Assembly: GCF_022458985.1 (NCBI RefSeq)
Contig: NC_061782.1
Coordinates: forward strand, 20,845,672 to 20,909,671
DNA: 64,000 bases
Source: Mugil cephalus
Lineage: Eukaryota; Chordata; Actinopteri; Mugiliformes; Mugilidae
Direction: 5' to 3'
Under the pieces are notes generated by a model that saw nothing but the letters and a program-made list of their open reading frames with translations, ran no database searches and was not told where the DNA came from. This document shows, piece by piece, positions 1-64,000 of the stretch. The stretch's first letter is position 1. Each line of letters begins with the position of its first letter. The position numbers and the translations under genes were made by a program.

Positions 1-1830
1 CATCTCTCTCTGTCTCAGCTGTAGGATCCCCATCCCATCTCTCCCTCTGCAACAGGGATCCTCATTGGCTGCCATGTGAGTGCTCAGCCTCACTCAGTCA
101 GCGACCGAGTGGATACTGCAGCGCGGGATAAGACAGGACTCTAATGTGACTGCTGAATATCCCTTGATCAGTGTAGTCTCTGTTCGTTTAAAGAGTGTTT
201 GAGTTTCGCTCAAACGTTTAATACAGAGCAAGTAGCTGGAAGAAAACTTCACATAATACTTAAAAAAAATGCAGTCGTTTTGTATCTAAAATATGTTGGA
301 ACATAAGGTGGGATCATACTCACGGAATAAAGGTTGTGTGCCATAGATACACAATGAACTCAGTAGATTAAGTTTTACCGAGCTAGAGCTGAGGAGTGGG
401 AAGCTGAGGAATTCACATCTACAATTTCTAGACAACTAAATAGTTTTACTTTGAATCACCCGATACAAAAGCATTTAAATCGAGCATTTAGAGCTTCGGG
501 TGTTTTGTTTCAGGAATTCCCACATTCATGTCGACCACACCACCATGAAGATAACCAGAAGATAGTGGCTGTGTGCGCTACACTACATTTCTGCATCGGT
601 ACACATTGTACTGAACATATCCATTTAAGTTCCAGTCCATCACTTGTATTGAACAGTGTCGTCTCTAGGGCTCACAGGACAAACCATTCATAGGCCAACG
701 GTCTTACTTCATTCTGTTGATTGCTTATGTGTTGGGAAGATCTGTTTCAGGTGTTTGTTTGCTTAATAAACGAGGAAACAACTTTGACTTCTGTAGGAAG
801 CTACAGAACAGGTATTGGCTTTCCAAGGCCACATTTGGTTGGGGGGGGGGGCATGTTTTACATAAGAGGAGAGTATTCACCTCTTGAGCAACAAATCAAG
901 GCTAATTTCAGATTTTCAGTTGTAGAAGTGGGAGCTTTCTCTGTATTTTTATTTGCTAAAGGTGGTGTTGGTGATTTGAGTTGCTTTCTTCTGCAGCAAT
1001 TGAAACTTTTTTTTTGGCAGGTGCAGGTCTCTTGTCACATAGTCTGTAATGAGAGTTGTAGTGTGAATAATGGTGCTAATTGTGTGACTGTGTTAAATCT
1101 GGAAATGAAAATAAGTGATGCCTCGCTGTAGGTTTCAAATATTTGTATGAACTTGCAGATACAGTTGTTTTTCAAATTGGTCCTGTTAAAGTTTGGCCAG
1201 AACTACAGCCATAACATCAACTAGCTTAGTTTTATACAGGCAGCTGGTTTTGCTTTTACTTTATGAACACATAATTAATTCTGAACGTTAGTATTTTAAT
1301 GATATCCCTCAAGGTATAGGAAACTGCTTCTACAGCTGTCAACCGTTTTTGCTTTCCCCAAAATAATAATAAACTACTAAATAAATTTCTTGGCGCATAT
1401 GTGAAGCTTGCACTTGCCAGTGTTTCTGTCTAAAAGTACTTTTTTGTGTTCTAGCTATTTTTAAGTAGTATCAGAGTATTGAAAAGTTTGTAAAGGACCA
1501 ACTCGATGCTTTTCACTTGAGTTGGTATGCGAGAGTTTAATTTACATCACACATACTTTGTCACTCTGACAAATTCAACACCTGGTTTTATTTTCCTAAA
1601 TGGAAATATCATAGCAATAAAGTGAAGCTTTTCACTAAACTACACACCATACTGCCACAAGTGCTGCCATGAGGGCTCTGTTTCAGAAAGTGTCGAGATT
1701 GATGGGATCCTGTTTGACATTTCCAGTTGTACATAACTGTAGTCGAAAGGGATTTCAATCACAGCCAGTTTATTTTTAATCAATCCAACAGATGTCTGCA
1801 TTTCTAACTCAAACTGTCGTCTTTCTTTAG
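1..1830. other. Noncoding sequence 5' of the first recognised ppp3r1 exon (probable intron 1)
   Basis: No coding exon is recognisable here. The first ppp3r1 coding exon in the window begins with Gly2, so the exon carrying the ATG must lie upstream. I looked for an ATG directly followed by a good GT donor in this stretch and found no convincing one. I therefore read the region as intron 1, with the promoter and first exon off the left edge. A short G tract sits near 841-851. The open frames at 451-693 and 721-1131 resemble no protein I know and appear to be chance. Confidence 0.55.
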
Positions 1831-3712
1831 GGAAATGAAGCCAGTTACCCCCTGGAGATGTGCTCGCATTGTAAGTATATTCATCCTTTACCTAAACTGA
1901 AGACACTTTAATGCATGATCAACATATAATATAATTATAATATGCTACCTGCTGTACTTAGAAACTACCACATTTAGGTTAATGTTGTCTACATGTTGTG
2001 TTGTTTTTTTTTTTTTGTCTAGAAGTGTTTTTTAATTGTGATGGTTGGAATCAAACCCTCATGTTTGTAATTGTGTTTACAAGATGTCTGCCTTGGTCAT
2101 ATCTTTGAGCTCCTGAGCTTTGAGGAGGAGGAGTAGCAGAGCTGATGATTTGACTGATGATGCACCTTCCTTACCTGATATACATCAACACAATATCTCA
2201 GCCTCGTGTTGCTGAAAACTCCTCAGAGATGCAGATTTCTCTTTAGCTCTCCCTGGTGCAAATGGCACATTTTAGAGCGCGAGATTAAGAGCGAAACGGG
2301 TCCACTGGTGCATGTGTTTAATGAGCACTGAGACTGTGACAGCGCCCTCTGTAGTGTAGGTGTGCTTCAGGGATTGTGTCGCTATTTAGATCGAATTTAA
2401 GAGATATAGATAGAGCAGCAGAAACATCTCGATCCTCCACAAAGGTTATGATGGTCTTGATCAAACTGCCCAGCAGATAAATATCTGAGTTAAACATTCA
2501 GAGGATTTTAAATTACACATAATTTTAAGCAGTTAGTATAGATCCCTAGATTAGTATAGCAAAGATACTGTATGGATCAGTTGCTCTGAAGCCACACATT
2601 TGTAAATGAATAATTCTGCCAGTAGTTTCATGTATATTTTACCAGAGTGACTGCACTACTTACAGTTTTGCGATCATTCAATATGTTAGCACCTCAACAA
2701 TGACACATAGACACAAACAGACATATTGTAGCTGACATTTCTTGTTAGAGCGACTGGCGCTGCTGTGGCTGGTCCATACTTAGATTGTACTACTGTAACA
2801 TCATGGGGGACAGGACCTTGGCCTGCCAGACCCTCCAGGCATTCCTTCCCCAGGATTATGCCACCGCAGTGAGGGGAGGTGGATTTGGGTGATGCGTGAC
2901 CCTGAACTGAACTGAATCAGTCTAGGAGTCAGTTACAACTTTCCCTGTACAATTCGTCCTTTCTTCTTTGTAGCGAAGTCTTCCCAGCTCTGTTTTCTAT
3001 TGAGTAGACAAGAAATAAAGCTGTATCAAATATCCTAACTTATACAGGCAGACAGTTGTGACGACTAATAGTACAAGATATTGAACGCATGGATATCATT
3101 TAGAGGCATTTCTCTTTGATTCTTTTAAACAGTCTCAGTTTGACTACCTCTACTCCCAGTATTTCTTTCCTTGATTTTTCCTTCTTCTCTTAGTCTTTCT
3201 TTGGCCGTCTCTCTTACCCTTCACCAACAGCAGCTGTTCAGCTCATCAAGTGCTTGGAAAGCCAGGCACTAGCTGTGAACAAATTAGCTCCGGCCTGCTG
3301 GTCAGAGAAATGTATCCTGCTGCACCTAACTGCTCTCAATGAGACATGAACCCGCAACGCCCACTCACCTGTACCTGCCATCAGTGACACAACTCTGCAG
3401 ATGTCCACACATCAGCACGAGGAGTTTCACCTTGATTAGGTGGATTGTGAAATGAGGTCACTTTTCTAGGCTTGAGTGTGAATTTTTGAACGACCCATAC
3501 CCTCTCAACAGAGCAGTGCATCACCATTGTCGGCTGAATCGTGCTTAGATCAGGCAAAATTTAATGGCCTACTTGTAAAAGCGTGCATAATTAGACACAC
3601 AAACCGCAGAGATACACACCTCCACACACAAACATGCACATCTTCTGCAGTACACACTTTTCTAAAGTTTATGCACACACCCACTCGGTTCCGTCACTTT
3701 GTTCACCCCCCT

Positions 3713-3760
<48 letters not shown>

Positions 3761-6700
3761 TCACCCTCAACCTCCTTTACCACATCATGCTCTCAGAGAA
3801 ACGCAGCAGAGAGCCTGAAACCATCGCAGGTCTGTCTGCAGCCGGCCAAAATAAACGGCGGACAGCTTGCTGGAGTTCCATGTTGCTAGGGGTTTCCCTG
3901 AGGGCGGGAGCCAGAGCCACTGTGGAGGGTGGGGCGGAGGGTTGAGTTGGGGGTTTTCTGGTGACGGCACACCTATAAATACACACCATCAATGCTCTGG
4001 CCTGCTTCGTCCTCCTTTTGGTTTATGCGGACGAGCTGTGCATTATCAGAGCAGCCAGAGCAATCAGCCTAATGCACATAGAGCTGGATCGCTCCTCTGT
4101 AGTACTCACTCTGCGCTCTGTAGCCTCCTCTTACCAGTGGCCTAAATGAGATAAGACTGAGGGAGTGTGTGTAAGAGAGAGAGAAGGTGTGTGTTTTTGT
4201 GCATGCGCCTCTGTTTAGTTACAGAAATGGCCTGGTTTTGAAATCTACAGGTACACCAGAATCTGCTCTGTGCCTGCCTGATTTGGCTGCATTAAACTTC
4301 TGGTTGAGGCACAATGAAACTGAACTGCGGGATGTGGAGAGATGTAATGATTCTTAGGTGTAAAATAATAAATATAAAATACACTGCTTTTTGTTTAAGA
4401 GGCACACTTACCCAGACAGCTTTTAGTTTTGTTATTCCATCACACTGGCTTGCTAATTTCCCACGATTGGTCAGAATTAAGGCAGAAGAAGAAGCTCGAA
4501 AAATGTGACCCTGTGCTCCTTATAATGCAGTGAATCGTGTCTCTTTGTCAGACCTTCTCTGTCCGTGAAGTCTTTTTGACCCTCTGCTCCTTACAGTGAA
4601 TTGTGTCTCTTTGCTAGACCCTCTCTATCTGTGAAGTCTTTCAGAGTCTCTGCCTCGTGTTTTACATCTGCACGATCAAGCCGAGTTGACACTTAAGACT
4701 TGATAGAGTTACAGAGAAGCCACAGAAGGCAGCAGCGTTCTCCTGTTAAGTAGAGCTCTTCACGAAACTCAAAGTAGATTATAATCTGTGGGTTTCTTTT
4801 TCATCTTGTACGCTTTTGTTTTGCAGTATATTCCCTGGATACTACACCCTCATTGGCTGAGCGCAACCCCATTATGCTAATTGGCACAGTATCGTGTGTC
4901 AAACTCATGTAATTACTGAGCTGTGCATGTAACCTTCTCATGTTTGCCCACACTTGCACCTTATCTCGCATGCTCAGGGGAGCTTCATACCGCCGGGTCG
5001 ATCAAGGCTGTCATTTTCACTAACACGCCAACTGTATTTTTGCTCTGTGTCCTCGCTCCCCTCCCCTGTCTGTCTCAGTCCAGGTTAGCCGTGTTAATGG
5101 AGTCACATGTCTCCATTAATGTGCAGAGTGAGCCGTTTGAGGGCTGAGCATGCTTAAGAGGACACATTCATTAATGACATTCTGGGAACATTGCGATTTA
5201 TAATTAAACAAAAATGGGGAGGAGAAGCTAGTTGCACTCAGCAGATTTTGTATCCAGGCAGCTGTGCTGCTGTTTAGCAGTTAGCTTTACCTAGCAGTCT
5301 GTTATCCTTTTATGGGGGTAAGCAGAGCATTTAGTGTGTGATCAGAGATGTTGCCTAAATGATAGTTTATTTGCACCTGGTATTGCTTTTGAGAATGAAC
5401 AGCTCAGTTAAGAAGAGGATTGTGTCATCGTTTCGTCATCTGAACTACCAGATGACTTGTAATATGCAGCATAAGATTTGGCACGCAAACACACACGTTA
5501 AGACAACAAGAACAGCACGGGAGGCCGTGCAAGATGAGAAATGTGCCACAGCGGAGAAGGAGCACCATTTGGCTAACTACTGCCGTATCTTTTTGTTTGT
5601 TTGTTTTTGTTAATTGATGCTTATGTGAGAGCCTCTAGTGTGCAGTTAGAGGCTGATGATATCTACATATCGATGTCTCTTCATGCATACACCTCATGAA
5701 CAATTGTTAAAACGTACCTCCTTCATTCGTCCGTCTGTGTGGGCTACTTTGGGGGCTAACGGGTTCCAGTTGCCTAGTAACACAGTTAAGGGTGCATACC
5801 GCATTTATGAAAGTGTGTGTGTTTTGTGCTCTCTGGTGGAGTATATGAGATTATCATAATCATCTCACAGTTACATTGGGTCTCCCTCAGAGCAGCTCAT
5901 TAGCATAGCAGTGTGAGGAGCCTCTGAGACAGTGCAGACCTCACAGAAACCATTTCCTTCACTTTGGAATTTTTTTTTCAAAGTCTGCTATTAGTGGTGT
6001 GTTATTCTGCTGTATTATTGTTAAACAGAGTCTTGCGGAGTTATTATTATATAATGTTGTTTGTTCATATTACTTGTGATTATAGATTATAAGATGATCT
6101 AGACCAACCCCCCTCCCATCAAATAAAATTGCCAGCTTTGCCACTGCTTTATTCGTATTCTAACGTTCAGACTGAAAGAGGTGTGCATTTGTCAGTTTGC
6201 ACCATCGCCCACATCCTCGCATCGGTTTTGGCCTGATGCTGGGGTTAAAAACATACTGATCTCATCTTCCTCTGTGAGCAAGATCCATCTTGCAGTTTAT
6301 AAACTCGAAATTTATCCAGCTGCACCTAACTGCCCTCAGTGAGACATGAACCAGCAAAGTCTTAACGCCCACTCACTTATATCTGCCCTCAGTCACCCAG
6401 CTCTGTGGACGTCCACACATCAACAACGTATCACACCCTCACATATCACCTTGATTATCTTGCCTATTTTAGACCTTTCGTGTCCCATCCCTCAACAACT
6501 TCCTGTTTTTCTCTTTGAAGGGGCAGAATATGTTATCTGAATCACTTTTTCTCTACAACAGTAATTCTTGCCGCAGTCTGTTATTGTCTGTACATGCGTT
6601 ATTGCCCACATACTTTATCCACCGGCACTTTTTCATCAAGCATTTGAGCAGCACAGACATCCTAGAAGTACGGTGTGTTCCATTTTTTTTAATGTTTTTA

Positions 6701-9700
6701 TTTGGGGAGTCAGTTGTTGATCTTGAAAGCAAACAGTGGCTCATTTGTAGCTTATTTATTGGGCACATTTTTGTACATGCACACATTTTGGCTGCTGCTG
6801 CCTACTGGTTAGAGTTTGCGTAAGAGCACGAGATAAGGATAGTTGAATCAGAGAACTTTGTCTGCTATCTTTTATGTTTATTGACTACTAAAGTTCCAGG
6901 TATGGCACAGTTTGGGTAGGTCACGAGTTTTAGTAAGAACCATATGTTGGATAAGTCACTCACACTAACTACTGCAGTGAGTGTACCGCCTTAACCATGT
7001 GTTTTATTTGGCTCAGCTGGTGGCCTCATGTGTCTGCCATGTTGGCAGACATGAGACTTGTCGGTTTGAGACTGAGAAGGGGCCTCGGAATGCTGTTATC
7101 CTTACTAGCATGAATAATACATGTACCTACTCACTTGGCAGCCCCTGACAACAAGAAAGGATCTGGGCACAGTGCTCAGATGTTCCCTGCTCAGCGGCAG
7201 CACCAAAGTGTGTTGTGTGTTGTAAATGTCACAGCAGGTTTTCATCTGTACTCCGCTGTATCCTACTGACCCGACTGTGTAGCGGCGAAAGGAACTTGGA
7301 CTGTGACATGGGGATGCTTCTGTTTGGTTTGCACTTTGACTTTAGGACCTTAAAATAACGAATACATACTAACATTTTTAGTATAAAAATACTAACATTT
7401 TTTCTTATGTTCTGCGTGAACTGATTACTAATCGTGTCTAGAAAATATCCACCTTCTTTCTACCATATGTGCAGGGTAGGACAATATGTCATCACCTTAG
7501 TCCCAGTTGCACGTTCACAATAATGTGTCTGCACAGTCTTGATTGCAGCCTAGCTACTCAACATGAATTAGATGATTTTATAACATTTTGTAGCACCTTG
7601 CTACACTTATTTGAATATTAATGAGGGAAAACTGATTTGCTGCCAGACAAATCTGGTACAGATCTTAGCCCGTTGGCTTAATAATATACACACACGCTGG
7701 TATAAAAAATATTCTATAATTAGCAAGCAAATTTGCTTAATTAGCAGAAATGTTACTAGTAACTTAATATATTAAAACTGTGTGTAAAAAGTCTGTTTGC
7801 ATGTTGTAATATGGGCATACCTGTTATTTTGATCACTTTGGGACTAGGGTTGGGCGGTATCCAAATTTTGATACCTTCATACCGTCGCCACATTTTACCG
7901 CGGTATACAGTATTACCGCGACTAATTAAAAATTACAAAGCATGCGCCAATTAACACAGACCACCTCAAGCGGGCAGAAGCCAGACACAGAAAAAACAAA
8001 TACAATCCGGTGGGTTTTCAAAATAAAATACGCCGTGCAAATTGCCGGTCGTAAAAACAGACGAAAGCGAAACTTATTAACTATGCAGCATATTTACACA
8101 TGTAGAAGCATGTTTAGAAGAACGTGCGCTGGGAAAATGGCCAAATCTGAGCAAGTAAACAAAGTGTGGCGGGCTAAACGCTTGCTTCTGAAACGCTCCC
8201 GGTAGGTTTTGAAGTTGCGTGCAGGACGGACCAAATACACGACGCTCCCGCAGCGTGCCGCGGACAGGTTCAACAGCGTCACCAAACTGTTGGCTTGTGC
8301 CTACACCGTTCAGAAACTGAATACCCAAACACTAATGATGAAACAATAACAACATAATGTGCACAATATTTTAACTTTTTTCAGCAACAGCTTAAGAAGT
8401 GCAAATACAACAGTCAGACAATTAAATTAACCTGATCATCCAGAACAGTTTTTGCACAGAATGTGCTGCACACACACCGACAGTGGACATAGAATCATTT
8501 TTAGGCATTGAATTAATTATATCTTATATTTATTCCTTATCTCCTATATAAGTGCACTGCAATTTTTTTTGATGACTGTAATGACAGTATTGAAACTGAT
8601 ACCGTTGCTTTTGAAAGACACTGCCTGTATACCTTATTACCGTATTACTGCCCAACCCTATTTGAGACCTTTGACTGTGTTTCAATGGGACATAGCATGC
8701 AATTCATACCTTTGGAGCTTTTTCTACATTTAATGGGTTGTGTGGCATGTCTGCCTGTTTCTAATTTGACTCATTGGTGACATAGATGAGTTGTTCTGAA
8801 CATACGACCACCCCTGAACCCTGTCCCTGCACAGCTTCAGAAAACCCATCCTTCCCTTGTACACAGGTAGCAATGATGCTAGCAAAGCCGCATTTCGTTT
8901 CAGTAACCCTTGAATACAGATCGATAACGGAGCGATCTTGGCATGATACCTGCTATGTGCTTGGCTGTAAAGGCTCACAGGCGTCTTTACATTGAATCAC
9001 ACTCTCAGGAGAAACAAGAGCATTACTTAGTGTTACATTTACCAGGAAATCTCTGTCGTCACCGTTCACTGACGTGTACACATGTAGAGCAGCTATCAAT
9101 ATACTGTGCTAAAGTAAAAATCACATTCATGGGGGGCTAGCAAACAACGGCTCATTAAGTTCTCCAAACATTCAGAAACATCTTAGATAGATGGACTGAT
9201 ATAGCTTCAGAGAGCTGCACTGCCATACTCCACCCATACGCTCAACGATTCCCAAACTGACAGGGGCAGGATTTCGGGAACTTATCATCGGGAGTAAAGG
9301 TCCCACCAAAAAAACTAAAGAAATATATGAACTCAGAAATGGGCATCCAGTGTCTCCTGTAGGGATGGATGAACCCGTTGTGTCGTCATCCATAGGGTTA
9401 CTGAAGATGACAGCTGTTGCCATCTTGCTAGTGCTTGACAAAAAAGAAAGAAGAGGTGTGTCATGAATGCAACTGAGGCTGTTTGTACATAGCAGATACA
9501 ACTAACTATTATGCATGAGTGTTATATAAAAATATTGTCCTGAATGGAGAAATTGAGCAAAAGGAGAGGGTTGTCTTTAGATTTTCTTCACTGCTTAACA
9601 GAATGTAATATCTACAGGAACTGTGTTAAGAGGAGGTAGAGTCCAAAATCACATTTATCCATAAATCAAAAAAAGGGCACATGTCTTTGCGTGGCTTTGA

Positions 9701-12700
9701 TTTAGCACAGTAAACCCAGCATGGTGATTAACTATAGCTTTGATAGCCCTTACACAGGCTAAACCGTTATGAGCAAAGCTGGTGTCATCTGCTGTGAACA
9801 GGAAACAGGAGGCAGCTGATAAGGAAGTGTTTTGTGTCACAGGACAGCCGTGTGCTGGCTCTGATAACTCATGCCTAGTGGACACAGACACCCAGTGGTA
9901 TATATCAGATTTTGAGTGTGTTTGTGTGTAGATTTATCTTGTTAGAAACCTCTAAAAAACAAACATGGGGCTGCTCAGTAGGAATAATTCTACATTACAT
10001 ATACAAATATCATGGAAATGAGATGCATCGATTTATATACCCATGTTCTCTGTCTGCTTCTAATGCGTGGACCAAAAAGCATCATTATTCACCAGGTCTT
10101 TTACATCATAAATTTAATTCACCAGGTGCTTGAACAATAATGTGGTTGGAGTGAAAGAACAAAGAAACACTAAGTGCCCTGTATAGGATCATGATATCAT
10201 GGATGGTTTCTGGTGCATGAATATAGTCTATATTAGTTTTTATTGAACGCAGTGATAATTTACATGCTGCAGGAACCGATAAAGCAGCCCGGGGCTAAAA
10301 AATAAAGTGTAATGTAAAAAATTTCTAAAATTGCAAAAGTTTTCAGTAGATTTACTACAGTCTTAACGCTACATGTCACCTGTTGCCTAGGCAGGTCAGT
10401 CATATTTGAGTTAGCCAAGAGTTGGGCAGCCCCAAGACAGTAATCCAGAACTGTTCATTGTTAATGCTCTGGGTGATGTCATTTGGGGTTTGTCCATCTT
10501 CATACAAAGTACAAATTGAGCAGATTCCTATCCACACCTTAGTTATACAATGGACTTCTGTACAACTTATATTCATGGCAACATCAACATGAGTCTGCCA
10601 CTGTGGTTATGTCCATTCCAACTTTCTCTTTCTCAGTCTGTCTTTCTCACACTCATTCCTACCCTACTCCTCCACCACACTCACACTCTGATTAGTCATC
10701 GGACTGATGTAGCACTGCATGTTCGAGCATTGAAACCCAAAACACAACCCACATCCCGTTTCTCTCTCTTTCTTTCTTCTCCTTGCATCTCGTAATGACA
10801 GTCACTGTAACGGGAGGACACCATGTCGCTTCAACTTTGTTAGAATATAGGGTAGAACCAAACGCTGACTGTAGGAATAGCTAACAACATGAAGCAAGTA
10901 AATATGTATCTGAGCTCTAGTTCATAGAAGCATAATGTCCCCAAAAGGTAGTCAATTATTTCATGTTTTGGTGGTAGATAAACCTGTCCTGTAGGTGTGC
11001 ATTTGTTGTTTGTTCAGGGGCTTCCTTTAATGTACTACATGTCAATAAATTAATGATTACTTGCCACCAGTTTTGAAGCCATGTGAATAAATCTGAGCCT
11101 GCACATATCCCAACACAACCTTCTGTTTTTCTTCTACCAGACGGCTGAAGGTTTTTGTCCAGTACATTCACTGTAATGATTTTATTGTTAAACTCTTAAC
11201 TCTTATCTTTGCTAGTCATTTAGCTGAATTGCCTGTTCTCAGGCCATTCTGGACTGGACTGACCTAGCCTCATAAATTTGTCACACCTCTACGTTACTCT
11301 GTTAGCCATGAGTGAAGATTAATAGATAGCCCGTATCATTTACACCTGAGATTAAAGCATGTAAAGTAGTAGTTTGCGGTTGGCCAGTGTGATCATGTGA
11401 CTGTGTGTGAATGAGCTTATATAGTAATTAACAACTGGCTTTGTTATTGCTGGATTACTCCTTGCTGTTGTTCAGTATATTGGCCAGGGAGTCGATGCTA
11501 TTTCTGATGGCAGGGGAGCGACACATTGAGACCTTGTCTCATACAAAGGCACCAGTAAACAACAAAGGCTGTGAGTTTACAGAGGTTATGTACTGGAATA
11601 GCTCCACTCTTTTCTGCTCAGGTCTGATTTCTCTAACTTTCTCCTTCAGAGTTTGGTTTTGCAGTATTATGGTCAGAGCACTGACAAAGTCAGTTTCGTG
11701 TCATGCCTGAAACGGGAGCCTTTTAGGTTGTTGTACCTATTTCAGGTCTCACTGGAGAAGAGCTGAACAACATGTACTGTGGTTAGTGTGAGTCTGTGGT
11801 TGGGAACGGTTAGCTCAGTCCTGTGCAGACCGGAAGTGGTGCCCTTGACCTAGTTGCACGTGGTGGCTACTAAAATGTATGACTACAGTTCATGCAGGTG
11901 TTAGTAAAGATATGAATATTTTACATAAATATCCTCTAGGTCAGTATGTGTGATTTAAAAAAAAAAAAAAAAATCTATGTTGGGGTAATTTTGCCTCAGG
12001 TAAATTGCACTGTGGGGAATTTTTCATTTTTAACATCCTCATGCCCTAGTATAGAGTGGAGGATGACAGAGCATCTGACCTCATTTTATATAAGTTCTCC
12101 AAGTGTAGAAAATGGCAAAGACCATCAACTGAATGTCTATAGAAATGTCTCATCCAGATCTCCTCTGTCTTTCTCTCTTTTTTTCCTCTTTGTCCAGTCG
12201 ATGCTGATGAGATTAAGAGGCTAGGGAAGAGGTTTAAGAAACTCGACCTAGATAACTCTGGCTCACTCAGTGTGGAGGAGTTCATGTCTCTGCCGGAGCT
12301 GCAACAGAACCCGCTGGTGCAGAGGGTTATCGACATATTTGACACGGACGGGAACGGAGAAGTGGACTTTAAAGGTATGCAATAAACCCTGCTGCTTTGA
12401 GCTGGTATTTATGTAAAATTTGATCACAGTGTTTTTCAGGAGAAAAAAAAAAGTCATATACCTAAGTTCATGTTGTTGAGACGTCTGCAAAGAACCCAAC
12501 AGAACTGCCCTTGTCTTTTATCTAAACTAAGTTATTATTTTAACCTGTCTTTAAGTCAAACACCAAGCCTTTTAGCTGCTCCAGAGCAGTTTATAGTGGC
12601 CACAGTAGACATGACCATGTCCTGTGTCAATAGAACAGGTACCTCAGGTACCAGAGCCAACAGGAATGACCTTCTGCAAAAGACCACCTCCAAAAAAGGC

Positions 12701-15700
12701 AACAACAAAAGAGGGAACCTGCTGCAAATCCAGTTTTGTCAATTTGGCTGTTCCCATTTCAGCCCTATGTAAATCAGCAGCATGAAAGCATCTAACATAC
12801 AGGATGGCCTACAGGCCTACAATGCAAAACTAGAATTGACCAGTGCAGAGACTTGAGTCTGTGCAACCACCAGCTGAAAATGCTAAGAAAATACTTGTAG
12901 CAGACAATGCCAACTTTTGTAGAAAAGACACTTGCAAACATTCCCATTTAAAAGCAGTTGCGTTCTGTCAGAATGCTTTAGCTTTAGCATAGACCTGTGC
13001 ATGTTTGACTTATCGATGACAACATTATTGGTGCACGGTTAGAGGTGCCAGTTTGGGAGTGTAAGGTGACTAATTCTGCTACATCTAAGGTACCTTAAAT
13101 AAGAACCTGACCTATAAACTGTTCCCCCGGCATGCAGCATGTGGCTGCCCCCTGTTTCAAGTGTGGTCATTACTCTGTGTGTGTGACACATCTCACAAGA
13201 ATGATCTCTTCTTTCTGCTGATACCATTGCTTGTATTCACCTCTCTCATTGGATGTTCAGTTCTTCCTTTAGGCAGCTTGTAAAACGTTGAGATTGTTTT
13301 TGTCAAACTATATTTGTGGAATGTAGGACATTTCCCTGCATTTAGTGGCATTTATAATACACAGCATTGAAGGAGATCTTGATTCTTTCTACTTAACAAT
13401 ATACAGTTTTCCATCTAAAAAAAAATCCAGTGTGGTTGTATAGGAAGAATTTTGAAAGAATATGTTAAAGATACCCTTAGTCTTGGACTGACGGACGGAC
13501 GGACGGACGGACGGACGGACGGATGGATGGATGGATGCATTTAGCAATAGACATCACATAGACTTGGCCTTGTGTAGCTATGAATCCACACCACTTACTG
13601 TTGCTTTCCTCTCTCCTCACAGAGTTTATTGAGGGAGTCTCACAGTTCAGCGTCAAGGGCGACAAAGAACAGAAGCTTCGATGTAAGTAAAGCTGCTTCT
13701 TCATTAAAACCACTTGGCTAAAGGTAGCACTGCTAATTCAACCTCTCTGATCCCCAGCCACAGCTGTTTGTTTTGCTGCCTTGAGACTAAACCCAAGGAG
13801 GCTTGGTCTCTTGTGTTTGTGTCACCATAAGCAACTTCTACAATAAAAAAAAAAAAGAAAAAAAAGGTTAAAACTTCATATAAGGAGGAGACTAGTAGTA
13901 GCACTGCGGCCATAGATTATTATTGAAATTCACAGTTATAGATATATATATCTATATATATTATATTAAACAACAAGTGCTAATTTTAACTGATCTCAAC
14001 TTCAACATATGACAAATTCCAAATTGTTTTCCAAATGTTTACCACAAGGAACCACAATCTAAAACTTAGTTACCACCATTAATTAACTGTCCTGATAGTG
14101 GGAGGGTGACGAGTATCTCAACGTGGAGCAGTGGCACTGGAGTGGACTGTATTCTCTCTTCAAATATCCTCCTGAGACCCGGTGTCCGCATATGGGGACA
14201 TTTCAGCAGATTCATTCTACAGCCAATCACGGGACAAAACCTCATTAAATTTTACAATTGAAACTTGTTTATTTATGCTCGTCAACTGTTGTAGTTTGAC
14301 AGTCAAATTTAACAAATTCTGTCAGTGGTAATGAACTACAGCTAATTAGCTCGTTAGTTAGCCTAGGTACTTGTTTTAGGACATTGGGACTTCATTGTTT
14401 GCAATTCTTTGTTTTATCAGGTATTAAAATAAACAGTTTTCTATTTTGTTACACACTGGTGACTTTATTATAATATATCATGAAATAATTCCCTTGTTTT
14501 TGTTTTGTTTATTTTTTTTTTTTTTAAAGACGGACTTCTTGTTCAAAGATGACGCTTAGATTTTATATGACTTTGGTCCTACTGGTCCCACATACCTTGA
14601 AATTAAAAATGCATAGCAAACAAAAGCTTGGGTCTCAGGAGGATAGAGCAGCGATGACTAGATGAGCTCGCCCTGTCCATACACCAGCAATACGTTTATG
14701 TTCTGGTTGTTTAATCTGGAATCATTTAGCGTTGGAAATCTACCAGAGGGTTACTGGGGCAACCAGAGCTTGGAACTTGCACTCATTTCTACCCCTTCTC
14801 TTCCTCCCTGCATCACCACAGTCGCTTTCAGGATCTACGACATGGACAAGGATGGCTACATCTCCAACGGCGAGCTCTTCCAGGTGCTGAAGATGATGGT
14901 AGGCAACAACCTGAAGGACACGCAGCTCCAGCAGATCGTGGACAAGACCATTATCAATGCAGACAAGGATGGAGACGGCAGGATATCCTTCGAAGAGTTC
15001 TGTGCAGTAAGTCAGGGGCCTCCTGGGGTATTTTGGGGTGGTGACATTTCTGCTGACGCAGCCTGTTGTGGTGGAGGCAAATGTCAAAGGGGCAGAAAAC
15101 TTTGGAAACACAACCTTTTCTTTTTTCTTGGGCTTGACAGTGTTGGGTTTCAGTTTAATGCTTCCTGTTGAAATACAGCGTCAAGGGCTGTAAACATAGC
15201 CTGAGACATGTAGGAGGATGTGTGTCATCCAGCAGTCCTAAGGTCTGACTGATAAGACTTATCAGATCTGTAAAAGCACCGATGCTAAGAAGACGTTGCT
15301 AATATGTGACTGCACTGCTGTCACACTGATTTACACACTGCTAACATAATGGAGATAGAAATTACATGGCTTGAATGATCTAACTTTAGATCAAAGAGGC
15401 AAATAAAGTTCTTTCAACATAGTCAGTGCTCTGCTATTTAAAAAGTATGATCCACCAAAGTGTCTCTAGCTGGAGTCCAATGGAAGCGGCTCAGCTCGGA
15501 GACACTTCCAGACATGAAAGGCTCCATTTCTAACTCTGACAGACATAAGGCCTACATGTGACAGCTGTATCTCTGGAGCCTTGAACTAAAATTGCTCTCA
15601 TGTCTGGTGGGAGGGTATTTTCAGGCTGGTGTAGTGGGAGAATATTGGATTCTGTTTTTAATAAAGCAGTGCACCTGAAGGAATAGATAATGTGACAGAA

Positions 15701-16199
15701 TGCTGCTTTGTAGCTGTACTGGATGGATTACTGCGGAGTAGAAATACGAGGCAGCAGGGAGGGTAAAAATAACAGGAAAAATGTAAAAATAGATTTAGTT
15801 TGAGGGTTGGGAGTAGTAAAACAGATTTGTACGTCAAGATTTCAGCACCTCTAGTGTTTTCCAATAGTATGTAATGCTTCACTGTCATGTCAGAAAAAAG
15901 TTTTCTTGTGTTGTCAGTTGTCCAGGTCATTGTAACAACTAGATATTTACCTGAATTGGAGGAATTCATTTTGATCTAGATGTTTCCCCCATCAAATGTA
16001 CTTTTATATACACGTCTTCCTTATGTCAACAGTTAACTCGTATATCTCGATCTGAAATTAGTTAAACCAGGTTGAGGAGATGTCGTCCATGTAGCCTTCA
16101 GTGTCAAGTACCTGAAGACTGAGTGTCTTTTCCCTCTGTCTCACTCCTCAGGTGGTCGGTGGTCTCGATATACACAAAAAGATGGTGGTGGACGTGTGA
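1831..16199 (+). CDS. ppp3r1: Calcineurin subunit B type 1 (PPP3R1), 5'-partial, exons 2-6
   Basis: This is the regulatory Ca2+-binding subunit of calcineurin (PP2B), which binds the catalytic A subunit and makes phosphatase activity Ca2+-responsive in the cytosol. Coding exons: 1831-1870, 12198-12374, 13623-13682, 14822-15006, 16152-16199. Splice phases agree throughout and all introns are GT-AG. The protein opens [13 protein letters not shown] and ends [12 protein letters not shown] then TGA. Four canonical EF-hand loops are visible: [36 protein letters not shown] and [12 protein letters not shown]. As far as I recall the human protein, the 169 residues present are identical to it. The initiator Met, with the Gly2 myristoylation context, is encoded by an upstream exon outside the window. 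Intron 2 is 10.3 kb and holds a hAT-like element, repeated blocks and microsatellites. The gene is convergent with pno1. Whether it is the a or b teleost paralogue cannot be decided here. Confidence 0.97.
3307..3439 (+). repeat. Direct repeat copy A in ppp3r1 intron 2
   Basis: About 130 bp that recurs 3.0 kb downstream. Shared blocks in the same order include GCTGCACCTAACTG, GAGACATGAACC, CGCCCACTCAC, GTCCACACATCA and TCACCTTGATTA. No coding potential is evident. Confidence 0.75.
3714..3756 (+). repeat. (CA)n microsatellite
   Basis: A perfect CA dinucleotide run of about 43 bp in ppp3r1 intron 2, followed by a CA/CT-rich tail. Confidence 0.95.
4507..4643 (+). repeat. Two-copy tandem duplication, unit about 70 bp
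   Basis: Unit 1 (4507-4577) and unit 2 (4578-4643) share GACCCT, GCTCCTTA, GTGAATGTGTCTCTTTG-like and GTGAAGTCTTT blocks in the same order. By eye they differ by a handful of substitutions and a 4-6 bp gap. It lies in ppp3r1 intron 2. Confidence 0.7.
6307..6457 (+). repeat. Direct repeat copy B in ppp3r1 intron 2
   Basis: The partner of the copy at 3307-3439, in the same orientation. It carries a short insertion (AAGTCTTA region) after GAACCAGC and a few extra bases near the right end. The left boundaries of the two copies are 3,000 bp apart. Confidence 0.75.
7845..8660. mobile_element. Nonautonomous hAT-like DNA transposon in ppp3r1 intron 2
   Basis: The left end TAGGGTTGGGCGGTAT is mirrored by the right end, whose last bases ACTGCCCAACCCTA reverse-complement to TAGGGTTGGGCAGT. 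The terminal inverted repeat is therefore 11 bp perfect and imperfect beyond that, with further matching ATACC/GGTAT pairs inside. Flanking 8-bp direct repeats TTTGGGAC (7837-7844) and TTTGAGAC (8661-8668) differ at one position, as expected for an aged hAT target-site duplication. At 816 bp it lacks a transposase. A small open frame at 7942-8205 ends with a Lys/Arg-rich segment ([20 protein letters not shown]) that may be a relic or chance. Confidence 0.8.
13487..13537 (+). repeat. (GGAC)n/(GGAT)n tetranucleotide array
   Basis: About a dozen tandem copies of a GGAC unit that turns to GGAT over the last few copies. It ends about 85 bp upstream of ppp3r1 exon 4 (13623), so it sits close to the intron's 3' end. 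Confidence 0.95.
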
Positions 16200-16583
16200 G
16201 CGCTCTCTGCTTGCTGAATCCCCCCTTTGTCCTCAACACTCGCTTTCTCCACCATCTCTGAAGATCTGCTCAAGACGTCCGGCAAAACGCTCTCTGTGTA
16301 ACTCTATGGAAGTATTCTCTCTATCTCTCTGTCTCTCTATCTCTCTCTCTTTCTCTCTCTCTCTCTGTGAAGCCACTTTTTCTTTCAAAAACCACAGGCC
16401 TCGTGAAGCCAACTTTGAAGTGTTATTGAACTGTAAATCCTCTCAATAACCCGGTCGTAGCACTTTAAGAGACTGAAGGACATCTATTTGTCATTTGCAA
16501 GAGCATCTCCGGTTTTGGATGAGGGGGGAGAAAGGGGGGAAAAGAGGGAGCAGTGAAGAGGCTGGTTGGCTTGTTCATATTTC

Positions 16584-16587
<4 letters not shown>

Positions 16588-16621
<34 letters not shown>
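16588..16621 (+). repeat. Poly(T) tract in the ppp3r1 3' UTR
   Basis: An uninterrupted run of about 34 T on the coding strand, giving a long U tract in the mRNA if transcribed to the distal polyadenylation signal. Confidence 0.9.
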
Positions 16622-16622
<1 letters not shown>

Positions 16623-18448
16623 TTAATTGTTATTTTTGATATTTATTTTTTGTTCTTGTCTTTTATAAAGAAGAAAAAATACAAGTATATCTATGGTTGT
16701 CTCGTGAGGGGAAGTGTGTAGTGTATTCAACACTTGACTTGCAGTACAACTAGAAAGTAGGGTATGAAGTGCCAACCAGAACATATCCAGAAACCAGTCC
16801 AAGTTATTACCAGTCATCAGCGCAGTCATTCACGCCGGACTAACTGGCTTGCGACACTTCCAGCTGCACGCGCGTGTCACATTTAGATGCGAAGCAAAAA
16901 TTTCAGATTTCTTTTTGTTCTCCGTTTTCGCTTACAGTTTGGACAGACCAGTAAAGCTTCCAGTCACTCTTAGCAAAAGCAACTTTTCCTTTTTTGTAAT
17001 AGTATGTAATAGTTTTATTTATACGTAAGAATGTGTTTATATTGTTGGAGATTATCCTTGTTTCCTGTCATGAAACTATAGGTAGATACATTAATGCCAA
17101 GAAAATGTCTTTCCAAAAATAATTTGTGGCTGCAAACTGATACACGGTTTACTCTCGACGAAGCATTTCGCATTTAACAGTGTGCATCCATAAGACAATC
17201 TCCAATGCAACGAACAGCTCTGCACTCACACTCACTAATGAAGTATAGTGGAATCACTAGTATTTCAAGACTTTTATTTAATGTTAGGAACAGAGGCTGA
17301 ATAATGGTGAGATTATACACTGAGACTTATCTGCAGGCAGCGTTTTTGTAACCAGTATGTGTATATTAGGTAATCAATGTGTGCTCATCTTATTTAACAG
17401 CGAGCGGGGACGGCTTGGCCTCTGCTTAACGTGAGCCCTTCTCAATACGTCTCGGTGCAGCACAGGACGGGTCAGAGCTTTTCTTCAACACTTAAAATCT
17501 TAACACGTTGGCATGATCGGTGTGCAATGGGGTAGACTGTATATTGTAGTTTTGTTTTGTTTTTAAACGTGTACATTTCAAAAGTTGGCTTCTTCTCCCA
17601 CTTCTTTTTTTTTTCTGTCACAATCACCTCATTTTTCTCCCCCCTCCCACCCACTAATACAAACAGGGAGAAAAAAAAAACAAATTACCTAAATTCAACC
17701 AAATTTTAATTTCCATGGGAAAAAATGCTTCCTGCTATAGAAACAGCATTGGGATTTTGTTTTGCTTTGGAGGCCGACTGCTGGTCTGAACAGGAGTTCT
17801 CAGTCAGAGATGTGAATCTGGAGCGCTCTATCGTCCCCTATCCCAAAGCTCTGCACGGCTTGGGCCTCCCTGTGCTTGCATGACATGGAAGTATATTTTT
17901 TTTTTGTTGTGCATGTAGATCAATTTTTTGAAATAATCCTCTTGTTTACACATGGATGGTGATGTTAATATATTTAAGAATTTAATGGTATACAATATGG
18001 ATGTTGCCAAACTTTGGTAAATGTACACATATTATGAGAGGTAATCCAAATGAACTGAACTACATGTAACTTTTTTGTATTTTACCCGGGTCAGCGAGAT
18101 GCTTCGATTCCAGTAAAAGTTGCATATCTGATCCTGTCTCAAACTGCCACACACTGTACTCAGCTTAAAGGGGAAATTTGATGTTTTTTTTTGTTTTGTT
18201 TTTTTCTTTCTTTCTTTTGTATATAAGTATTTGTTAAATGCAGTTCTGGCTCTCTGTTCTCTGTATAGTTCAGACCGCGCTTTAGTTTGTAAGTGCTACT
18301 TTTTCTCTGAGGGACTTGGGTTCTTTTTAGTTTGTGTGGGGATATCTGAAAAGATTTAAGTTTGAGAACCTTTTTTTTTTTTTCCTTTTTCTGCATGCTG
18401 CATCTTATGCTGTGGGACTGTTGGAAACTTGATACTGTATGAAAATTA

Positions 18449-18465
18449 AATAAAATTTAAATAAA
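18449..18465 (+). terminator. ppp3r1: Polyadenylation signals of ppp3r1
   Basis: Two AATAAA hexamers occur at 18449-18454 and 18460-18465 on the + strand. A T-rich stretch follows from about 18491, fitting a downstream U-rich element. The opposing pno1 signal lies only about 100 bp further on. Confidence 0.65.
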
Positions 18466-18566
18466 CTTTGAAATGTTGAAAGTAATAAGTGTTTTTTTTG
18501 TTGTTTTTTTGTTTGTTTTTTTTTTCACAAAAAGAAATGTTCACACTGTCACTATCCATCATCTAT

Positions 18567-18572
18567 TTTATT
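18567..18572 (-). terminator. pno1: Polyadenylation signal of pno1
   Basis: TTTATT on the + strand reads AATAAA on the - strand, about 215 bp past the pno1 stop. It is the nearest consensus hexamer downstream of that gene. Confidence 0.5.
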
Positions 18573-18788
18573 TACAAACTCATACATTCAGAAAGAATTC
18601 TGTAAATACATGTATTCAAATTTTATTCCTCCTATCCAGGTGATTCAATAACCACTGAAAACATGAGGCCATGACAGAAGAGGTACCAGTTCATAAAGCA
18701 GTCAACAGTCTCAGCTGACAAAGATCAAAGTGGGAGTTCCACCAGCCAATGGGAGAAGAGATAAATATACACAGCAGCCAATCACACT

Positions 18789-21379
18789 TCAGAATCTCTC
18801 TGCGGTCCTGCTAGCCACCACTCTGATGTTGCCATAAACCTTTGAAGGTGGACTTCCTGTAGGGAGAAACAGTGGGAAAGGTCACTTGTGAGCACTGGTG
18901 TGTACTTGTGTTCATTTTCAATCCAGAATCATCCACATCATCTGCTACAAAAACAGAAGTCCTACTTACCTAAGATTAAGTTACATATCGCTGTCCGGGC
19001 CATCTTGATATTCTGGAAAGACCCTAATATGTGAACTTTTCTGTTGACAGAGAAGCAATATTACATATGTTGTTAGAATGTGTGTGTGCTCAAAAGAGAA
19101 AATCCTAACAGTCCCTACAGACAATTGCTATTGACATTTCAATAAACATCAATGCAATTTATTCACTATTTTACATTTTTTAGGTTGAGTTAAAGACACA
19201 CTTTAGCTCGTAAAGAGTTGATCTTTTCCTAGATTTGGGTATTTGAAAGAAACACTTGGAATGTTTTCATGGAACATTTGTCTTAGGGCTTAAACAATTC
19301 ACAAGAAGACAGAAAAAAGGAGTGCAATAAAAATACAACTTTCATGACCAGAAACGTACACACTAATTTGTTTCAACTGTGACTAACGACGATTAAGAAT
19401 AATTTTAGTGTAAAGCTGGAGGAATACTGGAACACTCACGTCTCAGCCAGCACAATCCGAGTCTTTGTGACGTTTTCGATGGTAAATTTGGTTTTTCCTC
19501 CCTTCCCCGCTATTCTTCCAATGGCTCTGGATAAGTGGTCTCCCTTCAGCGGTTTCACTGCCAAAACATGAGAGAACAATTAAATTCAAGACGCACTGAG
19601 TTCTTTATGGCTCAGGGAAAGAGAAGTGGGAATAAGACACAAGGAGTTTGAGAGCAGAGAGAAGGAGGCAGACAAAGGGCTGGTGAAATCTCACCGTCTG
19701 TGACATCAAAGGTTTCAAGGAAAAGCTCGTCTAATCTGATGAGAGCCAGGGCGTCCTGGGAGGAGAAAGCGGGCATGTTAAATCTCAAACAAGACTCCCT
19801 ACAAGGTTCAGTATCAAGAATCTAATACTGCAGCAGCTGTTAAAGAGATTTAAGTTCCTCCTGGAAACATTTGAACAAACGTATAGAATCAACTACAGAA
19901 ACTCACAGTAGTTGTTCTCTTCTATCTATGACATTAACAAATACACATTTTACATGATTACAAATACGATAAAGCAGCCATGCCTTATCCAAAATAAAAA
20001 CATTAAAAAGCTCAAGAAAACTTGACTTACTTCAACCTGGAATCCCAGAACAAACGCTTTAACAAAGTCTGCTGCTTTCGTGAGGGAGCCGATGTCCTGC
20101 GTTTCTTTGCATGTCTGAAAGAAACATGGTTTATTACATTCTACGCACGCCACTAAAAACTCATCACTGAATGAAATGAAATGCGATGCTTGGGACTCTT
20201 ACTTTGATTTCCACATTCCTAGATTTGAGGTTGAATCTGACTTGAAGCTGTAGGTTCTCTACAATAGGAGTGAAGATCTTCATCCAGTTTTCCTTCAGCG
20301 GCGTGTATCTGTGAGCTGGGACTGCAATCTTACGCATCTGATCCGGTCCCTGGAACACACACAATTACGATATGTAACAATATTAACCAAACTATTCTGT
20401 GACAGTAATGGAACTGATACTTCAGAGCCCCAGATGAAGTCATCAATTATACACATTTCTGTCTAAGTAACAGCAATGGTCTAACTCAAAAATAGTCTAC
20501 AACGCAAGACCAAATACACATCCACCACCCCGACATCCTATGAGAACCTGGTTAAATGACTTAAATAATTAATCCAGTGACTGATTAATAAGACTTGATC
20601 ACTGATAAACATTTGCAATGCTAATTAAAATTAAATATGTCCATATTCCTTATCCACAGTATTAGCTGTAGAATATACTTACTAAAAGCATTAAAAGTAT
20701 GAAAGTAAAAAGTAAAGCACACTTGTTATTATGATCAAGTGTGATTTATGGAGTTTAATTACAAATGCATAGATTGACTATGTTAATTTTAAAGTAGTGG
20801 GAGGTTTCACTAATCCCCACACAGCTGGGCTGACATTACCTTAGAATATTTCATCCTGTTTTATGCCTTGAGACAGGTAGTGATTGCAGTCAGTCAGAGT
20901 ATTGTATAGTGAATACTATATAGTTTTCCAAAAATAAAAAAGTAATAGAAAAATCATAAGCATTACATAATAGTATTGTTCTGACTCCCTTCCTGAGCTT
21001 TGGTTCGACTTAAAGTAGCTTTATTTAGCGCAGGCACAAGACTGCACTGCGCATGCGCTAAACAGTAAGGATTTAAAGGGGTCGGAGGCTACTTTCTCAA
21101 TAAGACACGCTTAGTGACGTTTATATGAGATACTATAAGAAGAAGAAGAACAAGAAGAGCATATAAACAGATTGTAGTTACCCTTAATTTGTCGCCTGAA
21201 ATAGGAGGAAACTGCGGCCGTTTAACTGGCACGGACTCTTCTGTGTCCATGTCGGCTCCATCTTTTTCACGTTTCCGTTTCTGAGTCTTTTTAGACTTAA
21301 CTTTTGTGAAAGATTCTGAGTCCTCAGTACTCTCCATGGCTGGCCCAGCCTCTGCAGTGGGATTTTTATCGGTGTCCAT
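18789..21379 (-). CDS. pno1: RNA-binding protein PNO1 (partner of NOB1)
   Basis: PNO1/Dim2 is a nucleolar KH-domain protein that binds pre-40S particles and works with the endonuclease NOB1 in 18S rRNA 3'-end maturation. Coding exons on the - strand, 5' to 3': 21379-21182, 20349-20203, 20114-20031, 19755-19695, 19557-19440, 19040-18970, 18856-18789. They total 747 bp, giving 248 residues (human 252). Phases agree at every junction. The N-terminus is a Lys-rich disordered tail. The conserved core follows: [18 protein letters not shown], then [12 protein letters not shown]. The KH domain carries [16 protein letters not shown], with the GKGG loop near residues 181-184. The protein ends ASRTAERF. 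The start is the first Met of the open exon; a second in-frame Met near residue 44 is less likely because the upstream tail matches the vertebrate layout. It is head-to-head with wdr92. Confidence 0.97.
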
Positions 21380-21784
21380 AAGGTCGGGTTGGGTTTAAAG
21401 AGTATAAACAGTAAAAACTGGAGCAGACGCTGGTCACAGGCGCATGAGGGTATCCTCGTGCAAGGAAAAGGACCCAAACAGCCAAATCGCCCGTGCCTGT
21501 AGAATGAGAACATGAATAATGGTGTCGTAATTGACAAAAACGTCTCAGTAAGTCGCTAGCATTGATTATGAATATAGCATATCCAAACATATTTTTATAT
21601 GCCATCGCTATGTAAAATGTCCACATTGTGTGTATATATTTTGTCAGGCATCTCCTAAGACAGTCGCGCCGTCAACAGTAATGTTAACGTCATTTATTTT
21701 GGCAGCTAGCTGCATAGAACCGTTCATTTTCCGCTTTACTGGCGAATTTCAGCCGTTTTACAGAATATTTCCACATCAGCAAAT
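21380..21784. promoter_or_regulatory. Bidirectional promoter between pno1 and wdr92
   Basis: The start codons of pno1 (-) and wdr92 (+) are only about 405 bp apart, so both promoters must fit in this gap or overlap the first exons. A CRE-like ACGTCA core is at 21687-21692. No TATA box is clear. A possible upstream ATG at 21630 opens a frame that overlaps the wdr92 start; it matters only if wdr92 transcription starts upstream of it. Divergent close pairing of housekeeping genes is common in vertebrates. Transcription start sites cannot be read from sequence. Confidence 0.7.
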
Positions 21785-24700
21785 ATGTCATCGCCACTTT
21801 CAAAACCCCAGATTATTGCGCATGTCCAGAAGAGTTTGAACTATACGGTTTTTGACAGTAAATGGATTCCATGCAGCGCGAAGTTTGTCTGCATGGGGAA
21901 CTTTCCTCGAGGAACCGGAGTGATGCAAATATATGAAGTGCAGCACGGAGAGGCTCAGCTTATCAAGGAGGTGGATTGACAATTTACTCTTGTTTGCTCT
22001 TTTCCTTCTTTATTCTAAAAACATTTCCAGTAAACGGTTTAACTTGGGGTTGGCTAGCTTATCTGAGGCTTCTAGAAAAGTCTTGCTCGTTTGTCTCCAT
22101 GACAACATGCAACATGCAGAGCGCCGTGGTCGGTACTGGTCAAAAGGGCCAAGAAACAGTAATTAGTGGGAACTGAAGAGATCCTAATTTCTGCTTCAGA
22201 TACACATACGTCTTAAAATAAAGCTCTGAGCTGTAAACATTGCTTCAAAGGTCTGTAACGTGACATCTGATACTACTGTCAGTCACCAAGATAAAGCTCA
22301 ATGACAGTAGACACATGAAAAAAGTGCAAAGAATGTGTGAATTAACAAACCCTGGAGTTTGTCTAGCTATTAAAAAACAACTGAACTACAAGTAGGCTTG
22401 GTTTAATACTAAACCAATCCTGGAACTAAATATCTTTCCTTTCATACATTTCAGGTAGAGAAACCTAAACCCATAAAGTGCGGGACATTCGGGGCCACCT
22501 CTCTCCAACAAAGACACATAGCAACTGGGGATTTCGATGGACATCTCAATATATGGTACTTCACCCACACACATTAATGTCACATTATCTGTATGCGGGA
22601 ATGAATGAAATTTGAAAGGATCCATTTAATTCAAATTGTAATCACAAACTGCTAACTAAGTATAGAGTCTGAATTCAAAGGTATTTGGATTCAGACTGTG
22701 GTGGGCAATTATAATTGGTGTCTTTTTAGAGGTTCTGTTGTATTAGGCACTGACTCTTCTGTCGTCGGCAGGAATCTGGAGGTCCCCAATGTGCCGGTGT
22801 ACACTGTGAAGGCCCATAAAGAGATAGTGAACAGTATTGATGGCGTTGGTGGCCTGGGAATTGGTGATGGTGCACCTGAGATAGTCACTGGAAGCAGGGA
22901 TGGTAAGAGCACAAAACTATTCCACGCTAACAGAAAGAAAATTATGTACATAAAGAAAAAAAATAGATCCTCAGGTGAATTTTAATAATGGATCTCCCCT
23001 TTTTAACAGGGACAGTAAAAGTGTGGGATCCCAGACAGAAAGATTCACCTGTTGCTAACATGGAGCCTGTGGAAGGAGAGACCAAGAGGGACTGCTGGAC
23101 TGTTGCATTTGGTATGTAAAACACTGTTTAGTGTTGTGGATACACGTGACACAGAGTCATGACTGTAATGCAGCCGCACGCTAGTGATAAAACAGGATGA
23201 TGTAATATAGATATTTATTGGATCTAATATCGTATGTTGAGTACTATTGATCACAATACAACATTTTCTTGTGCACAACTGCTCAGTTACAGAGTTGATC
23301 CATTTTACCACCACAATGAGCACACATTTCTTCATACTTATATATATAAGAACATGGAAACAATGCTCATGCTATGCACATGAGGATTGTACAGAGAAAA
23401 AAATTATAATGAGCGTAAGGAAAATAGCAACATGATGACACTCCGAATGACTTTGTGCACCAGTCAGAATATTGCCATAAATCTGTGTTGTACATTATTT
23501 TCATTTCACTCTGTTTAATATATCTTTAATATACATTTCAGGTCACGCCTTCAACGATCAGGACCGTTGCGTTTGTGCTGGCTATGACAATGGTGACATC
23601 AAACTCTTTGACCTTCGGAACATGTCTCTACGGTGGGAAACCAACATTAAAAACGGGGTGAGAAAAAAACATATGTCAAAGAGTGGTGTGTTTCAACACA
23701 GGAAGAAAATAACTTCCTGTGTGAAGAGAGTAGAAATCCAAACTGACAGCCTGATGAAGCCAATTGAACTCTAGACAACAAGGCGTAATTCCAACATTTA
23801 GAACTGATGGTTTTATTAGGATAACGTGCATACAATATTCCCTTAGAATCAAAACCTGGATTCAAATTACAATGTAGACAAAAACAAGGAAAAGTACTGA
23901 GCTGAAAATTGCTTCCCACCGTCATTGAGGCTGCACATGAAACCACAGGGAAATCAGAGGTGAATGTTCCCTTTGCATGCTGTATTCACAGCCCCATGAA
24001 TAAACCCACCAAATATCATTATGTTCATTTCAACACATTGTGTTGCATGGGGAATGATGGAGCCATGCTATGTGATACATATCCAGGGAGTGACTGCTAT
24101 TTTGCTCTCCTGTCCAGGTATGCTCTGTGGAGTTTGACAGGAAAGACATCAATATGAACAAGCTAGTGGCCACCTCACTGGAGGGAAAATTCCACGTCTT
24201 TGACATGAGGACGCAGCATCCCACCAAGGGCTTTGCCTCTGTTTCGGAAAAGGTAATTGACCTGGGTGGGGTGAGCCAGACGGACGTTTGGCTCCCATGC
24301 ATGGGAAAAATGTCACAGGGTCATTATCGTTGTTATTATTATTCTTACATTCATGTGGTACAGAGGGGAATGAGGGGTGCATGTTTTAACCGTTTTCACA
24401 GCTGGAAATGTTTGGGGTTGTGTTTGTCTAACATTCTCTGTGGCTTTGTGTCACTGGCCAAAAATGACACGGAGCCAGCAAGGAGAAATAAGTGTGGCTT
24501 TTTGTGCTAGAAAAACACACTTAAACTGGCATTAGTGCACAGCCCGGCTCGCCAAGCGCTGGCTAGGACGGAGAGATCAGGTGCCTCTGCTTTCTAAATA
24601 TTTGTCCACTTCTTCTGAGCAATCAACAGTTGGCACTGTACCATCTCCAACCATGAATCAAAAGGTTCCTCCAGAAATTTTGGGCTAAAATACAAGGCAG

Positions 24701-25226
24701 ACTACACAGGGAAAATTTCTGTTAGTACCAAAGGCCAGTCCGAACTGTAAGGGACAAAAGGACTAGGACTAAAGAGCTTTTCTGGACAGCTTAAACCATG
24801 TATCGGAAGTAAACAGCCCCTCTTCTGCATTTCAGGCTCATAAGTCAACCATCTGGCAGGTGAGACATCTGCCTCAAAACAGAGACATCTTTATGACTGC
24901 AGGCGGAGCCGGCAACTTACATCTATGGAAATAGTAAGTTACAGATATTTCAGTTCACATCGTGGTGGTTCTTTTATAACAATCTAATATACAAAATGTG
25001 TTTTTATGTGATTTGCAGCGAGTATCCTGGTGAGAGAAGTAAGAAAGACTCGGATGACGTGGATGTGGGCGTAGCCGGCTCTGTCAACCTCTTACAGAAT
25101 GTCACTCTGTCAACTCAACCAATCGCCAGCCTGGACTGGAGCCCTGACAAGCAGGGCCTGTGTGTGTGTTCGGGTTTCGACCAGTCTGTCCGTGTGCTCA
25201 TCGTCACCAAACTCAATGTGGCTTGA
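21785..25226 (+). CDS. wdr92: WD repeat protein 92 / dynein axonemal assembly factor 10
   Basis: WDR92 (Monad, DNAAF10) is a cytosolic WD40 beta-propeller that works with prefoldin-like and RUVBL1/2 co-chaperones in preassembly of axonemal dynein arms. Exons: 21785-21970, 22455-22555, 22772-22902, 23010-23111, 23542-23657, 24118-24252, 24836-24933, 25019-25226. They total 1,077 bp, giving 358 residues (human 357). All junction phases agree. Diagnostic segments are [20 protein letters not shown] near the N-terminus, [48 protein letters not shown] and [20 protein letters not shown]. The ending is [10 protein letters not shown]. The exon 1 donor is GTGGAT, weaker than the others, but it gives the expected [13 protein letters not shown] junction. 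It is divergent from pno1 and convergent with the unnamed TPR gene. Confidence 0.97.
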
Positions 25227-25483
25227 AAAAGGAGCCCACAACAATGACTCATGATGAAATTTCAGGTGGGATTAAGTATAATTGTGGCGATTCACCAGCA
25301 AAGGTGTAAATCACTGTATTTTTATGACACTTAATTGTCTTCTGTTAGAAGACACCTATTTCATACAGCTTGTCTCTGCAGCTGCCTATATTTTGTACAG
25401 TTCATACTCATGTTGCCAGACATTTAACTCGATTGAACTCTTGTTCAGGTTTGATCATTTTGTCTCTGTTTAATGACAGTCCT

Positions 25484-25489
25484 AATAAA
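25484..25489 (+). terminator. wdr92: Polyadenylation signal of wdr92
   Basis: AATAAA lies about 260 bp after the wdr92 stop and is followed by T/GT-rich sequence. It is the first consensus hexamer downstream of the gene. Confidence 0.6.
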
Positions 25490-25720
25490 ATATGTGGTGC
25501 CTGGTTGAGCCCTGCAGGTAGTGTTATGCTGTGTTGCAGAGAAGTGCATGGAGTAAAACTGTGTCCTGTGTTGGAATGAAGAAATGAGTCATACAGCCTC
25601 TGGCTTGGAGTAATTCGGATCACTTTCCATTTCTGTTGGAGGCTCGCTGGGACACCTGTGTTTTGTTAGTGAACACATCTACTCCAGTTTTGTTAAAATT
25701 GTCTCTTTTGATGTGACATT

Positions 25721-25726
25721 TTTATT
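25721..25726 (-). terminator. Polyadenylation signal of the cadherin-like/TPR gene
   Basis: TTTATT on the + strand reads AATAAA on the - strand, about 150 bp beyond the stop of the 20-exon gene. With the wdr92 signal 230 bp away, the two genes are closely convergent. Confidence 0.5.
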
Positions 25727-25878
25727 GAGAACTCTGTTTTCAAATTAAACATTCACCTTTGCAGAATATGACATCAGGAATAGTAAAGTCAAAAGAAATA
25801 AGTTTTTATGAACACACTGACTACCAGCTCAAGACAAAACACTGACTCCTAAAAAGAAATCGGGCATTGTTACAAACG

Positions 25879-28800
25879 TCATATCCAGCATTTGAACCTG
25901 AAGAAGTCCTGGAGCTCCGGATCGTCCTCCTGTCTCTCATGGATCCTCGCGTACACACTCTTAAGCAGTGTGGTCATGGACTTTCCATCCAATATGTCAA
26001 TGTATTTCTCTATGCAACCTGCAAACACAGCCACAGATGAGTTCATCAGCTTTACTGCAGCCGCACTGAAACAAACCCTGACATACGCTATCAAGTAGTT
26101 GGAAGTGGTTTTAATTTTCAGCGTCTTCAATTAATGAACTTATTCTAACTGGACTTATCTTGTGGCTTGTTGGCTATTTGACCAATGCTGCATATGTGTA
26201 CTACTATGTCACATGTCATCCCATCTGGCCATTACACCAGGAGAGTGTTTAACATCTCTATAAATAACATGACATGGCATGTCACATGGGTCTGACTGCG
26301 TGATTTTAATATAACACAATTGTTAAATATAGTTCAGATGACTACTACTATAACCCACTCATGGGGTAATGTTATTCAACATGGGTGGAATTTTATTTTT
26401 TCAGTTCATATTTATCTTAATGTGAACTACTACAGTATTTTACTAAATTTTAGCCATGGTAATCCTGACTGATTAAGATGTTAGAAATTATGAGTTTTCC
26501 AATATACTGCACAGTCTTGGTAACAATAGTAAGAGTATTCACTTAGGCCCATGACTTTGCCGTATGCTACGAGGTTGGGCCCCAGCTGCGGGTGGTCATA
26601 CTGCTCCTGTGACATCAGCATGCGAACGATCTCTCCTGTGATGAATGCGTCGTCAAAACTTTGCTCTGCCACAGGCTTCAGGGGGAATCTGCAGTACACG
26701 TCCACTGCAGCCTGAGGATCGGATGGTTCCAGCAGCTGCACTAGCTCAGTGTAGGCATCATGAATCTAAAAAGTCCATTAATTCATTCATTACACCTGAT
26801 ATTTTTTGTAAACCAATTTAAATACTATTCGCTGATTCAAATCGTGAATGTTGAATGTTGAATGTCTGCTGCTGTTGACAACCAGAATTTCCCCTCTGTG
26901 GGATGAATAATATCTTATCTCTTATCTCATCTTAACTTGGAGACATTCTTTTGGCAATGTCACATAATTCAAGTGTAGCCAACTATTGAGAAACTAAACA
27001 CATCAGTTTTCATTCTTGTAAACATTTTTCTAAAACTGAAAGTAAAAGGTTACCTTCACTGAAATGAATCACCGAGAATCCAGTAACACAATTGGGTGGG
27101 TGTGAAAACTGTTTTTCAGTCATTGCAAAACCTGTGAGGAAACACCAGAAATGTAAACGCTGCAGATGAGAACTGACCCCTGGTGACACGGCGATGACCT
27201 CTTGGTAGAGCTGCTTCGCCTGGTCCTGGGTGTCTGTGCAGCGTGAGAGAGCTCGGGCCAAGCCCAGTCGTGATACATGAGATTTGCGGTTCAGTGGACC
27301 GGATTCACTGGCACCGTCCACCGCTGCAGGCTCTGAAACAACAGCTAATACATAAAGAGGGATTACACAGAGGAAGAAAAGGGTGCTGCTGTTCCACGCT
27401 TTGTCATAGATGAGGATTCACAATCACAAAATTTAAGAGCCGGGACATTTTTCTTTCTCTGTTGAACATTTCTATAATCTTACAAAAAGTAAAAAAAAGT
27501 GCATGAAACAGTGTAAGGTGTGACAGTAGATTACCTGCAAATGAAGACATCAACAGAGTAAAACCTACATGTTCTTATCTTTCACCTAAGACTCCTGAGA
27601 AGAAATGGTTTCACTAGACTATCTGTGCCACTCTCTGTCATGCCTCACCCTCAGCTGCCTCAGCAGTATCAGGGCAGCAGTCTTGTTTGGACTTGTCGGA
27701 GGGGTGTTGGGGTTTAGTACTGTTGCTGGAAGGTTTAGCAGATCTGTCTGGCTTGGCAACTGCTCCAGCTCTCCCCCTACAGGCGAACAAATATATTACA
27801 AATACTGGATGGATTACAAAATTTGAAGAGGACAACCCTGCTAACGTTGCTCTCAGTGAGTTTATCTTGACCATGTGTATTGATGACAAGCAACAGCGAG
27901 AAGACTGTTCTATCGTGCTTCGTGAGTAAGAATTGCAGAACTATAAAACAGATTTATCCAAAGGAAATTATCCGCGGATCAATAAATAAACAAAGACATC
28001 CACAGACAACCGCATAACATGTCTTTCAGACACTATGAATCAGCAGACTGTCAGCATGACTCACCTGGCTGCAGGGGTTTTGGCTGGAGTCCGGGCAGCT
28101 TTGCCTCCCCTGTTGGGGGCTGGAGCTAGAGCTGGAGCTTTAGTTACAGCTACTGCCGTCCGTCCCTGACTAAGCCCTCCCCTGCCCTGCCTAGCTCCTC
28201 TTTTTGCCACACTGGTATCAGAAGGCCCCTTCACTCCAGCCGGCTGGGCGATGGACTGCCTGTCAGCTTTCTCGTTTTTCGCCTGCAGCCAGTCCTGCCA
28301 CCACTTTTGTTCTGAGCAAAGAAAGGTAGTTAACGTGGGAACGCTGGGAGTTTTACTGAAATGTGTGACTAGCCACACCTCTGTATATTTTTTTGCTAGT
28401 AGCTGTATGAACACTCACTGCTCAGCTGTTTAGGTGGCTCTCCGCTCCGACTCTTGTTTTCCAGCTCAATGCTGGCCTGGAAGCTGAGGCAGGCATTGCT
28501 TAAGGCTTCCTTTGACCTGTCTGAGTTGGGGTTGCTGTCATACTGAGCCAGCTGGGCCAGGCCCAAGCGGCACAGGGCGTGGCTGTCCCGTGGTGTGGTC
28601 GCTACAGCTATATGGCATGTCTATATGCAGCAGTGGTGAGGCAGAAGGTACAAGAGTGCTCTGTCATGCCAGGCACTTCTGTTCATTACCAGTCAGTACA
28701 CAGTACAAACTAGCTACACTGTGATGTGTATATACACTGTGATATTGTAAAACACAAGCACAAACCAAAGCAAAGACTCTTACTCTTTCCTGCATGCCCA

Positions 28801-31800
28801 GCAACTCCTGACAGGGGGCGATGGAGGTGAGCCGTAAGAGAGCTGTGAGGGCCTGGCACCTCTTCGCTACCAGGTACTGCCGCTCTGTGCCCGTCTTAGC
28901 CTGGTGTTCACCCTGCTGGATCAGCCTCTGCAGCAGGGCAAAGTGAGCATCCAGCAGCACCCACTCCAGCTGCCTGATCGCCTCCCCACGACACACACAC
29001 TGACTCACTCTCTGGGCAGTCAGCACCGCTACTCTGAGGCGATCCAGTGTAGACACAAGAAGACAGAGTTTCATGCAGCGCTTGAACACTTTCTGTCTTA
29101 AATGCACATTCATTAGACATATTATTGGAGATGAGATCCACCACAAATACTGAGGAGAGGACGTAAATTCAATACGAAACATCACATTTGTACTTAAACA
29201 AACATCTGGTTTGTAACACACATGTGATAGACTTGTTCAGCGCTCATGGCCTTTACAGACAGTGTGTCTCTCTGCTGCAGCTGACCCAGAGTGAGAAGGC
29301 CTCGCAGGAACTGTGTATTGAAGCTGGACAGAGGGTCTGATGGACCCTGCTCCACCCAGCTGCAGACAAAATGAAAAAGAAAGAAAGCATAGAAAAAACA
29401 GCCACGATGACAATGATGAACCTACTTATTGTTGAATCTCCAAATCTTAGGCAGATTCCCAAAGTTTCACCCAAAGTTTTTCACTGCTAAATCTGACTTT
29501 CTCCCTACTTTAGATTTTTAGGTTACAAAAAAAAAAATATGGTGGTTTGTGAAAAGCTGCATTAAAACTTTGAAACATCTTTTAAAGTGCAAATGTAGAT
29601 AGAATATCAACAGAGGAAACAGTCTTTTCACCGTCCTATTCTCCCTCCTGAAGCGTTAAACGGAATGACTGGTATATTACTGTTGCTGTCATGCCCTCAT
29701 ACTCTCTCCCTCTCTAGCTGAATGCATCCACCTCCACTACACACACGCACACACACACACACACACATAAACACACACGCACACACACACACACACCTCT
29801 TGCTGCAGCACTGGCTGACAAAGTGTTCGAGCCCTTGTTGTAAAAAGAGAGCGGCCTCCTTCTCCGTGTCCTCTGAGGCTTTCTGCTCCTGCTGCAGAAG
29901 AGCCAGTCCAGTGAAGAATCTGGGAGAATGAAGACACAAGACAACACCAACTCTGATTCAGGTTTCACATGTTAATCTTGCCTCATCTCACAAGTCTGCG
30001 TAAAACTATTCATTTTTTCCAAGTTCCCAATCCCTTTTTGATATTATTGTGTAGGGCTCAGAGGGCAGTGAGAATTTGAAGAGCAGGTTAAGGGTTTGTT
30101 CAAAGCTGCTCTCTGTAGTTGGAATAGAAAATGTTGTGCCTGATTTAACCACTCTGTGCTCTATTATGGCTTTAGCTGAGCTCCAAAAATGATGACGTTG
30201 CTTTGAAGTTTGTAAAAGGAGATGAAATTCATGATCTTATACTGCTGTTTTATATTGTCACTAGCTGCCTGCACTTTGTGATAATCTCTACTACAACCCA
30301 CACAGTTGTGTGGATAATTAATTCTGATCATTGTTGTTAGACCTACTATCAGACCCACTGCTACAATATGGTTTCTGTTTCTTGAACCGTAAATACTTCC
30401 TGGAGCTGACCTGAGTGCGGGATGTAGGGGACGTAGTGCCAGGCCGCTCTGAAGGTGCTGCAGAGCTTCCCTGCTCCTCCCCTGTAGCAGCAGCAGCCTA
30501 CCTACATGGAGGCTGTGCTCCCAGCTGTCTGGACTCAGAGACCAGGCGTCCAGGTACTTCATGAGCGCTCGGTGGACACTGCTCTCCTCGTCTCTCAAGG
30601 CTGCGTTGCTATCCTGCAACAGCACGCACTCTATCATAAGACTTTAAACTCAGAGAGTAGTTGGCAAAAAGATGGCAATGGCTGCATATTGCATCAGATC
30701 AGTCTAGGGTCAGAACAGCAGTTCTTCAGTGGTCTAATTCTCTCATCAGCATCACCATTATTTTTGTTTATTGACCGTTTCTTTAAAGTTAGACGAGATA
30801 TTTCACTTTCCAGAGTAGAAAAACTGAGTTAAACTGGATCATCAGCAGCAGAAGCAACATGCTGATGTTGTTACCTTGCCAGTTTTCTTTGAGAGCCAGA
30901 TGTAAAGTGTCTGAACATAGTCGGCCTTGTTGGACTGTCCTTGATCTTTAAGCAGATGATACTCTTTGTCCAGGGCCTGCAGCTGGTTCTCCACTGTGGG
31001 CGTACCAAGGAAACCGTGTAGTTTACACACAGCCAGGATGTCGTCCTGATGTGACGCTGACTTCGCATCGCTTAATTCGTCTTTGTTCTTGTCAGCCTGG
31101 ACACGCAGGAATAAAAACAGGAGAGGTGTTGTTTGCTTTCAGCTGCACCAATTTACTACCAGAATTCAAAAATGCGGTAAATGTAAATGTTCAGATTGAA
31201 GAAATTATTCACATTATTCACACTACATACCAAAGCAACTCTACTGTAATAATGTATAGTAGGTCTGTAGAATCCTATGTACTCCCTGATAGTTTTGAAT
31301 TAGTAATGAAATATCACCCCATTTCAGCTGTGTTTAGGTTGGTGGGAAAGTTCTTGGATCCTTTAAGGTTGCATTTAGGAGACATTTTTACTGAGAACAT
31401 GAGCACACAGTCTTTGTATTTTTTGCAAAAAGGTTAAAAAGTTATCATCCGTGTCATACTAGAGCCAGTCATACATACATTACCTCAAAGAAAAAACTTG
31501 TCTCTAATGACAGTACCTTCCTCTGAAGGCCGAACATCTCCGTAGCGTAGTGCTGCTCCTCCAGGACCAGACCCAGCTGGAGGTGAAGCCTGGAATCTCT
31601 GGAACTGAGTCTGATGGCGGATGCGTAGAGGACCGCAGCCTGCTCCAGGCTATGCAGAGGAGACTGGTCATCCTCATACTCCAACTGGTCTCCTATGGTA
31701 ATGTGAAACATACACACTGCGGTTTATTGATGTTTTACACTAGACTATTTGCATATATTGGTGGGAGAATTTGCATCAGTATAGAGCTGCAGTACATCAA

Positions 31801-34800
31801 CCTATTTGTCTGCTTGCTACAACAGGAAGCAGTGGGTTTAATTTTAGATTTGTTGACTTATCATACCCGTTATTTACTTCACTAAACTTTGCAATCTGCC
31901 GTCAGCACAGTTGGTAGGTTTGGTTTCAAAAACTACAAGCTGTAAAACCCAGAAATCTCAGCACATGGCAACAAACGTTTGAATTTATCCTATGAACCGC
32001 TAGAATCTTATTATTGTACTCGAATGAAATGGAAAATATGATTTGGCTGCAAGAGGCCTCAAAGCATTTAAAAATGTTATAAACACAAAGAGGTGACAGT
32101 TTTTGTTTCCCTTCATAAGGAGAAATAAAAGTATTTAGCTGCCCTCTCTTTCACTTATCAATAAGTGGATGCATCTTTTTCATGAAATATTCAGAGAGAG
32201 TAACTTTGCTTAGTACGAGTGTCCCTTATCTGTCAAACTGCGTTCATGCCATGGCTTTTAATTTGTAATGTAGCAGGCAAGTATTACAAAACATACCCAC
32301 CAAAGATACATATAGTATCTTATAGAGTAGATAGTAGCTAATGCATTTGCTTTTCGCCAAACATTCCCGTGCACATGTTTCAGCATTTTACACTGAGGAC
32401 ATGTTCAAGTGATACAACTTGATCTCACTGTTTTGCCAGTAATACAGCATCAGGGCACTTTTATTCATCAACCTCTGTGCAGATTGATCTTGTGCAAGAG
32501 AAAATAGCTTGTTCATATTTTAAGAAGTCTCACTCTGATGTTACTCCTCGGTTTGGTTCCGGTGACTATTACTCAATCATCTGGGATCATTCTCAAATGT
32601 CGCCTCTCTTTGAGCCCTCAAACAATTAGCGGGGCCAAAGTGTCTGGGAAAAGCAGTAACTTGAGTGCTTGGCATGTCAGATAAAAGTTTAAGAGGCAAC
32701 CAGTAACTAGCCCATTTTCATGTATTTTTTAATAGATGAAAGCTAAGGCAGGGCAAGGAAAATGACACACACTGTGTGTTATTTAACTTGCCGTCGAATG
32801 TAAAGGAAGGTCCAGAAGCTCTCTATTAAAACTCTCTATAGACACGAATAGGAATTCATATTAGTCAGCATTTTATAAATGTATTGTATATATTATATTG
32901 TTTTTTTTTGTTATTTATTTTATTGTGGATGATGATTTACTATATATAAAAATGAATGAGTGAGAATGTTATTGTTAGGGACATGTATTGACAGAGGGGC
33001 ATGTATTTAGACTTTGTGAAGATTGACTTCATTTCTAATCTCACGCTCTTGGTGTTGTGCTACATGCCTGGTTTTGGCAGGTGTTGTCTGTAGAGTTTCA
33101 GGTGGTCTTGGGCCAAAGCACAAAGCTTATCCACATTGTCTTCTCCCGCTATCATTTGCATTCGTTCCTCCCACTTACGCATCTGAAACAGGCAAAGTCA
33201 ACACGGCAAGCAACAAGACACAAACTGCCTCAGATTATACAGAGAAATGTGACTCTATGAAAATTCTAACTATCCTACTGTGAATACAGCTATCAAGGAA
33301 TGGGTGGAAGTAAATCTCAATAAACCTAGTTTGCCTCCATATCATGTGTCAGTATATGAAGTAATGAACAGTACAGTGAGTATATTTCAGTTCTAAATGT
33401 CTTTACTAAATGGGATTAACCATTCAGAGAAAATTAACCGACTGTAGTCTTAAAATACAAAGTAAAAGTACAGATAACTACCTCACATGTGTGTTTGGTC
33501 TCCATCTCCAAACACGTGGATGATTCAAAATTCTTCTTATACCAGTCTGTCTCTGTTACATCCTGAAAGGTACACTGGTTAGACTAAAATAGTTTTTAAG
33601 ATTAATGTGGACACAAGGATGAAGAAGTGGAATCCATTTACAGTACCATAGTCACTCATTATGATATTAAATATTTCATCTTATAAAACAAAACAAAAAA
33701 TACAAAGCAAATTTTTAGTCAAGGTATAGTGACAAGCCATTAAATGAAAGAGCAGTAACGGACCTCTACGCAACAGCGTTACAAACAGAAGCTATTTTTA
33801 CTATGGAAGTTAAACCAGCGCTTAGTCACAGTGAAGGCAGCAATGACTTGTAAATAAAGGATGAGGTGAGCCAAGGTCGATAGCAGTGATTCTGGCAGTG
33901 CAGGGTGTTGCTTAATCTTTCATACTGACCTTTGCATCCAGGTCCCCCGTGGGCTTGTGTGGACAGTCCAAAGAGTGTGACCCCAGCTCAGACAGCTTCA
34001 TCACGCTGTCACATCCTTTGTTAAAAAAACATCAAAGGCACAATAAATCACACATTAGAGGTCGATACTACTTTAATCGTGTTCAATACTACTTTAATCT
34101 TGTCCTTCACTCCTGAACAGCAGCGCGCGGAAGGCTATCAACCACTTAAACTACACATTTTAAGTTTATTAAAGCTCGTGCCAATGTGAGCTGGAGTGAC
34201 ACGTTTATTTAACAGCTCTGTGGTGAAACTGTCCAAACTAATAACTTCATTATCTGAGAGACATTTGTGCTGTTTAAAAATACAAATCAAATAAGAAAAA
34301 CCTGCTGGATAAAATGGCCTGATAAAAAGAAAAATCCTTCATGGCAGATACATGAGGTTTTAGTTAAGTAATAATATCCACCTCATTACAGCAACATAAT
34401 CTTTGTCTACAGCACCATCATGTTACATGATAGTATAGGCAGTGCACCCAGGACTGTTGAGAGGTAAGGCAGAGTGCACCTAGATGATTAACCATGCAGT
34501 TATACAAGCGTTTCCTTAGGATATTCTAAAGATGGAAACAGTTCAGTAAAGAGTCCACGTAATAACAGTAATTCTTTTTTCACTGTCTTGGTTTGCGGTT
34601 TACTCAGAGATAAAAGTGGATCGACTACTCTACCCACTGATTTCAACTCTAACAACATCTCTGCTTCAGACGAATCTCTTTGAGGAGCCAAGTCTCAGAC
34701 CTTCACCTCGGTAAGAAAAGAAACACTTGACTAGAGCGGCCGACATCCTCCCGTCAAGGTCCAGTTCGACCACCTTCCAGCCGTCTCCCAGGGGGCAATC

Positions 34801-36273
34801 AGTGAGAGGGTCCACTTTTGACCTTCGTGCGAGCATCTCAATATAGGGCCTTGAAAAGATGCTCTTTGGATCACTGCAAATCAGCAAGAGAACTGGAGTG
34901 ATTTACATCACATTTTCCAACCATAACACAGAAGGTAGAGAGTGTGGATGTTCTGTGGTACGGAGGTGCCACTCAACATGGTAATTTTACATACTTAAAT
35001 GTAAATGTGAATGAGAGATGAAAATAGTTATCTTTAACATCTTTAACAAGCACAAATCAACACAGCTAAATTTGGCGATGAGAAATGGAAACAACCATTT
35101 TAAAAGTTGTATGCTTTCTTTTCCCATTTAAAGCTCACCTGTGGTTGATGGACACGGGCCTGTAAAAAGCACTCAGGGAGACTGGACATTCACTTTCCAG
35201 CTGCTGCTTCCCATCAGTGAAGGTCACAGGCATGGGAATCACCTCTCGAGTCACAAACACCGTGTACACCTGGCAGAGTTAAAGGGTCAGGTACACTAGT
35301 GTAGCGCCACGGGATATCAGGTGGACAGACATCTGATATACAAGGCTATGCATATATGTATATGTTCTGGTACATAATTAATATATCCCACCTTGATAAT
35401 CAAGCACACACAAAGCCTTTAATCACATCAGTGCTGCTGATATTGCGCAGTCATCGATTCACGTCTCGTCATACCTGTGAAATACTGCCATCTGCTGAAC
35501 GGACTGACGCCTCTACAGTAGTGTCTCCAACGTTCAGAGGGACGGGCTGTGAGCTGCTCGCGCCGTTCACTGAAACTTTTATGTTCCTATCTGGCACCTT
35601 GAGAAGCAGAGTCACTGCATCACAATAAAAGGGAACGGTGCCTGGGAGAAAAAAGAAAGTTTGCTGTTAGGAAAACAGAATCTAAACATTTTTTTCGGTG
35701 TATTTCAAAACTTAATATCACCACGTGCACATTTTTAACAAGTATGTTGTTTGTTGCGTTTATAAATAGTAGATTAGTTATAAATTCACAACAGCAGACT
35801 TCTCATACAAAATGTGCAGTTTTTACTCACTGTTGTATTCATAGACTTTGTTGCAAAATGCAGGGTACAGTGGAATATCTCCTTCTAAAGCCAGATCACT
35901 GAGCTCTGCGATCTTTGCTGACAGTTTACTGATTTCCACGCTGTAATTCTTTGTGGTGCCATCCTCAGCCACGACTTCGATTTCCACTCTGTTCAACCCA
36001 TCTTTCAGTTTAATGGAGCTGGAACCGTCACCAAAGAGCTGAAATGCATCACACACAGTCACATGTATTTGATATGAAAGAGACAGCTGTGCGGCTGTGC
36101 AGGACTGTACTCACAATTCTGTATGAAGCGCCAGAGTCACTGGTAACCATGTCCAGAGTCACTTTGTTGACACTGCTCTCCACCGACACTTTGTAGTCTG
36201 TGACTTCTGGTGTGAACGCCGGATGGAGCTTCCCGCCAGAAACAGAGAGCTTCTCCAAATCACAGTTGTCCAT
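25879..36273 (-). CDS. Unnamed 1,122-residue protein: two cadherin-like beta-sandwich domains plus TPR repeats
   Basis: I do not recognise a named family member. Exons 5' to 3': 36273-36115, 36038-35831, 35641-35475, 35269-35139, 34873-34707, 34015-33930, 33562-33482, 33182-33068, 31692-31517, 31096-30875, 30613-30411, 29919-29797, 29359-29233, 29092-28784, 28620-28419, 28311-28065, 27776-27649, 27332-27178, 26765-26543, 26018-25879. The sum is 3,369 bp with all phases matching. Residues ~6-95 and ~105-188 have the bacterial-type cadherin-like sandwich pattern (VTDYKVSVESSVNKVTL; VEVVAEDGT-type strands ending NYSVEISK and VYTVFVTRE). Residues ~222-277 contain DPLTDCPLGDGWKVVELDLD, faintly U-box-like. 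TPR-like helices follow, e.g. HLQLGLVLEEQ, EALQHLQSGLALRPLHPAL, DSHALCRLGLAQLAQY and QAKQLYQEVIAVSPG. A basic Ala/Pro/Lys linker occupies ~860-950. No signal peptide or membrane span is seen. A scaffold role is inference from the repeats only. Confidence 0.85.
26848..26932 (+). repeat. 3' tail of a fish retroelement (LINE/SINE remnant)
   Basis: The stretch reading AATTTCCCCTCTGTGGGAT followed by GAATAA and a degenerate TATCT repeat matches the 3' tail common to many fish LINE/SINE insertions. It lies in the intron between exons 18 and 19 of the TPR gene. The body of the element is not visible, so this looks like a 5'-truncated copy. The family name cannot be given without a repeat library. 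Confidence 0.45.
29738..29797 (+). repeat. (CA)n microsatellite abutting a splice donor
   Basis: An interrupted CA/GT tract lies immediately downstream (on the - strand) of exon 12 of the unnamed TPR gene. The donor of that exon reads AAGAG then GTGTGTGTG, so its GT is the first repeat unit. Confidence 0.85.
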
Positions 36274-37163
36274 GTCTCAAGCCTCTGATTTATTGAGTTC
36301 AGCTAAAACAATGTGTCCAGCCTGAGCCATGAACTCACTCTAACTGTTGCCTCACACTACAACACACTCAGCTTCATTTACCACATTGACACCCAAGGTT
36401 ACCATAGTAACATGAACACTACAGCTGTTGTCAGATATAAAGTTACTACTAGAAACATTTGATGATATAAAACAACTGATTGGGACAAAAAAAGGTACTT
36501 AGTTAGTTACTTAGATAGTTCATATTTTTGTGCCTGTTAGAAATAAAGAAAGGAATATGTGACAACAAATATTTAGGTATAGCAATATTAGAATTAGTAA
36601 ACCACTAACCTCAGCAAAACTACACCACTACACTGTTAAACAATGTATACCGTTAAACAACGTACAGAAAAAAAAAAAGTTTTGGTAGAGATAAGTATCT
36701 CTTTGAGAGTAACACACACATTTTTTAAGTAAAAATGTTCAAACCAGCTAACGTTAGCTAGCTACTCCGGTCATCCTAACGGCAGACGGCAGTAGAGCAC
36801 AGAAGAAGAAGAAGAGGAAGAAGAAGAACTGCATTGTTCCAACGTCACTTCCTGTTGGCTAAAACGTGCTAAAGAGGTAAATATATCAACTTTGCCGTTT
36901 AATATTGTTTGTTGTCACTTCCATTTAGCACGTAGCCCTATTAACTTAGTAAAACGTCCATTCATTCGTAGTTAATGTAAGTTACAGCTGTCTTTACTTC
37001 TTGTCCTCTAAAATGTTATCCTGCATGTGTTAGCTCGCTTACTAGCTCACATGGCTAAGTGAGATTTAAATGGGACTTTTCTGCTCCAGTCTACAATCGA
37101 CTGAAATAATTGTGCTACAGTAGCGTTATATGACTGTGGCTGTAATAATTCTATAGGGGCGAA
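36274..37163. promoter_or_regulatory. Bidirectional promoter between the cadherin-like/TPR gene and c1d
   Basis: The two start codons face away from each other across 890 bp. The sequence AACGTCACTTCCTG (36841-36854) combines a CRE-like ACGTCA and an ETS-type ACTTCCTG, typical of vertebrate housekeeping promoters. A GAA-rich run (36804-36828) precedes it. A donor-like GAG/GTAAAT at about 36874 and an acceptor-like CTATAG just before the c1d ATG (37155-37156) suggest a short noncoding c1d exon 1 and an intron in the 5' UTR. This is inference. Confidence 0.6.
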
Positions 37164-38538
37164 ATGGCAGCGGGAAGCAGTACAGAGGATTATCCTCAAG
37201 AGATAGATGAACAGCTTACATGCTTCGACTCCTCTGTCACTTCAATCAAAACCATGTTGGACAAGTTGATGTCGATGTCCAAAAATGACCTGCTGGAAAA
37301 GGTACAGTCACTGTGGCTCATAGTATTTGTATTTGTCATGTTTTCATTCCCTTAAGTCAAAATTTCACTTGTTAGTGAAGCATACATCCAAGAGAAAACC
37401 AGACTGGCAACTTTACACACAGATAAGATCGGTTCCTTAATGTGGGAATTAGAAGGGGAAAGCGTTAACCTAACTTTTTGTCATTAACCATATTCATGTC
37501 TTTGGGCTCTTATAGCGATGGCTTTGCAGTGTACAATACCTAGTGTATTGTACACATTACCAGACTTTTACCACTGTGCTTTTTGTCTTTGCAATAATGA
37601 CATTTTTGGAACGAGTAATGCATCATTTAAATGTGTAATTATGTCGATCTGTATTCTACACCTTCCATAATGAATAAATCATATTCACCAACAGCTGGAT
37701 CCTTTGGATCAAGCCAAGCTGGACCTCATGTCTGCCTACACCCTTAATTCATTATTCTGGAGTAAGTTATTTTATGGATTTATTCTGATTATTATGTTGA
37801 TACGATGAATATAAATTTAAATGTGGTGTTGTCATACAGGGAAACCTTGTCTTTTATTCTTCTGTGAAAGTATTACGAAAAGCCAGATGCAGAGGTTGTC
37901 AATTAAGTTGTGCACATGTGCAACATTTAATTTCATTGTAACATGTATGTCATTCTGGACTGGATTTGTCGTTATTGTTCCACATATTTATGCTCAGATA
38001 ATAATGGAAAACTAGCTGTGTTTCAGAGGAATAAATAACATATTATCTTATATGATTTAAGTGAAGGAATTACAGTTCTTAAAATATGCAGTTTATCTTT
38101 ATATTCGTGGAGGACTTTAGATCCCAAAGAACTGTGTACTGAATTTCTGATACTATGTGAATATGCAATCTTGCTTTTGTCCTTGTTCACAGTGTATTTG
38201 GTAACACAAGGAGTAAATCCAAGAGAACATGGAATCAAACAGGAGTTGGTATGTACAGTCTTTGGCACATTGACACTTTCTGTCTAGTTACTTGCATTGT
38301 CTGATTCCTCTGTAACAATTCTGTTCACCAGGAGAGAATAAGGACATACATGAACAGAGTGAAGGAAATCACTGACAAGAAGAAGGCTGCCCGTCTGGAT
38401 AAGGGTGCTGCTTCACGCTTTCTTAGGAATGCTCTTTATGATCCAGAAGACAAAGATTCTGCTAAGAAAGCAGCTTCCAAAAAAGCAGCAAACACACCGT
38501 CTGACTCCCCTCATTCAAAGCGTCCAAAACTGAACTGA
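37164..38538 (+). CDS. c1d: Nuclear nucleic acid-binding protein C1D
   Basis: C1D (yeast Rrp47/Lrp1) is a small nuclear protein that binds the RRP6/EXOSC10 exonuclease and MTR4, supporting exosome processing of structured RNAs such as 5.8S rRNA; it has also been described as a corepressor and DNA-PK activator. Exons: 37164-37301, 37695-37761, 38193-38248, 38332-38538. Total 468 bp, giving 155 residues (human 141). The Sas10/C1D-type domain is clear: [20 protein letters not shown], then [19 protein letters not shown], then [20 protein letters not shown]. The C-terminus is basic and Lys/Ser/Pro-rich (KRPKLN at the end) and is slightly longer than in human. The start lies in a good context (GCGAAATGG). 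It is divergent from the TPR gene and is the last recognisable gene in the window. Confidence 0.97.
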
Positions 38539-39129
38539 AGGAGGATCTGTACAGTTTGGCCTTATTGCGTTGTGCACCACTTTTCACAGACGATGAACAC
38601 TGAAGGAAATGTTTTGGTCACAAGGTAAATTCTAAAGCTAAGGCTGACTGATGGACTATCATACAAGAAAACACGAGAGAGCAAAATACACATTGCTGTT
38701 CACTCGAGTTGATCTCCAGCAATGGAAACAGAAAGGTTATTGTCAGCACTTCATTCCAGGCTGTGCTGAACCAATTTCTGGATGCTGAAGCAGGCAGATT
38801 TAATACAGATTTAATACATAACATGCTGAATTTTATAATGATTCTATGAATCACAAGTTGTTTGTTTGTATTTTTTTTACACATGTGCCATGTTTTAAAT
38901 ACTGCGATACATTGCTTTTTGGATTCTGTTCAGCATAAAAATACTAGTCAGACATTGTGTGTGAATTATTATTCCCTGTTGGTGCCATGTAGTGAAGGAT
39001 TTCTTCTATGTTGCACTCCAAAGTCAACTCCCAACCTTCGTCAGGAAGCGCACGAGACCTTTGACACGTAACAGAAGGAAAAGCACATGCATGAGTAATA
39101 TAATCAGTAAATTCTATTTAGCTGATCCA

Positions 39130-39135
39130 AATAAA
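39130..39135 (+). terminator. c1d: Polyadenylation signal of c1d
   Basis: AATAAA occurs about 590 bp past the c1d stop, in sequence without ORFs. It is a plausible 3' end for the c1d transcript, although a nearer noncanonical signal cannot be excluded. Confidence 0.45.
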
Positions 39136-42100
39136 TTCTCCTGGTAGTATGCATGCTGACGCAGTGCGCTGCAGTGGGACACCTGAACACACCAGATGCC
39201 TTGTTAATGTTATTGGTAACACCTGTGCTTTTCTTGCTTGGGCCAAAGGCCTCATTTTTATCTGTTATGTAACATTGGCACAGTACATGTGAGAAAATAG
39301 TAATTTGAAATTTGAAATGGCCTTACTTGACTGGTAACAGAGTTACAGAGTAAACTAGACTGATCACTTATGTGTAATCATTTCCATAGTTGTGTTACTA
39401 GAAATCTCAACAGATTACCGATGCTCGTTGTCACAGTAACCAGTCTGGTTGCTGTTAATTAATTTTCAACTAACCATAATTTCATTCACATTTATTTCAC
39501 CTTGATGTAGCACTAGCACTATAGAAACGCCTCTCATGGCTGCAGCTGCAGACAACAAATTCCTTGTAGGTATACATGGCCAGTAAAGCAGATTTTATTT
39601 TAATACTGTAGGGCTGTTATGACCTGAACTAGCTAAAATTACAGCTCCCATGAAATACAAATCAAGCTGAACATTATTTAATTCTTCCTAGCATCGTAGA
39701 TTGGCTCTCGTGTGGGTCAGATCTGTGACTTTCTGATTAAAGGTGGTCATGGTGCCGTAGCTGCATGGCTGCACAGTATAAGCACCGACTGTAATGAGAC
39801 TTCCTCTTATAAAAATCCAATGTCACATTTGATAAAGGCGCTCGTATAGCTTCCTTTTCGTAATTCCCTGTGGACAGCCAAGATCTTAATCTTAATGTAC
39901 CCGCGAGTCCCTGCATCCCTCTAATCAAGCTCAGGAAACAGTGAGGCAGTGAGTTAGAGTCTTAGGAATGTATCTTTTCATTCTTTTCATCATCTTTCCT
40001 TTTCTCATCCTCCCTGCAGTGCCGTCCAAAAATGACATTTGTTTAGCCAAACCCCCTACTCCATCTTTTTTACTTTTTCCACCAAGTTGTTGTTTCTAAC
40101 TCTCTTCAAAGACATGTGTCAAACTTTGCCTGATGAACAGCCCCGTCTGCATATTGGAAAAATATGGATTTTTCCACTTTCTTTTTCCCCCCTCTCTCCG
40201 AAACGTTTGCCTTCCTGTGCCCTCTTCCACACATGTGCTCGGTATAAAGGAGTTAGGTCACTGCGCGAGCAAATTTAACCAAACAAACTCTCATGCTGAA
40301 ATCGTGCGCTCTAACAAGCTCCAAACGCTGGGTTGTCCCGCGGTTGTTTATTTATCCTGTTTGTGAGCAGCTTGTGGTGAGGAAGTTTACGTTACGTGGA
40401 GTGAAAGGCATCAGACCAAATGACCTCCTCGGCGAGATGAAGGTAGAAGCAGACTTCTTTATCTCCTAAAAGGGTGAATTGTGCTGACAACAGCCTACAT
40501 TAACCTGCTTAGAGAACCAAATGGGTCATATCCTATGTTGTCACTTAGATACTAAATAAATTACCAGCAACCTTTCCACCTGTCATGTATTTTATATAAT
40601 ATCCCAGAGTTTTGACATGTCAGTAGGGAAGTTCAACGCCATTTGACCAAAAATGTATTTCTCCGTCGACGTCGGTCTTTGCAAGCATTTGGTGGTTTTC
40701 AGCCATCTCGATGCAGAAATCAAAACGCTGATCTTTTAAACAAATGAGGGAGAAGGAAATGTTTTTATGTTTAGCTGGAGTTGGCGTCCATCCTCACTCA
40801 TGCATAATGAGTTCTTCAGTGATTTGTGGTCCATGTTGTTAAATGCTGAGTTTCCAAGTTATACATTTTTTGGGTCTATGTGTGGGTGTCCTATGTAAAA
40901 ACAACAACAACAACAACAACAAAATATGCATATCCAACCCCAGGTGGTTTTAGATCACACGTCTTCAACAGTTGGTCCACGGAGGTACTGCATGGGGGTC
41001 GCAAAATCCCCACTCCAAATTTAAATTTCTTTTAATACACATTAACATGAACATATTTTAGTAAAGGGGTAAGGGATAGCTTAATATTGAATGTATAATG
41101 ATATCAATGTATATTTATAAATAGCACTAGGCTGAGTTTAATATAAAACACATATAGTAGGTAAGGGGGTCCCTACTTAATCTCTCCATCAGTTTGGGGT
41201 CCTTGACCTAAAAAATGTTGAAGACCCCTGCTTTAGGTGCACATCAAAACAGCAACAAAGCCGAAAAACAAGGCACCAGATCACAAGAACACGTCATGGC
41301 ATGGTTTAAAATGCAATGCAATTAAATCATATAAGTCAAAGTGTTGCTATTCTTGACAAAAAAAAGCCTTGTAACATGCCGCATGTCTCAGAATCTTTTT
41401 AATATTTATACTTCTTAATAATAAACTATTACTCACTCAGTTAATGAGATTTATTTTTGAAGCTGGGGCAAAAAAAAAGGGCAAATATTTACAGCAGGTA
41501 ATCCAGTGTGGTAACTGGATGGTTATGATTCACAAACCTGAAGTCCATCACCTTCACACGCCTTCAGCCACATGTGTTTGCAGCCTTGTTTTTGCGGGGG
41601 AAAGTTGGAGCCCGCTCCGGCGAGCTTTCCTTGGAATAAACGGGCGAAGCTGAATGGGAGTGAAAGACGGACCCTGCAGCTTTATTCTGTCTGACACGCC
41701 AGGAATTTCATACGGTCATTTGTGCCACTTTCCATTCACCTTGGCCCCTCTGACAGAGCCACTGATTAATCATGATAACAATGTTTTCGTTGTAGTTAGC
41801 CTTCACCTCCCAGCGCCGAGATAAATTGCTGTTTTTCAAGGGTCGGCAGGTGAGAATGAGGCAAAGAGGTTCAATTCTTCTTCAGCTCTAGAAGTACGGC
41901 CATTAGCTGATTCCGTGTGAGATGACGTTTATTTATCCTCCATTACCAGAAATAATTAAGCTAAAAGCGGTCACTTTCTTAATAGATCAGATCAAAAGAA
42001 AAACAACAATTTTCAGCATGATCTAATTTATAATCACATTCCTGAGGTCAATATCTTCTCTGGTCTCCTGTATTGGCAATTTTCTTACTTAACTTGTCCA

Positions 42101-42684
42101 TCTAGAGTCATTTCTACATTTGGATTGTCTTGGAGATACTGTTCACCTCCGAGGACTTGACGTTCATTTCTCTGGACCGCTTTCATCGTAATCGTCAAAC
42201 GACGGGAGCGGCAGTACCTGGAGAATTTCATCAAACGCACACACAAAGCTAACGCACCTTTCCCGATTCACCCCATCCCTTTCGCTCTCCTCCTCTCTCC
42301 CTCACTACTGTGCGTCTCAGCGGAGTTTGACCATATATGTAAGAAAGTGACGCCATGCTGCAAACATGCACCGAGCGAGGCCTGAAAAACCCTCCTCGCT
42401 GAAACACATCACATCATAATCACAGTTCACTGAGTTTCCACTCTTTGCATTACCTTCCTCTTGCCAGCGCGTTTAATCTGCGGAGAGAAAACACTCCTCG
42501 GTGAAGGAGCCGGAGCCATACATCAGGTTCAAATGAAATACCGGGTTTTCTTCGTGGGTAAATGTTTTCTCTAACCGAGTCGAAGTTGCTCGCCTGCGAG
42601 TAGTCTCGGCATTTCGAATGAGGGGAAATGTGAAATGGGAAATAGTTTCAGTGACATTTTAATGAATGAATCAAGTTCCACAAT
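39136..42684. other. Intergenic sequence downstream of c1d
   Basis: No gene is recognised. The sequence holds one short hAT-like element (40951-41230), a CAA trinucleotide run near 40902-40921, and stretches of balanced composition around 41700-42600. These last lack repeats and could include conserved noncoding sequence. The open frames here are short and unlike any protein I know. Confidence 0.6.
40951..41230. mobile_element. Degenerate short hAT-like element
   Basis: The right end reads GTTGAAGACCCCTG and the left end CACGTCTTCAACAGTTGG, forming an imperfect inverted repeat around GTCTTCAAC. Inside both ends lie GGTCC/GGACC-type sequences, also in inverted orientation. Short CAGGGGTCTTCAAC-ended hAT elements are common in fish. 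The candidate flanking duplication is weak (TTTTAGAT-like versus CTTTAGGT). No coding content remains. Confidence 0.55.
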
Positions 42685-42831
42685 TTAAACATTCTTATTA
42701 AGCCAGTCTTTTTCATCGTCCTTCTCCCATTTGCCGGCCAGCTGTATGGTGATGTCACCGCGCAGCAGACGCTGTGGATATTTGAAGACCTCATCTATTA
42801 CCGTGGCCCAGTGTTTACCTCTGGTGTGGAC
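42685..42831 (-). other. Candidate terminal coding exon, minus strand (unproven)
   Basis: On the - strand, an acceptor-like TTTCCCTCTTGAAAACAG at 42832-42849 precedes 48 open codons and a TAA. The translation looks protein-like (e.g. HWATVIDEVFKYPQRLLRGD, then LAGKWEKDDEKDWLNKNV) but matches nothing I can name. The + strand is also open over 42742-42921 after a strong acceptor (CCTTCTCCCATTTGCCGGCCAG). At most one strand is likely to be coding, and neither may be. No upstream partner exon was identified for the - strand model. Confidence 0.2.
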
Positions 42832-43015
42832 CTGTTTTCAAGAGGGAAACGTAACAGTCCATATGGCAGCAATGTGAAATCAGGGCTTTTCCCCTTTAAA
42901 CCGTGGCCTTCCGATGCATAAAGCCTCAGGATAACCGTCCAGCCATCAAAGAGATGAACGTAAAACCATCTCTGAGTCCTCTGCACACAAGCACACGTGC
43001 ACATACGTACAATTT

Positions 43016-43085
<70 letters not shown>
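43016..43085 (+). repeat. (CA)n microsatellite, about 70 bp
   Basis: The longest perfect dinucleotide run in the window. It lies in the right-hand region without recognised genes. The open frames that read through it on both strands (T/H and C/V repeats) are artefacts. Confidence 0.97.
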
Positions 43086-43087
<2 letters not shown>

Positions 43088-43552
43088 GGGAGTTAAGCAG
43101 CTGCAAGATCAGTGTGAAAGCAGGAAAACTCTCGCTGCTGGTCACAGGCGTACAAAGGCGCACAGAAAATGGCTTACATGTGCATATATATGTACACTCG
43201 GAGTTGATTGGAGGTGTGTAATGGATTGGATCGCCCTCATAATTCCTGGGGTAGCGATGTCTTCTAGATCCGTACAGAGGCGGATGAGACCACAGCTGTT
43301 TGGACATAAATTTTCAGAGGAATGCCTTAGGTCTGAGCCTTCAGCGTAAGGAGCATGACTGAAGATTCCTCCTCTCATGACAAATGATCGCCCAGAGGAC
43401 GTGTGTGTGTGTGCGCGTGTGTTTGTGTGTGAAGAGTGCTTCCCGTGCAGACCTGTGCAAGGTCACTGAATGCATTGTGTCCGCTTCTATGTTGTTGTTT
43501 TTTATTTATCCGTGCACGACGGCCTTACGCATGTATCCGTGTACCTTTGCAG

Positions 43553-44714
43553 GAAGAGGTCGAGGAGACAGCGTTGGGACAGGAGCAGGTCTCCTCTGTT
43601 GTATTTTATGGGGGAGACTCAACAGCTGGGGAAGAAGAAGAGGACAGCTGGCCGGTCTCGTATAAAAAGTCAGACTTTCCTCTCCGTACGGTAGCTAATG
43701 CCGGAGTCGTGTTTTCATACAAGCGTGCAGGTTTTATAGGAAGACTTTGGATAGATTTGGTTGCATGTAGCTTGTGACATGTGGCGCTCTGCCAGCTTGG
43801 AAAGGTTTGAGTCTTCTTGGCTCATGTGGCTCGTGATCATTTCCATTTCGAGGTTTTGTCAAGTGTTTAGTTGCTGGCACTGGGCTGAGAATCAATCTGG
43901 ATGAAAACGAAAATATCAAAAGCGAGCCGGTCATTGCTTCTGATGGGTTTGTACCTTATTTAGCAGGTATTTTCCAGTGTAACATTTAAATATTATGACA
44001 TGCACGTGGACTGTGGACTGACTCCCAAATAAGGCTGTGAACAGCGTGGTGTTGCCGGTTGATCCAAATCAAATAATATTTTTCCAAGCTCATGGGAAAT
44101 ATTCACGAGCTAGTCCGCATCGCCTGCGAATTCCTTTGCTCCTTGTTCCTTGTTGCAGTTTGCGGCGATTCTGTGCAAACAAATAAAACAAGATCCCGTT
44201 TCTCGTCCTCGGCAGAGACACACCTGCTGGAAATGGACCGGTAGAGCTACTCCTCCGCTCACCACACACCTAGTTTCCTCTCAGCCACCGTGGAAAAAAA
44301 AAACAAAAAAAAACAACTGCGTTTATGGCACATCAATAACCTCTCTCATCCCTCCTCTCTTGTACATTCAGAGCCGTGGTTTACAGCCAGTGTGGGGCGG
44401 AAGGCTGCGGGCCTTGATGTGAGAGCCGGGGGCTAACGGTAGCGCTGGGTACTGTAAAGTGATGAAGGGCCTCCACTTTTACGATGATGTGAATGATGTA
44501 GCCTGAGAGAGTAAAAGAGCTTGTGAGAGCAGCAGCGTGTCCATATACTGTATTTGACTGGGCTGCTGGGGAACTGGATGTATTATGTGTGGCAGTACTC
44601 TATATTTACATCACTTTTTTTTTTTTTTTTTTTTTTGCAGGTGATATTATCCCAATTGACATACAGTCAAAACAGCATAATCTAATAGGCTTTGATGGAG
44701 ACATTAATGAGTAA
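43553..44714 (+). other. Candidate two-exon 3' end of an unrecognised transcript (unproven)
   Basis: Exon A would be 43553-43685: acceptor ACCTTTGCAG, 44 codons rich in Glu/Ser (e.g. ALGQEQVSSVVFYGGDST), then donor-like GTACGG. Exon B would start at 44641 after an unusually strong acceptor (22 T then GCAG) and stay open for 24 codons to a TAA at 44712-44714. The junction keeps frame and gives FPLR followed by DIIPIDIQSK. AATAAA follows at 45155-45160. Against it: no upstream exon, a weak donor, a short ORF, and no family resemblance. The phase match alone has a one-in-three chance. Confidence 0.2.
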
Positions 44715-47700
44715 TTCAGCAAAACATCATATTTTATGCCAGTTACACCCATCTTGATAATCAAATCGTTGTGTTATTTGTGTTTTATTGGCCCATAAAA
44801 CAATCAGTAAACTACAGCTATCTTCGGATCACTCATTTAACAACCATCAAACAAATGAGGACAATACAGAAAGTGAAAGTCAATGGTAAAATGACAGTCT
44901 TTTGTAAGTAAGTAAAGTAAAAAAATATATATATTTGTGATGGATTGTTAAAGACCCACAGTCTCGGGTCTGATGGCCACACATTGGAAAGGAGATGCCA
45001 GGAATTACAAACACATCGTTGATTTTAGCCTCCATTTCTGAGGACAAAAATAATGAATATGTCCAGCCTTATAAATTATAAATTTATATATATGTATTTT
45101 AAATTTGTGCAAAAATCCTTTGCTGCATTTCTGTTTATTGTTAAATGATCTATTAATAAAGCCATTCATTGAGACATGAATCACTCTTTGAATCCTGTAC
45201 GGTCAAGTCATACCTGTATTTACAGCAAAAATCAGCATTTAGTTTCCACAAAGATTTTTTTTTTTCCCCAAAAAGAAACTTAATTTTTATTATGTGATAA
45301 TTCCCCTTTGGAGTCCCAGTAAGGACTCTTCTTCTCGGTCTAAAAGCTTAGTCTAAGGTCCCTCCCAGCAGCCACTGGGAGGCAGTCAAACACAACAGTA
45401 CGAGCCTGTTCTCCAGTCAGGCTTGAGTGGCAAGCTGAGGTTTGCTTTTCTTCCTACCGCAGAGCAGATCAGAGAAGATTAGCCCTCGCTTGGCCAGTAA
45501 TCACCCTTATCACACAAGAAAACGACAACAATGCTGGGAGTTTAATGACAGAAGTAATTGTTGTGGAAGTCCCGCGTTATGCTGCGGTGCTGTGATGAAT
45601 GACAACCGCAATGCACCACGCTGTGAGGAGATTGCTGCTGCATGTTGTTATTTAAACCCATTTGTTATGGCTGCAACTTCCTTCTGGGGTTGTTTAGCCG
45701 AAGGAAGTGACTTGATTTCAAGGAAGAAAAGTTCTCTTTTTCTCAATGAAATTAAAAGTTTTTTTTAGAGCTGATGAGTAAAAGTAGGGAGTCAAAAGTG
45801 CAATTACTTCTACACATGAGGGGTGATTAAAAGTGTTAGCTTTAACTCTAAAAGACGGAATACTTGTAGACTTTAATCTCCTAAGTTTCCATACCTAAAA
45901 TACAAAGTGGATTTAAGTTCAATCGGCAGCCTGTTTACTTTATGGGCTTATTTACTTTGGTTTTCACTGACTGACTACACTCTGCCCTTAATGGTGCGTT
46001 CATAACTGTAAATCTGCATGAAAAGTATAATCAAAGTGTATTGAGTAGTAACTGAAAGCCTGAATGTTGATATAAGACTTTCAATAAAAGCCGGTTGTGT
46101 TATTAGCCACGTAAATCCCATTACAAAGAAACGCAAAAGGAAAAAAAAATTCTATTTGCTGCAGGCGGTACGGGCTAATCATAATCTAATACACAGCCAC
46201 TACATGCTTGGGTTGTCATCAACGGGATGTTTTCTCTTCAGTACATCTGTGTGCAAGTCCATATGTGTGTGTTTGCACAGTGTGTGTACTCTACTTGATT
46301 GTATTTGTGCGTTTGGATGCGTAACGGTGTAACCGTTAATGTCTATCTGTGTGCGAGTGTGAGGCAGAGATTACAGTGCTTTTCAGTGAAGGTTTGGAAT
46401 GCGTCCTACCGAGACAGCTGCAGTCTAGACTGTCATTCTCGCGTCACTTTATCGCTTCAGGCCCAAAAGACAAATAAGGAGGAGCACCCAGATATGCAAC
46501 CTCATCTGATAAGAGAGGTGGTAAGAGGATCTGCTGATGACTTCTCCAAACTAGCATGAAAAGGCAGCTCCGGTGTCTGATACAGCGGGCTCTGTCAAAG
46601 GGTTTTCGGGCAGGCGATGAATGAAGTGCATGAGCTGTCCTGCTTTAAGTGTGTGAGTAATGTAGCTATATGTATCGTACACTGTATGTGCGGCTGTGGC
46701 AAGAAAGAGTGGAGGCATTTTTTTGTTCACAGTTTTTTTTTTTTTTTTTTTTGAAGCTGAACATCATGTGAAAAATCTGTGTGAGGAAAAGATGCAAAAA
46801 AAAAACAAAAACAAAAAACACAGTTTGATTTGACCGGCGAAAACTGTGAGAAACTTTCCAGAGTAGGAAATGCCAGACCCAGTGTCAAAGGGCTGCTCAG
46901 TCCTATTATGGTAAATCGAGGCAGAATGTATCATTAGCCAATCAAAGGCCGGTTTCTCCTCCTCTCAAAACAGCAGACAGAGGGCAGCCTCTGTCCCCAG
47001 CACGCTAGCCTTCAAAGTCCCCCATTATACTTCAATGGAAGGTAAACAGTGGCTCCCAAAAATGACGGTCTCCAGAGTTTAAAGCAACATCGTTTATCAC
47101 CCCTGCCAGCCAGCGCAGGTGTGACCCCATTCCCACGGGCTCATCGACAGCGTGGGCCAGTGGGAAAGTACACCTGTGTGTGTGCGCGCGCGTGCATGCC
47201 TGGTCATGTGCGTGCCATTTGATACACAGATACACACAGAAAACTCTGTGTGTCTGTTCTTAAGGTATGTTTGACCTCCGGAATACAGATTATTTTTGTT
47301 TATCCTGTTCAGATTATGAATATTTCAGAAAAATTCGAACTTTGCTAAACGTTGGGAACTTAAGAGAGGTGCCTTTTTTATGTATTTTTTTTATGTATTT
47401 TTTTTTTTATGTATTTTTGATGTGCACGTTAATCACCCACTCCAACATCTTCTCCCACATACTGTGCTAAACATAATTTTATTCAAGAAACTTATTAACA
47501 AAGAATTATTTTGTTGGGAAAAGAGCAGTTTGCTGAGTTCGATCTGCAGTTTGTGAGACTATTTTTATGAGCGTGTTTTAAGCTGCTTGGCTAAATGATG
47601 CTGCAAATGAGTGAATTTGTCAATGATGATGCGTGGTTTTTAGAAACAGGAGGTTCTCACTCATAACGTCCAAAACATTTCAGAGTAAAGGTTTGAGAGG

Positions 47701-50700
47701 AAGAGAAATTTCAAAATGTATTAAAAACCCAGTAAGCATGCATGGTCTCTTTCATAAACATTTACACATTCACATGCCTTCATCCCATCCCTTCAGCAGC
47801 TAGTTTTGAGGCTTAAAGATAAATGTTTTATTAGATAAATCAACCATCAATTAGCCTGGAGGACTCTGAAGTTTTCACCCTGTTAAACGGCTAAAAAAGA
47901 CCATTTAATTTATTTTATTTTAATTTATTTTAAATAATCAATGGCCCCTCATGCTGCTCTCACAGGCTCTTTTACTCTCCTCACTTTGCAAATATTTACT
48001 TAAAAATACTAGACAGAAGCTTAATCACGGCAGTGTTGACTTCCTCAGTCGCATTTTCCCATATGGATCGAGGATGGTACCAGTGACCCTGCAGTCACAG
48101 TGCTTCTTCTGTAACATCTAAAATGTGTGTGCGCGCTAGCCAGCTGACAACAGCTGTGCTCCCGGGAGTGTGTGTGAGTGTCTGTGTCTTTATCTGTGTA
48201 TGCACGCTTTATCAAATGCGTGTCCACTGCTCAGTTTAATTAACACAGGCCATGTGAACAGATCCCGCCGGGGTCAAGGTGATTGAGGCGACTGAGCAGG
48301 TGGAAAATCAATGAGATTGGCTCACACAGAGCATATCGACCACTGGTCAAACACAGGCTCTATTGATTGACATGTTTACAGTGGAAGTGTGTTTAACAGT
48401 GGAGTTTGTGTGTTGGACAGACACTAAGTACGGATATAAAACAAAAGGCCTGTGTGGGTGCTAATCCTCTGAGCCCTTTTTAAACTTTAAAGTCTAATTG
48501 AACTCAACTCAAACTTATAAGTGAATCAAATCGTATGCTTGCTTCTTGTATGTGTGGGAAAAGTGTTGGATTTGTTTAGGGTAATAATAGGCAGTCAAGC
48601 GATGACTGGCTATTATCCTAATCAAGATATCATGAAAGTCATGTTCCTCACCACCAAGTGACCCAGCATTCACCATGACTCACAAACCTTCCAGAGGAAA
48701 AAAAGGGCAGATGATGGAAAAATAGTGTCATTTTTCATCATTTTACGTCGCTCCGCAGATCAAATATGAACTGTAGCACCTGAACTCATCATGCAGGCTC
48801 AGGGCGCTGCAGAAGATAAGGGAAGGAGGAGTGAAGCAATGAGCAGAGCTCAAGCAAGGGTGAGACATTCTAGGGAGTAGATTAAGTAGCCTTGAAAAGG
48901 CTGGCTTCCTCACACACATATAAACCCCCTGTGAAAACACAAGCTAATTATTAAGAAAACAAAGGGGGAACTGCAGCGACGTGCCAATGCACACAGATCC
49001 CCGGCAGAGTAATTGTGCGTAAGCTATTTGGGCTGAAAACAGCACGATTTGGTGCTCTTCCCCAGCACAGCCAAGCAGAATGAACAACAGCTGTTCCCTG
49101 GGATGGGGATTGAAAAACTGCTCAAGGAACGATTCTCCTTCTTCTTTGTTTCTTTCAGCAGAGTCTGATAAAATGCTATTGTTATTAAAAAATGTTCAAA
49201 TTCAGGCGCATAAAAAAAAAAAAAAAATAAATGAACGTGATTTGGTCCGGTTTCTTTTTACTATGTTAGCATGCTAATGCTAAAGCAACCAGAGGTCATT
49301 AAAAAATACAGCCATTCTGCTATAAAGGGATATATCGTCAACATGAACAGCCAAAGCTCACAAAAGCTTGGCTTCATGACCGCGCAGTCACTGCCAGCGA
49401 GGCTCAGAACTTGGACAGGGTTAGGAAGAGGTGAAAAAATCCTCAGTGTTTTTCAAAAGGCCCTGAATGTTTCTGTATTGCCTTCTTTCATGCATGATTA
49501 AGTTATACAATCTAAGAGGCTTTTTGCGCGTCCCCTGTGCTTTCGCAATCTTTACACAGTATCGCAATGATCTCTGTCCTACACAGCTGAGCATATTACT
49601 TCTCAATCTCACTCTGCATTTTAAGCGTTGAGGGAAGTGTCGCTGGGAATTTGATAATACTCACCAGCGCAGTGGATGCCTTGGTGCGGAGCCATGTTTT
49701 GAATTGGTTCTGAAGCTGCAGAATTAACCTTAGCGAGACGCCAAGAGCGTGGTTCCATTTGATTTCTGATGGAGTCAAAACAATTGATGTCAGCGCATGA
49801 GAAATGGCGGTAACAGGGAGTCAAAGAGTCATTGTTTTTGCGATGGGACCGGGCTTTCTTAAGCTTGCATGCGGTGAGCTGGGGGCGCAATTAGTTTTGG
49901 CCGAGTTAGGAAAGTTATTTTTCCGTTTTTTACTGTACATCTGTTGTTTTTATCTGTGTCTTTCTCGGAGAAGCACTGTGAGTACAAATATTTCGTAAAA
50001 GCGCTTTTAAAAAGATTTTACCCAGCTTGACAGTGATTGTTGATGACAGACAAATTTAATATTGTATCAAGGGGTCATCGGTTGGCGGCCAGAGGGAGGT
50101 TTCGGATGACAATTGTGGTTGTGCGACTGTCTTAATCTCTCTCTGCTAAACGCGCCAGTTAACTCCTCTCTCTGTGTCCTAATGGAAACTATGTCAGACT
50201 GCTAAGTTGCGTGTGTGTGTGTTTTGGAATGAGAGCTGCCTATCACACTGCTGCTGATGAACAACTATGTTAAGTGCACTAATGCGTCGTGTTCTCAGAG
50301 ACCTGCAATCTCGTCGCATTCCTTTTTCGAACATGCCCTGTTGGTTTAAAGCCGCATGCGTGTTCAGAGACGCCGTGCACGCGTAGTTCCAAACATACGC
50401 AAGCCCACATATACCCAGATTTATAAAGATGTATACATATGCTCAATTCAGTGCATGCAAATGTGCACACTCCTCTACAGAATTACTGACTTGACAAACA
50501 TTTGCACACTTTCATTTGTGCATGCATGCATAAGCATTTTATCAAAACGTGGCGCACTTTCTGGCCCCATGTAACGCTCATTATATGAGCAATGGCAACA
50601 ATTAGATATAATGGCCAAAGATAATAACAGCAATTTTTATACTTACGGGAATGATTAAACGCCAGCAAAATATGCGCTGAATTATGCTTTAACTCGCATT

Positions 50701-51960
50701 CGCTGGTTTGTTTGTGTGTTTTATTCGAGCGACTGTTTTCTTTATCATCTCGAGTGTCAGTCAAACACACAGACCCTGACAATTACTCGCAGCTTTATGG
50801 AAAGATAAAAGGAGCTTTGGATAAACTTTCGCTAATTATGTATAAATCAAGATGCACCGAGGCTCTCTCTGCATAAAAGTTTATGGAGCAATTTTGCGAA
50901 GTTGTTCGGGTCGATTTAGATCCCCATCCATTCATTCAAGCAGATATATTCAAGCAGATTTGTAATAAAAAAAAGCAACTGATATAAAGTCAGATAAAGA
51001 ATAATAAAACTGTCTCTTTTAAGATTAGAAGTCTGCAAGTGTGTGTTTTGTTTGTCGTTATCTTTGAAAGGAGCAACCACAGAGTTACCTTCTTTCTTGA
51101 GAAATACAGAGGACCAGTGTCGATCATAAAACTGGCAGCACCTGCAAAAGTACGAAGCAGTTATCGTACCACATGAATGGAATATTAATAGCAGTGGCTT
51201 TTATTGGATGCACTCCAAGACCTTCGGAAAACCTTCTAAAAACAGGTTTTGAGGACAGAGGTCAGCAGGAATTTGCTCTTTGTGTTTGCGTATAGAATTC
51301 TACAAATTACCTTTATGTGCAGGAAAGTCAGTTTGGGGTTATTTTTGCATTCACCTTATGTGTTTTATTTTACTATTCAAATATTCGTAACCAGGTTTTG
51401 ATTAGAATCAGGAGCAATAAACAGAATCAGAGGTGGAGTCCTAAAATGTTCATTGCTCTTGGCATGAGATGCTACGTACGGGATGCCGATGCTCGAGCAA
51501 AGCGTGTCAACCCAAGCCCCTAAACACTTCAAGGCCAGCAACCGGAGAGTGGGTTAATAATTTATGGACGAGGGTGCGAGACCACCCAAGGACCAGGGCC
51601 CCTCACAGCTGCTTGCCATGATCGCACGAGGGGCTCATGCACACCTGAACAGATACAAATGTATATTTTGAAATGTGCAAACGGACAAGGACATGCGCGT
51701 AGCAGAAGCAGCGACATATATTATTATTATAATTTTTCATTCAATATTAAGCTGTTCACATAATGCACAGGTTCAAATATTATTTTTCTGTTTCTGTTTC
51801 TATTTTTTGTTCAAGTGACAAAGCGATCCAATTTGGCCTCAGCAGTAGCTGACTGACGGGAGCGAACTGCACTGTTAGCTTCTCTTCTGCTAATATCGCA
51901 GAATGTGCCTGGGAATAGACTTTCGGCCAACTGCGGCCTGACAGAGTCAATGTGTAATAT
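44715..51960. other. Intergenic sequence, no recognised gene
   Basis: Low-gene-content DNA with A/T runs (46733-46752, 49210-49227) and scattered GT microsatellites. Several stretches look non-repetitive and compositionally even (about 46830-46980, 48230-48400, 50570-50900). Those are the places I would look for conserved enhancers, but conservation cannot be judged from one sequence. Confidence 0.55.
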
Positions 51961-51967
51961 GTGGCCT

Positions 51968-52020
51968 TGTGATTGGCTCAGCAGCGATAGGGGCGGGGCT
52001 TGCTGTGAACAGGAAGCTAG
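51968..52020 (+). promoter_or_regulatory. Promoter-like cluster: inverted CCAAT box, GC box and ETS site
   Basis: Within 45 bp are GATTGGCT (inverted CCAAT, about 51971-51978), GGGGCGGGGC (51990-51999) and AGGAAG (52011-52016). This is the arrangement expected of a TATA-less vertebrate promoter, in a region otherwise poor in CpG and GC boxes. A donor of consensus strength (ATG then GTAAGT, GT at 52139) lies about 125 bp downstream, so a short first exon is possible. No gene is known to me to start here. Confidence 0.4.
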
Positions 52021-53824
52021 TACACATCTATTGTGGCGCCCTGTATGAAATGGTGTGCTCTGTTGGATTCATGTTAAAGTGTATCTAAGGAAATTTTAAT
52101 TTGTGGAGAAAATTCAAAACATGTACAATATAACAATGGTAAGTAACTGGTGGTGTTTAAACGCCATAGTCTGACTTGTACCTCGTCGGCTATGTCAGCC
52201 AGCAGGTCACGTCACTGCGACGTGGACCAGGAGAGCCGTGACTGGTCCAAATTGCATTTCCTTGTCTGTGTCTCTCAGTGTCTGGACAAGCACAGAAAAT
52301 TCTCCCTCATTCTTCCTCCTGTATACATCAACTCTTATGATTATGATACATGATTCTACAGTGACAGGGACAAAACCTCACCACGGCCTACCAGAACAAT
52401 AAGGGTGGCATGACGATGCAGAGCGCACCGGTATAAGTTCTTACTGTGGCACTTGAATAGGCTGTGATCTGCAGCAGAACTCTGCGTAGACCTTTTGCAG
52501 AAGTATAAATCAAGCCAGTAACTTAATGTAGGAAATGGAATGAAGGTATAATGAAATTATGAGGCCACTGAGAATATCAACATTTTCTTAGGACTTAATA
52601 TGAGGAAAAGAAATAAATTAATTACAATATCCTTACGGTCCACCCTCAACATTTCTGGTAATGTCTGAAGACTTGCTTGGGAGAGGACACAGACACCAAA
52701 ATAAGGGGATGGTCTGGTACATGATATACACAGCCATTTGAAAGGCAGGTTTTGGTATAAATTGCATTAAGCGCTACACAAAGTAGAAAAGTCTTTATTC
52801 TGAACTAGAGAAGACAAACAAAGTCTTTACTGACCTGCAGAACTATATTTTTTTCTAATATATATAATATACTTTGCAGTGAAGATTTATTACAGTAATG
52901 TTATATAATACTTGGCCCAGGCCTACTGAGTCGGTTTTATCAAAGCGTTTCTGGGCTCATATTAGTTGACTTGTGTCTGGGGAAAAAAAGCATATGATCC
53001 ATTATGAATTGTAAAGCAGCACCCGGGTCTCTTGTACAGCCTACTTACTGCAGCACTGATTCAAAGTGCTTGAATAGACATGTAATCTGTAAGCTTGTAA
53101 CAGGCAACCATACACACAGACATGCTCACATTTCACCCTGGCACACACACACACACACACCGCACAGGTACAAACGGAGGTCAGTTTCTGATCACTGGAC
53201 CTGCTTTGGAAAGAAAAAAAAAAAAAGAAAAGAAAAAGAAGCTCTGATGAGAAAAAAAGAGCCTCATCTCTGAATCGTGGAATCCAATCGCTCTTCCAGT
53301 GATGGAATCCCCAGACAGTTCACCTGCTTCTTTTCATGCCGGTTGTTTCCTGTAGACGGGGGATCATATCTGCTGGAAGAGGTACGGGGATTAACTTTTC
53401 CAAAAGAAAAGACTATGACTGGCAGTTTAGATGACTCCCTTTTTTTTCTTTCTTTTTTTTTTTTTGAAAACCATCTCACGTTGGCTCCAGGCACCCTTCT
53501 CATCCTCTTATGCTCTTCTTTTCTATCGCTTCCATCTTCTGGACTGCACCGAGGGAGAGCAGGAGGGAAGAAAACACGTGAAACTGGAGTGATTTTGTGT
53601 GTGTGTGCAGGTGTGTGATGGTGAAGATGTTGCCTGTGTTTGGTTGGCATTCTTGGTCCGCTGCACTTGAGTTCAAATGTACAGTATATACAGTTATATT
53701 TACCAGCATTGTGTCTGAAAATATCCCCATATATAGGTGTGGTTTGTGGTTTGTGTAGCTTAGCAATCACTCCTCCTCTGCCTCAGTGAGTTTCACTGTC
53801 TCAGTATCACACTGCAATAACAGT

Positions 53825-53946
53825 GCCTTCTATGATTGATCTTTATTGGCCCATGTCCATTCTCTGATGAGTCACAACTGTTTTAGAGGCACAAGGGACC
53901 TACACAATATTAGGAAGGTGGTCATAATGTTATGCCTGATCGGTGT
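53825..53946. mobile_element. Terminal fragment of a fish Tc1/mariner-like DNA transposon
   Basis: The segment ends with GGTGGTCATAATGTTATGCC followed by TGATCGGTGT. I recognise this as the terminal sequence of a very common fish DNA transposon family, preceded here by the usual GGGACCTACACAATATTAGG block. Only one end is visible, so it is a fragment. The superfamily assignment is from memory and should be treated as provisional. Confidence 0.55.
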
Positions 53947-54678
53947 GCATTGACATTTTCCTACCTTTGAACACGTGCCTTCAGAAAAAGACCCAACATC
54001 ACGTCCACTGCCTGATATGGTTCCAGTAATATCTGCTACCGACTGGATTCTCTCTTTTAGGTCTGGCGCTGAATATTTTCATGCTTTCAGGCTACACACT
54101 CGAGTCAAAATAGTCTGAGTGTGATGTAGAAATATTTGGCATAATTTTCCAAGTTGTTATCGTGATAGGTGCAGACACGTAACTTAGTTCATCTGGGGAC
54201 ATATGGATGGTAAAAATGTACGTAGAGTGCAAAACATCCACAGCATAAATTGGGAATGAGAGTAGAAGCAGTTTGTGTTTTCACTGTTTGATTTTGCTAC
54301 CACAGCACACGAAAGGCGATGCAGTTTAACCCTGTTAAAATAAAGCAAAACATGTTTGTCATTTTAATGATTTTAGAATGAAGTCCGGCTCAGTGGATGA
54401 AAAAAAAAAAGGAAATAATTTTAAAATCAAAATAGTCTTCTGTGAACTCCTCTTAGACTCTTAACCTGTGTTGCTTTAGTGTGGTCTGGCTCGGTTCCAG
54501 CAGACCAATTCAGGGTCTTCTCTCTTATTGAATTTCATCCATAAGCGATATCATAACCACAAAAGACTGACGGCTACCTAGAGGGCTCAGATGAACTCGC
54601 TCAGCCGTGATTCAGTGACTCACACATTTCCCCATCTGTCTGTGTCTCGCTCTGACTCCGTCTCTGTCTTCCCCGCAG

Positions 54679-54822
54679 ATTGCGTAGAAAGACGTGGACG
54701 ACGCCTCCGGGTCTGAAAAGGGAACAAAGCGAACGTGGAAGAGCCTTGAACCTGTTTGTATTCTAACGGCCAGAAGGAGGAGACGCCACAGGTTACGAAA
54801 ACTAATTAGAATATTGTTGAAC
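54679..54822 (+). ncRNA. Candidate internal exon of an unannotated (probably noncoding) transcript
   Basis: A long pyrimidine tract ending CTTCCCCGCAG precedes this 144-bp segment, and it is followed by GTAAGT. Both splice signals are close to consensus. All three frames contain stops, so it would not be an internal coding exon. A further candidate exon, 56597-56740, has an acceptor (CTGCCTCTTCGCAG) and a GTAAGC donor. Together with the promoter-like cluster at 52.0 kb these could form a spliced lncRNA on the + strand. This is inference from splice signals only. Confidence 0.25.
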
Positions 54823-55289
54823 GTAAGTTAAATAATTCAATATTAAATGTTTTCCTATTGAGTTTACGTCAGTCGCTTCAATACAGCATGGCCGTCATTT
54901 CGTGCACTTACATTTACAAGAAGTTACTACTGTAGGTTGAGCATAGTGTCGCCAGGGTCTCAGTCAGACTCAACTATCTCATCCAGATACAGTCACTTCT
55001 GGCTTCAACCAATTAAAATGGCATAAAAAAGGGTTTATCTTTTATACTTTAAATCTTTGTGGAAGTCATTCTTGATTACAACCCTTCTCAACCCCCATGA
55101 GCTGCCTTTTTAAGGACCTGTCCACACACCACGTTCATTAACAGGGTTCATTGACATAATTAAGTAATACGGTTTGCTGTACTCAACAGTTTCCCTTCCT
55201 TTTAAGATTTTCACTCCATCAATACAAATACCTTTACTTCCTGTTGTAAAGCCACAAGAACTAGACCCCCCGTCGTTGCCTTAGTTTAG

Positions 55290-55668
55290 TTAGTTAGTGG
55301 GGGGCCTGTGGGTGCTATGGGTTGAGGTGAGGGAGCTTTGTGGATCACCCCTCAAATACTTGATCAGTTCGGGATCTAGTGAATTCAGAATTTGAATTTG
55401 TGCTGTTCTTCATGTGTTGTTCCTAAACTGGTTTTGTGCCTATGTGTCAGGCTGCATCCTGCTGGGGATGGCTGCTGCCATCAAGGAGTGTCACTGCTAT
55501 GTGGTGGGGGCGCCTGGTCTGGTTTGGTGGGGGGGTACATGTCTAAGTAACAGCCACATGAATGTCAGGTGAAAGATTTTCCCAGCAGAACATTGTATCG
55601 TCACAAGATGGTTAATATTATTCACTTCTCCTGACAGTGGTTTTAATGTTGCGCCTGATCTGTGTGAA
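55290..55668. mobile_element. Degenerate internally deleted copy of the same transposon family
   Basis: From about 55325 the sequence follows, with many substitutions, the interior of the same fish DNA transposon: a TTTGTGGATCA block, GTTGTTCCTAAACTGG, a CATCCTGCTG block and ACATGAATGTCAGG. It then jumps to CCCAGCAGAACATTG and ends GTTGCGCCTGATCTGTGT, a decayed form of the family terminus. Most of the transposase region is missing. It lies 1.35 kb from the other fragment, so both could derive from one insertion. Confidence 0.5.
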
Positions 55669-57671
55669 ATGTTATATGTTTGCGTGAAGCGCGAGCGCGC
55701 TTGTATATTTCTACAAAATAATGTCTCAATACGGTTCGGGAGTTTAAAGCACACCTTATCTTGACCCCTCTCTTTCACTCATCACATATAGGAGGGAGTT
55801 TATTTTCTCTTCTCCGTGCTCCGATTAGAGCTAAATTGTCTGTCTTGAAGTGCAGCTAAAACTTGGTTGGCTCTTTGACCTCTTACTGGTTCCAGCAAAC
55901 ACTGGGGGATCGTGTGTCCCAGCGGTCAAAATAGCAGACAGAAAATGTATATTACTAACATGAAAACATGTTGCATGTGCTTGTTTGTGAATATGGCTCC
56001 GTAGGTATGCCTTGAAATATGAGAGAGTGCGCAGAGTGCCTGGGTTTATGGGTTGGCACATTGTAAATGTCCTGTCACGGAATTTCCACGCCAACAGATT
56101 TTCCTCATCAAAGCCCACGTTCAATATGTTTTCGATTTTAAAATTTGTTTTCATTTGCTTTAGGTTTCTATTTTGTTTTACTTTTTTACAACTTTTGGTG
56201 AGATCACCCTGCAACTGTAGGGGATATTTGTACATTTCAAAGCATGGAATTCTGGTATCTTGTTATATTTGCAGCACACGAACTGGATGAAAGTGAACGA
56301 AACCAAAGTTGAAAAGTACAGTTTGAGTTATTCCTAATTTAAATGTTCTTTGAACCCGTTTCAAACGTTCTCTAATCAAACTAGAACTAAATGGGAGCGC
56401 TGTCAGTCCTATCAACCACGCTCTGCTTACATGCACTTATCACACAAAACATGTATTAATAACTTAATGATGGATGTGACATTTATGTTAGAAAGCCTCT
56501 GGGTATGTGTGCACGCACATTAGTAAATCCTGGAATTCTCTGACCACACCATGTCTGACTGAAATCTATCTTGTCCCCTCTGCTGCCTCTTCGCAGGAAG
56601 CTGTCATCTGCCTCTTTGATGCTAACTAATGACGGACTGATCAGCTTGCCCGTGACACTTCCAAGTATCCCCCCCCCAACCCGGGGGTTCAGGTTTCACC
56701 CTTCTGTAAGGAGTGCTCATTCACCACTTGTTTCTGCCGCGTAAGCTCGGAACAGGTTGCCTGCCGCTGCTCGGGAATTGCTTAGACGCTAGAAGTATGC
56801 GTAACCCTACAGATACAAAAACCTCTGCTGTACATGCACTGTTCGACCATATATTTGACATTTGTAGGCGTGTAATCTGAAGCTGTTATTTGGCACTGCT
56901 CTTCGTGATCTGAAACCCCTTCACACTCAAGTTTCTATACAGTGAATGCAAATAGTTTGTGTAAACATCACAACCGTCTGTTGTACGTTTCCTCCAAATC
57001 AAACAGGAAAATTTGAATCCACGCGCTTAAATGCTAAGGTCTTCGTAAATTCCTCGTTCCTTTTCTGGGGCTCTCCTGAATTTTACTTCACATGCCTGCC
57101 CTCAGAAATCTGCTGCCACATTATTCAGTAGAGTAGGATGTAACTCCGCTCCAAAACAATAAACAAATACACACGTCGAGGATCTAGATTAAAAGTTTGA
57201 GAAAAAGGGCGTTTTACAATATCCATAATTACCGGAGGAGAAAAGGAGGCTGAGCCACACTGTTAGCCTGAGATAAATTCTAATCAGGCCGTGTTTGATG
57301 TTGTGCTCACATATCATTATTATGCGTGTGTGTGTGTGCGTGTGTGTGTATGAGTTCACTCGTTAAATATTCATCAGAGAGCGTCATTGTTTTTGGAGGA
57401 CTACATATGGGGTAATTATAGCAATAGTTTATATCTACATAAACAACTGCCTTCTGGTGCAGAGTGACTAGGCTTTAATGTCAAACAGACAGGGACAGGG
57501 TGTGTGTTCATGTGTGTGTGTGTGTGCACGCGTGCGTGTCTTTCTGCATGCTTGCCAGTTAGTGTCAGACGAATGTATGTGTTGTGTGCATGCACATTGT
57601 TTGTAATGTGAAACAGGCAATGTAAGCGTAAGCATTTACGTGTGTGCGTGTTTCTCAACATGCATCTTTGG

Positions 57672-57672
57672 G

Positions 57673-57697
<25 letters not shown>
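57672..57697 (+). repeat. (GT)n microsatellite
   Basis: A 26-bp GT run within a wider GT-rich region (about 57320-57700) that also has GCGTGTG and CACGCGTGCG variants. Confidence 0.9.
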
Positions 57698-57703
<6 letters not shown>

Positions 57704-58310
57704 AGTGGGGTGGGGGTGCCATGTTAAATGTGAAACAGACAGTGGCAATGCCTCAGTGGCACAGAGGGAAAGGCGTGACCATCCAAACTGCCCCCCAGAG
57801 GACCAGAGAATCCATCCCCAGCCACCAGTTACTCTGCTGGTGTGTGTGCGAATGCAGCTGCAGGAAATATGAAAGGTCAGGTGATGCATTTGTAGTGTAG
57901 CCAGTTGGATTCTTAACAGTGAAGAACACATAAAAACACTATATTTCCTTCTGACAGTCCTGAGGTCATCTGACTCATTGGCACTTTGCTTTTAAAGAAA
58001 TACACATTTTGACCTGGATGTTGTTTAAAGATGTCACCACCATGATGTCGCTTGCAGAGAAGAAAATACGCATGAAAAATAACATATTTTTTAAATGTAT
58101 GTAATAGATGTAAATTAGAGTTCTGCTTCTTTTCGCGTTCAAGTGTGGCTGATTTGTTCCTGTTTTCTGTTTCCTTTTCATAAAAGAATTATGGATTTCA
58201 GACATTTTTGATGTCTCTGGATTCTGCACCTTTACATCAGGAGGCAGGATGTAGCCGGATTTTTCTAGTACCTCAAATAGTAGTCTAGTATAAGGTTTGG
58301 TCTGTAATGT

Positions 58311-58311
<1 letters not shown>

Positions 58312-58346
<35 letters not shown>
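58312..58346 (+). repeat. Poly(T) tract
   Basis: About 35 consecutive T residues. It could be the tail of a reverse-strand retroposed sequence, but no element body or target-site duplication is recognisable next to it. Confidence 0.9.
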
Positions 58347-58350
<4 letters not shown>

Positions 58351-61300
58351 ATGCAAGAGTCAACAACTACTACTAAAAGTGGTGTGTTTTCTTTGATTCT
58401 TTTTTCCCAGGTCAGCAATTAAACAAACTTTTATATCACCATGTAGAAAACTCCATGTTCAGGAGCATGCTAATTTTACTTTTGAGTATGATTAAGTATA
58501 ATCTAGTTGTAAGGCTTAGAAACCTCCATCAATGCATTTGATTTAATTCATTAAAATATATTTACAGTGCTGACAGAATTTACATGTTCATATTTCCACA
58601 CCTGTTGTTGACAAGAATCTGCATTTGTATTTACCTCTATCAGCCTCTGATTGGTTAGTTCAGTCACATGGGGTTCAAAACAAGGAAGTGTTGGAAGCTG
58701 ATATCACAAGAGAGGTGTTTAGGTACAGAAAGTCTTCCTTCTCCTTCAGCCTGTTTCTTCTCATGGAGATTGATCCAACCACCACATATCAAACCCTTGT
58801 GGTACACTAGTGATGAGGCCGCTTTCTCAGCTTTGTAGTAGTTTTAGTTGTCTGGTTTAATTGCTCACATATTCATGAAGCAGCCATTCTGTTCTCTTTC
58901 GCTCTGAGGGGCTAATACTGGGACCTGGCCCTGCTGTTGTTCGTGTGATATGAAACATGACTGACATAATCTCAAGGCCACAGAGTGGTCTGCAGCAGCG
59001 GTGACTACAGTATATATATGTAGGTTCTTGACTCTGCCTCGGGGTCCATTTGTCTATGCAGACTACCGGCCCCATAGATGCAGTGTTAATGAATACTCCG
59101 GCAGACAAGTTTCATTTTGCGAGTCCTTTATTGCAGAGTTTCCACCACACCGCTCTGCCCTCCACCCGGCCTGCGGCAGATTTGAGGTGGCTGATGAAGT
59201 GATGTTTGTCTGTGGTGCTGAAGGTCAGCTCTCCCCGGTGTGTGTGTAGTCTACCACAGAAAATGGTGTTTCAAGCAAAAAAAAAAAAAAAAGTGAGTGT
59301 CTTTGTGTTGTTTGAGTAAGTTGGATGTAAGTTGAGTATTGATTATGTTTGTGGTATTGTAGGGGCTCTGCCGCCCCATCACCAGAGATGCTTTAGACTG
59401 TGCTGCCTTTTCAGCCGACAGCTGTTAATTGAAAGCTAAACATGAACCACAGTGCCCACAACATGCCTACGCCCTGCCGTCTCATGTTGGCTCACCTGGA
59501 TTTCAAACATTTGTAGCAGGGCGGAATCCTCCCCTTTCCACACAACTAACCTTCAGTACGGCCCACAGGGTTGCTTCAATCCAGCTTGGCCCCCATTCTC
59601 TACGACAACCCCTGCAGCACCACCTGTACCTGCTCCTGTTCAGCGGAGCCATTATGACTTTTTCGTTTTTGGTGAATTCTGGGGACATATATAACAGCCT
59701 TTAGGAACATATTTCACCATAATCTGTGGTTTGTTGTACATCCTACTCACTGTTATGTGTTATTCTTCTCTGTGGTTTAGAGTTTTGCTGTGGTAGCTAG
59801 CAGAGTTCAGGGTTTGGTGTTAACAAGTGAGAAATTGTCCATGTCTGTTCTGTTTCAATTTCTGCAATACTCTTATTTATGTGCACTTGGCTTTATGCTT
59901 TATGAGTTGTTGATTGAAGTACTTCTCTGTTGTGCTTATGCATTTTATGTTTTTGTATAGAAGACAATTTGCCTCATAGTGCATTCAAATATCTGGTGTC
60001 TTGCTTCACGCAATTCTTGTAGGATTTGGGAGTGTAGTTGTGCGCTAGTGTTAGCATGTCGTGTGCAAAAGTGTGAGTGTATGTGTGTGTGGCCTCTGAA
60101 TGCATTGACATTTACCTTTGCCATCACATCCACAAACACATCCCAAGGCCTTTTCATCAGTTCCCACTGCGCTGTATGAGACAAAGTACAAAAACTGCCC
60201 AACCTTTGTCTGCTTGGGAAAATCCCACCACAGCAGTACTGCGCATATAACCAGCCGACAGTCGGTTTCCAGAAATGTGAACACAATAAGCTGAGAATGA
60301 TGTGTCCGCCTTGGGTGTCTTGCATCATCAATCTTGAGTGCATGCTTTGTTTATGGGAGGCAACTTGACCACTGCAAATTAGATTAAAACTGGGAAAGTG
60401 AGCGAAACAGAGAGGAGGCATGAATTGTTGCAGTCCAGACAATAAATCAGGGCAAAAGAGGAGTTTTCATTTTGTCGTAAAAGTCAACAGCAATGTGGTC
60501 TCGGGGTGAATGCTTGTAGTTCATCTAGTTTATTACGTTACCATAATATCATTCTTCGTCTTTCCGCCCCGCTGCTTTATGCTCTCACTGTTGTTTAATT
60601 TGCTGCGCTGACTGGCTGTTGTTCCGGTTCTCCTCTTTTTAATTTTTTATTTCCCAAACAGCGGTCCACCGAAATTCTTATTTTGGGGGGGTCAAAGACA
60701 TGAATGAAAAAAACACACAGCATCCTATGACATGATTTGGATTTAAACCACAAATGTATATTCTGCTCACATTAAGCCCCCATAGGCAGCTACTTATTGC
60801 AACAGCAGCGATAACCCCAGAATACAGATGGACAGAGTTAACATGTGGTTGGTAAATGTGGTTGAGCGGTGGTAGGTGGAGACCCAGATATCCCTCCAAG
60901 GAGTAGGTGGAGAACAAATCAAAGTGCTGCATTTCCTGGGCTCTCAAATTGGCAGTTTATTGCCAGCATGCCGTCACATTAATGTAAAGACTACAGAGGC
61001 TCAACATGAAAAGAGGGAAATAAATGCACGTATTGCAAAACCTTCTTAAAAGATTGCAATAAATGTAATCTCTAGTGCGCAAAATCAGTTTAACCGTAAA
61101 ACGCAGTGAAAGGGACCATTTTAAGGCACTGAGGAGATTCTTTGCAGATTGGATCACCCAGGTTTCCTTCTGCCTCATCCCACCAGTAAAGAGGCAGGTG
61201 AGCAGAGGCTTCCTCTCCGAAGAGCCCCAGGCAGGGCTGCCTCACCTGGAGTCGGTCCAGGGCGAGCCCACGGCCAGATGCACACAGTGTGGAAACAAGG

Positions 61301-62798
61301 GTGATCCTCGGCCTGGAAATGTGACGTGAGATCGAAAGAGTGGGAAGCTGTAACTGTACTTGTTAAAATCTGGTGGTGTCAATTAGGCTGCTTTGCATTT
61401 CTTTATTTTTATATGTTCAAAAATCTTTGACTCACACATATAGCGCTCTACTACAATATTTTGTTTTAAACAGGTATTTGGTTAACACACACAGTATATT
61501 TTGAGATATTATCTGCTAAGTTGCTGCTGTTGTGAAATAAGTTGCATTAGAAATTTATATTTGTAAGTCAGGGGCTTATACCTTATTTGGGAAGGTCCTA
61601 AATGTCCCATTTTTATAACAGTCTTTGAATGCCTCAATCTGTCATTAGGAAATTAGTGTTGATGAGGCGATGAACGAACAGTTCATCGCCGTTCATGGAA
61701 ACGAACAGTGCGTTTATTAGTGTTGTGGTATCCTGCATAGTGTGCCTGCAAAAGTGGCTGCCATGCTGCTACTGCTGTAGAGTGTTCTCAGGACTTCATG
61801 TTGCTGCCAGGAAACCTGCTGTTGTACATGGACCTGTCCTCCTACACTGGTTACTTTATCTCATCTCACCTTTCTCCACTGAACAGAGGATTTGAGGAAA
61901 CTTGCTTTTCGGTTCTGGATTTTCCAGGGATCAGTGAGTACTGATAAAACGCTTTTCATGAGGATTTATCTGAGCTCCGACTTGCGCGCCACCGACATGG
62001 TACCATAACAAAACCACAGGTATTATATTATAATATTTAATTTAATTTAAAGGGTCATCAGGACATTGCAAAGGGTGATTCACTTTTTGTGTGTTAATAA
62101 ATATTCCATGTTGTTGAAATGTTTATTTGTGTATATTTGTGTCTGTTTAATGTGGTTGAGGTAGGGGCTACGTTGTGCTACAGGTATGCATGGGAGTTTG
62201 TAAGCTCACATTGACAGTATAGCTATAGAATCAGCTTACCAGGCCTCTCTGCACACTTGTCAGAGTTAAATGCTTTACGTAGAGTAAGTATATTCCAAAG
62301 TTAATATTTCAGTAGACTCCCTCAAATTCGCCTCCCCTGGCGAGTTTGCCACAATTCAGCAACAAATTAGAATTATGTGGGAGAGCTACGCATAATAAAG
62401 CCAAGGCCAGGATACACTAGTTCAAAAACACTTAAGACTTAAATAAAGACTCGCATTGTTGGGAGAAATTTATGAGTGGGGACAGGAAATAATTATTGTT
62501 TGATTAAAACTTTCACAAGAAGACTTTTGTCATTTGTGGATAAATATATGGAAGTGCAGGTGAACCCATGCTGGTATATTGTACTGATTCATGCAAAACC
62601 AAACTCTTTGTTTAATCCTGGCACAGAATATGTTAACTGATAATAGACATTATAACAACTCCATTCATTGTGGCTCAAATTCTGGATCTCTTACTCTATT
62701 CGGTTTCGCTTTGGGAAAAAAAGTGCCAGATAAATTGTAAAGACAAAAAGAAGAAAAAAACAAAAGCAAACTGTGCTCTTGGTCCAACTCTGCACACC

Positions 62799-62801
<3 letters not shown>

Positions 62802-62845
<44 letters not shown>
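62802..62845 (+). repeat. (CA)n microsatellite
   Basis: About 44 bp of CA repeat. A second, interrupted CA tract follows at 62938-62972. Confidence 0.95.
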
Positions 62846-62847
<2 letters not shown>

Positions 62848-64000
62848 ACACACCCGCCCTAGTTATGGTGACGATCCCACCAAAGGGAAACACTAGATCT
62901 CACCAGCTGGTCACGCTGCCACCAGTCAGGTCTTCATAAACACACACACACACACACGCACACACACACACATACAATCACAGTCAGAGGACGTTATGTT
63001 GGCCTACAGACATAGCCACTTATCCCACCCCTAATCAACACCACTAATGCTTAACACCAAAGCCACATTTTCATACTGAATTGTAATGATTTGTTTCCCA
63101 AAAGGAAGTCGGACACCCACAATGTGACTGCGTAAACAGATTTACGTCCCCACAACATGAGCAATACAAGCACACACACACTCAACCCCTCGGGCACATA
63201 CATGCACTAGCATGCAGCAAGCAGGCAGGCACGCATAAACTGAGTGTATTACCAATGCTATACATACAGAAAGGCAGTGGATAGCCACGCATACCAACAC
63301 AATACTTTACTCCGCCCGTGCTGACATACATGCATGCATTCACATCAGAATAATATGCCTTTTTACGCAAACGTCTGCTGCTCTCTTTCTGGAAGACTAA
63401 AGGCCACGAGGGAACTCTGCATGGCTAAATGGGTGCTAGTAACAACCACCACACTGTCAGCATTTAAACCTTTGGGACCTCATTATTTATAACAGCACTG
63501 CATTGTAAATATATGGGGCCTAAATAGGGACTTAGTCCTTGTTTAGTTTCTCCACCCTGGTGTTGAAAATTTGATTGAATGAAATCAGCAGGAATGCAGC
63601 GTTCGATAGAGCAGCAACATTTTTCAGCACTGACACCGCGACTCCATTATCAGGAAACCACGCAAGAGCCGTAGAAAAATAGTTCAACTGTAAAAAGTGC
63701 CGTTAAACAAATTTTTCAAATGAGCCGAGCTGTTTATAGCGCAACTATGATGAAAGATTTGAAAACACCAATGATTTTTGGCGTCGTAGTTGGCAAGGAC
63801 ATTTCTCCAGATCGAGCATTTTGCACTAGTGTTCACCTACAATGTGACACAGAACCAAGAAATGATTAGCGATGGTGCTGGTACATATAATTCACACCAT
63901 GAGTTTTTTGTGCTGCCTACAAACGTTCTCCTCTTCTCTGCTTGTTTCTGTCTGCCTCTCAAATGTACTTCAGATTCAGAATTACTTAAAATGCCAAATA

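What the first reader, a model, noticed from the sequence alone, without database searches (positions are those of the whole stretch)
25879..36273. Twenty-exon cadherin-like/TPR gene between wdr92 and c1d with no name I can assign
A complete model (20 exons, 3,369 coding bp, all phases matching) encodes two tandem cadherin-like beta-sandwich domains, usual in bacterial surface proteins and rare in vertebrates, followed by a TPR-rich body and a basic Ala/Pro linker. In human 2p14, C1D and WDR92 are neighbours with no such gene between them as far as I know. It may thus be an old gene lost in mammals or one gained or retained in fish. It adjoins the dynein-assembly factor dnaaf10, which makes a ciliary role worth testing, but adjacency alone is not evidence.
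Basis: partly seen in the sequence, partly recalled or inferred. Interest (0 to 1): 0.72.

Follow-up and report, generated by a model that had tools for sequence, protein, structure and literature searches.

The report
Unnamed fish cadherin-like/TPR scaffold gene
A real, apparently single-copy fish gene of about 20 exons joins two bacterial-style beta-sandwich domains to a helical-repeat body; it looks like an uncharacterised intracellular scaffold whose function is not yet known.

Summary
On the minus strand, 36273-25879, I rebuilt a 20-exon, 3,384-base, 1,127-residue gene. Eighteen of 19 introns are GT-AG, one GC-AG; all phases match. In 19 of 20 exons the model frame has the best codon score of six frames. 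Pfam finds two tandem Cadherin-like (PF12733) domains (E=4e-29) and weak TPR repeats. I add a possible degenerate TRAF-type zinc finger (E=0.026, below cut-off), no signal peptide or membrane helix evident by eye and hydropathy, and a single copy in the 635-Mb genome at the sensitivity used. Neighbours wdr92, pno1 and ppp3r1 are confirmed, c1d supported. The tandem domains are about a third identical to bacterial ones; a 2010 paper proposed that eukaryotes got this domain from bacteria (PMC2824669, passages). No relative of the whole protein turned up, but no eukaryotic collection was open to me, so orthology and 'lost in mammals' are untested. Intron 8 (one gene or two) and the exon 13/14 border are uncertain. 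Best reading: an intracellular scaffold; a ciliary role is a testable guess.

The parts
36115..36273 (-). exon 1; start codon at 36273; first half of Cadherin-like domain 1; the protein begins directly with the domain
35831..36038 (-). exon 2; rest of Cadherin-like domain 1 and start of domain 2
35475..35641 (-). exon 3; Cadherin-like domain 2
35139..35269 (-). exon 4; end of Cadherin-like domain 2 and linker
34707..34873 (-). exon 5; first part of possible degenerate TRAF-type zinc finger
   Evidence: sub-threshold
33930..34015 (-). exon 6; second part of possible zinc finger (C272-C279-H291-C295)
   Evidence: sub-threshold
33482..33562 (-). exon 7
   Evidence: weakest codon score, 0.6
33068..33182 (-). 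exon 8; ends at a GC donor; if unspliced, reads to TAG two codons on
31693..33067 (-). intron 8, 1375 bp, the only GC-AG intron and the longest; the junction that decides one gene or two
31517..31692 (-). exon 9; TPR-like
30875..31096 (-). exon 10
30411..30613 (-). exon 11; TPR-like (residues about 524-585 with exon 12)
29797..29919 (-). exon 12; its donor is the first unit of a (GT)n microsatellite
29222..29359 (-). exon 13; 3' border uncertain
28784..29096 (-). exon 14; 5' border uncertain; helical in a low-confidence single-sequence model
28419..28620 (-). exon 15; TPR-like by eye only, no Pfam match
28065..28311 (-). exon 16; start of basic Ala/Pro linker
27649..27776 (-). exon 17; basic linker
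   Evidence: model frame not best
27178..27332 (-). exon 18; weak, sub-threshold TPR_14 and TPPII_C matches continuing into exon 19
26543..26765 (-). exon 19; C-terminal region without a named family
25879..26018 (-). exon 20; C-terminus and stop codon
25721..25726 (-). AATAAA, candidate poly(A) signal 153 bases past the stop

Best explanation
A genuine protein-coding gene for an intracellular scaffold or adaptor. Shown here: an open, phase-consistent 20-exon model with coding-type codon use; two tandem Cadherin-like beta-sandwich domains at the very N-terminus; a few weak TPR-type repeats; a basic Ala/Pro linker; no second copy detected in the genome. Inferred: the protein is cytosolic or nuclear, a TPR-like helical solenoid holds partner peptides or helices, the beta-sandwich pair is a further binding surface at one end, a TRAF-type finger between them may help assembly, and the basic linker tethers the C-terminal module.
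For: Model, phases, splice sites and codon scores. PF12733 twice, E=4e-29; TPR_11 E=2e-6 in residues 373-612. Domains 1 and 2 align at score 72 vs mean 26 (SD 4.5) for 500 shuffles. In the alignment with bacterial domains the first domain begins at about residue 3-4, leaving no room for a signal peptide in this model; the most hydrophobic 19-residue stretch averages 1.38, low for a membrane helix (scale recalled). No dedicated signal-peptide or membrane predictor was run. Weak zf-TRAF match E=0.026 and a C-x6-C-x11-H-x3-C pattern. Matches of the protein in the own genome: 2 of 2 and 18 of 18 lie in this locus.
Against: No homolog of the body was found, so no conservation or selection test. TPR support is thin: residues 613-857 matched no Pfam family up to E=10, and my own TPR-signature count was only weakly above shuffles (3 vs mean 0.95; 68 of 1,000 shuffles reach it). 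The zf-TRAF match is below cut-off and absent in scans of the full protein and of a 186-residue fragment. The two AlphaFold jobs were single exons with mean pLDDT 49.6 and 57.8, too poor to support a fold. Secretion through an unannotated upstream exon is not excluded. Intron 8 may separate two genes.
Confidence: 0.6

Rival explanations
1. A ciliary or sperm-flagellar assembly or structural factor, perhaps working with its neighbour wdr92/dnaaf10 in building axonemal dyneins. This is a special case of the scaffold reading.
For: Neighbour wdr92 confirmed. In eukaryotes the Cad-L domain was reported in 2010 only from metazoa and chlorophyte algae, groups with cilia. TPR scaffolds are common in cilia (general knowledge).
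Against: Adjacency is weak; the reported eukaryotic spread includes the secreted C7orf58 family. No axonemal chain is among the PDB matches, although the PDB holds axonemal complexes (recalled). No paper held the three terms.
Confidence: 0.25
2. Two adjacent genes: one of 8 exons (about 373 residues, two Cadherin-like domains plus possible finger) and one of 12 exons (TPR body). The GC-AG junction is false.
For: Exon 8 read on meets TAG two codons later, with an AATAAA at 32924 about 140 bases on; intron 8 is the longest and the only non-GT one. An in-frame ATG lies just upstream of exon 9.
Against: The GC donor is among the best 0.2% of GC sites and the phase fits; no CpG-rich promoter-like stretch in intron 8, CpG o/e 0.24-0.52. 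GC3 differs only modestly, 0.56 vs 0.63.
Confidence: 0.15
3. A TRAF-finger/TPR ubiquitin or immune-signalling adaptor.
For: Weak zf-TRAF match, E=0.026, and C2HC pattern.
Against: 15.7 bits against a cut-off of 27; no RING, MATH or other ubiquitin domain among the Pfam matches.
Confidence: 0.1
4. A secreted carbohydrate-binding protein, the function suggested for Cad-L domains in PMC2824669.
For: Domain family, and the carbohydrate-binding suggestion in PMC2824669.
Against: No signal peptide evident in this model; TPR-like body and basic linker are more usual in intracellular proteins (general knowledge).
Confidence: 0.05

Closest known systems
C7orf58 (CPED1 is the current name, and recall): ATP-grasp, Cad-L, PC-esterase (PMC2824669, passages read)
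   Same: contains a Cadherin-like (Cad-L, PF12733) domain
   Different: secreted protein with ATP-grasp and PC-esterase domains; neither appears among the Pfam matches here
Bacterial tandem Cadherin-like proteins and autotransporters (e.g. hits in Ensifer, Paenibacillus, Agrobacterium plasmids)
   Same: two consecutive PF12733 domains, 30-36% identical to seven of the bacterial pairs
   Different: of two whole bacterial genes scanned, one carries 10 Cad-L stretches (L018), the other an autotransporter barrel (L017); neither shows TPR or a TRAF finger at E<=0.01
LOC580673 of sea urchin, a metazoan Cad-L protein named in PMC2824669
   Same: Cad-L domain in an animal protein other than C7orf58
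   Different: architecture not given in the text I saw and sequence not available here; could be an ortholog, untested
TPR solenoid proteins (designed TPRs, OGT)
   Same: weak local TPR similarity (E=0.0019; E=0.082)
   Different: few scoring repeats; no OGT catalytic domain among the Pfam matches

Membership tests
Cadherin-like beta sandwich domain (PF12733) | profile match above curated cut-off (24.2 bits) | tested here: met
   101.3 bits over two stretches; exons 3-4 part of domain 2 alone 40.9 bits
TPR repeat protein | several TPR units above cut-off | tested here: inconclusive
   TPR_11 27.8 vs cut-off 26.8 in residues 373-612; all TPR families below cut-off on the full protein; signature count weak
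TRAF-type zinc finger (PF02176) | match above cut-off 27 bits | tested here: not met
   15.7 bits, E=0.026; C2HC pattern present
C7orf58/CPED1 family | PC-esterase and ATP-grasp domains | tested here: not met
   neither in Pfam scans
classical cadherin | extracellular cadherin repeats (PF00028) with signal peptide and membrane helix | tested here: not met
   no such Pfam match at E<=1; no clear hydrophobic stretch
ciliary/axonemal protein | ciliary location or ciliary defect on loss | not testable with these tools
   needs expression or knockout

The most novel reading that the evidence does not exclude
An ancient animal gene in which a bacteria-derived tandem Cad-L module was recruited into a cytosolic TPR scaffold, kept in the MEIS1-linked wdr92-c1d block of fish and lost in mammals, and used in cilium or sperm assembly.
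Probability: 0.15. Interest if true: 0.65.

Novelty: new variant of a known kind. Interest (0 to 1): 0.42.

Why it matters
If the architecture and the absence from mammals are borne out, it is a lineage-restricted scaffold gene sitting in a well-conserved syntenic block, and an example of a bacterial surface domain turned to intracellular use. It gives a simple testable candidate for fish cilium or sperm biology. If it is only one more unnamed fish ortholog of an invertebrate gene, its value is annotation.

Tried and rejected
Phage megablast of the locus: no match. Rfam (gathering thresholds) and tRNA: nothing in the window. Viral and prokaryote contig scans with pieces of the protein or, all of it, and one C-terminal DNA pattern: no relative; these depend on exact matches to a few 8-residue patterns, and the collections hold no eukaryotes by design. 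NCBIfam: only TPR-type matches far under cut-off. PHROGs, residues 373-612 only: nothing. Other sub-threshold Pfam matches that I set aside: Glucodextran_B E=0.0004 on domain 1, TPPII_C E=0.0011 near residues 984-1025, REST_helical E=0.0082. Solved structures: designed TPRs and helical repeats, OGT, and chance matches (Sos1 E=0.1, interleukin-13 E=0.33) for the body; an alpha-galactosidase C-terminal domain (8yk1, E=2e-7) for the Cad-L profile, a domain-level match only. Literature searches without a useful description: no paper; one paper each; three papers, none opened; 17 listed, one of them, PMC3436827, opened for a passage. One search (16 papers, 10 listed) gave PMC2824669, of which I read passages. 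PC-esterase search in the own genome found nothing although fish should have such genes (recalled), and the tool warned that nothing rang anywhere: so, in which PF12733 rings only at this locus, does not prove that no other gene has the domain. An alternative exon 14 start (29033) gave no Pfam match either. Bacterial origin of this gene's domains: compatible but not tested by a tree, because no other eukaryotic sequence was available.

Full report
What is there. Introns run from 76 to 1,375 bp; 18 of 19 are GT-AG and intron 8 is GC-AG. Codon log-odds (human codon table recalled from memory, background from 38.6-64 kb of the window) sum to +309 bits in the model frame; the other five frames sum to between -107.5 and -14.6. 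Random sets of equal-length segments, each in its best of three frames, gave -216 with SD 40 and a best of -88 in 2,000 trials. The model frame is best of six in 19 of 20 exons; exon 17 is the miss. This is far beyond chance, and there is no in-frame stop before the end, so no sign of a decayed pseudogene.

What it encodes. Pfam gives the Cadherin-like domain PF12733 at E=4e-29 in two stretches, the best over residues 7-90; residues 123-189 alone score E=2.9e-10. The first match crosses the exon 1-2 join and the second fragment the 3-4 join; bacterial tblastn matches to residues 3-188 run across joins 1-2-3-4, which supports those junctions. The two domains align with each other at score 72 against a mean of 26 (SD 4.5) for 500 shuffles. 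Their introns fall at different places (after residue 53; and at about 122 and 178), so the pair is not a recent exon duplication (inference). TPR families match residues about 387-418 and 524-585, best E=2e-6 in a segment scan, with a sub-threshold match near 978-1018; residues 613-857 matched nothing. My own TPR signature scan was only mildly above shuffles: 3 windows against a mean of 0.95, reached by 68 of 1,000. 'TPR-rich' is therefore plausible for exons 9-12 and only inferred for the rest. Between the two parts, residues 237-301 hold a C-x6-C-x11-H-x3-C pattern and a sub-threshold zf-TRAF match, E=0.026 and 15.7 bits against a cut-off of 27; the full protein and a 186-residue fragment gave no such match, so this is a lead only. 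The basic Ala/Pro linker is real: 36 A+P and 18 K+R of 111 residues. There is no obvious membrane stretch, and the first domain begins at about residue 3-4, leaving no signal peptide in this model; no dedicated predictor was run. Single-exon AlphaFold models of exons 14 and 5 had mean pLDDT 49.6 and 57.8 and carry no weight.

Doubtful joints. If intron 8 is not spliced, exon 8 runs to TAG two codons on, with an AATAAA about 140 bases later, and exon 9 has an in-frame ATG just upstream. So two genes, or a short isoform, are possible. Against this, the GC donor scores 5.7, a value reached by 0.2% of GC sites, the phase fits, and intron 8 has no CpG-rich promoter-like stretch. At exon 13/14 the acceptor I used is poor (-5.0); a good acceptor at 29149 needs a poor donor to keep frame. 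These do not alter the domain picture.

Where it sits. The window lies in a 635-Mb assembly of 24 contigs, which with the gene content suggests a ray-finned fish (inference). Neighbours were tested: wdr92 (3i2n, E=6e-45), pno1 (E=1.5e-49), calcineurin B/ppp3r1. c1d found no PDB match and a Sas10/Utp3/C1D Pfam match of 26.8 bits, E=8e-6, just under the cut-off of 30, from an incomplete set of exons. Two searches that together cover the whole protein in the own genome returned 2 of 2 and 18 of 18 matches inside this locus: single copy at that sensitivity. PF12733 rings only here, 3 of 3 matches, but a failed control with PC-esterase shows that intron-split domains are easily missed.

Relatives. 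In the plasmid collection 50 of 72,556 records match the Cad-L pair at E<=0.01, 13 of them with one place covering at least 80% of it, the best 34.5% identical, E=4e-18. I aligned seven of the 50 (30-36% identity); of two whole bacterial genes scanned, one carries 10 Cad-L stretches (L018) and the other an autotransporter barrel (L017). [quoted passage not shown] it names C7orf58 and a sea urchin protein, LOC580673. No relative of the full protein was found in the collections open to me, none of which is meant to hold eukaryotes, and no convincing relative of the body among solved structures. My ten literature searches listed no paper recognisable as describing a Cad-L/TPR protein; most listed papers were not opened. 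Whether such proteins lie in sequence databases without a paper could not be tested.

Mechanism. Shown: the gene and its domain content. Inferred: an intracellular scaffold in which a helical repeat body and a beta-sandwich pair bring partners together. Ciliary work with wdr92/dnaaf10 is possible but rests on adjacency and on a loose taxonomic spread. Verdict: a sound observation, a new architecture of known domains as far as I could search, moderate interest, and quickly decidable with eukaryotic sequence searches and RNA-seq.

Noticed in passing
29739-29796: The donor of exon 12 is the first unit of a (GT)n microsatellite of about 29 repeats (87% matches); length variation here could affect splicing.
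   Followed up: no
38600-64000: Past c1d I recognised no gene by eye in the ORF list, and no tRNA or Rfam family was found; this fits the gene-poor, regulatory side of the MEIS1 cluster listed in PMC3436827, but conserved elements were not tested.
   Followed up: partly
25226-25879: wdr92 (stop about 25226, placed by eye) and this gene converge tail to tail with about 650 bases between stops; AATAAA signals at 25484 (+) and 25726 (-) suggest short 3' UTRs that need not overlap.
   Followed up: partly
L018:460-5454: A Roseateles plasmid protein of 1,665 residues carries 10 Cadherin-like stretches plus two Ig-like (He_PIG) stretches.
   Followed up: partly
28908-29168: A second frame stays open alongside the chosen one through the 5' part of exon 14, making the exon border hard to place by sequence alone.
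   Followed up: partly
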